A DNA stretch of 43,958 bases from contig MGCS01000008.1 of the NCBI GenBank assembly GCA_001790515.1, positions 1 to 43,958 on the forward strand, given 5' to 3'. This document shows positions 1 to 43,958 of the stretch, one piece after another. The first letter of the stretch is position 1; each line of letters starts with the position of its first letter. The position numbers were made by a program, and so were the translations under genes. This DNA comes from Candidatus Saccharibacteria bacterium RIFCSPHIGHO2_12_FULL_44_22. Its GTDB lineage: Bacteria; Patescibacteriota; Saccharimonadia; Saccharimonadales; Saccharimonadaceae. Below the pieces are notes generated by a model. The model worked only from the letters and a program-made list of their open reading frames with translations. It did not search any database and was not told the origin of the DNA.

Positions 1-241
1 CATTTCCAAAATACGCATTGTAATTGCTGTTGCTTTCAACCTTTGCGATGGTATTGAGTAGCTCTGTAGTATAGATGTCCTTTTTGTCATTGTTCATCCC
101 TACTAGTATAAACGAACCAGCTGTGATGAATATGACAAGTACCGCTATATTTTTGGCAGTGAAGAGTGATTTAGCAAGATAGCGACCATATTTATGGATG
201 CGACGACTCAGTAGTTGTTTTTGCTTATGGATGTAGTTCAC
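1..241 (-). CDS. Partial membrane-anchored protein, possibly lysozyme/transglycosylase-like
   Basis: Only the first ~80 residues are in the window; the gene runs off the left edge. I start it at GTG 241 because an extended -10 (TGC-TATAAT, 250-255) ends 8 nt upstream, so the mRNA would be leaderless. A basic N-terminus is followed by one membrane segment (around residues 33-50, AVLVIFITAGSFILVG). The segment after it, TIAKVESNSNYNAYFGN, resembles the start of lysozyme-like or transglycosylase-like domains, in which a Glu near the N-terminus of the domain is catalytic. This assignment rests on motif memory and needs the missing part. A cell-wall enzyme anchored in the membrane would suit an episymbiont that contacts a host cell. 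Confidence 0.5.
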   Translation of the reverse strand, partial: MNYIHKQKQLLSRRIHKYGRYLAKSLFTAKNIAVLVIFITAGSFILVGMNNDKKDIYTTELLNTIAKVESNSNYNAYFGN

Positions 242-317
242 AACTTACTATTATAGCAACCCTACAGTGTTTGCATCCATTATCCAAAATGAATCACACG
301 GTTTATAGACGAAATTG

Positions 318-377
318 AGCCCGCTCCGTAGGAGCGATCGTTGACAAGATGTCAGCAGCTCAACTTCGGTGCGGGCT
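318..377 (-). terminator. Hairpin cluster at the end of the 376-717 gene
   Basis: AGCCCGC (318-324) and GCGGGCT (371-377) are complementary, and two smaller hairpins, GCTCC/GGAGC and TTGACA/TGTCA, lie between them. The outer arm overlaps the stop codon of the minus-strand gene. There is no clear U-run, so factor-independent termination is uncertain. Confidence 0.35.
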
Positions 378-717
378 ATTGGAGAATTGTGTAGGTGGGT
401 GTAGTGTTGCCGTTGACAACGATCCGCACTGCTGTTTCCGGCTCGTCGGATGTGTCGTCATCGATTGCCTCGGCTGACACCAGTGTACCTTCCCATATTC
501 GACGATTGCCGATAGTCTGGGATTCCCCGTCGATCACCTCTACTCTTTGTTCGACATTGTTACTGGACAGTAGCGTGAACTGAATCATGCTATCCTTGTT
601 TCGCTCGAGCAGTGACATTTTGCGTCGCGACGGAAAGTCGATCACTGATCCAGATAGAAATGGCAAAACAACATCTTCGTGCGCTTCGGTCATCTGGTGC
701 TCACTTTTCTTGATCAT
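376..717 (-). CDS. Hypothetical small cytosolic protein
   Basis: 113 residues, no family recognised. The N-terminal half is charged with several Met and Arg (residues 1-45). The C-terminal half looks beta-rich (QFTLLSSNNVEQRVEVIDG and VRIVVNG), with an acidic DDDTSDEPE linker before the last strand. No membrane segment or signal peptide. A promoter with both boxes lies upstream (764-769 and 741-746), which gives a leader of about 17 nt. No Shine-Dalgarno is obvious before the ATG. The gene is divergent from the HTH regulator at 851, so that regulator might control it; this is inference from position. Confidence 0.55.
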   Translation of the reverse strand: MIKKSEHQMTEAHEDVVLPFLSGSVIDFPSRRKMSLLERNKDSMIQFTLLSSNNVEQRVEVIDGESQTIGNRRIWEGTLVSAEAIDDDTSDEPETAVRIVVNGNTTPTYTILQ

Positions 718-740
718 GTGCCGGGGTTGACACTTAAAGT

Positions 741-769
741 ACTATATAACCTTTGTATATAAAAAGCAA
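741..769 (-). promoter_or_regulatory. Sigma70-type promoter for the 376-717 gene
   Basis: Read on the minus strand: TTGCTT (769-764), 17 nt spacer, TATAGT (746-741). Spacing is ideal and both boxes are near consensus. It faces away from the HTH gene at 851. Confidence 0.5.
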
Positions 770-850
770 TTGATTATGCGGACGCTACGTAGTAGAATAG
801 TACTGCTGTATTCATCCGAATACTTGCACCTACTATAGATTGGAAATGAA

Positions 851-1168
851 TTGAAATCATTGAATGAACTACGCACCGAGTGTGGATGGACTGTCAAAGA
901 GTTATCGATGAAATCAGGCGTTCGTCCACCGACGATCTACAAGATCGAAGGCGGTCATCATCGTCCCGGCGAAACGACAGTTACCCTACTGGCAGATGCA
1001 TTTGGCGTCAAGATAACAGATATCGAATGGCCAAAAGGTTTTTCGCATTTAGGTAAGCCCGCCCAGAGTGGCGGACGATTAAAGCCTAATGCCGAAAAGC
1101 GAGTTGCCGAAACCTGTCCTACTTGCCATGAAACGAAATCGCTTCATGGTGAATGTTTTTCGCACTGA
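851..1168 (+). CDS. XRE/Cro-type helix-turn-helix regulator with C-terminal Cys/His tail
   Basis: 105 residues. An XRE-type HTH covers residues 1-60 (WTVKELSMKSGVRPPTIYKI then a conserved RPGETTVTLLADAFG helix). A basic linker leads to a tail with Cys-x2-Cys-His and a later Cys-x2-His, suggesting a small metal site fused to the DNA-binding domain. The start is unusual: the frame opens with TTG 851, and TTG 860 is an alternative. Just upstream, ATG AAT TGA at 846-854 forms a two-codon frame whose stop overlaps the TTG start; it lies 9 nt after TACTAT (831-836). It may be a minimal upstream frame or coincidence. Followed by a good terminator. Target genes unknown. Confidence 0.8.
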   Translation: MKSLNELRTECGWTVKELSMKSGVRPPTIYKIEGGHHRPGETTVTLLADAFGVKITDIEWPKGFSHLGKPAQSGGRLKPNAEKRVAETCPTCHETKSLHGECFSH

Positions 1169-1238
1169 TTAGTGCAAGATGTACAGATTAGTACCGATTA
1201 AAGATTCCACATTCAATTTCCTCTAGAGATCAGGATTA

Positions 1239-1301
1239 AGCCCCTGGAAGTTGAACTCATTGCTTGTAAAAGTTGAGCTCCTTCTAAGGGGCTCTTCTTT
1301 T
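1239..1301 (+). terminator. Terminator of the HTH gene
   Basis: AGCCCCT (1239-1245) pairs with AGGGGCT (1287-1293). Inner GGAAG/CTTC-type pairing extends the stem, and a T-rich CTTCTTTT tail follows. Confidence 0.75.
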
Positions 1302-1388
1302 ATGGATAAAACTATCATGATAGACGTTAAGCGCCGCGAGGGTGTGTTTGGGTATAGCGTATACTAGATATATAACAAGGAGAAGTAT

Positions 1389-1607
1389 ATGCCGCCGAAC
1401 CAGAAACGATCACCACTGTCCGCCAAGATGACCGCCGTTGCTTTGGTTGGGCTGGTATCGGCGCTCGCATGTATACTTTTGGCGCTGTTTCCAGATACCG
1501 TGCCACTTCCGGACGCTGCGCGAATCGGATTTATTTTGCTCACGATAGTTATTACGGCCGGGTCATTAGTGTATTTGGTAGCAGGATTGCGAGTAAAAAC
1601 TAAGTAG
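1389..1607 (+). CDS. Small two-helix membrane protein
   Basis: 72 residues, no family recognised. A basic N-terminus (MPPNQKRSPLSAK) is followed by two hydrophobic segments, about residues 15-34 and 45-66, with a short loop between and a basic end (RVKTK). The start is well supported: AGGAG lies 7 nt upstream of the ATG, and TATACT (from 1359) gives a leader of about 20 nt. It ends 8 nt inside the 3' end of the convergent acyltransferase gene. Confidence 0.7.
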   Translation: MPPNQKRSPLSAKMTAVALVGLVSALACILLALFPDTVPLPDAARIGFILLTIVITAGSLVYLVAGLRVKTK

Positions 1608-2370
1608 TTTCATAGTGTTCGCGGGCGGCATCAACTGCCAGTTGTAGATCCTGATGAACGATTCGTTTGATCTGGTTGATCGATTTGGGGATGCGGCCTG
1701 TTGTAATAGGTGGGTTAATATATACGCTTGCGTTATTGAGGTTGGGTTCGTCGCCAGGAGCGTCATACGCGATACCGATAGATAGCAAATGAAGCGGTGT
1801 GTCTAGTTTGAGCGCACGATGTGCAATATGTCCGATGCCTGAATGGATCGCATCAATACGATTTGGATGCTGTGACTCATGCTCTCCCTGTACAAATACA
1901 GCCAGGCTGTCTCCGTCCTTTAGTCGTTGGGCGCTGACATCTATCATGCGATTACCGGCCGCTGCTACTGCTTTCATTCCATGGTCTTTGGGTCGAAACA
2001 CAGGGATACTTCCCATCATATCAATCTTTTTTCGGCGTTCTTCGTCTTCGAATAAATCATCTTTACCTAAAACGCGCATATGGCCGATGTTACGTCGGAG
2101 CGGCGATTTAAACGCCGCACCAGCCAGTATAAACTGATCACTAGTGTTAGTTGGATGGTTGACGCTTATCAAAAACGAATCGCCACGATCACAAAACCGT
2201 TTGATTTGGTCGCCTGTTTCCTGCATGTAATTGACAACGGGATTATATTTGAGCGCTAGATATGCGTAGCTAGCAAGCGCTTGCATGCGTGGTTGTTGAT
2301 GGGTTTGATAATAATCATATACCGCTTCGTAATTTTCCAGCGTGACCGTGGGCGGTTGATTATGACGCAT
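1600..2370 (-). CDS. PlsC-like glycerophospholipid acyltransferase
   Basis: 256 residues. The motif order fits the PlsC/LPLAT family: a catalytic His-Asp block (SVNHPTNTSD; spacing is His-x5-Asp rather than the usual x4), a basic block I (LGKDDLFEDEERRKK), GSIPVFRP, then FVQGEHES in the place of the FPEGTRS substrate-binding block. The family transfers acyl chains to glycerol-phosphate backbones at the inner membrane face. No transmembrane helix is obvious. The ATG overlaps the stop of the upstream gene (2360-2370), so translation is probably coupled. The unusual spacing could mean another acyl acceptor or an uptake/remodelling role, since these organisms usually scavenge lipids. Confidence 0.72.
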   Translation of the reverse strand: MRHNQPPTVTLENYEAVYDYYQTHQQPRMQALASYAYLALKYNPVVNYMQETGDQIKRFCDRGDSFLISVNHPTNTSDQFILAGAAFKSPLRRNIGHMRVLGKDDLFEDEERRKKIDMMGSIPVFRPKDHGMKAVAAAGNRMIDVSAQRLKDGDSLAVFVQGEHESQHPNRIDAIHSGIGHIAHRALKLDTPLHLLSIGIAYDAPGDEPNLNNASVYINPPITTGRIPKSINQIKRIVHQDLQLAVDAAREHYETT

Positions 2371-2749
2371 TGTTTATTGGTGTTATCGTTAGTTTTGTAG
2401 TAGACTGAGACGGAACAGAAAACTTTTTGACGACAATGAATGTTGCATATTCTGCGACAGTTGATTCTATAGCAGGAACATTGTGGCCGGGTAATATTGT
2501 AAATTGGTCGGGCAGTGAATGAATGTTGTCGTAAATGTCTGGTGTGATTGCTATTCGTTTGCGGCAGTTTTCGTCCGAGCATTCGCAGTAAAACTGGAGC
2601 GCTTGACCATCATGACGCATGTCGTCCATGCGTTTATCATCGTCGGCAATGCGCGATAGTTCATTAATAGAAGCCATAGCCTGCTCGTTCATCTTGCGGA
2701 AAACAACCTGGTTTTCGGCCATTCGACGAAGTGATGGTTGGCTGGTCAT
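2360..2749 (-). CDS. Conserved hypothetical with Cys-rich FxCEC-type motif
   Basis: 129 residues. The core FYCECSDENCRKRI followed by an aromatic-rich stretch and FTILPGHNVPAIE matches a small protein family I know from actinobacterial genomes (FVCECG..C..., then ..F.V.PGHE.PE.E). Three cysteines spaced Cys-x-Cys-x4-Cys could bind a metal. The first 45 residues are an acidic/basic helix. Function unknown. TATTAT (2756-2761) ends 6 nt before the ATG, so the mRNA should be leaderless. It overlaps the acyltransferase gene by 11 nt and heads a two-gene operon. Confidence 0.7.
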   Translation of the reverse strand: MTSQPSLRRMAENQVVFRKMNEQAMASINELSRIADDDKRMDDMRHDGQALQFYCECSDENCRKRIAITPDIYDNIHSLPDQFTILPGHNVPAIESTVAEYATFIVVKKFSVPSQSTTKLTITPINNAS

Positions 2750-2781
2750 ACAATGATAATAGCAAAAAGCGAGAGTAACGC

Positions 2782-3462
2782 CTATTCCCTATTAGAAAAC
2801 TGAGGGCCAAATTTGAACGCTATTTCGTCGAACGCTTTGGCTGATTCAGATGTGTCATTAAATTGATCAATATGTCGGCAGATTGTCGCAAAGCCACTTC
2901 TATACAACTGGTCGCCGTAGTTACTAAAACTGATTGTCTGGCTGACCGTATCAATAATTGGCGCTATGACGGTTGACAACCGACTTGACCCATCAGTTGG
3001 TTGTGGATTGAACTCGTAATGGTCTTGATAATATTCAGTGCCTGCAGTGATAATCTGATCTGCATGACGCATGTACGAGCTCTTGTCGGAATCGTTCGGA
3101 GCTTCTTTGTGTATAGCTGTTGCTAGAATAGTGTCGTAGTCTTCGCTTAACATCGTATGAGCTAGGTGAATTCCTAGAACGGCACCGTAGATAAAATGCA
3201 ATCCGTGAGGTATCCGAGGTTCGCTAGCAGATACAGGTATTAGTGTCGTAGCGCGTGATAATTGCTGAATTGTTTTGAATGTCGCTGTTGACTCGTATCG
3301 ATGGAGTAGCGCACTATTAAATTGTTGAGGCGCTAATTCTTGACCGAAGTAGTACTCGTATTCATTATATTCGTTGACAATCTTTTTGCAATTTCTGTCG
3401 AATCCGATTAATCGTGCAAACTCGGTCATTTCGATGTGCGGTATTGGCGACTTTTCACTCAT
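2782..3462 (-). CDS. Hypothetical protein of a possible lineage-specific family (member 1)
   Basis: 226 residues from ATG 3462; TATACT (3470-3475) ends 7 nt upstream, giving a leaderless start in preference to the in-frame start at 3480. No known family. Mostly helical, with a motif HFIYGAVLGIHLAHTML about residues 90-106 that resembles FYYGSVVGYHLSTV in the 6929-7639 protein and NGALLGIEATSHAG in the 3902-4555 protein. A second weakly hydrophobic stretch lies near TVSQTISFSNYGDQLYRSGF. Acidic, no signal peptide, probably cytosolic. Confidence 0.6.
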   Translation of the reverse strand: MSEKSPIPHIEMTEFARLIGFDRNCKKIVNEYNEYEYYFGQELAPQQFNSALLHRYESTATFKTIQQLSRATTLIPVSASEPRIPHGLHFIYGAVLGIHLAHTMLSEDYDTILATAIHKEAPNDSDKSSYMRHADQIITAGTEYYQDHYEFNPQPTDGSSRLSTVIAPIIDTVSQTISFSNYGDQLYRSGFATICRHIDQFNDTSESAKAFDEIAFKFGPQFSNRE

Positions 3463-3548
3463 AATATAGAGTATAAACAAAGACTAGTTAATTATCACTA
3501 GATAATGACACACTCCACCTGCTTCATGATATGGTAGATGTAACCAGC

Positions 3549-3576
3549 GGTACTGAAATATGTACCGTGAGGTACA
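3549..3576 (+). promoter_or_regulatory. Interleaved GGTAC/GTACC arms before the 3596 gene
   Basis: GGTAC (3549-3553), GTACC (3562-3566) and GGTAC (3571-3575) alternate, so the middle arm can pair with either neighbour. The right pair extends to TGTACC-GTGA-GGTACA (3561-3576). This could be a dyad operator or a two-state RNA hairpin just ahead of the ribosome site at 3583-3591. Confidence 0.5.
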
Positions 3577-3595
3577 TTTACAAGAGAGGTGAACC

Positions 3596-3913
3596 ATGAC
3601 CGATGACCTTCGGCCAATGCATGAAGCACTGCTTGAGACTGCGATAGCTCTTTGCAAGGCAGTGACATCCGGCGTTATCAGGAAGTCGCAAGATGAATTT
3701 GCTGAACTAGAGAGAGTGCTGAATGAGCGGTACGCTGCACTTAGTAAGCGTTATGATCAAGAAAGTGATGCGTTTATCGATCTTCTTGAGAAAGAATTGA
3801 ACCATCTTGAGGCGGAGAGGCTCTTTCCGTGCAAGCCATCGCCTAGGGTTTCATCATGTCTACTGTCGTATATAATTTTAATGTATTCCACGCAATACTA
3901 TTTATTCAAGTGA
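3596..3913 (+). CDS. Hypothetical small helical protein
   Basis: 105 residues, no family recognised. The first ~80 residues are strongly helical with heptad-like Leu/Ala spacing (ALLETAIALCKAV, LERVLNERYAALSKRY, LLEKELNHLEAE), suggesting a coiled coil or helical bundle. The last ~25 residues change character to a Ser/Tyr/Leu-rich end, which may be a non-conserved extension. A clear Shine-Dalgarno (AGAGGTGA) precedes the ATG, unlike the leaderless neighbours. The 3' end overlaps the convergent gene by 12 nt. Regulation by the GGTAC arms upstream is likely but untested. Confidence 0.55.
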   Translation: MTDDLRPMHEALLETAIALCKAVTSGVIRKSQDEFAELERVLNERYAALSKRYDQESDAFIDLLEKELNHLEAERLFPCKPSPRVSSCLLSYIILMYSTQYYLFK

Positions 3914-4555
3914 GCGAAAGTACTCTGCGATACGGGCATTTATAGTATGCGGATCTGTATCAAATGACGTATCCATTTGGTCTGTAATGAACGTACTAAA
4001 TAAACGAAATCGTTCGTTGCATGCATCGGTGTAATTGTGCATAACATACCCAAGCCCAAGTCGCATGAATCCACTTTTGTCATAACTATTTTGGCACAGA
4101 TAGTTAACAATATCATCATACTGAGATCCAAGCATATCAGCACCTTGTTCTGCGTATTCGCATAGATAAAAGGCCAGATCTGCCATTGGTGGGTTGGTGC
4201 TATCTATAGATATCCTATTGCCCAGGTTACGCATGAGTAATTCCATCTCTTGGCCAAGTAGTTGGTCGCTAACGGCCACACCCGCATGGCTGGTTGCCTC
4301 GATGCCAAGGAGTGCTCCATTGTCCATGTAGGTAATATAGGTATCTGACGATATATCGTTGGCTATGCATTCCGAGATAACCACCGAGCGCATCATTTTG
4401 TAGGCCGTGTAGGTTTTGCTGTCATTGTATTTTTCGTAGAGTGTATCAAAGTAGTTCGATACGTCATAATTTTCCCCTCCCTCATCATCCGAAGCAGCAC
4501 AACTCAAAAAATCAGGGTTAAATGTATGCCAGTATTCTTTACTTTCGGGGTTCAT
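3902..4555 (-). CDS. Hypothetical protein of a possible lineage-specific family (member 2)
   Basis: 217 residues, acidic, Tyr/Asp-rich, no known family. TATACT (4564-4569) ends 8 nt before the ATG, so it appears leaderless. Two glycine/His motifs stand out: NGALLGIEATSHAG near residue 80 and RLGLGYVMHNYTDACNERF near residue 166. The second resembles GAGYALHAAHQTEETNKE in the 6929-7639 protein. No membrane segment or signal peptide. Convergent overlap of 12 nt with the 3596 gene. Confidence 0.6.
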   Translation of the reverse strand: MNPESKEYWHTFNPDFLSCAASDDEGGENYDVSNYFDTLYEKYNDSKTYTAYKMMRSVVISECIANDISSDTYITYMDNGALLGIEATSHAGVAVSDQLLGQEMELLMRNLGNRISIDSTNPPMADLAFYLCEYAEQGADMLGSQYDDIVNYLCQNSYDKSGFMRLGLGYVMHNYTDACNERFRLFSTFITDQMDTSFDTDPHTINARIAEYFRSLE

Positions 4556-4663
4556 GTAGCACGAGTATACGCGCTAGTATTTTGTCGTGCAAGCGTAAGT
4601 GTCAAATCGTAAAGTGTAATGAAACTAAATATTTAAAGATACATTAAATACTTGGGCTCACTA

Positions 4664-4688
4664 GTGAAGCTCCTTTTGGGAGCTTCAC
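4664..4688 (-). terminator. Terminator hairpin after the 4707-5195 gene
   Basis: GTGAAGCTCC (4664-4673) pairs perfectly with GGAGCTTCAC (4679-4688) around a 5-nt loop, 18 nt beyond the stop codon. Confidence 0.65.
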
Positions 4689-4706
4689 CGCGTGACACCG
4701 ATGTGA

Positions 4707-5195
4707 TCAGCTGGTCGTGCAGACGGTTGCCTGTACGAGGTTGCCCACTGCACTGTAGAATGGGATCACCCATTCACCTCCGACAGCTTCCTTCACGCCG
4801 AGGATATCCACCTTGGTGAAGCTGCCGACGACAGCAATGCCGTCGATCGGTTCGCTTGTCCTGATTTTCCATCCGTTCAACATGTCCACGTCCGGGACGA
4901 GCCTCAGTTCGGTGTTCGCGAACGACGCAGTGTTGTACGGCCTGAGTGTGACGGATTCCTTGCCGTCACACGTAGCAAGCCTTGGAACGGTCGGATCCAT
5001 GTGCGGGCTGAAGTCGCTCACCACACTTTCGACGTGCGTCGATTTGGCGGCAGGCGTCTGCGTATCGTCTACGAGCAGCCAACCAATCATTGTCCCTGTA
5101 ATCACAAGAACGGCAATGACCGCGATGGCGATCTTTCCTTTGCTCGTGGACTTGGTGGCAGTGGTCTTCTTGAAGTCTACAGTTGCGTTGGTCAT
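4707..5195 (-). CDS. Hypothetical single-pass membrane protein with extracytoplasmic domain
   Basis: 162 residues from ATG 5195, chosen because AAGGAA lies about 7 nt upstream; the longer frame to 5249 lacks a site. A basic Thr/Lys-rich N-terminus (residues 8-22) precedes one membrane helix (AIAVIAVLVITGTMIGWLLV). The remaining ~115 residues are predicted outside, with two Cys (CDGKE and near the end VCTTS) that could form a disulfide. Codon choice is more GC-rich than in neighbouring leaderless genes, suggesting a different history. A hairpin terminator follows. No family recognised. Confidence 0.65.
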   Translation of the reverse strand: MTNATVDFKKTTATKSTSKGKIAIAVIAVLVITGTMIGWLLVDDTQTPAAKSTHVESVVSDFSPHMDPTVPRLATCDGKESVTLRPYNTASFANTELRLVPDVDMLNGWKIRTSEPIDGIAVVGSFTKVDILGVKEAVGGEWVIPFYSAVGNLVQATVCTTS

Positions 5196-5357
5196 GTCAA
5201 TTTCCTTCGGATCGTGGATGGTTAGATCTTGAAGTACTACTGTGATCACACATCGGATGTGTCACTTAATATAAATTATAGCATAAGTACTATAAAAAGT
5301 CAATAATATGGTTATGTATAGATTAGCGATAGCTGAGAAATGGTATGATAGGTGTAT

Positions 5358-6026
5358 ATGTTAGATCACCATATTCAACGAACAATCGTTTACACTCTAG
5401 CGTTTAGCGAAGGTATGCGATTTAGTGATCTGAAGCCTGATGACCTAGAAAACAAAGCGTTTAACTACCATCTGAAAAAAGTAATCGCCGCGGGATATGT
5501 GGCGAAAACTGACGAAGGATTGTATACGCTAACAAGTGAAGGGCGACGTGTCGGTAAGGGGGCGCTTAAAAAGCAAAACCGTATGATCGATCGGGCCTAC
5601 TCTACGTTACTACTCGCAGTGCAACGGAGCGAAGACGGTGCATGGCTATTGTATCGCCGGCGCACTCACCCGATGATCGGACTAACGGGGTTTATGCATG
5701 CCCAGCCATCGGCGGAGCGGGATGCGGCGCAAGTGGCTGCGGACGTATTGCGCAATCAGACTGGATTGACCGGTGAATTCGTAGTCCATGGTCACGGGTA
5801 TTTCCGAGTCTATCGCGCCGGGTCGTTGGAAAGTTTTACTCATTTTACGCTACTTCGTTGCACTGAAACACAGGGAGCGTTGACCCAAAACAGTGAACTA
5901 GCGGAATACTACTGGGATACGGATCCCGATTTTTCGGCACCGGATATGCTACCGAACATGCAAATACTTCACAAAATGTCGCAAGCTCGGCCGGGACAGT
6001 TTGTTGAGTGTACGTTTGATATTTAG
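5358..6026 (+). CDS. Winged-helix protein with degenerate Nudix domain
   Basis: 222 residues from ATG 5358; TATGAT with TGG before it (5344-5349) ends 8 nt upstream, so leaderless start is preferred over GTG 5352. Residues 1-75 look like a winged-helix domain (FSDLKPDDLENKAFNYHLKKV, then a wing KTDEGLYTLTSEG). Residues 80-222 follow a Nudix fold (STLLLAVQRSEDGAWLLYRR). In the Nudix box only the leading Gly (GFMHAQ) and closing TGL are kept; the REUxEE catalytic part reads DVLRNQ, so the metal-binding glutamates are gone. It is probably a ligand-sensing transcriptional regulator, comparable in parts to NrtR but with domains in reverse order. Ligand and targets unknown. Confidence 0.72.
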   Translation: MLDHHIQRTIVYTLAFSEGMRFSDLKPDDLENKAFNYHLKKVIAAGYVAKTDEGLYTLTSEGRRVGKGALKKQNRMIDRAYSTLLLAVQRSEDGAWLLYRRRTHPMIGLTGFMHAQPSAERDAAQVAADVLRNQTGLTGEFVVHGHGYFRVYRAGSLESFTHFTLLRCTETQGALTQNSELAEYYWDTDPDFSAPDMLPNMQILHKMSQARPGQFVECTFDI

Positions 6027-6092
6027 TTGTTGATGCGTTCATTGTTATCTCCTTCGTTATCTATTACTAGTATGCCGGGAAAGGTACAGCAA

Positions 6093-6117
6093 AGCAGTGA
6101 ACAGTTTTTCACCTACT
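6093..6117. repeat. 25-bp hairpin repeat, copy A
   Basis: AGCAGTGAACAGTTTTTCAC plus CTACT recurs at 6909-6933 with one mismatch. It contains GTGAA/TTCAC inverted arms and lies just after the stop of the 6123-6878 gene. Confidence 0.7.
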
Positions 6118-6122
6118 CATAG

Positions 6123-6878
6123 CTATGCGGCTAGGCCGAAGGTATCTTGAGCTTCGTCGAGCGCTCGATAAGCTTCGTTTGTCTGTGGTGCACGGTCTTG
6201 CCAGGCAACTGATAATGGACTACGCGATCGTGCAATCTGCGCAACTGATGGAAAGATTGTGTTCTGCTGGGATGTTGTGCGCGATTCGCGTAGTAGATCG
6301 AGTGAGCGCAGCCGTTGTGCGTAAGAGATATCAAACGCGCTTTGACCACGAGGGGCAGGTACGAAGTCTATAGATGAGAGCAGGATCGCGCTATTACCCA
6401 TTTGTCTGCCAAGTTTTGTGCGAATACGGCCGGTGCTGCGCTCGGACGCATGTGCAACCGCTAATTCTTGCCCCAATTCGGCGGCATACCCCAGACTATC
6501 CTGCGCGCGAGCCAACAGTCCTGCTGGTGTTTCGCGCCAATCAGCATCGTCATCTGCAAGTTCTGGCAAGAGCAGTCGACGACGCATGACGTCTTGTGAT
6601 CCCTGGGCGAACAAATACCAGCTACTGTTGAACAATGCTTTGGATAGTTCGTTGAATGCAAAGCGACGATCCGATTCGTGCTGGAATGGATGTTCGACAA
6701 CTGCATGACTAACGTTTAGCCCAGTACTTTGATGTGCGAGTATTTTAGTGCCTAGTGGGACATCTTGGAGGTACGTAATTTCATCTGGGTCACGTGACAG
6801 TGGCGGAATGTAGTGATTCCCGTCACTTTCATGCAGGTTAACAACTGGTTGATCGATATTCTTGTATGGTTTATTCAT
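6123..6878 (-). CDS. Hypothetical cytosolic protein
   Basis: 251 residues, no family recognised. The N-terminal 60 residues are polar (DPDEITYLQDVPLGTKILAH). The centre is strongly helical and charged (FNELSKALFNSSWYLFAQG, ARAQDSLGYAAELGQELAVAHA) with a possible amphipathic helix bundle, and the C-terminus has Arg-rich helices. No signal peptide. CATAGT (6885-6890) ends 6 nt before the ATG, which fits the leaderless pattern. It shares a short 3' hairpin repeat with the adjacent 6929-7639 gene, so the two may descend from a local duplication or share a termination element. Confidence 0.6.
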   Translation of the reverse strand: MNKPYKNIDQPVVNLHESDGNHYIPPLSRDPDEITYLQDVPLGTKILAHQSTGLNVSHAVVEHPFQHESDRRFAFNELSKALFNSSWYLFAQGSQDVMRRRLLLPELADDDADWRETPAGLLARAQDSLGYAAELGQELAVAHASERSTGRIRTKLGRQMGNSAILLSSIDFVPAPRGQSAFDISYAQRLRSLDLLRESRTTSQQNTIFPSVAQIARSRSPLSVAWQDRAPQTNEAYRALDEAQDTFGLAA

Positions 6879-6908
6879 ACTTTTACTATGCGCCGAGTGC
6901 GTAGTAAA

Positions 6909-6933
6909 AGCAGTGAATAGTTTTTCACCTACT
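6909..6933. repeat. 25-bp hairpin repeat, copy B
   Basis: Same sequence as 6093-6117 at 24 of 25 positions (T in place of C at one site). It covers the stop codon of the 6929-7639 gene. GTGAA/TTCAC arms can form a small stem followed by GCTTTT on the minus strand. Confidence 0.7.
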
Positions 6934-7639
6934 GCGGCGGATAGTTGTGTCTAATGATAGTTATGAAATTGTCGATAGTATTAGGTATATCACCATCTTC
7001 AAAGTCGGCTATCGTCGATGGACGAGTAAGGGATTTTATCTCTTTATTTGTTTCTTCGGTCTGATGGGCTGCATGTAGCGCATAGCCTGCGCCATCGTTA
7101 AATAACCCCAGGTCGTTGCCACGAAGACCCAGGCCATTGGTAATAAGGGGTACGTCGTTTGATTCGCAGAGTAGATCGGCGAATGCTTGCCTGCCGATGT
7201 CGCGAATTGACTCTCCTGCCGTAGGTACGTAATCGCCACCAGATTGACGCGTGTTGAATGTCTGTCGATGACGGAGAGGCAGCGTCATTAACATATGGTT
7301 ATAATTGATGATATTTTCACGCTGGCGCTTTTGTGCGGCCGCGTTCATTATTGGGTCATTAGGGGTGGTCACTGTGCTTAGATGATATCCGACAACCGAC
7401 CCGTAGTAAAATGGTGTCGTGTCTATATGGTCGTCTGAACGCGCAAAGCGTTTGCTCGAATCGGTATAGCGAGCAACTTGTTTGGCCGCATCTGCGAGTG
7501 CATCGCGGGTTGTTCTAGGGATTTTGGTGTCATGGATAGACCGAATGATTTCAAGTGATTGTGATTCTGTTAACGGAGTATTGCCGTACGGCGCTTTAAT
7601 ACGGTTATCGTTGTCGCCGTGTGATTGAAATTCACTCAT
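6929..7639 (-). CDS. Hypothetical protein of a possible lineage-specific family (member 3)
   Basis: 236 residues, hydrophilic, no known family. A clear extended promoter (TGA-TATAAT, 7646-7651) ends 6 nt before the ATG: leaderless. Motif FYYGSVVGYHLSTVT near residue 76 parallels FIYGAVLGIHLAHTM in the 2782-3462 protein. The late motif GAGYALHAAHQTEETNKE parallels LGYVMHNYTDACNERF in the 3902-4555 protein. GLGLRGNDLGLFNDG adds a Gly/Asn loop. No membrane segment. Possible paralogy is my inference from short motifs. Confidence 0.6.
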   Translation of the reverse strand: MSEFQSHGDNDNRIKAPYGNTPLTESQSLEIIRSIHDTKIPRTTRDALADAAKQVARYTDSSKRFARSDDHIDTTPFYYGSVVGYHLSTVTTPNDPIMNAAAQKRQRENIINYNHMLMTLPLRHRQTFNTRQSGGDYVPTAGESIRDIGRQAFADLLCESNDVPLITNGLGLRGNDLGLFNDGAGYALHAAHQTEETNKEIKSLTRPSTIADFEDGDIPNTIDNFITIIRHNYPPQ

Positions 7640-7797
7640 AATATGATTATATCATAAATATAGATATATTACTAGTGCTATGTGTTCAAGATGTCATCGT
7701 ACGTATTCGGATTATCATGGTTTTAAGTTTATCCATTCCGCTTCTCTAAACCGCACACTTGAATGTCAGTAGTGCTGTTGCTGGTCGCAAATGACAT

Positions 7798-10335
7798 CTA
7801 CACTTTACGAGCTTCGCGTCCTTTACTGAGTACTCTTCTGCCGAATAATTTATGCGCTTCAACCAGGATGATCGGTACAAGGAATGCGATTACGCCTGTT
7901 ATGACTAGGTCGCCGATCGCAACAGGACTAAGGTGGAGCCACTGGCCTAATGGACCGAAGATGGCGAGCATTTGGGCGGTTATAGCAATGGTCATGCCGA
8001 TAGCAAATGGCGTACTCCAGACTCTTAGTCGTTTAAAGATTGATTCGTATTCGCTGCGAGCATTCATGGCGTTTGACCACTGCATAACGACGAGTGCGTT
8101 AAATGCGATAGTGTTCGCATAGTTGTGATCGTATTGTCCGCTGTAGATGGCATAGATGACGAGCATCATTGCTGCCATACTGAATGCGACCATGATCATG
8201 CGAGTAATAATAAACCGGCTGATGATTGGTGAATTTGGGCGCTTTGGTGGATGTTTCATGACGTTACTTTCACCCTTTTCTAGCCCAAGCGGGATAACGA
8301 GCGCGCTGTCGGTGACAAGGTTTACCCAAAGGATCTGTACAGGGACGAGTGGTACTGGCATGCCAACGACGAGTGCTCCCATCATGGTTAGTGCTTCACC
8401 TGCATTTGTCGAGAGCAAGTAATAGAGCATTCGTCGAATATTAGAGACAATAATGCGACCCTCACGCATAGCTTCGATGATAGATCGGAAGTTGTCGTCA
8501 AGTAGTATGATATCGCCAGCGTCTTTGGCTATTTGCGATCCACTTCCCATTGCGACACCGACGTGGGCGTTACTGAGCGCTGGTACATCGTTCACTCCGT
8601 CACCGGTCATTGCGGTGATATTGTGACGTTTCAATAGCTCTAGGATGCGATATTTGTGCTCTGGGATGACGCGAGAGAACACACGGACGTCTCGTATAGC
8701 GGTATCTAGTTCATCGTCAGACATAATGTTCATATGGCGGCTATCGAAGACTTGTTCGCGGCTAGACACCATGCCTAGCTGTTTTGCTATATGGTAGGCA
8801 GTTTCTAAGTGGTCACCAGTGATCATACGGACGGTAACTCCGGCGTTCAGCGCGTCGGCAATGGCTTTTTTCGCTTCGGGTCGTAACACGTCTGCAACGG
8901 CAATAAACCCTACAAAGTCAAATTGCGTTTTCTTTGGTAGTTCAACAAACGATTCGATTGGCTTGCCGATGACTGCGGTGGCAAGTGCAATCACACGGTA
9001 ACCCTGGCCTGTCAGTTTATGGAGCGCCAAGGTCGCTGTTTCGTGCTCGCTTGCGGTCAAATGACTATGTTGCAGTACATGTTCTGGAGCACCTTTGATG
9101 TCAAGCGTGTAATTGACGCCATGATGCCAAACATTGCCGCTCATTGCTCGTTCTTGATCAAATGGCAGCGTGTGAACGGGCTTTGCAATCACGGGTTTTA
9201 GATGTTCAGCCGTGACATAATTGATCATTGCAACATCCAACGGATCATGGGCATTTGTCAGTTCTCCGTTGATGGTACGTTCGACGATCTCTGGCAAGTG
9301 ATGATGCGATCCTTCGGGTTGCCAGATTTCCTGAACGGTCAATTTGTTCTTTGTCAGTGTACCTGTTTTGTCGGTGGCAATTGTCGTGATAGCGCCGACT
9401 GTTTCAATAGCACGCATGTTGCTGATCAGCGCTTTGCGTGCAGCCATACGACGCATACCAAGCACCAGGATGACCGATATTGCAACAGGCAAACTTTCTG
9501 GGACGGCACTGACTGATAGCGCTAGGACGAATTTGACCGCTTCGGTAATTTCCATACCACGAAGTAGCGACAACCCAAAGGCAACAAGCGCCATCGCACC
9601 AACGGCTCCAATGATCTGTGTGATCAGTTTATCGATCTTTTTTTGGACAGGGCTTTCTGTGTTACGGTTTTGTGTCAGGGCAGCTAATTGTCCAAATTCT
9701 GAATCATTACCTGTTTTGACGACGACTGCAATGGCCGTTCCGGCAACGATGAATGAGCCCTGAAACAACATGTTACTTTGTTCGTAGATTTCTTTTTCAC
9801 CGTGAAGCGCTTCAACTTGTTTGCTGATTGGTAGTGATTCGCCTGTTAGGAGTGCTTCGTCTGTGCGAACGCTGTTAGAATCGATCAGGCGCGCGTCGGC
9901 TGGAACTTTTTCGCCTTCGGAAAGTACTATGATATCGCCAATCACCAAATCAACGCTATCGACATGTTCAGACTTTCCGTTGCGGTAGACATTCACGGCT
10001 TGTGCGGTATGTTTTTGGAGCGAACGCAAGATTCGTTCTGTTGAAAAACGCTGAACATAATAAATGCCCGCGCTAATGCCCATGATAGTCAAGATAATGA
10101 TGGCATCGACCGTATCGTGATGGTAAAAGCTAATGACGACTGCAAGGAATAGTACAAACATAAAGATGTTTGCAAATGGTTCGATCAGTTTTTTCCAGAA
10201 CGAATCTTGGCGAACCTTGATACTGTTAGGGCCATGCAGGCGCAAGCGTTCTTCTGCGTCAATCGAAGAAAGTCCGTGCTCGCTGGTTTCTAATTCTTTT
10301 AAAACGGCGTGGGCGGATTTGTTAAAATAAAGCAT
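7798..10335 (-). CDS. P2-type cation-transporting ATPase (calcium-pump-like)
   Basis: 845 residues, full length for the family. N-terminal cation-ATPase domain, actuator motif TGES (near residue 165), phosphorylation site DKTGTLTKN (near 320), nucleotide-binding region, hinge TGDGVNDVPAL, and about ten membrane helices. Ion-site helices resemble SERCA/PMR1 pumps: NAGEA in M5, NLVTDSALVIPLG in M6, but PESLP replaces the common PEGLP in M4. It likely exports Ca2+ or a related cation; exact ion uncertain. Extended -10 TGA-TATAAT (10343-10348) ends 7 nt before the ATG, so the mRNA should be leaderless. Monocistronic. Confidence 0.9.
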   Translation of the reverse strand: MLYFNKSAHAVLKELETSEHGLSSIDAEERLRLHGPNSIKVRQDSFWKKLIEPFANIFMFVLFLAVVISFYHHDTVDAIIILTIMGISAGIYYVQRFSTERILRSLQKHTAQAVNVYRNGKSEHVDSVDLVIGDIIVLSEGEKVPADARLIDSNSVRTDEALLTGESLPISKQVEALHGEKEIYEQSNMLFQGSFIVAGTAIAVVVKTGNDSEFGQLAALTQNRNTESPVQKKIDKLITQIIGAVGAMALVAFGLSLLRGMEITEAVKFVLALSVSAVPESLPVAISVILVLGMRRMAARKALISNMRAIETVGAITTIATDKTGTLTKNKLTVQEIWQPEGSHHHLPEIVERTINGELTNAHDPLDVAMINYVTAEHLKPVIAKPVHTLPFDQERAMSGNVWHHGVNYTLDIKGAPEHVLQHSHLTASEHETATLALHKLTGQGYRVIALATAVIGKPIESFVELPKKTQFDFVGFIAVADVLRPEAKKAIADALNAGVTVRMITGDHLETAYHIAKQLGMVSSREQVFDSRHMNIMSDDELDTAIRDVRVFSRVIPEHKYRILELLKRHNITAMTGDGVNDVPALSNAHVGVAMGSGSQIAKDAGDIILLDDNFRSIIEAMREGRIIVSNIRRMLYYLLSTNAGEALTMMGALVVGMPVPLVPVQILWVNLVTDSALVIPLGLEKGESNVMKHPPKRPNSPIISRFIITRMIMVAFSMAAMMLVIYAIYSGQYDHNYANTIAFNALVVMQWSNAMNARSEYESIFKRLRVWSTPFAIGMTIAITAQMLAIFGPLGQWLHLSPVAIGDLVITGVIAFLVPIILVEAHKLFGRRVLSKGREARKV

Positions 10336-10352
10336 TAGGACTATTATATCAA

Positions 10353-10379
10353 AAATACTCCGTGGATGACGGAGTATTT
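10353..10379 (-). terminator. Terminator of the Gre-factor gene
   Basis: AAATACTCCGT (10353-10363) and ACGGAGTATTT (10369-10379) form an 11-bp stem with a 5-nt loop; on the minus strand a TTTTT run follows. It lies directly upstream of the ATPase promoter. Confidence 0.85.
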
Positions 10380-10397
10380 AGATGTAAAATGTATTGG

Positions 10398-10865
10398 TTA
10401 CGAAATTCTGACAAGCTGGAACTGGTTCATTTTTAGTCCCGCGCCCCATTTGACCGTGTCGGCGATTGTCTTGCCAATCAGATTCTGGCCAAGTGGACTT
10501 TTAAAGCTAATGCGACCATCGCTTGGGTTTGCCTCGATGCTGTCGACGATCGTATATACGACTTTGCGGCCACTTGCGTCGACTAATTCGACCATAGATC
10601 CAATCGCTACCTTGAGCGCATCGCGTTTGCGTGGAAATAGTTTCGCGGATGCTAGATATGCTTGCTTGTCGGCTAGTTCGCTTTCGATTGATTCGAGAAC
10701 GGCTAGTTTTTCGACACGAGCGAGTCGTTCGTCGTGTCCATCAGTTTTGTCAAGATCGCGTAATTCAACAATAGTTTGGTGGCGATCACGTTCCAGGTTG
10801 GCGACAGATTTACGTAATTCTTTCATGCCTTTTTTGCTCAGATAAATAATTTCGGTGGTATTCAT
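10398..10865 (-). CDS. greA: GreA/GreB-family transcript cleavage factor
   Basis: 155 residues, the usual Gre length. An N-terminal coiled coil (residues 10-75) is followed by the FKBP-like C-terminal domain with the family signature SPLGQNLIGKTIAD. Gre factors insert the coiled-coil tip into the RNA polymerase secondary channel to rescue backtracked complexes. The tip here reads DKTDGHDERLA rather than the usual GDLSENAEY, so the catalytic acidic pair may be Asp/Asp. It has a leader of about 100 nt and a GGAGG site upstream, unlike most neighbours. Terminator at 10353-10379. Confidence 0.87.
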   Translation of the reverse strand: MNTTEIIYLSKKGMKELRKSVANLERDRHQTIVELRDLDKTDGHDERLARVEKLAVLESIESELADKQAYLASAKLFPRKRDALKVAIGSMVELVDASGRKVVYTIVDSIEANPSDGRISFKSPLGQNLIGKTIADTVKWGAGLKMNQFQLVRIS

Positions 10866-11125
10866 TGTAGATGTCCTCCAGTGTTAATTTCGTTGTTAGT
10901 TGGTAGCCTGTTTCGAAGCTTTTTGTCTCTCACACTGCTTCTGGTTTGCTACTGTCACTAGTATGCAATATCTATCTGAGAAAACTATGAAATATCTTAC
11001 ATAAGTTAAAAATACAATAAAGTCTTTATGGTCATATAACAGGGATACTATTGCTTTATGCTTATAATTATGATATAAGTTTAGTGAGCTTTTGGCTCCG
11101 TTTGGTCAAGGTGACTGGACGATAA

Positions 11126-11437
11126 TGACAAGAGGTGGCGCTATGGAAGTGTTCTGGTTGTTTTGTGAACCGATGTTTGTTGCGTTTACAGGAATGACTC
11201 CTGCACGTAAGGAGCAACTATCAATACACCGTCCTGTCGATCATAGTGACATGACCGTGTTGCGACCGCGCGAAGATCGAGGCGCTGACGTGGCGCCGGC
11301 AACTGCAGCTCAAGCTGAAGGATTTCCGGCACGACTGAGCTGTCTCGATGCACAGTTGCCGGAGAAAATCTCCAAAGAGTTTCATGAGAAATTCGGTGAT
11401 TTTTAGTTAGTCGGGCTGCCAAGATCACCTCTTGTCA
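11126..11437. repeat. 12-bp perfect inverted repeat enclosing an orphan gene
   Basis: TGACAAGAGGTG (11126-11137) and CACCTCTTGTCA (11426-11437) are exact inverse complements. The left arm holds the Shine-Dalgarno of the enclosed gene and the right arm lies 19 nt after its stop. No target-site duplication is visible at the outer edges. Confidence 0.8.
11143..11406 (+). CDS. Hypothetical small orphan protein
   Basis: 87 residues from ATG 11143, chosen for the AGAGGTGG site 5 nt upstream; the in-frame ATG at 11092 has none. An aromatic, hydrophobic N-terminus (MEVFWLFCEPMFVAFTG) could be a short membrane or signal-like segment. The rest is hydrophilic with Arg/Asp (RPREDRGAD), an Ala-rich stretch and a charged C-terminal helix (ISKEFHEKFGDF). 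No family recognised. TATAAT near 11065 and GATAAT at 11121 are candidate -10 boxes. The mRNA can fold so that its ribosome site pairs with its own 3' region, which suggests structural control. Confidence 0.5.
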   Translation: MEVFWLFCEPMFVAFTGMTPARKEQLSIHRPVDHSDMTVLRPREDRGADVAPATAAQAEGFPARLSCLDAQLPEKISKEFHEKFGDF

Positions 11438-11439
11438 CG

Positions 11440-11477
11440 CCCTCATTGCTATTGTTTTTTAATGATGGTGATGAGGG
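11440..11477. other. Hairpin after the 11143-11406 gene
   Basis: CCCTCAT (11440-11446) pairs with ATGAGGG (11471-11477), with further partial pairing inside around a GTTTTTT loop. It is probably part of the 3' end processing or termination of the orphan gene. Confidence 0.45.
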
Positions 11478-11483
11478 TGCAGT

Positions 11484-11829
11484 GTATTTGTCATCCTGAA
11501 CTTGATTCAGGATCCAGTTATTGTTTATTTAATTAAAACTCTTCTCCTATTGTTCTTTTCTGCCAAAGAACCAAATCTAATCCTTACTTTTGCACCCAAA
11601 AGTAACAAAACGTCTTCTTTTCGTGTCGACGAAAAGAAGCAAAAGACTTTGTGACGGCTTCACTCCGCGGTAAAAGTAAACCGCCTACATTCTTGGGTAT
11701 CTGCGGAACTCGCGCTTCCAGCGCTCAAACAGTCCTCGATACGCCATGAATACAGCCGGTCTACTTTCCCGGTCGTTGCAGATGTCACGGTTAGTTGATG
11801 ACTTGTTTACGCAGTAGGACTGCGATGTA
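11484..11829. repeat. Hairpin-rich intergenic element, copy 1
   Basis: No gene. In order: CCTGAA/TTCAGG hairpin (11493-11512), GTTCTTT/AAAGAAC hairpin, TTACTTTTG/CAAAAGTAA hairpin, CTTCTTTTCGT/ACGAAAAGAAG hairpin, GTGACGGCTTC, a long imperfect fold-back (about 11672-11768, apex GCGCT-TCC-AGCGC), GATGTCAC, then TTACGCAGTAGGACT. The flanks match copy 2 at 38387-38698, but the fold-back sequence does not. Copy 1 has one extra hairpin. Confidence 0.75.
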
Positions 11830-11858
11830 TTGACAAAAAGTACTAAAAGTAGTATAAT
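11830..11858 (+). promoter_or_regulatory. Perfect consensus sigma70 promoter
   Basis: TTGACA (11830-11835), 17-nt spacer, TATAAT (11853-11858). It sits at the right edge of repeat copy 1 and drives the 11993 gene through a leader of ~125 nt that starts with a small AACTAT/ATAGTT hairpin. Confidence 0.88.
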
Positions 11859-11992
11859 GAAACTATAACTATAGTTTTTATGGTTAGTATTTTGATACTA
11901 TGTTCAAATTTGCACGAAGAGTAGATACTATTTGTATTGCTTTGGTGTGGGTTTGAACAGTCGGTTCATCCCCCTTTCTGAAAAGGAAAAAA

Positions 11993-12301
11993 ATGAACGA
12001 GATGATGATTCTCGAAAAACTTGACTACAATCGCAAGTACACTGAAGATCGTATTCGCTGCGCTTTAGGCACGGTTGCGTCCATTATTGGCGGCACGATT
12101 ATCGTTCTATCCTTCGGTGCCTTCGTGGCCATCACCGCGGGCTTTGTAATAGCGGTTTTTGGTATAGCACTTGTCGTGTCTTCGATTCGAAGCACGAATA
12201 AGTTGAAGATATGGGCTAAAGCACGTGGTGAATTTTGGACTCGTGAATACTTCCGGGAATTATCCGAGTCTGTACAGCGAGATCAAAAATCGGCAAATTG
12301 A
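11993..12301 (+). CDS. Small two-helix membrane protein
   Basis: 102 residues, no family recognised. A charged N-terminus with KLDYNRKYTEDRIR (residues 9-22) is followed by two membrane segments (GTVASIIGGTIIVLSFGAFV and ITAGFVIAVFGIALVVSSI) and a charged cytoplasmic C-terminus (RGEFWTREYFRELSES). AAAAGGA lies 7 nt before the ATG. It has the strongest promoter in the window and a long leader, so high or tightly regulated expression is likely. A GC-rich structured region and a terminator follow. Confidence 0.68.
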   Translation: MNEMMILEKLDYNRKYTEDRIRCALGTVASIIGGTIIVLSFGAFVAITAGFVIAVFGIALVVSSIRSTNKLKIWAKARGEFWTREYFRELSESVQRDQKSAN

Positions 12302-12390
12302 CAGTTTCTGCCGTTAGGAGGATATCCTCCAGTACTGTCCCCGCGGAGCGGGTTGAGCGCTGCGTCCATCTGGATGCGCCTCCCCGCCCC
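12301..12390 (+). ncRNA. GC-rich structured 3' region, possible RNA element
   Basis: GGAGG-ATAT-CCTCC (12317-12330) is followed by a compound stem: GCGGG (12348-12352) with CCCGC (12383-12387), GAG with CTC inside, and GCGTCCA-TC-TGGATGC at the tip. GC content is far above the surroundings. It could be a processed 3' RNA or part of a terminator of the 11993 gene. Confidence 0.45.
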
Positions 12391-12436
12391 GTGCGCGAAA
12401 CATTTTATTGTTGAGCCTTCCAGCTCCAAAAAATGC

Positions 12437-12460
12437 AAAGACCCCAAATGGGGTCTTTTT
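12437..12460. terminator. Bidirectional terminator
   Basis: AAAGACCCC-AAAT-GGGGTCTTTTT: a 9-bp stem with a U-run on the plus strand and A-run mirror on the minus strand. It serves the 11993 gene and the ABC operon ending at 12481. Confidence 0.9.
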
Positions 12461-12480
12461 CTTGCATATATATTTTTTGG

Positions 12481-13158
12481 CTATTTGTGTTTGATCAGCT
12501 TGCCATCTTGCAAACGGAAGGTGCGATCCGTTTTGCCAGCGATATCAAGGTCGTGTGTGACGGCGATGATTGTTGTGTTTTCGCTACGAGACAAATTATG
12601 AAGCAGGTCAAATATCTTTTTTCCTGTTTCAGTGTCGAGGTTTCCTGTTGGTTCGTCCGCCAGGATGACTGCAGGGTGGTTAGCGAGTGCTCGAGCGATG
12701 CTAACGCGTTGCTGCTGTCCCCCACTCAGACGCGACGGTTTGCGTTTTTGCTGATCGGCATCGATTCCGACTTCTTCTAACAGCTCCACTGCCCTGTCTT
12801 TGCGTTCGCGGGATGGGACGCCACCGAATTCTAGCGCCAAAATGACATTGTCGAGCGCACTAAGGTTTGGTATCAGGTTGTAATGCTGAAACACAAGTCC
12901 AATCTTTTTCGAACGATACGCTGTTTGTTTGCTCGACGACAACTTGGTAATATCTTCGTTATCGACAAGTATTTCACCGCTTGTTGGGATATCGAGTGCG
13001 CCGAGTAGGCTGAGGAGCGTACTTTTGCCACTACCGGATTTACCGATGATGCTGGCGAATTCTCCGGTGTCGACATGGAAGTCGACGCTGTTGAGGGCAG
13101 TGACGGTACCGCCGCTGGTGCTAAATGACTTCGTAAGTTTTTTGACTGTTAATGACAT
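12481..13158 (-). CDS. ABC exporter ATP-binding subunit, MacB/LolD type
   Basis: 225 residues from ATG 13158 (AAAGGAT site upstream; the frame extends further but overlaps the permease). Walker [14 protein letters not shown]-loop [13 protein letters not shown], signature [15 protein letters not shown], Walker [13 protein letters not shown] and a switch His (AVTHD) are all intact. This type powers MacB/FtsX-like permeases that move peptides, lipoproteins or drugs by mechanotransmission. It lies 11 nt after the permease gene and is expressed with it, next to a two-component system as in peptide-resistance modules. Confidence 0.92.
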
Positions 13159-13169
13159 AAAGATCCTTT

Positions 13170-14561
13170 CTATTCTGACCTTAGTACTTCTGCTGGACGA
13201 ACACGAGCTATCAGCCATGCCGGAATTGCGCTACCGATGATTGCAATCAAGAATGTAATACCGATTGCGCCCGCAAATACTGCTGGTGAAAGTGTCGCAG
13301 TGATTTGGTCTAAGTTGGATTGTGCTTCCTGAGCGATACCACGCGGACCACCAGCTCCCATAGCTCTCATGCCGCCAGGATTTCCACCGCCAGGCATCTG
13401 GTTTGTCGTCGAAGTTGTTGACGATGAGCTTGTGCTGACTAATGCGCTGGTCAATGGACCGCTTGCGAATATGCCGATTGCCATACCAAGAACCGCACCA
13501 ATAAAGGTTAAGGTAACTGATTCGACAATAAACTGCGTAATAACCTTGAAGTTGTTACCGCCGAGTGCTTTGATAACGCCGATTTCTCGTCTTCGTTCAC
13601 GCACGATCATGATCATCGCCATCAGTACGATGACTGCACCCGTGCCAGCCGCGCCCACAACACCGACAAGTGTCAGGCTTTCGATACTTTCAAGCGAAGT
13701 TAGGCTCTCTGCTGCGCGCTCGGATGCGCTTGTCACATCTGCTTTGTCGCCGAGCATTGACTCAAGCGCTGTTGCAGTTGCTTCGACATTCTCGCTAGAA
13801 TCGACAGACACGGTTGCGCTGATAACTTTACCAGCTTGATCAGTTAGATTTTGAACAGTCGCAAGAGGCATGACAACGCCATTGTCTGCAAAATTGTTTC
13901 CGGTTTCGTAGACACCTTTGACAGTGATTGTCTGGCCGTATGCCGTAAATGTACTCCCGACTGATAAATTGTTCTTTGTGGCGAGTGATGTACCGACGAG
14001 TGCGATGAGTTCGTCGCTGTTCCCGTCGATGGTTGCACCACTTTTGAGTGTCAGTTCGCCACCATCTGTCGCGACTGAGTTTGGATCTGATGTTCCTGTG
14101 ACGGTTGTACGAGCAGCCGGCGGTGTCCGTATGGCTGTTGCACCGTCCCCAGCTTCTCCTTCTGGCATAGGGAATGAAGGCATACCCGAACCTTCGAATC
14201 GCTGCTGACGTTCGCCAAAGCTACCTAGTTCTGTTGACGGGGTAAGATCGGTATCGTCTGTACCCATTTGATCCGTTAGTGTCGAAACAACACCCGTCAC
14301 ATGTTCAGTGTTTGTGATGGTTGTCACTTGGTCTGCCGTGAGCGGGTCACCTCCACCCATACCACCTTGTATACCGGCCGGTGAAATGTCGATCGTCGTT
14401 GCTGTCGTTGTTTTTACTTGATCGATCTGTGCCGTGACGCTTGATCGCGCTGACAGCATGACAAGAATGAGCGCCACACTGATTGACAGCATAATGACAA
14501 TTGCTCCACTCCTGATCGGACTACGCAGGGCATTTTTTGTACCCCGGGTTACTACGTTCAT
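13170..14561 (-). CDS. ABC exporter permease, MacB/FtsX type
   Basis: 463 residues. TM1 near residues 16-38, then an extracytoplasmic MacB-core domain (about 40-300), then TM2 (VGVVGAAGTGAVIVLMAMIM), TM3 (FIGAVLGMAIGIFASG) and TM4 (ITFLIAIIGSAIPAWLI) with the FtsX ending RPAEVLRSE. Two low-complexity insertions are unusual: Gly/Met/Pro stretches in the core (GGMGGGDP, PSFPMPEGEAGDG) and a Ser/Thr then Gly/Met-rich segment between TM3 and TM4. AAGGAG precedes the ATG. A TTGAAC/TACTAT promoter may lie at 14580-14605, inside the end of the kinase gene. Likely exports or expels peptide-like substrates. Confidence 0.88.
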   Translation of the reverse strand: MNVVTRGTKNALRSPIRSGAIVIMLSISVALILVMLSARSSVTAQIDQVKTTTATTIDISPAGIQGGMGGGDPLTADQVTTITNTEHVTGVVSTLTDQMGTDDTDLTPSTELGSFGERQQRFEGSGMPSFPMPEGEAGDGATAIRTPPAARTTVTGTSDPNSVATDGGELTLKSGATIDGNSDELIALVGTSLATKNNLSVGSTFTAYGQTITVKGVYETGNNFADNGVVMPLATVQNLTDQAGKVISATVSVDSSENVEATATALESMLGDKADVTSASERAAESLTSLESIESLTLVGVVGAAGTGAVIVLMAMIMIVRERRREIGVIKALGGNNFKVITQFIVESVTLTFIGAVLGMAIGIFASGPLTSALVSTSSSSTTSTTNQMPGGGNPGGMRAMGAGGPRGIAQEAQSNLDQITATLSPAVFAGAIGITFLIAIIGSAIPAWLIARVRPAEVLRSE

Positions 14562-14607
14562 ATATTCTCCTTATCGTTATTTGAATAGTACAAACGTAGT
14601 GTATGGT

Positions 14608-15642
14608 TCAATGTTGAGATTTGGCTTGAGTTTGCTTAAAAATAGGTAATAATACGGTGAATGTCGTTGCATGGTTGATCGCGCTCGTGGCGGATAGCTC
14701 GCCTTTGTGGATTTCTACGATTTTTTTGGCAAGCGCCAGACCGAGTCCATAGCCCGATTGCGAACTATTTGTACGCGATGCGTCTGCACGATAGAATCGA
14801 TCGAATATATATGGCAGGTCTTGTTCGCTGATACCGGTACCCGTGTTGGTGATTTCGATGCATGCTTTGCCGCTACGCTTTGATAGCCTAATAGTAACAA
14901 GTGAATCAGGTGGGCTGTATTTTAATGCGTTATCCACAAGTATCATAGCCAACTCTTCAATACTGGCAAGATTACCCATGGCGTTTGGTGTGTTTTTTGC
15001 CGTAGTTACAGATAGACGTTCTATCGACTGTGTTTGCCGCTTGGCTACTTGATTAATGATGTTTTCTAGATCAAGCTCTGTTATTTCAAGCTCGCTGTAT
15101 TCTGCTTTTGAGAGCTGTAGCAGCATATGTGACAATCGTGTCAGTTTTTCAACTTCCTCTAGATTACTTTCAAGAATTTCACGTAGCTCAACCTTTGACG
15201 CTGATGTATCTCGCAGGACAAGCTCCAGCTCTGTTTTCATAACAGCCAAAGGTGTTCGCAGTTCATGGCTAGCATCACTTGTGAATCGCGATTGTGCAAC
15301 ATGAACTTGCTCGATATCACGTAACGTTCGCCGAGCCAGGACGTAACTGGCCGTGCCTCCACCGATCAGAATGAGAAGATTGATATAGACAAGTGAAAAG
15401 AATAGATTGCTATGCGCGCGCGAGTTTTGATCGTCGCGTACTTGATTAAAGTCAGGAACAGGAGTTCCATCGGTGCGAAATGACGGAAAGTCACTACGTT
15501 CATATCGTGATTGAAATTGCTCAAGCCGTGCGTCGACTTCGCTGGCTGAAATACTGTATATCGCCACACTAAAAAGCAAGCTGATAGTCATCAAAATGAG
15601 AACATACCAGCCTGTTAATTTGAGCGTTGCAAATTGAAACAT
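14608..15642 (-). CDS. Membrane sensor histidine kinase
   Basis: 344 residues. TM1 at about 10-31, a short extracytoplasmic sensor of ~50 residues, and TM2 at about 80-102. HisKA domain with phospho-His 126 in SHELRTPLAVMKTE, N box LVDNALKYS, G1 TGTGISEQDL, F box FDRFYRAD, G2 GYGLGLALAKKI. It lacks a HAMP domain. It starts 15 nt after the response regulator and probably phosphorylates it. The small sensor and the adjacent MacB-like exporter suggest detection of membrane-active peptides, as in exporter-linked systems; this is inference. Confidence 0.92.
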   Translation of the reverse strand: MFQFATLKLTGWYVLILMTISLLFSVAIYSISASEVDARLEQFQSRYERSDFPSFRTDGTPVPDFNQVRDDQNSRAHSNLFFSLVYINLLILIGGGTASYVLARRTLRDIEQVHVAQSRFTSDASHELRTPLAVMKTELELVLRDTSASKVELREILESNLEEVEKLTRLSHMLLQLSKAEYSELEITELDLENIINQVAKRQTQSIERLSVTTAKNTPNAMGNLASIEELAMILVDNALKYSPPDSLVTIRLSKRSGKACIEITNTGTGISEQDLPYIFDRFYRADASRTNSSQSGYGLGLALAKKIVEIHKGELSATSAINHATTFTVLLPIFKQTQAKSQH

Positions 15643-15657
15643 TGCTTGATCAGATGC

Positions 15658-16335
15658 TTATTTAACGTCGATTTTGTACCCAAATCCACGAACTGTTTGA
15701 ATGAGAGGTGGTGTTTTGAATGGTTGATCGACTTTGGTGCGCAAATATTTGATATAGACCTCGACTGTGTTGAGGAGAATGTCTGCATCGTAATCCCAGA
15801 CATGTGAGATAATCGTTTCTTTGGAAAGTGGGCGGCCTTGATTTCGAAGCAAATATTCTAGCAACGCAAATTCTTTGCTGGTCAGTTTGATCTCTTGTCC
15901 GTCACGAGTTACCTTGAATATAGTTGTATCGAGCGTAAGATCGCCTGCGGTCAAGATGACGCTTTGTTGTTCAGTCGGGCGTCGTAGTAGCGCGCGAACG
16001 CGTGCTAATAGTTCTTCAAGTGCGAATGGTTTGACTAAATAGTCGTCTGCTCCGCTATCGAGTCCTTTTGTTTTGTCTGACGTCGTACCAAGTGCAGTCA
16101 GTAGGAGTACTGGTGTATGAATCTTTGCTTCGCGCATTGCTTTGACGATTGCGATACCGTCGTACTCACCAGGGATCATCCTGTCAAGGATCGCCAAGTC
16201 ATAAGGTTCGGTTGTTGCCATAGAATAGCCTTCGTCTCCGTCGTAGACAACGTCCACGGCAAAATTCTCTTGCTCTAGCGCACGTTTTAGCGCTCGTGCA
16301 ATTTTGTGCTCGTCTTCAACTACTAATATTCTCAT
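15658..16335 (-). CDS. OmpR/PhoB-family response regulator
   Basis: 225 residues. Receiver domain 1-115 with acidic pocket E7/D8, phospho-acceptor D51 (LAILDRMIPG), Thr at LLLTALG and Lys at YLVKPFALEELL. C-terminal winged helix 125-225 (EFALLEYLLRNQGRPLSK, TVEVYIKYLRTKV, RGFGYKI). Regulates transcription when phosphorylated by the kinase encoded next. TAATAT (16343-16348) ends 7 nt before the ATG: leaderless. Likely targets are its own operon and the ABC genes downstream. Confidence 0.94.
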   Translation of the reverse strand: MRILVVEDEHKIARALKRALEQENFAVDVVYDGDEGYSMATTEPYDLAILDRMIPGEYDGIAIVKAMREAKIHTPVLLLTALGTTSDKTKGLDSGADDYLVKPFALEELLARVRALLRRPTEQQSVILTAGDLTLDTTIFKVTRDGQEIKLTSKEFALLEYLLRNQGRPLSKETIISHVWDYDADILLNTVEVYIKYLRTKVDQPFKTPPLIQTVRGFGYKIDVK

Positions 16336-16408
16336 ACTTAATATATTACTCCCTATTGCTTATAGAACGCTGTAAGTTATTTTACAGGTTTGTACGAAAC
16401 CACAGTTT

Positions 16409-16729
16409 TTATGAATACTGCGTGCTCCAGGATTGCATTGCGTGCAATACGGGCATGAGGTCGCGACCTTTTTCGGTGAGCGAATACTCACAGCGACTAT
16501 TGCCTGTCGCATGGTCTTTGATGATAATTCCTTTATCTTCGAGCTGCGCTAATCGTGCAGAAAGCGTACGGGGGTTTATACCACCGACAAGGTCTTGTAT
16601 TTGGCAAAACCGTACCTTCTCTTCATTGATAAAAAAACGAAGAAGTTGGGGCGTCCATTTGTCGCCTAAAATATCAGTGGCTGCTTTGATGCACCCAATT
16701 TCATTATCAGTGGTTACTGTGGTCACCAT
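16409..16729 (-). CDS. HxlR-family transcriptional regulator
   Basis: 106 residues, typical HxlR length. The conserved start GCIKAATDILGDKWTPQLL includes the family Cys, often redox or aldehyde sensing. Winged-helix motifs GGINPRTLSARLAQLEDKG and YSLTEKGRDLMPVL are intact. TATAGT (16737-16742) ends 7 nt before the ATG, so the mRNA is leaderless, and a palindrome covers promoter and start (see 16728-16748), so it probably represses itself. The FAD oxidase at 16857 is upstream on the same strand and may be a target. Confidence 0.88.
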   Translation of the reverse strand: MVTTVTTDNEIGCIKAATDILGDKWTPQLLRFFINEEKVRFCQIQDLVGGINPRTLSARLAQLEDKGIIIKDHATGNSRCEYSLTEKGRDLMPVLHAMQSWSTQYS

Positions 16730-16748
16730 AATGTTTACTATACATTAT
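16728..16748. promoter_or_regulatory. Palindromic operator over the hxlR-like promoter and start
   Basis: ATAATGT (16728-16734), 7-nt centre, ACATTAT (16742-16748), exact inverted arms. The left arm contains two bases of the start codon and the right arm overlaps the -10 box. Probable autoregulatory site. Confidence 0.65.
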
Positions 16749-16856
16749 CTAGTGTCTAGCGTCAATTATCGCTTGTCCTTGAATCAAGAGGTTACCTGTC
16801 TATATTTCACGATAGAGGCATGGTCGAGTCGGATCATCAGCAGTTCAATCCCAGGT

Positions 16857-18521
16857 TTACTTAATCCATCCGTTGCTGCTTGTCGAACGAATATGTTCCA
16901 TGCTATAGTCCCATGCTGCGTCTGTCTTTTTGTGAGGGTTAAAAATATTCATTGGGTCAAATATCTCTTTCGTTTCGCGGAATAGCTGATAGATGTCATC
17001 GCCAAACATGGCCGGTAGCCATGGTCCACGGATCATGCCGTCGTTATGCTCGCCTGCAAGTGTGCCGTTGTATTCTTGTATCAGTGGTATTACTTCACGA
17101 AGCACCGGTTCTAGTTTCGCCTGTTCCTTTGGAGATTCTATGCTCATTAATGGAATGATATGGAAGTTGCCGTCACCGAAATGACCAGCAACGGTTGCAG
17201 GTAGTTTATATTTACGAATAATCTTTTGTAACCGCGGGAGAAATTCCGGGATATGCTGCGGCTGGACGGTAAGGTCATCGATGAACGGTGCTGCATATTT
17301 GTCATGGATCTTATTGCGCAGTAGGCTGAGGCTGGCGCGGCGGATTTGCCAAAATAGAGCGCTATCATAATCATCGTGTTCGATTGTTGTTTTCAGTTTG
17401 AATGTTTTCAGATCATGCTGAAGCGTCGCAATATGGGTATCTATTTCTTGAATGGTTTCACCGTCGAATTCTATCATCAGTACGGTATTTGGCATGCGAC
17501 CGTGTAGCTTTGTTGTTTGCAGTGCAAGGTGCGCCTGTTGTTTAGTCCATTCTTTGATACCTAGCTGTTTACGAAACATCTTGAAGTATTTAATGCCAAG
17601 TCCGAATGTTATATCGTCAAACCCTTCAAATGTCACTGGGTTATGTTTCATGACGAGTAGAATAATATCGGCAAGCTGCGATGCATTCTCGACGTATGCA
17701 ATCAACAGGCCGTTATGTCGAGGTTTGTGAAAGGTCTGAATTTTGATGTCAGTGACGATGCCTAGTGTACCTTGGCTGCCAGTGATAACGCGAGTTAGGT
17801 CAAATATACCAGTGTGACGATCCCAAACGTTCCACAGGCTATAGCCCATAGAATTTTTGTTAACATGCGGTTTGGCGTTTTTGATGTCATCGTAGTTTGC
17901 TTCGCATAGATCATACATTCGCCGGTAGATATCGCCTTCAAATGAATCTTCTGCCATTTTCACTTTTAATTCCGATCGGTTGATCGGTCTGATGGTATGT
18001 TCTTTTCCATCCGCCAACACAACGGTCAGCTCGCGGACTGATTGTTCTGTGTTGCCATGACGAAGTGACCGTTCACCGCCGGAATTATTACCGACCATGC
18101 CACCTATCGTACATAACGCTCGACTGGCTGGAACGCTACCGATCATTAATTGCTTTGCAGTTGTAAGGACGTCGATGTCTCGCATGTACACGCCAGGATC
18201 AACATGAAGAATGTTGTGTTGCAAACTGTGAATGGTCGTAAAGTGCCTAGTCATGTCAACCAATAACGAATTACTGATAGCGCCACCCGACATGTCAGTA
18301 CCGGCGCCGCGCGGCGTAATGGAAAGCGCTGGGTAGTCATGTTTATGAAGTGAAACGAATTGGACGAGTTTTCGTATATCAGCAGTCGATTTTGGATACA
18401 ATACTGCCTGTGGCGTTAACTCAAAAATACTTGCGTCGTGACTGTACTGCCGTCTGATTTTTGGAGTTGTATTTATTTCGCCGTCAAAAACCTCACCCAG
18501 TGCCGAAATAAATGTTTGCAT
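16857..18521 (-). CDS. FAD-linked oxidase, GlcD/D-lactate dehydrogenase-like
   Basis: 554 residues. Residues 30-230 form the FAD-binding type 4 (PCMH) domain with PRGAGTDMSGGAISNSL and GSVPASRALCTIGGMVGNNS. The C-terminal FAD-oxidase domain has GHFGDGNFHI and AGEHNDGMIRGPWL, which bind a 2-hydroxyacid in relatives. Relatives oxidise D-lactate, glycolate or D-2-hydroxyglutarate; the exact substrate cannot be told. No Fe-S domain is fused. No signal peptide. TACTAT (18530-18535) ends 8 nt before the ATG: leaderless. In a fermentative symbiont this could use host D-lactate. Confidence 0.88.
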   Translation of the reverse strand: MQTFISALGEVFDGEINTTPKIRRQYSHDASIFELTPQAVLYPKSTADIRKLVQFVSLHKHDYPALSITPRGAGTDMSGGAISNSLLVDMTRHFTTIHSLQHNILHVDPGVYMRDIDVLTTAKQLMIGSVPASRALCTIGGMVGNNSGGERSLRHGNTEQSVRELTVVLADGKEHTIRPINRSELKVKMAEDSFEGDIYRRMYDLCEANYDDIKNAKPHVNKNSMGYSLWNVWDRHTGIFDLTRVITGSQGTLGIVTDIKIQTFHKPRHNGLLIAYVENASQLADIILLVMKHNPVTFEGFDDITFGLGIKYFKMFRKQLGIKEWTKQQAHLALQTTKLHGRMPNTVLMIEFDGETIQEIDTHIATLQHDLKTFKLKTTIEHDDYDSALFWQIRRASLSLLRNKIHDKYAAPFIDDLTVQPQHIPEFLPRLQKIIRKYKLPATVAGHFGDGNFHIIPLMSIESPKEQAKLEPVLREVIPLIQEYNGTLAGEHNDGMIRGPWLPAMFGDDIYQLFRETKEIFDPMNIFNPHKKTDAAWDYSMEHIRSTSSNGWIK

Positions 18522-18578
18522 ATGTATTTATAGTACCGTAATCATAAGCGCTTTGTCGAGGTGTCTTTACGATTGAAG

Positions 18579-19799
18579 CTACAAAGTTTTTTTCGCAAAG
18601 ATTGTCTTGAGAGACAGGCGCTTTGAATATTCAAGTGCACCATAGCGGAACATACGGATTGCTATCGACAATGCAACGACCGCACTGACAGCGAGGATTC
18701 CTATGCCTAAGACGACATCAAACGTTGTCAAATTGCCGATTGCATTCCGTAGCATCAACGGGATTGGGGCGGTTAGCGGGAAGAATGTCAGAAAGCGGAC
18801 GATTGGTGAATCTGGCTGTGAAAAGAATAGAGTTACCGCGTATAGTGGTCCAAATATGAACACCATTGCAATGCCAAAGAACCCGCCCGCCTCTTTGGCA
18901 GTTGGTGATGCCGCGCCAATACCAACCAGCATACCGGTAAATAATAAGAAGCTAAATAGGAACAGTACCGCACCAATGGCGATGCGAACTGGATCGAGTG
19001 GAATTGATGTTAGGTCAAAGCTTGGTAGTTGTAACTGTTCTCTAAACAGTAAATATATGACTAGCACCGGAACAAGCACAATAAAGGCTTGTATTGCTGC
19101 AAGGACAAGGAGCGATATGATCTTACCGATGATCAAAACGCGAGCCTCGATAGTTGTAAGTACCATTTCGATGACACGATTTTCTTTTTCTTCGGTAGTG
19201 CTGGTTAACATTTGATTGCCGAACATTGCGATCAAGAAATAGAACATGACAAGGAAGATACCAGGCGCAATCAACTCTTTGATGCCGTCGAATTGTCGAC
19301 CATCCTTGTATGTGGCCGCACTAAAGCCGACGGTGTCTTGCAGGATAGCGGTTGTTTGTGGATCAACATTCGAGGCGACAGATTGTTGAAGCAGTAATTT
19401 TGCAACGGCTTCGTATTTTCCGTTATTAAAAAGTCCGACATCTTCACCGTATACCTCTACTCTATCTCTGGAAAGGTCACTCGGATAGTAGAAATATGCA
19501 TCAAGTGTCCCATTCGATACCTTGTCGATCGTTGCCTGTTTCTGGCTTTCGGCTACACGCTGCGCTTCGTACTGGCTAGATATAGTTTCGGGGATTACAT
19601 TTGACGCGTCTGTTATTGCAATGCTAAACTTTTCGTTTTTTGCGTTTTCAGCAACTTCGTCAGACGATTTGTTCGAAAAGAAGATGACAGCAACAACGAC
19701 TGCAATAATCACCGGGAATGATAACGCTGTAATCCAAAACGACTTTTTCTTTAATGAGCGGATGACTTCAAATCGAAAAACGGTACCTAAATTGTGCAT
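18579..19799 (-). CDS. ABC-2 type permease, NatB-like
   Basis: 406 residues. TM1 (SFWITALSFPVIIAVVVAVIFF) is followed by a ~150-residue extracytoplasmic domain, then five or more TM helices, with the NatB-like GNQMLTSTTEEKENRVIEMVLT before them. The family exports Na+ or other substrates with a NatA-type ATPase. The ATG overlaps the stop of the ATPase gene (TAATG at 19797-19801) with GAGGAGGTGA upstream, so translation is coupled. Confidence 0.88.
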   Translation of the reverse strand: MHNLGTVFRFEVIRSLKKKSFWITALSFPVIIAVVVAVIFFSNKSSDEVAENAKNEKFSIAITDASNVIPETISSQYEAQRVAESQKQATIDKVSNGTLDAYFYYPSDLSRDRVEVYGEDVGLFNNGKYEAVAKLLLQQSVASNVDPQTTAILQDTVGFSAATYKDGRQFDGIKELIAPGIFLVMFYFLIAMFGNQMLTSTTEEKENRVIEMVLTTIEARVLIIGKIISLLVLAAIQAFIVLVPVLVIYLLFREQLQLPSFDLTSIPLDPVRIAIGAVLFLFSFLLFTGMLVGIGAASPTAKEAGGFFGIAMVFIFGPLYAVTLFFSQPDSPIVRFLTFFPLTAPIPLMLRNAIGNLTTFDVVLGIGILAVSAVVALSIAIRMFRYGALEYSKRLSLKTIFAKKTL

Positions 19800-20593
19800 T
19801 ACTTCACCTCCTCGTGCGTATGGTCTTGTTCGGTATTCTCATCACCGTATACCGAAATAAATATATCATCAAGAGACATGCCACCGTGTTCTTTTTTGAC
19901 CTCGGCGATCGTACCATAGGCATGAGCCTTGCCGTCCTTGAGCAAGATAATCCGATCACACAATCGTTCCACTTCTTCCATTTGGTGAGTGACAAAAATG
20001 ACCGTCGCACCTGCGTTTTGATGTTCTTCGATAATATCCATAAGTAGTCGCCTGTTGACTGGGTCGAAACCTTTTGTTGGTTCGTCGAGTATCAACAGCT
20101 CGGGATCATTCATAATTGTAATTCCAAGCTGAATCTTTTGTTGCTGACCGCCAGATAGTTTGCCGAGTGTTGTCTTTGCTTTATCGGTCAGCTTTACTCG
20201 CTCCAAATACGCGTCAGATCGCTGTTTGGCATCTGTTTTAGACAAGCCTTTTAACTGACCAAAATAGACCATGACGTCGATAACTGATTCGTTTTTGTAA
20301 AGTCCACGCTCTTCTGGCAGGTAGCCTAGTTTTGTTCCACTTGCTACATTGAACGGCTTGCCGTCGATCAGTAACGTGCCGCCAGTCGGTTGATAAATTC
20401 CTAGCAATGAGCGAATCGTCGTTGTTTTGCCAGACCCATTACTTCCTAAAAACCCAAATACTTCGCCTCGTTGGACTTCAAACGACAGATCTTTGATGAC
20501 TGTTTTGCCGCCAAAATCCATCCTAAAGTTATCGATTGTTACAATTGCTTCCGTGCTGTTTGTTCTCGACTTTGTGGCTGTAGCGTCGGGCAT
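19799..20593 (-). CDS. ABC transporter ATP-binding protein, NatA-like
   Basis: 264 residues from ATG 20593, preferred over TTG 20602 because AGGAG lies 9 nt upstream of the ATG but directly abuts the TTG. Walker A GFLGSNGSGKTTTIRS, signature LSGGQQQKIQLGITI, Walker B ELLILDEPTKGFDPV, switch His VTHQMEE. The C-terminal region after residue 220 is typical of drug/sodium ABC-2 ATPases. A -10 TACAAT precedes a short leader. Works with the following permease. Confidence 0.92.
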   Translation of the reverse strand: MPDATATKSRTNSTEAIVTIDNFRMDFGGKTVIKDLSFEVQRGEVFGFLGSNGSGKTTTIRSLLGIYQPTGGTLLIDGKPFNVASGTKLGYLPEERGLYKNESVIDVMVYFGQLKGLSKTDAKQRSDAYLERVKLTDKAKTTLGKLSGGQQQKIQLGITIMNDPELLILDEPTKGFDPVNRRLLMDIIEEHQNAGATVIFVTHQMEEVERLCDRIILLKDGKAHAYGTIAEVKKEHGGMSLDDIFISVYGDENTEQDHTHEEVK

Positions 20594-20650
20594 GTTGGTC
20601 AACTCCTGATTATTCTTTTATTGTATCATCGGATGGCTTTGTTGTCTGTA

Positions 20651-21025
20651 CTATTGTAATGCTTGTTCGTCTGAATTCAGTTTTGATAATCGTGATTGTA
20701 ATGTCTGCATATGATCAGTTAAACCTTGGATCTGTTGCTGTGTTGTATCAATATCCTGCAGTATGGGGTCACGTTGCTGCCTAATCTGATCAATGCGCTG
20801 CTGCAGGTCATCGGCTTCTTGCTGATGTCGATCAAGCGCCTGTTGGAACATCATTGCTTTTTGGTCGTAGTCTGCCGCGCGCTTTTGACTGTCAGCGATA
20901 CGCTGCTGATCTGTCTCTGGATTTAAAGATGCAGCCGTGCTACGCTCGCGTTCTGCTTGTTTTTGCTCTTCGGTAATTTTACGACGCTCATCTTCGATAT
21001 TTTGAAAAATAGATTGCAGACCCAT
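20651..21025 (-). CDS. Coiled-coil hypothetical protein
   Basis: 124 residues, almost entirely Gln/Glu/Arg-rich heptads (QQRIADSQKRAADYDQK, DLQQRIDQIRQQRDP, LQSRLSKLNSDEQALQ), with one break (RDPILQDID). Probably a long antiparallel coiled-coil hairpin. AGGAG lies 8 nt before the ATG, inside the end of the upstream 51-residue gene. It could be a scaffold or a chaperone-like (prefoldin-shaped) protein; no family is recognised. Confidence 0.65.
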   Translation of the reverse strand: MGLQSIFQNIEDERRKITEEQKQAERERSTAASLNPETDQQRIADSQKRAADYDQKAMMFQQALDRHQQEADDLQQRIDQIRQQRDPILQDIDTTQQQIQGLTDHMQTLQSRLSKLNSDEQALQ

Positions 21026-21027
21026 GA

Positions 21028-21183
21028 TTACACTCCTATATCACTTAAATCAAATCCATAATCTTCGAGCGCTGTTACGACAAGCTCTTTGTCTCCAGAC
21101 TTGTATTCGTGCGCAAGTGCATCAAGAAAAGTCCCAGCGTTTTCATATATTTCACCACCAAATTCATATATTGCGTGTTCCAT
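21028..21183 (-). CDS. 51-residue hypothetical protein
   Basis: Short gene with AAGGAG 7 nt before ATG 21183 and TATACA as -10 about 20 nt upstream. The product is acidic (MEHAIYEFGGEIYENAG, then FLDALAHEYKSGDKELV, then LEDYGFDLSDIGV) and looks helical. Its stop is 2 nt before the coiled-coil gene's ATG, so both form one operon and may bind each other. No family recognised. Confidence 0.6.
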   Translation of the reverse strand: MEHAIYEFGGEIYENAGTFLDALAHEYKSGDKELVVTALEDYGFDLSDIGV

Positions 21184-21293
21184 GTTTTCTCCTTGTTTCA
21201 TAAATTGTATAGTTGTTGCCAGTTGTAGTCCGTAAAATATCTAACAGCCAGTTGGTTTGCTATACTAGTTGTATAACGAATTGGAGGCTGCAT

Positions 21294-21665
21294 ATGGCAT
21301 TAGAGGGAACAAAATTAGATGGGTTTGAACCACGATCAAACGTTGCAGAATTAGAGATTATTGATATTGTTGAAGGAACGGGCGATGAAGTACCTGTTGG
21401 CGCGACAATCACGGCGCACTACACAGGGGCGCTGGTTGCTGACGGAACGATATTCCAGAGTTCAAAAGATTTTGGCAATCCTATCTCGTTCGGACTGAAT
21501 CAAGTGATCAAAGGCTGGACTGACGGAGTACCTGGTATGAAAGTTGGCGGTACTCGTCGCTTGATTATCCCTGCAGCGCAAGCATATGGCGCCAGTTCGC
21601 CATCTGCAAACATTCCCGCGAATTCTGATTTGGTATTTGATATCGAGCTTACGGCTATCAACTAG
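21294..21665 (+). CDS. FKBP-type peptidyl-prolyl isomerase
   Basis: 123 residues from ATG 21294; GGAGG lies 6 nt upstream and an extended -10 (TGC-TATACT) near 21261. Single FKBP domain with ITAHYTGALVADGTIFQSS, PISFGLNQVIKGWTDGVPGMKVGG and RRLIIPAAQAYG, the canonical pocket residues (Tyr, Asp, Phe, Trp, Tyr). No signal peptide or membrane anchor, so cytosolic folding is likely. Catalyses cis-trans proline isomerisation. Confidence 0.94.
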   Translation: MALEGTKLDGFEPRSNVAELEIIDIVEGTGDEVPVGATITAHYTGALVADGTIFQSSKDFGNPISFGLNQVIKGWTDGVPGMKVGGTRRLIIPAAQAYGASSPSANIPANSDLVFDIELTAIN

Positions 21666-21756
21666 GTGTATACTGGATAGCAGGAGAAGTTTACGCATTA
21701 TGAGCAAGTAAAAACTTTTATACGAGCAATATTGACTGCATAATGAAAGGATTTTT

Positions 21757-21822
21757 ATGGCCGAAAAAAAACTGCATCGAAAAGAAGTAAAAAAGAAAAA
21801 ACAAGTAAAGACTGACGTTTAA
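21757..21822 (+). CDS. 21-residue lysine-rich micro-protein
   Basis: ATG 21757 follows AAAGGA by 5 nt and CATAAT (near 21740) serves as -10. The peptide (MAEKKLHRKEVKKKKQVKTD then V) is about half Lys/Arg. A strong terminator follows 17 nt after the stop, so promoter, ribosome site, frame and terminator form a complete tiny unit. It may be a nucleic-acid or ribosome-associated peptide; no family is recognised. Confidence 0.5.
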   Translation: MAEKKLHRKEVKKKKQVKTDV

Positions 21823-21839
21823 TCTTTAGTACATTTCCA

Positions 21840-21871
21840 AATACCTCGCAACTACTTGCGAGGTATTTTTT
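21840..21871. terminator. Bidirectional terminator
   Basis: AATACCTCGCAA-CTAC-TTGCGAGGTATT plus TTTT. A 12-bp perfect stem with a T-run on the plus strand; also overlaps the end of the minus gene at 21870. Confidence 0.9.
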
Positions 21872-22820
21872 ATGCAACGCGAAGTTTCTCTGCTGTGGCG
21901 ACTCGTCGTTTGTACGTGTTCTTACGTCGTTTGTTTATGTCGGCGGGTTCTATGTTGTGACGGAAATATGGGCCATAATCCCACGGTTCGCTAGTGGCGA
22001 CGTGTGCTAATATTCTGGCTATATTCTTTGGGTGGCTTTGGGCGATTATTTCCTTGTGATCTGCAAAAATAGTCGTGTCAGGTGTATATGCCATGTAGTT
22101 TTCTTTGTGCCATTCAAACGCGTATATGTATTTACGATGAAGGCTAGCGAGATGTTCATGAGTGTCCTTATCGATGTTACTTCGAGGATCAATTTCGGAT
22201 CCAGGAACAACTGCCCCACTTTGGATTGACTGGCGACGTATGCCAAACCCTCTACCTGTCTGGTCGGTCAGCAGCGCAGCGCGGTATAGTGCGAGACTCA
22301 GGTTGGCGCCGCGCAGATGGTCTTTACTGTAGCTAAGGTCTGGAACGATTGTGTCTGCATATATGTTTGTTTTCACGACGTGTATTAGTTGCGGCTCTTT
22401 CATTTTGCGTTCAGGATTGTCACAAAATGCAAAAAAACCTTCTGGGTTGAGACTGCCAGCTTTTTTATGAAGCTTTACTTCTTGTGTATGATCGACATTG
22501 TCATCATAGCGACGAATCATTGAACTTTCGAATCCATTAGCGTCTATATAGTGTTTTCGATACCTGCGAGGAAAACGATACCCTGGTTTGAATAGGCTTT
22601 TTAGGTCGAATGCGAGTGCCGGGATGTCAACCACCGGGCGAGTGTCTGGATCGACAAGCGGAACTGTACGAAGTTCAAAATCAAATTCACCGGTTTTGGT
22701 CGTTTTTAGATTGCCATTGTCGTCGAGGTACGTTTCTGCGGCCTCGTCAGTCCAAAATTCGCGCTCGGGGATGTAAGAATTTGATACGTCATGGCGTGGC
22801 GCATCAAATCTATGCATCAT
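21870..22820 (-). CDS. Hypothetical cytosolic protein
   Basis: 316 residues, no family recognised. Charged and His/Arg/Tyr-rich throughout; a proline- and Arg-rich middle (KPGYRFPRRYRKHYID), a helical region (GANLSLALYRAALLTDQ), a His-rich stretch (DTHEHLASLHRKYIYAFEW) and a basic tail (KRRKNTYKRRVATAEKL). No signal or membrane segment. The start is less clear than elsewhere: GGAG lies 12 nt upstream and no -10 at leaderless distance is seen. The basic tail suggests nucleic-acid contact; this is weak inference. Confidence 0.6.
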   Translation of the reverse strand: MMHRFDAPRHDVSNSYIPEREFWTDEAAETYLDDNGNLKTTKTGEFDFELRTVPLVDPDTRPVVDIPALAFDLKSLFKPGYRFPRRYRKHYIDANGFESSMIRRYDDNVDHTQEVKLHKKAGSLNPEGFFAFCDNPERKMKEPQLIHVVKTNIYADTIVPDLSYSKDHLRGANLSLALYRAALLTDQTGRGFGIRRQSIQSGAVVPGSEIDPRSNIDKDTHEHLASLHRKYIYAFEWHKENYMAYTPDTTIFADHKEIIAQSHPKNIARILAHVATSEPWDYGPYFRHNIEPADINKRRKNTYKRRVATAEKLRVA

Positions 22821-22950
22821 TTAGTCAGCTAGCTCCGCATAGTCTGTATTGCTCATGTTAATCAAAGTGTACGAGATCTTTCTTAGATGGTCAATATGTG
22901 GATGTAGGATAATTAACAGAAATCTGTATGTAGTTGAGTATACTAACTAT

Positions 22951-23232
22951 ATGACTAAAACGACAGAAGAATTCAAGATCAATGGCGAGCAGCTAGTTGG
23001 CAAGGTGAAGCAACTAGTAAAAGAAGGTAATGTTCGCCGTATTATAATCAAGAATAAAGACGGCAAGACGTTAGTAGAGCTTCCATTGACGATTGGTGTT
23101 GTAGGGGCTATTTTTGCACCTGCTCTTGCTGCTGTCGGTGCGGTTGCTGCATTAGTAACCGAGTGTACTGTTGTTGTTGAGCGTGATGGGTCTAAAAAAG
23201 AAGATGCAGTTGAAGGTGAAGTAGTTAAGTAA
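22951..23232 (+). CDS. DUF4342 domain protein
   Basis: 93 residues from ATG 22951; TATACT (22939-22944) ends 6 nt upstream, leaderless. The pattern fits DUF4342: an amphipathic helix (EQLVGKVKQLVKEGNVRRII), a beta hairpin (KNKDGKTLVELPLTIGVVG), a hydrophobic stretch (AIFAPALAAVGAVAALV) and an acidic end. Related proteins are often next to UBA-like or stress genes, but function is not established. Likely membrane-associated through the hydrophobic segment. Confidence 0.82.
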   Translation: MTKTTEEFKINGEQLVGKVKQLVKEGNVRRIIIKNKDGKTLVELPLTIGVVGAIFAPALAAVGAVAALVTECTVVVERDGSKKEDAVEGEVVK

Positions 23233-23241
23233 CAGCTATTT

Positions 23242-23796
23242 TTAACTGGCTGCAAATGATTGTTCAGCCAAGTAGAGTTTTTGATTCTCGCTATCTGTTC
23301 CTATCAAAAAGTAACCGACCATATACAACGGAATATTATATCTTGTAGGGCGGATCAATCCTGTGTTATTTTGTTCCAGGCCAACTCTTTTTAGTGCTGT
23401 CATTGCGATCGATTCGAGTATTGGGACGTGGTTGATGTATTTCTCGCTGACATCCATGATCTTGCCCGCTAGCTCATCGCCTTCGATATGGTGAGACTGG
23501 CGATCCATTTGGCGTGGCCCTGGTGATATGAACTCAGATCCAGCTGCCTCTGCGATTTTGGCAGCAGCAAATATTGCTTCTGGCATCTTTGAGTCCATAG
23601 TCAAGCCTGAGCCTGGCGTCAAAATATCATAGAGCTGATGAGCATAAAAGACGAGGCCTTCGTGAACGTCTGGACTAACTACGGGCAGATACGTATGCTT
23701 GTCTTCGTATGACGTCTTTAGTTCATTTTGGATATGGTCGCTGTTTAGTGTGATGCGGTTTGTAAGTAGTCTGTCTGGCGATGGTACATTGGACAT
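23242..23796 (-). CDS. Hypothetical protein, possibly the same orphan family (member 4)
   Basis: 184 residues from ATG 23796; TATACT (23804-23809) ends 7 nt upstream, leaderless. Helical, no known family. YMVGYFLIGTDSENQKLY near the C-terminus weakly recalls the glycine/aromatic motifs of the 2782, 3902 and 6929 proteins. HEGLVFYAHQLYDIL and AIFAAAKIAEAAGSEF form helices. Cytosolic. Membership in the family is the least certain of the four. Confidence 0.55.
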   Translation of the reverse strand: MSNVPSPDRLLTNRITLNSDHIQNELKTSYEDKHTYLPVVSPDVHEGLVFYAHQLYDILTPGSGLTMDSKMPEAIFAAAKIAEAAGSEFISPGPRQMDRQSHHIEGDELAGKIMDVSEKYINHVPILESIAMTALKRVGLEQNNTGLIRPTRYNIPLYMVGYFLIGTDSENQKLYLAEQSFAAS

Positions 23797-23833
23797 AATT
23801 ATGAGTATATTACTATCATTTTGACGTAAATGC

Positions 23834-23869
23834 AAATAGAGGCCTCCTCTGCAGGAAGCCTCTATTTTT
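23834..23869. terminator. Bidirectional terminator
   Basis: AAATAGAGGC/GCCTCTATTT arms with a small bulge around a TGCAGA-type loop; T-run on the plus strand. Lies after the 23881-24126 gene on the minus strand and just upstream of the 23796 start. Confidence 0.8.
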
Positions 23870-23880
23870 CTCTATGCTGT

Positions 23881-24126
23881 CTACCCGATACTCACGAGCG
23901 TCCAGCTACCACCATGGTTGTCGCTCCGCAGACGAATGTCACTTTGTCCATCACTCATCGTGAGCACTTGTGCCATTCGCTCGCCGCTTCGGATGACTGT
24001 GCGCAACCCATTATCGACAAAGTCGTAGGTGCGCCCTGCGTACTCCATGCGTCGTGGGATTGCACGCATATCGCGTCCAAATCCCATTGCTGTGATTGCG
24101 ACTGGTGTATTAATTGTTGTTTTCAT
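23881..24126 (-). CDS. Small hypothetical basic protein
   Basis: 81 residues, Arg/Met-rich, no family recognised. Beta-rich pattern (RMEYAGRTYDFVDNG, RMAQVLTMSDGQ, SDIRLRSDNHGGSWTLVSI) suggests a small barrel. GAGGGGGAATAGGA precedes the ATG and TATACT lies about 30 nt further upstream, so it is a leadered gene with its own terminator. Small barrels of this kind can bind nucleic acid or partner proteins. Confidence 0.6.
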   Translation of the reverse strand: MKTTINTPVAITAMGFGRDMRAIPRRMEYAGRTYDFVDNGLRTVIRSGERMAQVLTMSDGQSDIRLRSDNHGGSWTLVSIG

Positions 24127-24439
24127 TATCCTATTCCCCCTCTTGGATGTGTTGTTTTGAGTATAAAAAATACTGACTACAAATGAGTGTGCCAGCGTAC
24201 GGATTTATGGGTGGAACTACAAGACTAAACAAAATTAACCGCACGTATTTGTTCGTAATGTCTGAAGTAGTGATTTGAAGTACGACAGGGACGCTTGGCG
24301 TAGCCAGTGTGTGTATCGACTTTGGTTTTGATTAGTCTGCGAGTGAAAAGGTTTCCCAGTACTCCCATGACTATCTACTAGTATAGCGCGGGCATTAGCT
24401 GACCGGTCAATGGCGTATGCTTGCTATTGTTGACATTAA
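24127..24439. other. Gap with no confident gene
   Basis: It holds the promoter of the 23881-24126 gene on its left edge and one weak small frame (24225-24368). I see no tRNA, repeat or strong hairpin. Confidence 0.5.
24225..24368 (-). CDS. Possible 47-residue orphan
   Basis: A basic peptide beginning MGVLGNLFTRRLIKTKVDTH. TATACT lies 11 nt before the ATG, a bit farther than in other leaderless genes. No family and no terminator, so this is a weak call. Confidence 0.3.
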   Translation of the reverse strand: MGVLGNLFTRRLIKTKVDTHTGYAKRPCRTSNHYFRHYEQIRAVNFV

Positions 24440-25132
24440 TTATTTCTTCAGTTTTTTGCCACGTTTGCCAAAGCCAAAGCTTCCTAGAACAACAGCAACG
24501 ACGATCACCCATGCAGCACTGACACACCATCCTGCCAGTACATCGGTCGGGTAGTGTACGCCCAGATACAATCGCGTAAAGCCTATCGCTATTACGTAGA
24601 ACGTCGCAATCGAAAACGTAATCCATCGCCAGCGCGTATGCCACATAACGACTACGAATGAAAACGCCAAAGCGCTTGATAGCATGGCGTGTCCGCTAGG
24701 GAATGAATAGCTATTTTCGAATATAAGATGCTGCCAAAGGTTCGGTCGGTCACGCTCGAATATGAGCTTTAGAGCGACATTAAGCAGCGCGGCACCTGCG
24801 ACACCTGCAGCTATCTGCAGGCATGATTGCCAACGGGAACGATACATAAATATCCCGATTGCTGCCGCTGTTAGTCCGGCAACTCCCAGAACGCCGCCAA
24901 GGCCAGTGATATGAAGGACGATTTCGTTAAGAACAGGGGTTGATTGATGATAGATACCAAGCAAAATACGAGTATCGATTTGCATCGTATCGCCTTCAAC
25001 AACTTCATCGGCAATGTAGGCAAATGCAACGACCGGAATAATAAATATGATAAATGCAACGATTAATTTCCGGAGGGTCGTGCGGCCTACGGGCTTGTCT
25101 GTTTGATCATAAATGTTACGCGTCCATGACAT
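24440..25132 (-). CDS. PAP2-family membrane phosphatase
   Basis: 230 residues with about six TM helices. All three catalytic motifs are present: KLIFERDRP (KxxxxxxRP), SFPSGHAM (PSGH) and TRLYLGVHYPTD (SRxxxxxHxxxD with Thr for Ser). The family removes phosphate from phosphatidylglycerol-phosphate, phosphatidate or undecaprenyl pyrophosphate. The C-terminus is very basic (KRGKKLKK). TACTAT (25142-25147) ends 9 nt before the ATG; likely leaderless. Divergent from the 25186 gene. Confidence 0.92.
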   Translation of the reverse strand: MSWTRNIYDQTDKPVGRTTLRKLIVAFIIFIIPVVAFAYIADEVVEGDTMQIDTRILLGIYHQSTPVLNEIVLHITGLGGVLGVAGLTAAAIGIFMYRSRWQSCLQIAAGVAGAALLNVALKLIFERDRPNLWQHLIFENSYSFPSGHAMLSSALAFSFVVVMWHTRWRWITFSIATFYVIAIGFTRLYLGVHYPTDVLAGWCVSAAWVIVVAVVLGSFGFGKRGKKLKK

Positions 25133-25185
25133 TGTCCATCTATAGTATCATTTCTATAAATAATCACGAGTATAATAGATAGTAC

Positions 25186-26628
25186 ATGGAGGTAAACGAA
25201 TTCAGTTTAGGAGACTATCGCGGCCCGATGGTGTTTGTCGATGTCGAAACGGACGGTATGAACTACACACGTGGCCATGTTATTGAGGTTGCGGCAATTC
25301 GTGTCGAAAACGGCCAGATTGTTGATGAATTCAAATCACTGATCAATCCCGACAGTGAACTGCCCTACTTTATAACAAAACTAACTGGCATCAGTTCGTC
25401 GGATCTTGTTGGTGCGCCTCATTTTTCGCAAATCGCAGACAAACTGTATGGCGTAATGGAAGGCGCGCTGTTTGTCGCACATAACGTCAAGTTCGACTAT
25501 TCGTTTTTGAAATCAGAATTTCGTCGCGTCGGCATGGATTTCTCTCCACGATTGTTTTGCACTGTGCGACTAAGCCGCGCGCTGTACCCTGAACAGTCGA
25601 GCCACAAGCTGGCGTCACTTATTGATCGTCACGGATTGCAATTTACTGATCGTCACCGAGCATACGATGATGCACATGCACTCTGGCAATTTGTGCAGAT
25701 TGCGGTGTCGACATTTGATACTGCGACGATCACTGCAGCGTTCAAAAAACAGTTACGATACCAGTCGTTGCCGCAACATCTTTCGTGGGAAGATATCAAC
25801 GCCCTACCCGATACGCCAGGCGTCTATTTTTTTGACGATGACGACGGTAATCCACTATATATTGGTAAAAGTGTGACGATTCGCCGTCGTGTTATGAGCC
25901 ACTTTAATCAAGATAGTGAACAATACAAAGAATTCAAAATGGCGCAACAAGTAAAAAAGATTCGGTATCAAGAAACGAGTGGAGAGTTAGAGGCGTTACT
26001 ACTTGAATCGCACCTGATAAAAACAATGCAGCCTCTGTTTAACCGACGATTGCGCCGCGTATCAAGTTTGATTGTCGCCAGACAAGTGTTCGACGTTCAC
26101 GGCTACGCAACAATTACAGCAGGTGTTCTCGACGATCCATCCCAGGCTGACGACCAATCGATTGTTGCCACCTATGCTAGCCGAGGCAAAGCAAAGAGCT
26201 CGCTCGAAAGTACTGTAAAGTTATTTCAGCTATGCCCAAAGCTATGTGGACTAGAAAAGTCCAAGGGTGCTTGTTTTTCGTACCAGCTTGGTCGATGTAA
26301 TGGTGCCTGCGTGGGTGCGGAATTACCACAACTATATAATCAACGTGTCGACGATGCGTTTGATGCGCGCCGCGTTGATGCATGGCCGTACGAAAGTCCT
26401 ATTGTCGTACAAGAGCGGCTGATAGATACGCCAGCCCATAAAGGCTTTGTGGTTGATGACTGGCGTGTACTTGGCCATATTGAGCAACAGGATGATTGCG
26501 ATCCAGTGTTTCACCGGCGTGAGCAGCCGTTCGATCTCGATGCCTACAAAATATTGCACGCATTTATTATGGATGGCAAGAAAGTGACGGTATCAACGAT
26601 ACCCCGGGACTATTTAGAGCATCTATAG
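25186..26628 (+). CDS. DnaQ-like exonuclease fused to GIY-YIG nuclease
   Basis: 480 residues. Residues 13-175 are a DEDDh exonuclease: DVETDG, HNVKFDYSFL, and HRAYDDAHA. Residues 207-290 form a GIY-YIG nuclease as in UvrC/Cho (PGVYFFDDDDGNPLYIGKS, then RRRV and a Glu at SGELEALLLESHLI). The Cys-rich region CPKLCGLEKSKGACF and RCNGACVG resembles the UvrC/Cho segment that follows. Such fusions occur widely in Actinobacteria and relatives and are thought to work in excision repair. TATAAT (25171-25176) ends 9 nt before the ATG: leaderless. Confidence 0.92.
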   Translation: MEVNEFSLGDYRGPMVFVDVETDGMNYTRGHVIEVAAIRVENGQIVDEFKSLINPDSELPYFITKLTGISSSDLVGAPHFSQIADKLYGVMEGALFVAHNVKFDYSFLKSEFRRVGMDFSPRLFCTVRLSRALYPEQSSHKLASLIDRHGLQFTDRHRAYDDAHALWQFVQIAVSTFDTATITAAFKKQLRYQSLPQHLSWEDINALPDTPGVYFFDDDDGNPLYIGKSVTIRRRVMSHFNQDSEQYKEFKMAQQVKKIRYQETSGELEALLLESHLIKTMQPLFNRRLRRVSSLIVARQVFDVHGYATITAGVLDDPSQADDQSIVATYASRGKAKSSLESTVKLFQLCPKLCGLEKSKGACFSYQLGRCNGACVGAELPQLYNQRVDDAFDARRVDAWPYESPIVVQERLIDTPAHKGFVVDDWRVLGHIEQQDDCDPVFHRREQPFDLDAYKILHAFIMDGKKVTVSTIPRDYLEHL

Positions 26629-26699
26629 ACATATCTAGTTGTTTATATTATGATACCCGTAACCCGCTCTATCCCAACTGTGAGAAAGAAGGTCGCACT

Positions 26700-26801
26700 A
26701 TGTATTACCGAAGACTGAAGCTAGTCGCACTTGCAGCCGGCATGGTCGCTGCAGTGATCTTCAACGTGATCATGGACAACAAGCTGAGGGAACAGGCATG
26801 A
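26700..26801 (+). CDS. 33-residue membrane micro-protein
   Basis: ATG 26700 follows AAGAAGG by 7 nt. A basic start (MYYRRLK) leads to one TM segment (LVALAAGMVAAVIFNVIM) and a charged end (DNKLREQA). The stop overlaps the next ATG (ATGA at 26798-26801), so the two are translationally coupled. First of three micro-ORFs between the DnaQ/GIY-YIG gene and tgt. Confidence 0.55.
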   Translation: MYYRRLKLVALAAGMVAAVIFNVIMDNKLREQA

Positions 26802-26908
26802 AGCCATGCGCTCTGGCAGTTGTGGTGGTAGCGGCAATCACCGCTGTCGTTACTGCTGTATGCAGATCCGCGCTTGGATCATCGGCTGGTCCAGTCAGGA
26901 CTAGATAG
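26798..26908 (+). CDS. 36-residue hydrophobic micro-protein
   Basis: Coupled to the preceding micro-ORF by ATGA overlap. One TM segment (CALAVVVVAAITAVVTAVC) precedes a short polar Arg-containing tail (RSALGSSAGPVRTR). Two Cys bracket the helix. No family recognised. Confidence 0.5.
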   Translation: MKPCALAVVVVAAITAVVTAVCRSALGSSAGPVRTR

Positions 26909-26948
26909 CTCCACTCCATTTCTGGCCATGTCAACATAAGGAGCGGTT

Positions 26949-27149
26949 ATGAAGCAGTTTGACCTTGCGGTGTTGTCAAGTAAGAACGCGCCGTTTATGC
27001 GAAAACGATCGCGACGGTGGTCAATTGCATCGAGGATTGGTGGAATGATTCCACTGTCGGTCCAGTGTAGTCGTCCAGTCGTCAGCCTTCGTGCCAGCAT
27101 TTCCTGGATACAGGAAATGCGTCGAGCATTGGGGCGTCAGTACCCGTAG
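26949..27149 (+). CDS. 66-residue cationic micro-protein
   Basis: AAGGAG is 6 nt before ATG 26949. Strongly basic (RKRSRRWSIASRIGG, then RRALGRQYP) with several Ser, Trp and Cys. It could bind RNA or act on membranes, but no family is recognised. A powerful terminator follows, closing the three-gene cassette. Base composition is more GC-rich than in the flanking leaderless genes. Confidence 0.5.
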   Translation: MKQFDLAVLSSKNAPFMRKRSRRWSIASRIGGMIPLSVQCSRPVVSLRASISWIQEMRRALGRQYP

Positions 27150-27153
27150 TGTG

Positions 27154-27197
27154 CGTGTGTCGCTCGTGAGGAGATCCTCACGAGCGACACACGTTTT
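27154..27197 (+). terminator. Strong terminator of the micro-ORF cassette
   Basis: A 19-bp perfect stem (27154-27172 with 27175-27193; CGTGTGTCGCTCGTGAGGA) followed by TTTT. It ends just upstream of the tgt promoter. Confidence 0.9.
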
Positions 27198-27220
27198 GAA
27201 TTTGTGATACGCTAATACAG

Positions 27221-28423
27221 ATGAAAAAAGCACTCGAATTTGAAATCCACGATCGTTTACCTGGCGCGTTGGCGCGGACTGGGACGATTACGACGCCACA
27301 CGGCATAATCCAAACTCCCGCATTTATTCCTGTGGGAACGAAAGCGACGCTAAAGGCACTGACACCAGAACAATTGTCTGAAACGGGCGCACAGGCAGTG
27401 TTAGCAAACGCCTATCATTTATATCTTCGCCCTGGGCACGATATCATCGACCAGGCTGGTGGACTGAACGAATTCATGCATTGGGACAAGCCGACATTCA
27501 CTGACAGCGGCGGATTCCAGGTTATGTCATTAGGTGTCGGGTTTAAAAAAATTATCGACATGGACGGCAAGACTGACGAGCGTCCACTTGGCAAAAAGGA
27601 AAAGTTGGCATGGATTGACAATGACGGTGTAAAATTCAAGTCGCATTTAGACGGCAGTATGCATAAATTTACACCAGAACTATCGATGCAGATTCAGCAT
27701 GGCATTGGTGCTGACATTACATTCGCTTTTGACGAATTGACGACGCTACATCATAATTATGAGTATCAAGTGGAATCACTTCACGAACGCACGCATCCAT
27801 GGGCAGTGCGGAGCCTTGTTGAACACCAGCGCTTGAACGAAGTGCGTACGCATCGACCGCCGCAAGCATTATTTGGTGTCGTTCAAGGAGCTAATTACGA
27901 AGATTTGCGACGGGAATGCTCAAAGTTTTTGGGTGCAATGGATTTTGACGGATACGGACTGGGTGGTGCATTCACCAAAGAAAATATCGGCGAAATCACT
28001 GGCTGGATGTGCCAAGAATTGCCCGAAAACAAACCACGGCATATGCTAGGGATCAGCGAACCTGATGATATATTTGATTGCATTGAAAACGGTGCTGACA
28101 CATTCGACTGCGTGTCACCTGCCCGTGTAGGTAGAAACGGTGCATTGTACACTAAATTCGGCCGGGTTAATGTCACTCGTGCGCAATATGCTACTGACTT
28201 TACTTCGTTCGATGCCGACTGCGATTGCTATACGTGTCAGAATTTTACATCCGCTTATCTTCATCACCTATTCAAATCTGGTGAATTACTGTCAAATACG
28301 CTAGCGACGATTCATAACGAACGCTTCATTATTCGGTTAGTCGATGATATTCGCCGTAGTATTAGCGACGGAACGTTCTATGATTTCAAACAGGTATTTT
28401 TGAATAATTACTATTCCAAATAA
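27221..28423 (+). CDS. tgt: tRNA-guanine transglycosylase
   Basis: 400 residues. FTDSGGFQVMSL holds the first catalytic Asp, the DCVSPARVGRNGALYT region the second, and GVVQGANYEDLRRE binds substrate. The zinc site CDCYTCQNFTSAYLHHL (Cys-x-Cys-x2-Cys...His) is intact. The enzyme swaps guanine at position 34 of GUN tRNAs for a queuine precursor. The usual DECTP is DELTT here. A TACGCT -10 with TGA ahead (27208-27213) ends 7 nt before the ATG: leaderless. A hairpin at 28427-28452 follows the stop. Other queuosine genes are not in the window. Confidence 0.94.
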   Translation: MKKALEFEIHDRLPGALARTGTITTPHGIIQTPAFIPVGTKATLKALTPEQLSETGAQAVLANAYHLYLRPGHDIIDQAGGLNEFMHWDKPTFTDSGGFQVMSLGVGFKKIIDMDGKTDERPLGKKEKLAWIDNDGVKFKSHLDGSMHKFTPELSMQIQHGIGADITFAFDELTTLHHNYEYQVESLHERTHPWAVRSLVEHQRLNEVRTHRPPQALFGVVQGANYEDLRRECSKFLGAMDFDGYGLGGAFTKENIGEITGWMCQELPENKPRHMLGISEPDDIFDCIENGADTFDCVSPARVGRNGALYTKFGRVNVTRAQYATDFTSFDADCDCYTCQNFTSAYLHHLFKSGELLSNTLATIHNERFIIRLVDDIRRSISDGTFYDFKQVFLNNYYSK

Positions 28424-28426
28424 TAG

Positions 28427-28452
28427 GAAATCCCTCGCTGACTACGGATTTC
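28427..28452 (+). terminator. Hairpin after tgt
   Basis: GAAATCC (28427-28433) pairs with GGATTTC (28446-28452); no strong U-run. Confidence 0.5.
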
Positions 28453-28502
28453 TAGTATAGATGTCGGTAGTCAATCACCTGTATATTTGCTATCATACAG
28501 TT

Positions 28503-28796
28503 ATGCATACGTTTATTCTTGTCACTCACATACTATCAATGTCGTTATCACTTTTGCTAATGACGGGCGCGATAGGTATGGCTCTGTTTGGTGTAAAATC
28601 TTCGGTAACGGCAGCAACAATAGGCATGGTGATGACAGTTAGTGGCTTTGTAACTGGCGGCCTATTGCTTCTAGGATCTCCATTGACGATGCAATGCGTA
28701 ACACTGACGGCGTATCTATTGGTCATGGTTGTGGTATACCGATTCGGATTTGGCATGGGTCATGTCGAAAATGCACGGCTTGTTCGATCTAGCTAG
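28503..28796 (+). CDS. Small three-helix membrane protein
   Basis: 97 residues from ATG 28503. TGC-TATCAT (28491-28496) ends 6 nt upstream: leaderless. Three hydrophobic segments: around residues 5-30, 35-58 and 62-82, ending FGMGHVENARLVRSS. His in THILSMSLSL and Met-rich helices are notable; a haem or metal role is possible but unsupported. No family recognised. Confidence 0.65.
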   Translation: MHTFILVTHILSMSLSLLLMTGAIGMALFGVKSSVTAATIGMVMTVSGFVTGGLLLLGSPLTMQCVTLTAYLLVMVVVYRFGFGMGHVENARLVRSS

Positions 28797-28839
28797 TCAC
28801 TACTGTAATAATGCGACAATATAGAGTATACTTACAGAC

Positions 28840-29973
28840 ATGAAAGTCCGTATTGAAATTGATACCCATACCTTTGTTCGTTTTTGGCTTGTAGTCATTG
28901 GATTTGCGCTTGCCGCATTGGCAATATTCAGTGCTCGATCTGCACTGATGATTCTTGGTATCGCTTTTTTCTTGGCGCTAGCCCTTAATAGCCCAGTGAC
29001 AAAACTAGCCGGGTGGTTACCTGGCAAAAGTCGTGTTGGCGGCACTGCAATCGCCTTCGTTATCGTCGTGGCGCTGTTGGGTGCGTTTATCGTACTGGTA
29101 GTCCCACCTATTATCCAACAGACTGCCAAGGTTGCAGAGACGATTCCGTCTCTTGTCGATTCGGCGCAGCAGCAGTGGCATGGTGTCGATGAATTGGTAA
29201 CGAAATACCATCTTGAATCCCAAGTTGACAACGCGGTCAATTCTATCAAAGACAATGCAGCTGGCTGGGCTGCTAATGCTGGACAGATTGCAGTCTCTAG
29301 TCTTGGGTCGTTGCTTGGTCTGATCGCGTCAACATTCTTGGTGTTGGTACTGTCGTTCTTGATGCTTATCGAAGCGCCGATGTGGTTGCGCCGACTGTGG
29401 GCGGTCTACAACGACAACGAACGCATGGAGGCTCATAAAAAACTTGCATCGCGCATGTATAATGTCGTAACGGGATATGTCACAGGACAACTGACAGTAT
29501 CGGCCATAGGTGCGTTCACTACGGGTATCGTCGTGTTTGTGTTGCACTTTGTATTTCCTAATATCCCAATCAACCTTGCACTCCCTGCTGCTGCGATTGC
29601 ATTTGTATTTTCACTGATTCCTATGTTCGGATCGACAATCGCAGGAGTATTGATTTCGATTTTGCTGGCATTTAACGATGTTACTGCTGCAATTGTGTTC
29701 GTGATCTTCTTTATTCTGTATCAGCAAGTTGAAAACAATCTTATTGCCCCGAAAATCCAGTCAAAGGCTGTCGAATTGTCTGCACTGGCTGTACTCGCCG
29801 CGGTAACGGTTGGGCTATATGTGTTCGGCATAGCTGGAGGTATTATATCGATACCAATAGCAGGCTGCATCAAAGTACTTCTTGAAGATTATCTAGAGCG
29901 TGCAAAACTGAAGCGTCACAAGAGTGACAAGCCGCTTCACAAACTTGTGAAAAAAATGCATAGTGAGTCTTAG
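28840..29973 (+). CDS. AI-2E family transporter (PerM/YdiK-like)
   Basis: 377 residues. The AI-2E (PF01594) pattern: two N-terminal TM helices, a soluble coiled section (IPSLVDSAQQQWHG...), then several TM helices with IPMFGSTIAGV and the end motif FGIAGGIISIPIAG. The family includes transporters of autoinducer-2, polyols or Na+/H+, and many members have unknown substrate. TATACT (28827-28832) ends 7 nt before the ATG: leaderless. The C-terminus is basic. Confidence 0.92.
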   Translation: MKVRIEIDTHTFVRFWLVVIGFALAALAIFSARSALMILGIAFFLALALNSPVTKLAGWLPGKSRVGGTAIAFVIVVALLGAFIVLVVPPIIQQTAKVAETIPSLVDSAQQQWHGVDELVTKYHLESQVDNAVNSIKDNAAGWAANAGQIAVSSLGSLLGLIASTFLVLVLSFLMLIEAPMWLRRLWAVYNDNERMEAHKKLASRMYNVVTGYVTGQLTVSAIGAFTTGIVVFVLHFVFPNIPINLALPAAAIAFVFSLIPMFGSTIAGVLISILLAFNDVTAAIVFVIFFILYQQVENNLIAPKIQSKAVELSALAVLAAVTVGLYVFGIAGGIISIPIAGCIKVLLEDYLERAKLKRHKSDKPLHKLVKKMHSES

Positions 29974-30033
29974 AGAGACCTGCAACGACCACCAATACTT
30001 GCCATTTAGTTCATTATATGCTATAATTATAGT

Positions 30034-30555
30034 ATGTATGAATCTGCACAAAAGACCGAATATATAGCATCTCAATTTGACATGATTGCTTCGTCTGAAC
30101 TACGCAAGAAAGCGATGGCTGTATGTTTAGCTTTAAGCGTTGCGGCGCTATCTGGCTGTTCAGGATCAGAAGAACAAATGCAAAGCGTTGCTATATCCGA
30201 GCAGGAGCGAAACCGTAATGACAGTAATTTTTCTATCACTGGGTTAGAATGTAACTCAGATGAAATGACAGTATCTGTTATTGCCAGAGGTGCTACATTC
30301 ATACGTCTTGAGAACAGAGACGATCTGGATGCTGGCTACACTCTTATGAAATCTGATGACGCGTCTATAAAGACCATTGTAGATGCAGATACAAATGTTT
30401 CTGATGTAGCACTTGTAAAAGGTGATCTTGCTCAGAATATAGCAATCAAAGTGACGGATTTCAATCCGAATGAAGTAATGCGCGTGTTATCGGGGTCGGA
30501 ATATGGAGATAGTATCGACGAGATTATAAACCCGGTCGCTACTTGTAACGTCTAG
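30034..30555 (+). CDS. Putative lipoprotein with extended N-terminus
   Basis: 173 residues. A lipobox LSGC at about residue 42 follows AVCLALSVAA, preceded by RKKAM. The 25 residues before the signal are unusual for a lipoprotein; ATG 30082 would give a normal one, but extended -10 TGC-TATAAT (30022-30027) ends 6 nt before ATG 30034, so the leaderless start is favoured. The mature part is acidic and beta-rich with Cys at LECNS and the end ATCNV. Predicted on the outer face of the membrane. Function unknown. Confidence 0.65.
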   Translation: MYESAQKTEYIASQFDMIASSELRKKAMAVCLALSVAALSGCSGSEEQMQSVAISEQERNRNDSNFSITGLECNSDEMTVSVIARGATFIRLENRDDLDAGYTLMKSDDASIKTIVDADTNVSDVALVKGDLAQNIAIKVTDFNPNEVMRVLSGSEYGDSIDEIINPVATCNV

Positions 30556-30556
30556 A

Positions 30557-31990
30557 TTATTTATATTCCCAAATGCTGCCATGGGCAGTGTCGCGAACTA
30601 TGATTCCTGCGTCGAGCAGTTCGTTGCGCAGCTCATCTGATTTTGCCCAATCTTTCTCATCACGTGCTCGCTGTCGCTCGATAACCTTCTGTTTTAAATC
30701 GTCGTCGATGTCTGGTGTCGACTTTTTTAATTGGATTCCCAGAGTCTGATCGATAGTGTCGATAAGTTGATTGAGTCCGTGTTGGTGAATGTCTTGCAGT
30801 GATTTACCATCCAGTTGGCCGAATGCGCCATCAATAACTTTTAATGCTTCTGGAGTGTTCATGTCATCATTCAATGCCTCTACGATAGCCTGGTTGGCCG
30901 CTAGCAATAGAATGGCTTTCTCGTCGTCATCGACGAGGGTGTCATGTGTTTGGTGACGAAGCACCGCGATAGCTTGCCAGTGTTTCAACCGATTATGCGC
31001 GGCATCGATATTGTCGAAACTAAATTGTGTCTGATGACGATAGTGAGACTGGAGTACTAATAGTCGAAACGCGAGCGGATCTATGCCTTTATCAATCAAA
31101 TCTCGGAGGGTGTAGAAATTGTGCGCACTTTTGCTCATCTTTTTGCCATCGACGAGTATATGCTCATTGTGGACAAATATTTTGGCGTACGTAGCGTCAG
31201 TAGTAAGTGCTGTACTTTGTGCAATCTCATTTTCATGATGAGGGAATGTCAGGTCGATGCCACCGGTGTGAATATCGAATGGCTGTCCAAGTTGCGAACT
31301 ACTCATGACGGAGCATTCAATATGCCAGCCTGGACGACCGGCTAAATCGTGTCCGTCCAATTCAAATTTCCACGCCGGTTCACCCGGTTTTTTTGTTTTC
31401 CATAATGCAAAATCGTGGGCAGAATCTTTGTCGTATTCATCGTTGGCGATGCGTTCAGAACTGGTGTTTTCATCAGTTAGTTCGACAAGCTGCCCGTATA
31501 CTTTGCCAGATCTCTTGTAGGCGTCTATCGAAAAGTAGACTCCGTCATCCGCAATATAAGCAAAGCCCTTAGTATGGAGATCACTAATAAGTTGCTTCAT
31601 GCCGTCAATCGTTGAATCGTCCGCGGCCTTTATGAAAGTGAGTGCATTTGTATCGTTACCGATTGTTTGCATGTCATCAAGAAAAATATCTCCGTATTCC
31701 GTCGTTAGTTTTCGAAGCGCATCCAACGCGTCCATGTCTGGATATTTCTCGCTGCTTCGTCTGATAGTCTTGTCGTCGACATCCGTAAAGTTCATCACAT
31801 GCTTAACTGTATAGCCATTTGCAACAACCGTTCTGCGTAGAATGTCTGCGGCAATAAATGCACTTAAATTACCAATGTGTACATTGTCGTAAACGGTTGG
31901 ACCGCAACTGTAAATGGTTACTTGGTCGGGGTTTATCGCAGCAAATGATTCGAGTTCTTTTGTGAGAGTGTTATGAAGTCGTAGTGTCAT
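30557..31990 (-). CDS. cysS: Cysteinyl-tRNA synthetase
   Basis: 477 residues from ATG 31990; the longer frame to 32020 would overlap the upstream gene by 50 nt. HIGN (VYDNVHIGNLSAF) and KMSKS (KKMSKSAHN) motifs are intact. Zinc ligands remain: Cys in YSCGPTVYD, Cys in WHIECSVMSS, His/Glu in FPHHENEI. Charges tRNA-Cys with cysteine in the cytoplasm. The start overlaps the end of the DHH gene by 20 nt, suggesting coupled translation. C-terminal DALR-like helices end in RDTAHGSIWEYK. Confidence 0.97.
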   Translation of the reverse strand: MTLRLHNTLTKELESFAAINPDQVTIYSCGPTVYDNVHIGNLSAFIAADILRRTVVANGYTVKHVMNFTDVDDKTIRRSSEKYPDMDALDALRKLTTEYGDIFLDDMQTIGNDTNALTFIKAADDSTIDGMKQLISDLHTKGFAYIADDGVYFSIDAYKRSGKVYGQLVELTDENTSSERIANDEYDKDSAHDFALWKTKKPGEPAWKFELDGHDLAGRPGWHIECSVMSSSQLGQPFDIHTGGIDLTFPHHENEIAQSTALTTDATYAKIFVHNEHILVDGKKMSKSAHNFYTLRDLIDKGIDPLAFRLLVLQSHYRHQTQFSFDNIDAAHNRLKHWQAIAVLRHQTHDTLVDDDEKAILLLAANQAIVEALNDDMNTPEALKVIDGAFGQLDGKSLQDIHQHGLNQLIDTIDQTLGIQLKKSTPDIDDDLKQKVIERQRARDEKDWAKSDELRNELLDAGIIVRDTAHGSIWEYK

Positions 31991-32963
31991 ATGCTGTGAT
32001 TGCCTTGTCTGTTGCGTCAACTAATTCTTTTACGATTGTATCGTATTCTTCATATGCACGAAAGCCCGCTGCATATTTATGTCCGCCACCGCCAAAATAG
32101 CCAGCGACTGTCTCTGCTATAGGCATGTTGCCGCGCAGTTTACCGGTAATTTTGCCGTCTGGGTAGGTTTTGATAGCAACGCCTAATTCGACACCTTCAA
32201 CCAGTCGCATTTCATCCAGTACTAGTACGCTTGGGTTATATTGATCACTATATTTTTGAATGTCTTCCCATGGAATATGGACGATCGCCAGTCTGCCACC
32301 AAGGAGGTATTGAATACGTGATATCAATTGACCTTTGTATTCTAATATCTCTGGGGATTTCTTCATGAATTCTCGTCGACGTTCTTCGATCGCGGCATTA
32401 CTGGCTCCACATTCGACTAATTTTCCGGCAACATAAAATGCATTTGGTGTGACATTTTGCGTCGTTAATCCAAGGCTATCGCTCATGATAGCAACCAGCA
32501 TACACTCTGCGGCGCGTTCGTTAATAGCCCATTGATTGTCCGCCGCTAATTTATAGATCACTTCGCTTGTGGCGACGGCGGTGTCGGACAGCATCGTATG
32601 ATCGAATGTTAGATTCGATTCGGTAGTATGGTGATCGATGACAAGCACGGGATGTGATTCCAGAAAATGGCGGACACCTGGCGTATCGAGCACTTTCGTA
32701 ATCAAGACGTCGGCACTTGTATCGACGATGATTGCAAGGTCTGCGAACGTGTCAAAATCACTCACTACCCTATCCCAACCCTGGATGTAGCGCATATATT
32801 TTGGTATTTCCACCGGACAATACATGATGACATCTTTGCCTAGATCACCCAGAATTTCTTCGAGTGCAATTGAACTTCCGAGCGAATCTCCGTCTGGGTT
32901 TTCGGCTTGGATAACAATTATTTTTTTGGCGTCAGTGATGAGTTTGGTTGCAGATTCGTACAT
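31971..32963 (-). CDS. DHH-family phosphoesterase, NrnA-like
   Basis: 330 residues. DHH domain with NPDGDSLGSS, VDTSADVL and VIDHHTTESN; C-terminal DHHA1 with GGGGHKYAAGFR. NrnA-type enzymes degrade nanoRNA and in some cases 3'-phosphoadenosine 5'-phosphate or cyclic dinucleotide products, with Mn2+. TACAAT (32972-32977) ends 8 nt before the ATG: leaderless. Precedes cysS in the same operon. Confidence 0.9.
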   Translation of the reverse strand: MYESATKLITDAKKIIVIQAENPDGDSLGSSIALEEILGDLGKDVIMYCPVEIPKYMRYIQGWDRVVSDFDTFADLAIIVDTSADVLITKVLDTPGVRHFLESHPVLVIDHHTTESNLTFDHTMLSDTAVATSEVIYKLAADNQWAINERAAECMLVAIMSDSLGLTTQNVTPNAFYVAGKLVECGASNAAIEERRREFMKKSPEILEYKGQLISRIQYLLGGRLAIVHIPWEDIQKYSDQYNPSVLVLDEMRLVEGVELGVAIKTYPDGKITGKLRGNMPIAETVAGYFGGGGHKYAAGFRAYEEYDTIVKELVDATDKAITAYDTTTS

Positions 32964-32995
32964 TACTTCTTATTGTAACAGAGACGCACGTTGAT

Positions 32996-33637
32996 CTATA
33001 GATCTCTGCGGCCTTCGAGTGCGTGGGATAGAGTAATTTGATCCGCGTATTCCAGGTCGACTCCAACAGGAATGCCGCGAGCTAGTCGTGACATCTTGAC
33101 CTCTAGTCCGGCATCTTGGATATGACGCTGCAGAAACAGCGCAGTTGATTCACCTTCGACGCTCGCATTTGTAGCGATGATAAGTTCAACGACATTGTCG
33201 TCGACAATGCGCTTTGTTAGTTCTGGAATATGGAGCTGTTCTGGTCCAACGCCGTCGATAGGACTGATTGCACCACCCAGGACGTGGTAGGTGCCACTGA
33301 ACTGCCCCGTTCGCTCTAACGCGATGATATCGAGCGGCTCTTCAACAACTGCGATGGTTGTTTTATCACGCGATGAATCATCATAGAGCGGCGATACGTC
33401 TTGGTCTGTGTTGATGAGCGCGAATGTTACTGGACATTGTTTGACGCCGCGATGTAACTGTGTCAGGCTGCCAGCAAGCTTCTCAGACACCGACGGTTGA
33501 GCTTTTAATAGATAATACGCATAGCGCTCGGCTGTCCGAGCACCAACGCCTGGCAATCGACCAAGTTCGTCGATTGCATCCAATAATGCCTCTGGCAGCA
33601 GCTGTGCCACTCTAGAGTCCGAGGTTACCAAGGCCAC
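32996..33637 (-). CDS. recR: Recombination protein RecR lacking the usual zinc finger
   Basis: 213 residues as drawn from GTG 33637; GTG 33610 is an alternative nearer the usual start. Helix-hairpin-helix LGRLPGVGARTAERYA, a Toprim domain (TTIAVVEEPLDIIALERTG), and the conserved end (RGIPVGVDLEYADQITL). RecR loads RecA at gaps with RecO/RecF. The C4 zinc motif between HhH and Toprim has only one of four Cys (KQCPVTFALINTDQDVSPL). The gene overlaps ybaB by up to 26 nt, a usual ybaB-recR pairing. Confidence 0.94.
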   Translation of the reverse strand: MALVTSDSRVAQLLPEALLDAIDELGRLPGVGARTAERYAYYLLKAQPSVSEKLAGSLTQLHRGVKQCPVTFALINTDQDVSPLYDDSSRDKTTIAVVEEPLDIIALERTGQFSGTYHVLGGAISPIDGVGPEQLHIPELTKRIVDDNVVELIIATNASVEGESTALFLQRHIQDAGLEVKMSRLARGIPVGVDLEYADQITLSHALEGRRDL

Positions 33638-33902
33638 CCATCAGTGGCTTCATTTTTTCGGCAGCGATTTCTTGAGCTTTTTGCATGCCATCACGGATAG
33701 CGATTTCAAGCCAGTGCTCTAGTTCGCTGATATCTTTGATATCAACCATTTCTGGATTAATCTTGATACTTACCACCTTTAGTTCACCGTTAATCTGCAC
33801 GACAACGGCGCCATCGCCTGCTTCTACTTCAACGATCTGTTTCTTGAGATCTTTTTGCGCTTTGCGTAGATCATTCAACATTTTCATTTGATCAAATGCC
33901 AT
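33612..33902 (-). CDS. ybaB: YbaB/EbfC nucleoid-associated protein
   Basis: 96 residues, family length. Helical N-terminus (MKMLNDLRKAQKDLKKQ), beta-strands (VQINGELKVVSIKINP), and a helical C-terminus ending in Met/Gly/Leu. YbaB dimers bind DNA and often neighbour dnaX and recR. GAAGGAG lies 10 nt before the ATG; TATAGT or TATAAT lie farther upstream. Overlaps recR. Confidence 0.93.
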   Translation of the reverse strand: MAFDQMKMLNDLRKAQKDLKKQIVEVEAGDGAVVVQINGELKVVSIKINPEMVDIKDISELEHWLEIAIRDGMQKAQEIAAEKMKPLMGGLGNLGL

Positions 33903-33952
33903 AATTATAGGACTCCTTCAGTATGTTAAAACTATACTATTATACGTTATTT

Positions 33953-35395
33953 TTACTGATTATTATAGATGTAGAACCGGTCGGCATTCTGGCTATGGCT
34001 TGTGACGATGATTCGACTAACGACCATGTTTTCTACTTGCTGGTGAGCGGCTTTCGTGGCCGTGAACGAACCTTGGCTAGGAACGATTGTTGTCACCGCT
34101 AGATCATCAGAATACTTAGCGACTGCATCGTAGAACGGTTGTTCTTTTTCATCAACGAGAAGCGTTGTATAGCTATCTGGTTTTCCTTGATAGTTAAGAA
34201 GTGTTAAATCGCGTGTAAAATTATTTACAGTCATTGGGTCGTAATGATATCCATAGACATACCGATCGACGCCAGATATCAACAGCCCTGATACGAGGAC
34301 GATCAGTGGGAGAAGCCCCGCAACTCGTGCATACGGATTGCGTGGAAATAGGCTATACCACGACCGTAATAAAGACTCTAGGCCGCTTGCAAGTAGTAGT
34401 AGAAAAGGAACGAACGTAATACTGGTATAGGCAGGATTAATCAATACGATCGGAATAAGTAACACAAACCAGGCTGTGACAGTATAGCTGCGGGCAGTGT
34501 AGCGTGTCTTGAATAAACGAAACGCACCCAGCAGGATAAGAATCATCGAACCAAGACCGAACACTGGTGTCATAAGATTGCCGCCTACTGGTTCAAAAAA
34601 CGCAAGATACTGCTGGGCAATGATAGATGCATTGGCAAAAATGTCAGGTGGCCAGTTTGACGGTAGGCCTAGGAGCAACAATCCTAGGTCGGGGTCGAGG
34701 TATATTAAATAAGCTAATGGTGCGACAAAAGCTAGCAGGACTAGTCCGAATAAAAATAGCTTGGCAAGTGAAATCCGCTTGAGAACGTAACGGACATGCG
34801 GGTGAAGCAGCGCGGCACTAACGATAGCGATCAATAGATATAGCGACAGCGGCGTGTAAAGCGACAAACCTGCTGTGACAAAGAACACCACTTTCCAAAA
34901 GGTTTTATGTGACGAACCTCCAGTAATCATAGATGCAGATAGCAGTAAGAGCACTGACCACATAATGAACGTAATGCTGGATGCGCCTAACTGTGCGACA
35001 AATAAAAATTGCCCTGTTGTAATCATGATCATGGTTGCAAGAACAGCTATATTTGAGCTGAACCAACGCCGAAGGAGGAATATTGCGCTCACACTTGTAA
35101 TAGCCGCAAAAATCAGCGACGGCAGTTTAATACTAAAATTGCTAATGCCAAGAATTTCGATGCTTAACTGTTGTGACAATATGTACGGCAGACTGGTAAC
35201 CGCAAGTGTAGAAGGCTGGTGAATGTCGACTCCGGCACTCTTGATGACTGAATTTACTTCCGTTGAGGCTAGTCCGCCGGGCACGTATAATCCTGCAAAC
35301 AGTAGCAGCGACACAAATAAAAGTGCGATTATAGAATAGCCTATATAATACCGATACCGGTAAGAAAAGAGTCGAGTTGCTGTTTTAATGGCCAT
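33953..35395 (-). CDS. PMT/ArnT-like integral membrane glycosyltransferase
   Basis: 480 residues, with about eleven TM segments and a ~100-residue extracytoplasmic C-terminal domain (from VDRYVYGYHYDP). The first loop STEVNSVIK contains the acidic residue expected in GT-C enzymes, which transfer sugars from polyprenyl-phosphate donors. TATAAT (35408-35413) is 12 nt before the ATG, so a leader of ~5 nt at most. Substrate unknown; protein or lipid glycosylation at the surface. Confidence 0.78.
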   Translation of the reverse strand: MAIKTATRLFSYRYRYYIGYSIIALLFVSLLLFAGLYVPGGLASTEVNSVIKSAGVDIHQPSTLAVTSLPYILSQQLSIEILGISNFSIKLPSLIFAAITSVSAIFLLRRWFSSNIAVLATMIMITTGQFLFVAQLGASSITFIMWSVLLLLSASMITGGSSHKTFWKVVFFVTAGLSLYTPLSLYLLIAIVSAALLHPHVRYVLKRISLAKLFLFGLVLLAFVAPLAYLIYLDPDLGLLLLGLPSNWPPDIFANASIIAQQYLAFFEPVGGNLMTPVFGLGSMILILLGAFRLFKTRYTARSYTVTAWFVLLIPIVLINPAYTSITFVPFLLLLASGLESLLRSWYSLFPRNPYARVAGLLPLIVLVSGLLISGVDRYVYGYHYDPMTVNNFTRDLTLLNYQGKPDSYTTLLVDEKEQPFYDAVAKYSDDLAVTTIVPSQGSFTATKAAHQQVENMVVSRIIVTSHSQNADRFYIYNNQ

Positions 35396-35469
35396 AAATT
35401 CTAACTTATTATAGCATGCATAGATGCGTGGTTACTTTTTTCGCTACACGCAATAGTCTGCGCGCCGAT

Positions 35470-36846
35470 TTACTCGTGTGTCTTATCAAGCGACATAAAG
35501 CGTAGTCGTTCCGGATGAAAGTATAGTTCGACCTTACCAACAGGGCCGTTACGATGTTTTGCGATGATCAGATCGGTAATGTTTTCGCGCTCTGTTTCTG
35601 GATTATAATATGCTTCGCGGTAGATAAACATGACAATATCGGCATCTTGCTCGATTGATCCAGACTCACGAAGGTCTGAAAGTTGCGGAATTTGTGGCGT
35701 ACGATTCTCTACAGATCGGGATAGCTGCGATAGCGCGATGACAGGGACGTTCATCTCACGTGCAATGAGCTTTAGTCCACGGCTGATCTCACTCACTTCT
35801 TGCACGCGGTTACCTTCATTCTTACTGCTACCTTGCATGAGCTGAAGGTAATCAACGATAATCAGACCAAGTGGCGCATCATGTGCTGCCCGGCGAGCTT
35901 TTGTGCGCATTTCGAGAACCGACAACCCTGGTTTGTCGTCAATAAAGATTGGGGCTTCTGCCATTTCACCCATTGCTTCTGATAATTTGCTAAAATCTTC
36001 ATCCGACAAATTACCTGTGCGGATATTCCATGCGTCAACGCCTGACGCATCTGCTAGCATACGGTCGACTAACTGTTCTTTGCTCATCTCGAGACTAAAA
36101 AACAATACAGATTGTTTGTTGGCAGTCGCGACATTGTATGCCAGATTTGTCACTAGCGTCGTTTTTCCCATTGCGGGTCGAGCAGCTAGGATGATCAGAT
36201 CTGACCGTTGTAGCCCAGCAGTCATACCGTCAAGATCACGGTAGCCTGTACGTACGCCTCGGAGTGCTCCTTTGTTTCTGTGAAGCTCTTCCATGCGGTC
36301 AAAGCTGTCGGTGAGGATGGTTTCGATACTTGTGAGGTCTTGCTTGAGCGATTGGTCGCTCACGCTAAATAGTTCCTGTTCGGCTTTACCGAGTAGTTCT
36401 TGAACGTCGTACTCCTCGTCAAACCCTAATTCGGATATCTCTGAGCTTGCTTTTATCAGGCGACGACGGATAGCCTTTTGCGACACCATTTCGGCGTACG
36501 CGGCAGCGTGAGCAGCTGTTGGGACATAATTTGTTAGTTCGGACAGATATGCAGATCCGCCTACCATCTCAAGTTCATCTTTTTTCTTTAGCTCGTCGGT
36601 AAGCGTCAATAGATCGACTGGTTTGTGGCGCTCAAAAAGTCGCAACATCGCGGCGTAGACGGCAGCATGGCGTTTATCATAAAAATCACGCGTTGTGACA
36701 AATTCGGTGACGTCTGACAGTGCCTCTTCGTCGATCAATACAGCGCCAAGCAAACTCATCTCTGCATCGATGTTTTGTGGTGGCACTTTGCCGGCGAAAA
36801 TCTCTTTAGAACTTCGCTCTTTCTTCTTTTTCTTAAACTCAGCCAT
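35470..36846 (-). CDS. dnaB: Replicative DNA helicase DnaB
   Basis: 458 residues. N-terminal helical domain (PPQNIDAEMSLLGAVLIDEEA) and RecA-like C-terminal domain with Walker A AARPAMGKTTLV, Walker B LIIVDYLQLMQG and DnaB motifs (DLRESGSIEQDADIVMFI). Unwinds DNA at the fork as a hexamer. Its ATG lies inside the end of dnaX (8-nt overlap), so both are one operon. Basic N-terminus (KKKKKERSSK). Confidence 0.97.
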   Translation of the reverse strand: MAEFKKKKKERSSKEIFAGKVPPQNIDAEMSLLGAVLIDEEALSDVTEFVTTRDFYDKRHAAVYAAMLRLFERHKPVDLLTLTDELKKKDELEMVGGSAYLSELTNYVPTAAHAAAYAEMVSQKAIRRRLIKASSEISELGFDEEYDVQELLGKAEQELFSVSDQSLKQDLTSIETILTDSFDRMEELHRNKGALRGVRTGYRDLDGMTAGLQRSDLIILAARPAMGKTTLVTNLAYNVATANKQSVLFFSLEMSKEQLVDRMLADASGVDAWNIRTGNLSDEDFSKLSEAMGEMAEAPIFIDDKPGLSVLEMRTKARRAAHDAPLGLIIVDYLQLMQGSSKNEGNRVQEVSEISRGLKLIAREMNVPVIALSQLSRSVENRTPQIPQLSDLRESGSIEQDADIVMFIYREAYYNPETERENITDLIIAKHRNGPVGKVELYFHPERLRFMSLDKTHE

Positions 36847-38302
36847 CTACAGTCACTTCTTCTCCTCCACCCATAATAGCAGCTACAGCGGCAGCTGTAC
36901 TGTCTTTTGGTGGTGGTGCCGTCGGAATCGTCTCAATTAACAGATCTCCAGCACCTGTTTCGATCAGGCATTGTGCTAGGAGCAGCCGGTATTTTGCATC
37001 ATCCAACTTTGTTTTATTGAATCGACGGACAGTATATAGTACTAATGTTTCGTTTTGTAGTTCATACGAACACTTCGACAAAACACTGTGAAGTGCAACA
37101 TGATTCATCCTGGTGTATTCTATGAGCTTTTCCCAATCGAGTACGCCAACCGTTCTTGGTTGAGATGAGTCAATGACAGGGGTTACCTGTGTAGTCGCGG
37201 CAATCAGTGAGGCTGTGGTGGATGGCTGTTGAGTTGCTGGTGACTGAGGTGTTTTAGGGACTGGCTTTTGTGCAACGACTTTTTGTGTCGCTGGAATACG
37301 TATTGTCGGTGCATGCGTGGCGAGTGCAGCCGTTGATGTATGCTGCTTTGGTTTTGCGCCTGCTTGTGTCAAAAGCACCGTCAAAAGTTTAAGATGTGGT
37401 TTTGATGAATCGCTTGCGATCAGTAGTCCATCAAGTAATTCAACAAGTTGCGGTGTTTCGATCATGCGCTGCGACACTTCGCTTATCAGCTGATCGACTA
37501 AAACTGTCGCCTGAATGCCACTGGCAGTACTGTCTGCTAGATATGTCATGATGGCACTCGTGTCTTTGGCGACAACTGCGCTAAGTATCTGATCGACAGT
37601 TGTATGTGATGCTAGCCCGAGTGTTGCCTCGACAAGGTCAAGTGTTATGCCTGTTTTTTCGTCCGCAAGGCTAGATAATTGATCAAGCAAACTGATACTA
37701 TCACGAAAACTGCCATCGCCACGCAGTGCGATTGCTTGGAGTGATTCGTCGTCAATCGTAATCTTTTCTTTGGCTGCTATTTCTTTGAGATGCTTGACGA
37801 TGTCAGATCGAGAGATGGATCGAAACCCAAAACGTTGTGTCCGACTGATGATTGTATCGGGTAGTTTTTCAATGTTTGTCGTCGCAAGAATAAAGACGAT
37901 GTGTTCAGGGGGTTCTTCGAGTGTCTTGAGCAGTGCATTAAAGGCTGGTTTTGAAAGCATATGTACCTCGTCGATAATGTATACTTTCTTGGCTGCAGAC
38001 ACTGGCGCAATTTGTACTTTATCTCGCAGATCACGGACGTCATCGACGCCATTGTTGCTTGCGGCGTCAATCTCTATGATGTCTAAATGTGTCGATTCTT
38101 CGGAATATGGCAGACCATTTATTTCATGCGCCAATATGCGCGCGATGGATGTCTTGCCGACGCCGCGCGGTCCAGTGAGCAGATATGCGTGCGCAATATT
38201 GCCTTTAGCAAGAGCCCGACGAAGAATATCAGTGACATGTGACTGACCGACGATTTCGTCCAGAGATTTGCTGCGATATTTACGATAGAGTGCTTTTGCC
38301 AT
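36839..38302 (-). CDS. dnaX: DNA polymerase III subunit gamma/tau without zinc module
   Basis: 487 residues from ATG 38302; TACAAT (38313-38318) ends 10 nt upstream, near-leaderless. AAA+ clamp-loader domain 1-230: LTGPRGVGKTSIARI, IDEVHMLSKPAFNALL, sensor 1 ATTNIEKLP, and sensor 2. The usual four-Cys zinc module between Walker A and IEIDAASNNGVD is replaced by HEINGLPYSEESTHLD. A Thr/Pro/Gln-rich linker (~330-400) precedes a C-terminal region like tau. Loads the sliding clamp with delta subunits. Confidence 0.95.
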   Translation of the reverse strand: MAKALYRKYRSKSLDEIVGQSHVTDILRRALAKGNIAHAYLLTGPRGVGKTSIARILAHEINGLPYSEESTHLDIIEIDAASNNGVDDVRDLRDKVQIAPVSAAKKVYIIDEVHMLSKPAFNALLKTLEEPPEHIVFILATTNIEKLPDTIISRTQRFGFRSISRSDIVKHLKEIAAKEKITIDDESLQAIALRGDGSFRDSISLLDQLSSLADEKTGITLDLVEATLGLASHTTVDQILSAVVAKDTSAIMTYLADSTASGIQATVLVDQLISEVSQRMIETPQLVELLDGLLIASDSSKPHLKLLTVLLTQAGAKPKQHTSTAALATHAPTIRIPATQKVVAQKPVPKTPQSPATQQPSTTASLIAATTQVTPVIDSSQPRTVGVLDWEKLIEYTRMNHVALHSVLSKCSYELQNETLVLYTVRRFNKTKLDDAKYRLLLAQCLIETGAGDLLIETIPTAPPPKDSTAAAVAAIMGGGEEVTVDG

Positions 38303-38386
38303 TACTGTCACTATTGTACGCTGAGTTGGTGAAAAATGATGTTGTGTATTATATCACTGCTATTGTCATTAATCATCCTGTTGGCG

Positions 38387-38698
38387 TGTCATTCTGAATT
38401 CATTCCAGAATCTATCCAGTTGCCATTGTTCTTTTTCACGAAAGAACCAAAACGTCTTCTTTTTGTAACGACGAAAAGAAGCAAAAGAACGTTGTGACGG
38501 CTTCCATCCGCCGAGAACTGTACTCGAATAAGGACGGTTGCTCCGGGGCTCCCTTTGGTCGGTTCATTTTGTTTTCTTTAGCTATTTAAAATGGACTGAT
38601 CCTCGCAAGCTACTCCGTCCTTATTCGAGTACAGTTCTCGGGTCAGTCCAGATGTCACAGGGAAGATGATTTATTTTTACGCAGTAGGACTACGGATG
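38387..38698. repeat. Hairpin-rich intergenic element, copy 2
   Basis: No gene. TTCTGAA/TTCCAGAA arms, GTTCTTT/AAAGAAC hairpin, CTTCTTTTTGT/ACGAAAAGAAG hairpin, GTGACGGCTTCC, the 131-nt fold-back (38511-38641), GATGTCAC, TTACGCAGTAGGACT. The order and flanks match copy 1 (11484-11829), but the central stem is a different sequence. Confidence 0.78.
38511..38641. repeat. Long fold-back with 27-bp perfect arms
   Basis: 38511-38537 and 38615-38641 are exact reverse complements over 27 bp (CCGAGAACTGTACTCGAATA then AGGACGG). Inner TTGC/GCAA and GGTCGGTTCATTTT/AAAATGGACTGATCC pairing extends the stem to a small AT-rich loop. Confidence 0.92.
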
Positions 38699-38718
38699 AA
38701 TTGTTAGTGATGCATAAT

Positions 38719-38748
38719 TTAATATCCTGAACGGGTTCAGGATATTAA
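38719..38748. terminator. Perfect hairpin after the 38767-39282 gene
   Basis: TTAATATCCTGAA-CGGG-TTCAGGATATTAA: 13-bp perfect stem, 18 nt past the stop of the minus-strand gene. The core CCTGAA..TTCAGG also occurs in repeat copy 1. Confidence 0.7.
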
Positions 38749-38766
38749 GTGAATAATTGAGTGTGG

Positions 38767-39282
38767 CTACAGTGCTGCTTCGACAGCAGCCCAGATAGCT
38801 TCTGGGTTGTCTTCTGGGACGATGATCGTCACCTGATCGCCTTCTTTGATACGGAAATACGTCACGCTCGCTAGTAGGATGCGATATTCGCGACCATTAG
38901 CTTCTACATAAAAGGCTCCATCGTGCTGCACGAGCGTTCCGATGATCTGGCGTCGCTCGATTGGACCGATTTGTTTGTAGATGAATCCACCGTCATCGGC
39001 AATTGTCAGCTTGAGGATGTCACCTTCGACGAGCTTTGATTTACTGGCGTAGTTAGCAGGCACTGGATAGTTTTTGCCGTCAGGGCCAATCATCACCTGT
39101 CCATCGAATACGCCTTCGATAACCTTGCCGCTTACATCCTCTTGACTGTTACGTGGCGTCACGATAGATCCATCGTCACCGACGATGCTAATTAATAATT
39201 CTTTGGCGGCTGCCAGGTTCGTCTCAGCTTCCTGAATGAGCCCTGCCAGTCGTTTGACTTGTTTTTCTGGTAATTCAGACAT
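38767..39282 (-). CDS. Conserved hypothetical with coiled coil and two similar beta domains
   Basis: 171 residues from ATG 39282 (AAGGAA upstream; TTG 39291 is less likely). Residues 1-35 are helical (EKQVKRLAGLIQEAETNLAA). Two modules follow, with the pattern Gly-x-Val...Asp-Gly...Gly-x-x-Tyr-x-Val/Ile...Glu-Gly-Asp: about 52-98 (VFDGQVMIGPDGKNYPVPA, LVEGDILKLTI) and 115-160 (QHDGAFYVEANGREYRILLA, IKEGDQVTIIV). This coiled-coil plus tandem OB-like layout recalls the N-terminal part of Mpa/ARC proteasomal ATPases, but no ATPase domain is present. Next to the L12 gene; perhaps ribosome or proteolysis related. Confidence 0.7.
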   Translation of the reverse strand: MSELPEKQVKRLAGLIQEAETNLAAAKELLISIVGDDGSIVTPRNSQEDVSGKVIEGVFDGQVMIGPDGKNYPVPANYASKSKLVEGDILKLTIADDGGFIYKQIGPIERRQIIGTLVQHDGAFYVEANGREYRILLASVTYFRIKEGDQVTIIVPEDNPEAIWAAVEAAL

Positions 39283-39368
39283 GTCTCGCAAATTCCTTGT
39301 CTGTTTTTGTAGTAATATTACCTCTATATATACCAGTCCATATCGACATTGTCAATTGTTAGTACCCG

Positions 39369-39377
39369 TTATCCACA
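39369..39377 (+). promoter_or_regulatory. Isolated DnaA-box-like nonamer
   Basis: TTATCCACA, exact consensus, in the gap before rplL. Only one copy in the gap, so not an origin. Confidence 0.3.
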
Positions 39378-39427
39378 ATGTTTTTAGGGGTGGAGCCTAA
39401 AACGTTGTATATTTTGTTATTGCAATC

Positions 39428-39452
39428 AAAAAGCCGCCTGTGTTAGGCGACT
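39428..39452 (-). terminator. Terminator after rplL
   Basis: AGTCGCCT/AGGCGGCT stem on the minus strand with a TTTTT run. Confidence 0.85.
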
Positions 39453-39512
39453 GAATGATGCATTGATTGACAATGGTCGAATAGATTTTGCTAGGAAATC
39501 CTAGCGAGCGAA

Positions 39513-39887
39513 TTAGCTAAGTTCAACAGTTGCGCCAGCTTCTTCAAGCTGTTTCTTTGCTGCTTCAGCGTCGTCTTTGCTCACTTTTTCTTTGACAGGT
39601 GCAGGTGCGCCGTCAACGATAGCTTTAGCTTCACCTAGTCCAAGACCGGTGATTTCTTTTACAGCCTTGATGACTGCAACTTTCTGGCTACCTGCGTCTT
39701 TCAACGTAACGGTGAATTCAGATTTTTCGTCTTCTGCAGGACCAGCTTCAGCAGCAGGACCAGCAACAGCAACAGCTGCAGCAGCAGGTTCGATGCCGTA
39801 TTCGTCTTTTAGAACAGTTTTAAGGTCGTTAACCTCTAGGACAGTAAGCTTAGTTAGCTCTTCTGCCAATTTTTTAATATCAGCCAT
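39513..39887 (-). CDS. rplL: 50S ribosomal protein L7/L12
   Basis: 124 residues from ATG 39887; AAAGGAG precedes it. N-terminal dimer domain ([16 protein letters not shown]), an Ala/Glu-rich hinge, and the C-terminal factor-binding domain ([35 protein letters not shown]). Forms the L12 stalk on L10 and recruits translation factors. Cotranscribed with rplJ; hairpins lie in the gap between them. Confidence 0.98.
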
Positions 39888-39976
39888 AGTAGACTCCTTT
39901 ATATTCGTAAATGTAGTAAATCGTTTCACTCCGTAAGGTACGGATGCGTGGCATCCGCTTTAGGGAGAGGAACGGG

Positions 39977-40021
39977 TTTTGGAATTTACTTCCAAAAGCA
40001 CGTGGAGAGGCGAGCCTCTCC
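39977..40021 (-). other. Two hairpins between rplJ and rplL
   Basis: TTTTGGAA-TTTAC-TTCCAAAA (39977-39997) and GGAGAGGC-GA-GCCTCTCC (40004-40021). Possible processing or attenuation site that helps set the higher L12 yield. Confidence 0.55.
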
Positions 40022-40552
40022 TTATGCGTTAGCGTTAGCTTTTGCTTCAACACCATCAAGTAGTGCGTGAAGGTTGCCAGATAGTGCATTTGTAATATCG
40101 TGAACAGGTGAAAGCAATTGAGCGACCACTTCTCCGATGAGTTGGTTCTTGCTAGGTAGTCCAGCAAGTGCCGTTACTTCAGCGGCACTAAGCAGTGCAC
40201 CTTCGCCAGAAAACGCGCCTGCAAATTGTAGTGCAGGGTGTGTTTTTGCGAATGTGTGAAGTACTTGCGCAGGTGCGACTTCATCAGTTTTGCTGACAGC
40301 GTATAATAGCTGGCCAGTTAGAGCTGATGTGTCGATGCCTTTGTAAGTCGGGTTCGCTTCAAGTGCAACACGAACCAGGCGGTTTTTGACCACACGGATC
40401 ACAACGCCTGATTCACGAGCAGCGCGACGGAGTTCTTGCACGTCAGCGACAGTAAGTCCCTGATATTGCGCAAACACAGCCATTTTTGAATCTTGCAATA
40501 GTTCACTTATCTCAGCAACCAAAGCATTCTTTTTATCGCGAGTAATTGCCAT
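40022..40552 (-). CDS. rplJ: 50S ribosomal protein L10
   Basis: 176 residues. N-terminal rRNA-binding domain (KMAVFAQYQGLTVADVQELRR, VVKNRLVRVALE) and a C-terminal helical spine for L12 dimers. AAAGGAT precedes the ATG. A ~200-nt leader with the conserved L10-leader signature precedes it, consistent with autogenous control by L10-L12. Promoter at 40762-40790. Confidence 0.98.
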   Translation of the reverse strand: MAITRDKKNALVAEISELLQDSKMAVFAQYQGLTVADVQELRRAARESGVVIRVVKNRLVRVALEANPTYKGIDTSALTGQLLYAVSKTDEVAPAQVLHTFAKTHPALQFAGAFSGEGALLSAAEVTALAGLPSKNQLIGEVVAQLLSPVHDITNALSGNLHALLDGVEAKANANA

Positions 40553-40637
40553 AAAAATCCTTTCTTTAGTTGTTTTTTATTCGACCAGATTGTCAATGTA
40601 CAGGTAATGTGAGTTTCGCAGGAAGATTTGAATAAAC

Positions 40638-40755
40638 AAAAAGCCTTTGATGCTCGCATCACCAAAGACCTACTGTGTTCACAAAAGATTGTTTGCACCT
40701 CGGTAGCTGATTAAGCATTGATTTCTCGTTGCCGCCACTGTCTCTGGTAATGTCA
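40638..40755 (-). ncRNA. L10 ribosomal leader with attenuator hairpin
   Basis: On the minus strand: ACCAGAGACAG, CTTAAT and CTACCGAGGTGC occur in the order expected for the L10 leader family, followed by a CTTTGGTGATG/CATCAAAG hairpin and CTTTTTG (40638-40667), which looks like a terminator/attenuator. It should let L10-L12 control rplJL expression. Confidence 0.82.
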
Positions 40756-40761
40756 CCTATT

Positions 40762-40790
40762 ATTATATCGCAAGTAACAGCATTAATCAA
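40762..40790 (-). promoter_or_regulatory. rplJL promoter
   Basis: Minus strand TTGATT (40790-40785), 17-nt spacer, TATAAT (40767-40762). Confidence 0.85.
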
Positions 40791-40841
40791 CCGTACGAAA
40801 GCTATTGTTAAGATTAAAGATTTGTGGTATAATAAAGATAT

Positions 40842-41816
40842 ATGTCGGAGCGACAGCCCCCTAGCGAATATGGCCGGTTTGATGCTGATGCTTTGCAGTC
40901 AGCACTTCCCTTTAGTGATATCGATTATTCTCACGCTCCCTCGTCATTTCCAGAGTTAGAATATAGCGCAGAGGCTCCAACTAATAGCGCTCAAATTTTG
41001 CTCAATGCCGACATCTCAAGGAATACCAGAGAGAGTTCATTGATGTCGCGTCAATTTTCGCAGACGCCGTTACTTCCCTCGAAACTATTTGAACTAGGCC
41101 ACATCGCCTACCCTACTGCAGTCGAAATGCTACTCGTTGATCGAATTAATCAATCTTGTAGTGAAGCAAACTTGCCAGAAGTTTTTCATCAAGCGATAGA
41201 ATTTGAAATATCACTTGAATCGGATCGCAGGCGCATAGGAAATGATAATGCGGGGCGAAGATTAAAAAACTATCTTGGAGATGTTGAACTTAGTGACGAC
41301 GATGCGCAGTTGCTATGGCGAGCACGAACAGGTGATGCGAGTATGGCAGAGACAGCAGAGTTGCTGTTACGATATCCGATAATGGGCGCGATAGAAGCAG
41401 CGAAACACACAGAACCACTAAAATGGAATGGTGTTGCGAATACAGATATACATATTACAAGCGGCCTCGAGGACTTCGCGAGCCATATCAGTGATCCAAG
41501 TAAAGTCCATGCTATATGGTTTTCTGCGAACGACCAACGAAGAGGCGGCCGGGCTATCGACCCGCTTAAAGCGATCGAAGACCCACAAGTTCGAGAGCGT
41601 CAGCACGTTATTGCCGGTATGAAAGATAACCTCGCTCAAATTACAAATGGAACAACAACGATCGAATTAGTACGAAAAAGAACGTTGATCATGCTACCCG
41701 ATTCATTAGCTCTAAACGGCATAACGAAGGTACCAAAGCGTGTACTTGACTCTGAGCTGATTAACTTGCAGCCCATTGCCACGTCATGCTACTGGCGAAC
41801 TATAGACGCTGTGTGA
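40842..41816 (+). CDS. Hypothetical cytosolic protein
   Basis: 324 residues, no family recognised. A low-complexity N-terminus rich in Ser/Pro (1-75) is followed by a helical domain (VEMLLVDRINQSCSEANLPE, RRLKNYLGDVELSDDDAQLL) and a mixed C-terminus with TIELVRKRTLIMLPDSLAL. No membrane or signal segment. Extended -10 TGG-TATAAT (40828-40833) ends 8 nt before the ATG: leaderless. Its 3' end overlaps tmk by 17 nt tail to tail. Confidence 0.62.
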   Translation: MSERQPPSEYGRFDADALQSALPFSDIDYSHAPSSFPELEYSAEAPTNSAQILLNADISRNTRESSLMSRQFSQTPLLPSKLFELGHIAYPTAVEMLLVDRINQSCSEANLPEVFHQAIEFEISLESDRRRIGNDNAGRRLKNYLGDVELSDDDAQLLWRARTGDASMAETAELLLRYPIMGAIEAAKHTEPLKWNGVANTDIHITSGLEDFASHISDPSKVHAIWFSANDQRRGGRAIDPLKAIEDPQVRERQHVIAGMKDNLAQITNGTTTIELVRKRTLIMLPDSLALNGITKVPKRVLDSELINLQPIATSCYWRTIDAV

Positions 41817-42486
41817 TTTTTTCCCAGATCCGTTCCGTTACCTCTGGAATAGGCAGTAGTGCTTCATTCATAGTTCCTTCAATCGGCTGGAACGTATCTG
41901 GGAACTGTTCACATAACTTTTCGTAAGCTGCGACAGCGCGCTGCAAATGGTTGAGATCGGCTTCATGGATGTCGCGCTTTTTGTCGGTATAATTTCGCGC
42001 AGCTTTTTGGTCGACAAGTTTTTGTGCGATCTCGGCAGGTACTAATAGAACGATATTCAAGTCAGGTTTCGGTATACCTAGAATATTAAACTCCAGGTCG
42101 TAGAGCCAATCGTAATATTTCGTCCGTTCTTTGTCGTCATGAATCTTCTGGCCTTGATGTGCAAGGTTAGCGCCTATAAAACGATTTGATAGGACGATCT
42201 TACCCGCTGCGAGATCCTTCTTGATCGACTGTGACGCCTGAAACCGATCAAGCGCAAAAAATAGTGATGGCGTATAGGCACCTAGCTCATCTGCACCGCC
42301 GTAATTGCCATTCAGATATTCTCGTACAAAATATGACGATTCTTGGTCGTATTGTGGGAAATCATAGGTCGCAACATCATAGCCTCGTTCTTTTAAACGG
42401 TCACCAATTAACGCAAATTGCGTTCCTTTGCCAGACCCATCACTACCTTCGATGACAATGAATGTCCCCGTCTTTTGACCTGTCAT
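41800..42486 (-). CDS. tmk: Thymidylate kinase
   Basis: 228 residues from ATG 42486, which overlaps the dcd stop (TAATG). P-loop IEGSDGSGKGTQ, the DFPQYD motif that holds the dTMP-binding acid, NRFIGANLAHQGQK, and a Lys-rich lid region. Phosphorylates dTMP to dTDP. Third gene of Nudix-dcd-tmk, so it acts just after dUTP/dTMP supply. Confidence 0.9.
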   Translation of the reverse strand: MTGQKTGTFIVIEGSDGSGKGTQFALIGDRLKERGYDVATYDFPQYDQESSYFVREYLNGNYGGADELGAYTPSLFFALDRFQASQSIKKDLAAGKIVLSNRFIGANLAHQGQKIHDDKERTKYYDWLYDLEFNILGIPKPDLNIVLLVPAEIAQKLVDQKAARNYTDKKRDIHEADLNHLQRAVAAYEKLCEQFPDTFQPIEGTMNEALLPIPEVTERIWEKITQRL

Positions 42487-43205
42487 TACTTCATTCCCTC
42501 GGCTAAGCCAGCGATGACAGGGGCAGGTTTGCGGCTGTCTTTGTAGGCACGCGGCAACATATCTTCGGGTTTCCATGTACGAATCAGTTCGTCTAGGTCG
42601 CTTGTATGTTGGTATTTGCCGCTCATACCGCCACGACCGTCGCTATAGTCACCTTCGACTGGGCCTGTTTTATGAAATATCAGTTGGCCGATACGTTCTC
42701 CAACAGGCAGTACAACTGATTCGTGCATATTCAAATTATAGATTTCGAGCGTAATTCGGTTGATATAGCCAGGATCTACCCAGCCAGCGTCAAAACAGAC
42801 CGCCACGCCGTTACGACCCCAGCTGCTGCGTGATTTTACTTCACACGCGCCCCCATGAGAACGAATACCGACAAATTCATGTGTATGTGCCAAGATGCGT
42901 TCGCCAGGACGCAAAACAATAATCGGATGATCTTCCGGGATGTTTGCAAACAATTTATAGCCGTTTTTGTCACACCATTCTTTGTGCGGCTGCGCTTCCA
43001 GTGGACCTTTGAAATAGCGGTCGACATCACCCTTGTCGAATGGGTTGTAGACGTTGGCGTCCTCTTGATACTCTTGTTTGAAGAAATAGTGTCCTAGGGT
43101 GAAATCGAGGCTTGCTTCGGATACGTTTGATGGAGCAAACGGTACGCAGACGATTGTTCCGTCATTGATAGCGGATGTAATCTCTGTATTACTATAGACG
43201 CTCAT
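42486..43205 (-). CDS. dcd: dCTP deaminase family protein
   Basis: 239 residues, about 50 longer than common Dcd. The family core is intact: KSRSSWGRNGV (with the catalytic-area Arg), DAGWVDPGYINRITLEIYN (catalytic Glu), GERIGQLIF. Extra sequence lies before the core (FDKGDVDRYFKGPLEAQPHK) and at the C-terminus. Forms dUTP (or dUMP) from dCTP. AGGAGG precedes the ATG, which overlaps the upstream Nudix stop (TAATG): coupled. Confidence 0.9.
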   Translation of the reverse strand: MSVYSNTEITSAINDGTIVCVPFAPSNVSEASLDFTLGHYFFKQEYQEDANVYNPFDKGDVDRYFKGPLEAQPHKEWCDKNGYKLFANIPEDHPIIVLRPGERILAHTHEFVGIRSHGGACEVKSRSSWGRNGVAVCFDAGWVDPGYINRITLEIYNLNMHESVVLPVGERIGQLIFHKTGPVEGDYSDGRGGMSGKYQHTSDLDELIRTWKPEDMLPRAYKDSRKPAPVIAGLAEGMK

Positions 43206-43699
43206 TAATTAACCTCCTGTACTTGGCGTAAAGCGTATTCAGCGCGACTGTGAACGCCTTTTGGTGCGTCTTTGAGCTGCTTGATTTCGTCGAGTGTAAA
43301 CCATCTCATATCGAGCGCACCGTTTTCTTCGACAGTAAATTTGTCGGTGTTACTGATAAGTATGTAGCCGAAATCAATATGACGATGACCGTCATTGCCG
43401 GCTTCGTGTACGTCGATATCAAAAGGCATCGGCTGTGTGGTGTTTGTATCCGTATCGCGTGGGAACGACAGGTTATCAGAATACGGCGTGATGAGCGTCA
43501 GATCATCTGGTTTGATGCCCGTCTCTTCTTGCACTTCACGAAATACTGCTTCCAGTGGCGTTTCGTCCAGTTCAACGTGTCCGCCCGGCATAAGCCATTT
43601 ATTTAGTTTGTGGTGCAACAGTAGTAATATCTTGTCGTCATGCACAATAGCGCCGCTTACAGCGAAATCGTATTCGCTGTTTGAATGAATATGTCCCAT
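43205..43699 (-). CDS. Nudix hydrolase
   Basis: 164 residues with an intact Nudix box: GGHVELDETPLEAV then FREVQEETGI, so the glutamates are present, in contrast to the 5358 protein. Hydrolyses a nucleoside diphosphate-linked substrate; in this context a dNTP/dUTP-type or damaged-nucleotide substrate is plausible. AGGAGAGGG lies before the ATG; TGC-TACAAT gives an extended -10. First gene of the Nudix-dcd-tmk operon, divergent from folA. Confidence 0.92.
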   Translation of the reverse strand: MGHIHSNSEYDFAVSGAIVHDDKILLLLHHKLNKWLMPGGHVELDETPLEAVFREVQEETGIKPDDLTLITPYSDNLSFPRDTDTNTTQPMPFDIDVHEAGNDGHRHIDFGYILISNTDKFTVEENGALDMRWFTLDEIKQLKDAPKGVHSRAEYALRQVQEVN

Positions 43700-43764
43700 A
43701 ATTTCCCTCTCCTAGAATCTGTATCGATTGTAGCATAGCGCCCAAGTTTGTTACTATACACTAT

Positions 43765-43958
43765 ATGAAAAGAATCATCGTTGCCTACGATCAAACCCGA
43801 ACAATTGGTAAAAGCGGACAGTTGCCTTGGCAAGGCCAGTTGCCTGCTGACATGCGTCATTTCCGTAGCATCACCTCTGGACATACCGTTATCATGGGGC
43901 GAAAAACATATAATTCTATCGGGAAGCCTTTACCTAATCGCCAGAACATTGTTGTAAC
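43765..43958 (+). CDS. folA: Dihydrofolate reductase (partial)
   Basis: The first ~64 residues are in the window; the gene runs off the right edge. IVAYDQTRTIGKSGQLPW, DMRHFRSIT (catalytic-area Asp), and VIMGRKTYNSIGKPLPNR match DHFR. Reduces dihydrofolate with NADPH, needed after thymidylate synthase, so it fits beside dcd and tmk. TACTAT (43752-43757) ends 7 nt before the ATG: leaderless. Confidence 0.95.
   Translation, partial: MKRIIVAYDQTRTIGKSGQLPWQGQLPADMRHFRSITSGHTVIMGRKTYNSIGKPLPNRQNIVV

Follow-up and report, generated by a model that had tools for sequence, protein, structure and literature searches.

Three small open reading frames (ORFs A, B and C), lying between an exonuclease gene and tgt in the window (i.e., the whole 43,958-nucleotide contig analysed, part of a 1.23-Mb genome), very probably form a genuine operon of translated microproteins. 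This judgement was reached by sequence comparison: the ORFs, their order, the ATGA overlap between A and B, the Shine-Dalgarno (SD) sites, the promoter and the hairpin were all kept in locus L004 (SEAL01000013.1), which comes from a different genus, and nonsynonymous change between the two was depressed. The three genes would constitute a lineage-restricted operon with a promoter and terminator of its own. Saccharibacteria have very small genomes, and those cultured live on other bacteria; this very small genome nonetheless retains an operon for proteins of 33, 36 and 66 residues that are easily missed by annotation. The operon introduces no new principle; its two coupled membrane microproteins and their basic partner are a well-delimited subject for experiments, in which the homologues from the second genus can guide mutagenesis.

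Map and products of the cassette

The gap between the exonuclease/GIY-YIG gene and tgt is 592 nt and houses the cassette at 26700-27149 of the + strand (Table 1). The preliminary description had listed three micro-ORFs of these lengths, two of them joined by ATGA, and both the coordinates and the overlap were exactly as claimed. Other genes near the cassette encode a 111-aa protein without an assigned family, a PAP2 protein and an AI-2E transporter-family protein. GC content, taken in 200-nt steps, was 0.51-0.55 over the cassette vs 0.37-0.54 elsewhere in 24000-30000, so the claim of GC above the flanks holds as a modest rise. An 81-aa protein encoded at 23881-24126 (-) resembles, by eye, 81-aa frames immediately 5' of tgt in loci L007 and L025; it is a conserved small saccharibacterial protein with no relation to the cassette.

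Table 1. Positions within the window of the cassette, its signals and its neighbours.
Feature	Position	Strand	Description	Basis or L004 counterpart
RNase T-type exonuclease/GIY-YIG gene	25186-26628		5' neighbour of cassette	family search
Putative promoter	26626-26654	+	TAGACA - 17 nt - TATGAT; 10/12 match	same -35/-10 and spacing in L004
SD-like site of ORF A	26689-26692	+	AAGG	sequence; TAGG in L004, equal spacing
ORF A	26700-26801	+	33 aa; basic N-terminus; a single membrane span predicted at residues ~6-24	
ORF B	26798-26908	+	36 aa; a single membrane span (or an uncleaved signal anchor) predicted at residues ~4-22	
SD site of ORF C	26938-26943	+	AAGGAG	sequence; AAGGAG in L004 too
ORF C	26949-27149	+	66 aa; net charge +11; C-terminal helix predicted and conserved	
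Block identical in L004	27123-27154	+	32 nt; last ORF C codons and stop, up to hairpin	
Intrinsic-terminator-like hairpin	27153-27198	+	19 pairs and TTTT	inverted repeat, folding, compensatory changes
Putative tgt promoter region	27203-27220	+	3' of terminator, directly 5' of tgt ATG	by-eye comparison
tgt	27221-28423		3' neighbour of cassette	family search

The maximal hydropathy (19-residue mean) was 2.27 for A, 2.74 for B and 0.87 for C, with net charges of +3 and +4 for A and B, in agreement with the earlier account of A and B as single transmembrane helices (the spans themselves being predicted) and of C as a cationic peptide; the product of ORF C is probably peripheral. The L004 peptides agree with those of the window in both hydropathy and charge, and residues G14 and A18 are shared between the two A peptides, as are A12, A16 and C22 between the two B peptides. 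AlphaFold models of ORF C built on two-row alignments were of low confidence (mean pLDDT 58 and 59). They placed a C-terminal helix at residues 47-64 of the window protein and 67-84 of the L004 protein, within which pLDDT averaged over 10-residue blocks reached 85 (window) and 73 (L004); an N-terminal helix was predicted for the longer L004 protein only.

The preliminary description had recognised none of the three peptides, and the libraries searched likewise gave no relevant family: A, B and C were without a match at E < 0.1 in PADLOC, Pfam, NCBIfam and PHROGs. The best of the weak matches for A were two PHROGs of unknown function (E 0.1 and 0.18) and a SecDF chain (E 0.27), and the L004 form of B weakly matched a poxvirus family (E 0.35); the remaining family, solved-structure and phage searches of the peptides gave nothing. 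The low-confidence ORF C model found no match of weight in a viral structure library (best E 3.5). The listings and starts of abstracts returned by a literature search did not contain such a microprotein operon.

Conservation of the cassette in a second genus

When the ORFs were run by tblastn against 23 of 80 Tgt-neighbour loci, L004 was the one locus that matched all three, with E-values of 2e-10 for A, 2e-5 for B and 1e-17 for C and identities to the window of 61%, 42% and 59%, respectively. Their place and order are unchanged there, and A and B again overlap through ATGA; two of the checks proposed beforehand, tBLASTn of each peptide and conservation of the overlap, gave a positive result. 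The L004 proteins B and C are 43 and 86 aa long, the extra length of C being close to its N-terminus. Aligned promoter hexamers read TAGACA/TATGAT in the window and TAGACG/TATGAT in L004, both with 17-nt spacing; the number of promoter-like sites in the scan was no higher than in shuffled sequence.

The synonymous-biased conservation upon which the preliminary description had staked its coding claim was found. Nei-Gojobori counts for window vs L004 gave pS of 0.56 (A), 0.68-0.71 (B) and 0.74 (C), and pN of 0.21, 0.38-0.39 and 0.28, the small spread for B coming from differing treatment of paths via stop codons. Compared with 2000 permutations of substitutions among like bases, pN/pS was 0.38 for A (permuted mean 0.88; as low in 1.0% of permutations), 0.57 for B (permuted mean 0.93; as low in 1.15%) and 0.38 for C (permuted mean 0.86; as low in 0 of 2000), an estimate resting on one genome pair, the two carriers. 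The test also gave low values for antisense frames, 73/80 aa long opposite C and 55/45 aa long opposite B (0.05% of 2000 each). The wobble positions of both strands coincide for ORF C; the coding strand was therefore chosen from the positions of the starts, SD sites, promoter, ATGA overlap and terminator, all on the + strand, and not from pN/pS. The ends of the antisense frames are ragged. Codon usage, as log-odds per codon, was typical for A (0.188) and weak for B (-0.139) and C (-0.001), vs 0.113-0.245 in 15 reference genes. Conserved ORFs, overlap, promoter, SD sites and terminator, together with low pN/pS, leave the earlier proposal of a translated micro-ORF cassette well supported.

The 19-bp terminator reported earlier was recovered as a perfect 19-nt inverted repeat 3' of ORF C (arms 27154-27172 / 27175-27193), which tops the list of inverted repeats in the window. 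Folding z was -7.2 for window positions 27100-27200 and -4.7 for L004. The word "strong" that had been applied to the terminator suits its stem but not its U tract, which is merely TTTT followed by GAATTT. In L004, 14 of the 19 pairs were unchanged, 4 were changed on both sides, 1 had become G-U and 0 were broken; these compensated changes without a broken pair indicate that the structure of the hairpin has been preserved. The 32-nt block at the end of ORF C was identical in the two genomes though other synonymous sites are nearly saturated; its run of identical codons is 9 including the stop, and the longest such run in 400 tgt codons is 8. The excess is slight, and a signal overlapping the coding sequence may lie behind it.

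Distribution and history

The range of the cassette is narrow: it was found in two genomes and convincingly in no other, in family samples as large as 394 genomes; the samples overlap, were drawn from larger groups and represent each of the carriers' two genera by one genome. A DNA search matched the genome of the window alone (1 of 61). An ORF C profile matched 10 of 392 genomes of the class at E <= 0.01, convincingly only its own (2e-37); at E <= 0.001, 5 of 394 from the family, convincingly its own and G423 (4e-53); and 6 of the 15 genomes behind the loci at E <= 1, convincingly G000 and G410. G410 is the genome of L004, and the G423 match lies at the identical contig number and coordinates. 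The ORF A profile matched 1 of 392 genomes of the class and 9 of 344 of the family (E <= 0.05), two of the latter convincingly, and the ORF B profile 16 of 388 of the family (E <= 0.05), again with two convincing. Weaker profile matches (E ~1e-4 to 0.05, up to 1) were judged from the tables to be chance; they were partial, and many contained stops or lay inside long open frames.

The Tgt of the window, which places it among the Saccharibacteria, is closest to those of L003 (Saccharibacteria GW2011_GWC2_44_17, 90%) and L004 (89%), and in a 13-row Tgt tree these three formed one group (98/99), within which L003 paired with L004 (90/86, not starred). In L003, this close relative, the exonuclease gene and tgt abut, the cassette is missing, and ORF C was not found elsewhere (best E 0.45). 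Most simply, L003 has lost the cassette; transfer is possible, since the exonuclease has a different history (window-L022 76%, window-L004 65%). The L004 record is labelled Chloroflexi PMG_070, yet the tree places its Tgt among those of Saccharibacteria and, from the family label of G423, its genome appears to belong to the family of the window; the record is probably mislabelled. In L022, the gap between the exonuclease gene and tgt is occupied by an unrelated 318-aa gene in reverse orientation; the tgt of that locus (3001-3897) lacks an internal stretch present in its relatives, which may represent a deletion or an assembly fault. Micro-ORFs in the gap upstream of tgt in other loci bore no likeness, by eye, to the cassette.

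Possible role and alternative explanations

As the most likely role we tentatively propose a small membrane complex of the three peptides, which would tune the cell envelope. The ATGA overlap would couple translation of A and B, which may be made in equal amounts and inserted as single-span membrane peptides; these could pack side by side via small-xxx-small motifs (G14/A18 of A, A12/A16 of B) and hold the basic, mostly disordered C, of which the predicted C-terminal helix is the best conserved part, at the membrane's inner face. The complex might then tune a membrane machine or the envelope rather than the neighbouring exonuclease or Tgt. Against this mechanism counts L003, which lives free of the cassette. 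Small single-span membrane proteins of the KdpF, CydX, AcrZ and MgtS kind tune membrane complexes and have a known large partner; they are like A and B in size (about 30-50 residues) and in having one span, but the cassette comprises three microproteins in their own operon with no partner adjacent, and the libraries searched showed no sequence relation.

The preliminary description had been reminded of toxin, bacteriocin-like or membrane-stress modules. In a toxic or bacteriocin-like module, A and/or B would be membrane-active peptides and C a cationic partner, antagonist or antitoxin. Small size, one hydrophobic span each, positive charge and patchy presence (L003 being without the cassette) agree with this; nevertheless we consider it unlikely, as the library searches described above, PADLOC included, gave no match at E < 0.1, and no exporter, immunity or antitoxin gene could be recognised adjoining the cassette, leaving nothing specific in its favour. 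Type I toxin peptides such as TisB, Hok and Fst share size and a hydrophobic span with the cassette peptides, whereas the cassette has three coupled genes, no library sequence match and no antisense RNA found; the one minus-strand promoter-like site 5' of A (26677-26650) belongs to a set whose count is within chance. Class IIb two-peptide bacteriocins likewise consist of two adjacent small hydrophobic or cationic peptides, but the cassette is without an adjacent ABC exporter or immunity gene, and no double-glycine leader was found by eye in A or B of either genome. Entericidin-like lipoprotein pairs are also two tiny tandem membrane peptides, and B of the cassette has an invariant Cys; however, the lipobox consensus is [LVI][ASTVI][GAS]C, which the B residues VTAV-C (window) and VSVA-C (L004) do not fit.

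It is improbable that the cassette is what is left of a mobile or phage insertion undergoing decay. The content of the gap differs among relatives (nothing in L003, the reverse gene in L022) and GC is somewhat above the flanks, as such a remnant might leave, but amino-acid change was selected against and the hairpin compensated over a distance at which synonymous sites are close to saturation. Membership of a phage or plasmid module was rejected, since searches of phages and viral contigs found no relative and the one plasmid match had E 0.3.

Distinctly improbable, too, is a cis-regulatory leader of tgt in which ORF C, or the 32-nt block with the hairpin, serves as an attenuator. The hairpin ends 26 nt 5' of the tgt ATG and adjoins the identical block, as an attenuator might; however, the stem changed with compensation while the block was unchanged, so an antiterminator pairing between them was not kept, and Rfam gave nothing near gathering scores in the region, by which a known RNA was ruled out. 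In addition, an extended -10-like sequence and short leader lie 3' of the hairpin, directly 5' of tgt, and are alike by eye in the window and 12 saccharibacterial loci (L003, L004, L005, L006, L007, L008, L009, L011, L012, L014, L022 and L025), which include the cassette-less L003 and L022. From this promoter-like sequence common to cassette-less relatives we infer that the cassette transcript would end at the hairpin and tgt would initiate separately. The -10-like sequence lies so near the tgt ATG in many saccharibacterial loci as to suggest a nearly leaderless tgt mRNA.

Very improbable is an undescribed three-part saccharibacterial complex in which C is a membrane-tethered basic effector, working at the cell surface to the benefit or detriment of the host bacterium or of a competitor, with the cassette gained and lost as a unit. 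Hardly credible are chance ORFs in an intergenic region, or a non-coding RNA: short ORFs are frequent (88 that are 25 aa or longer overlap 24000-30000) and the codon usage of B and C is atypical, but starts, overlap and codon-biased divergence are conserved in L004, for which reason a chance cluster was rejected.

Elsewhere in the window, a ribosomal protein L10 leader was detected at 40628-40765 (-) with 52.1 bits, and a perfect 12/12 promoter match, TTGACA-17-TATAAT, is located at 11830-11858 (+).
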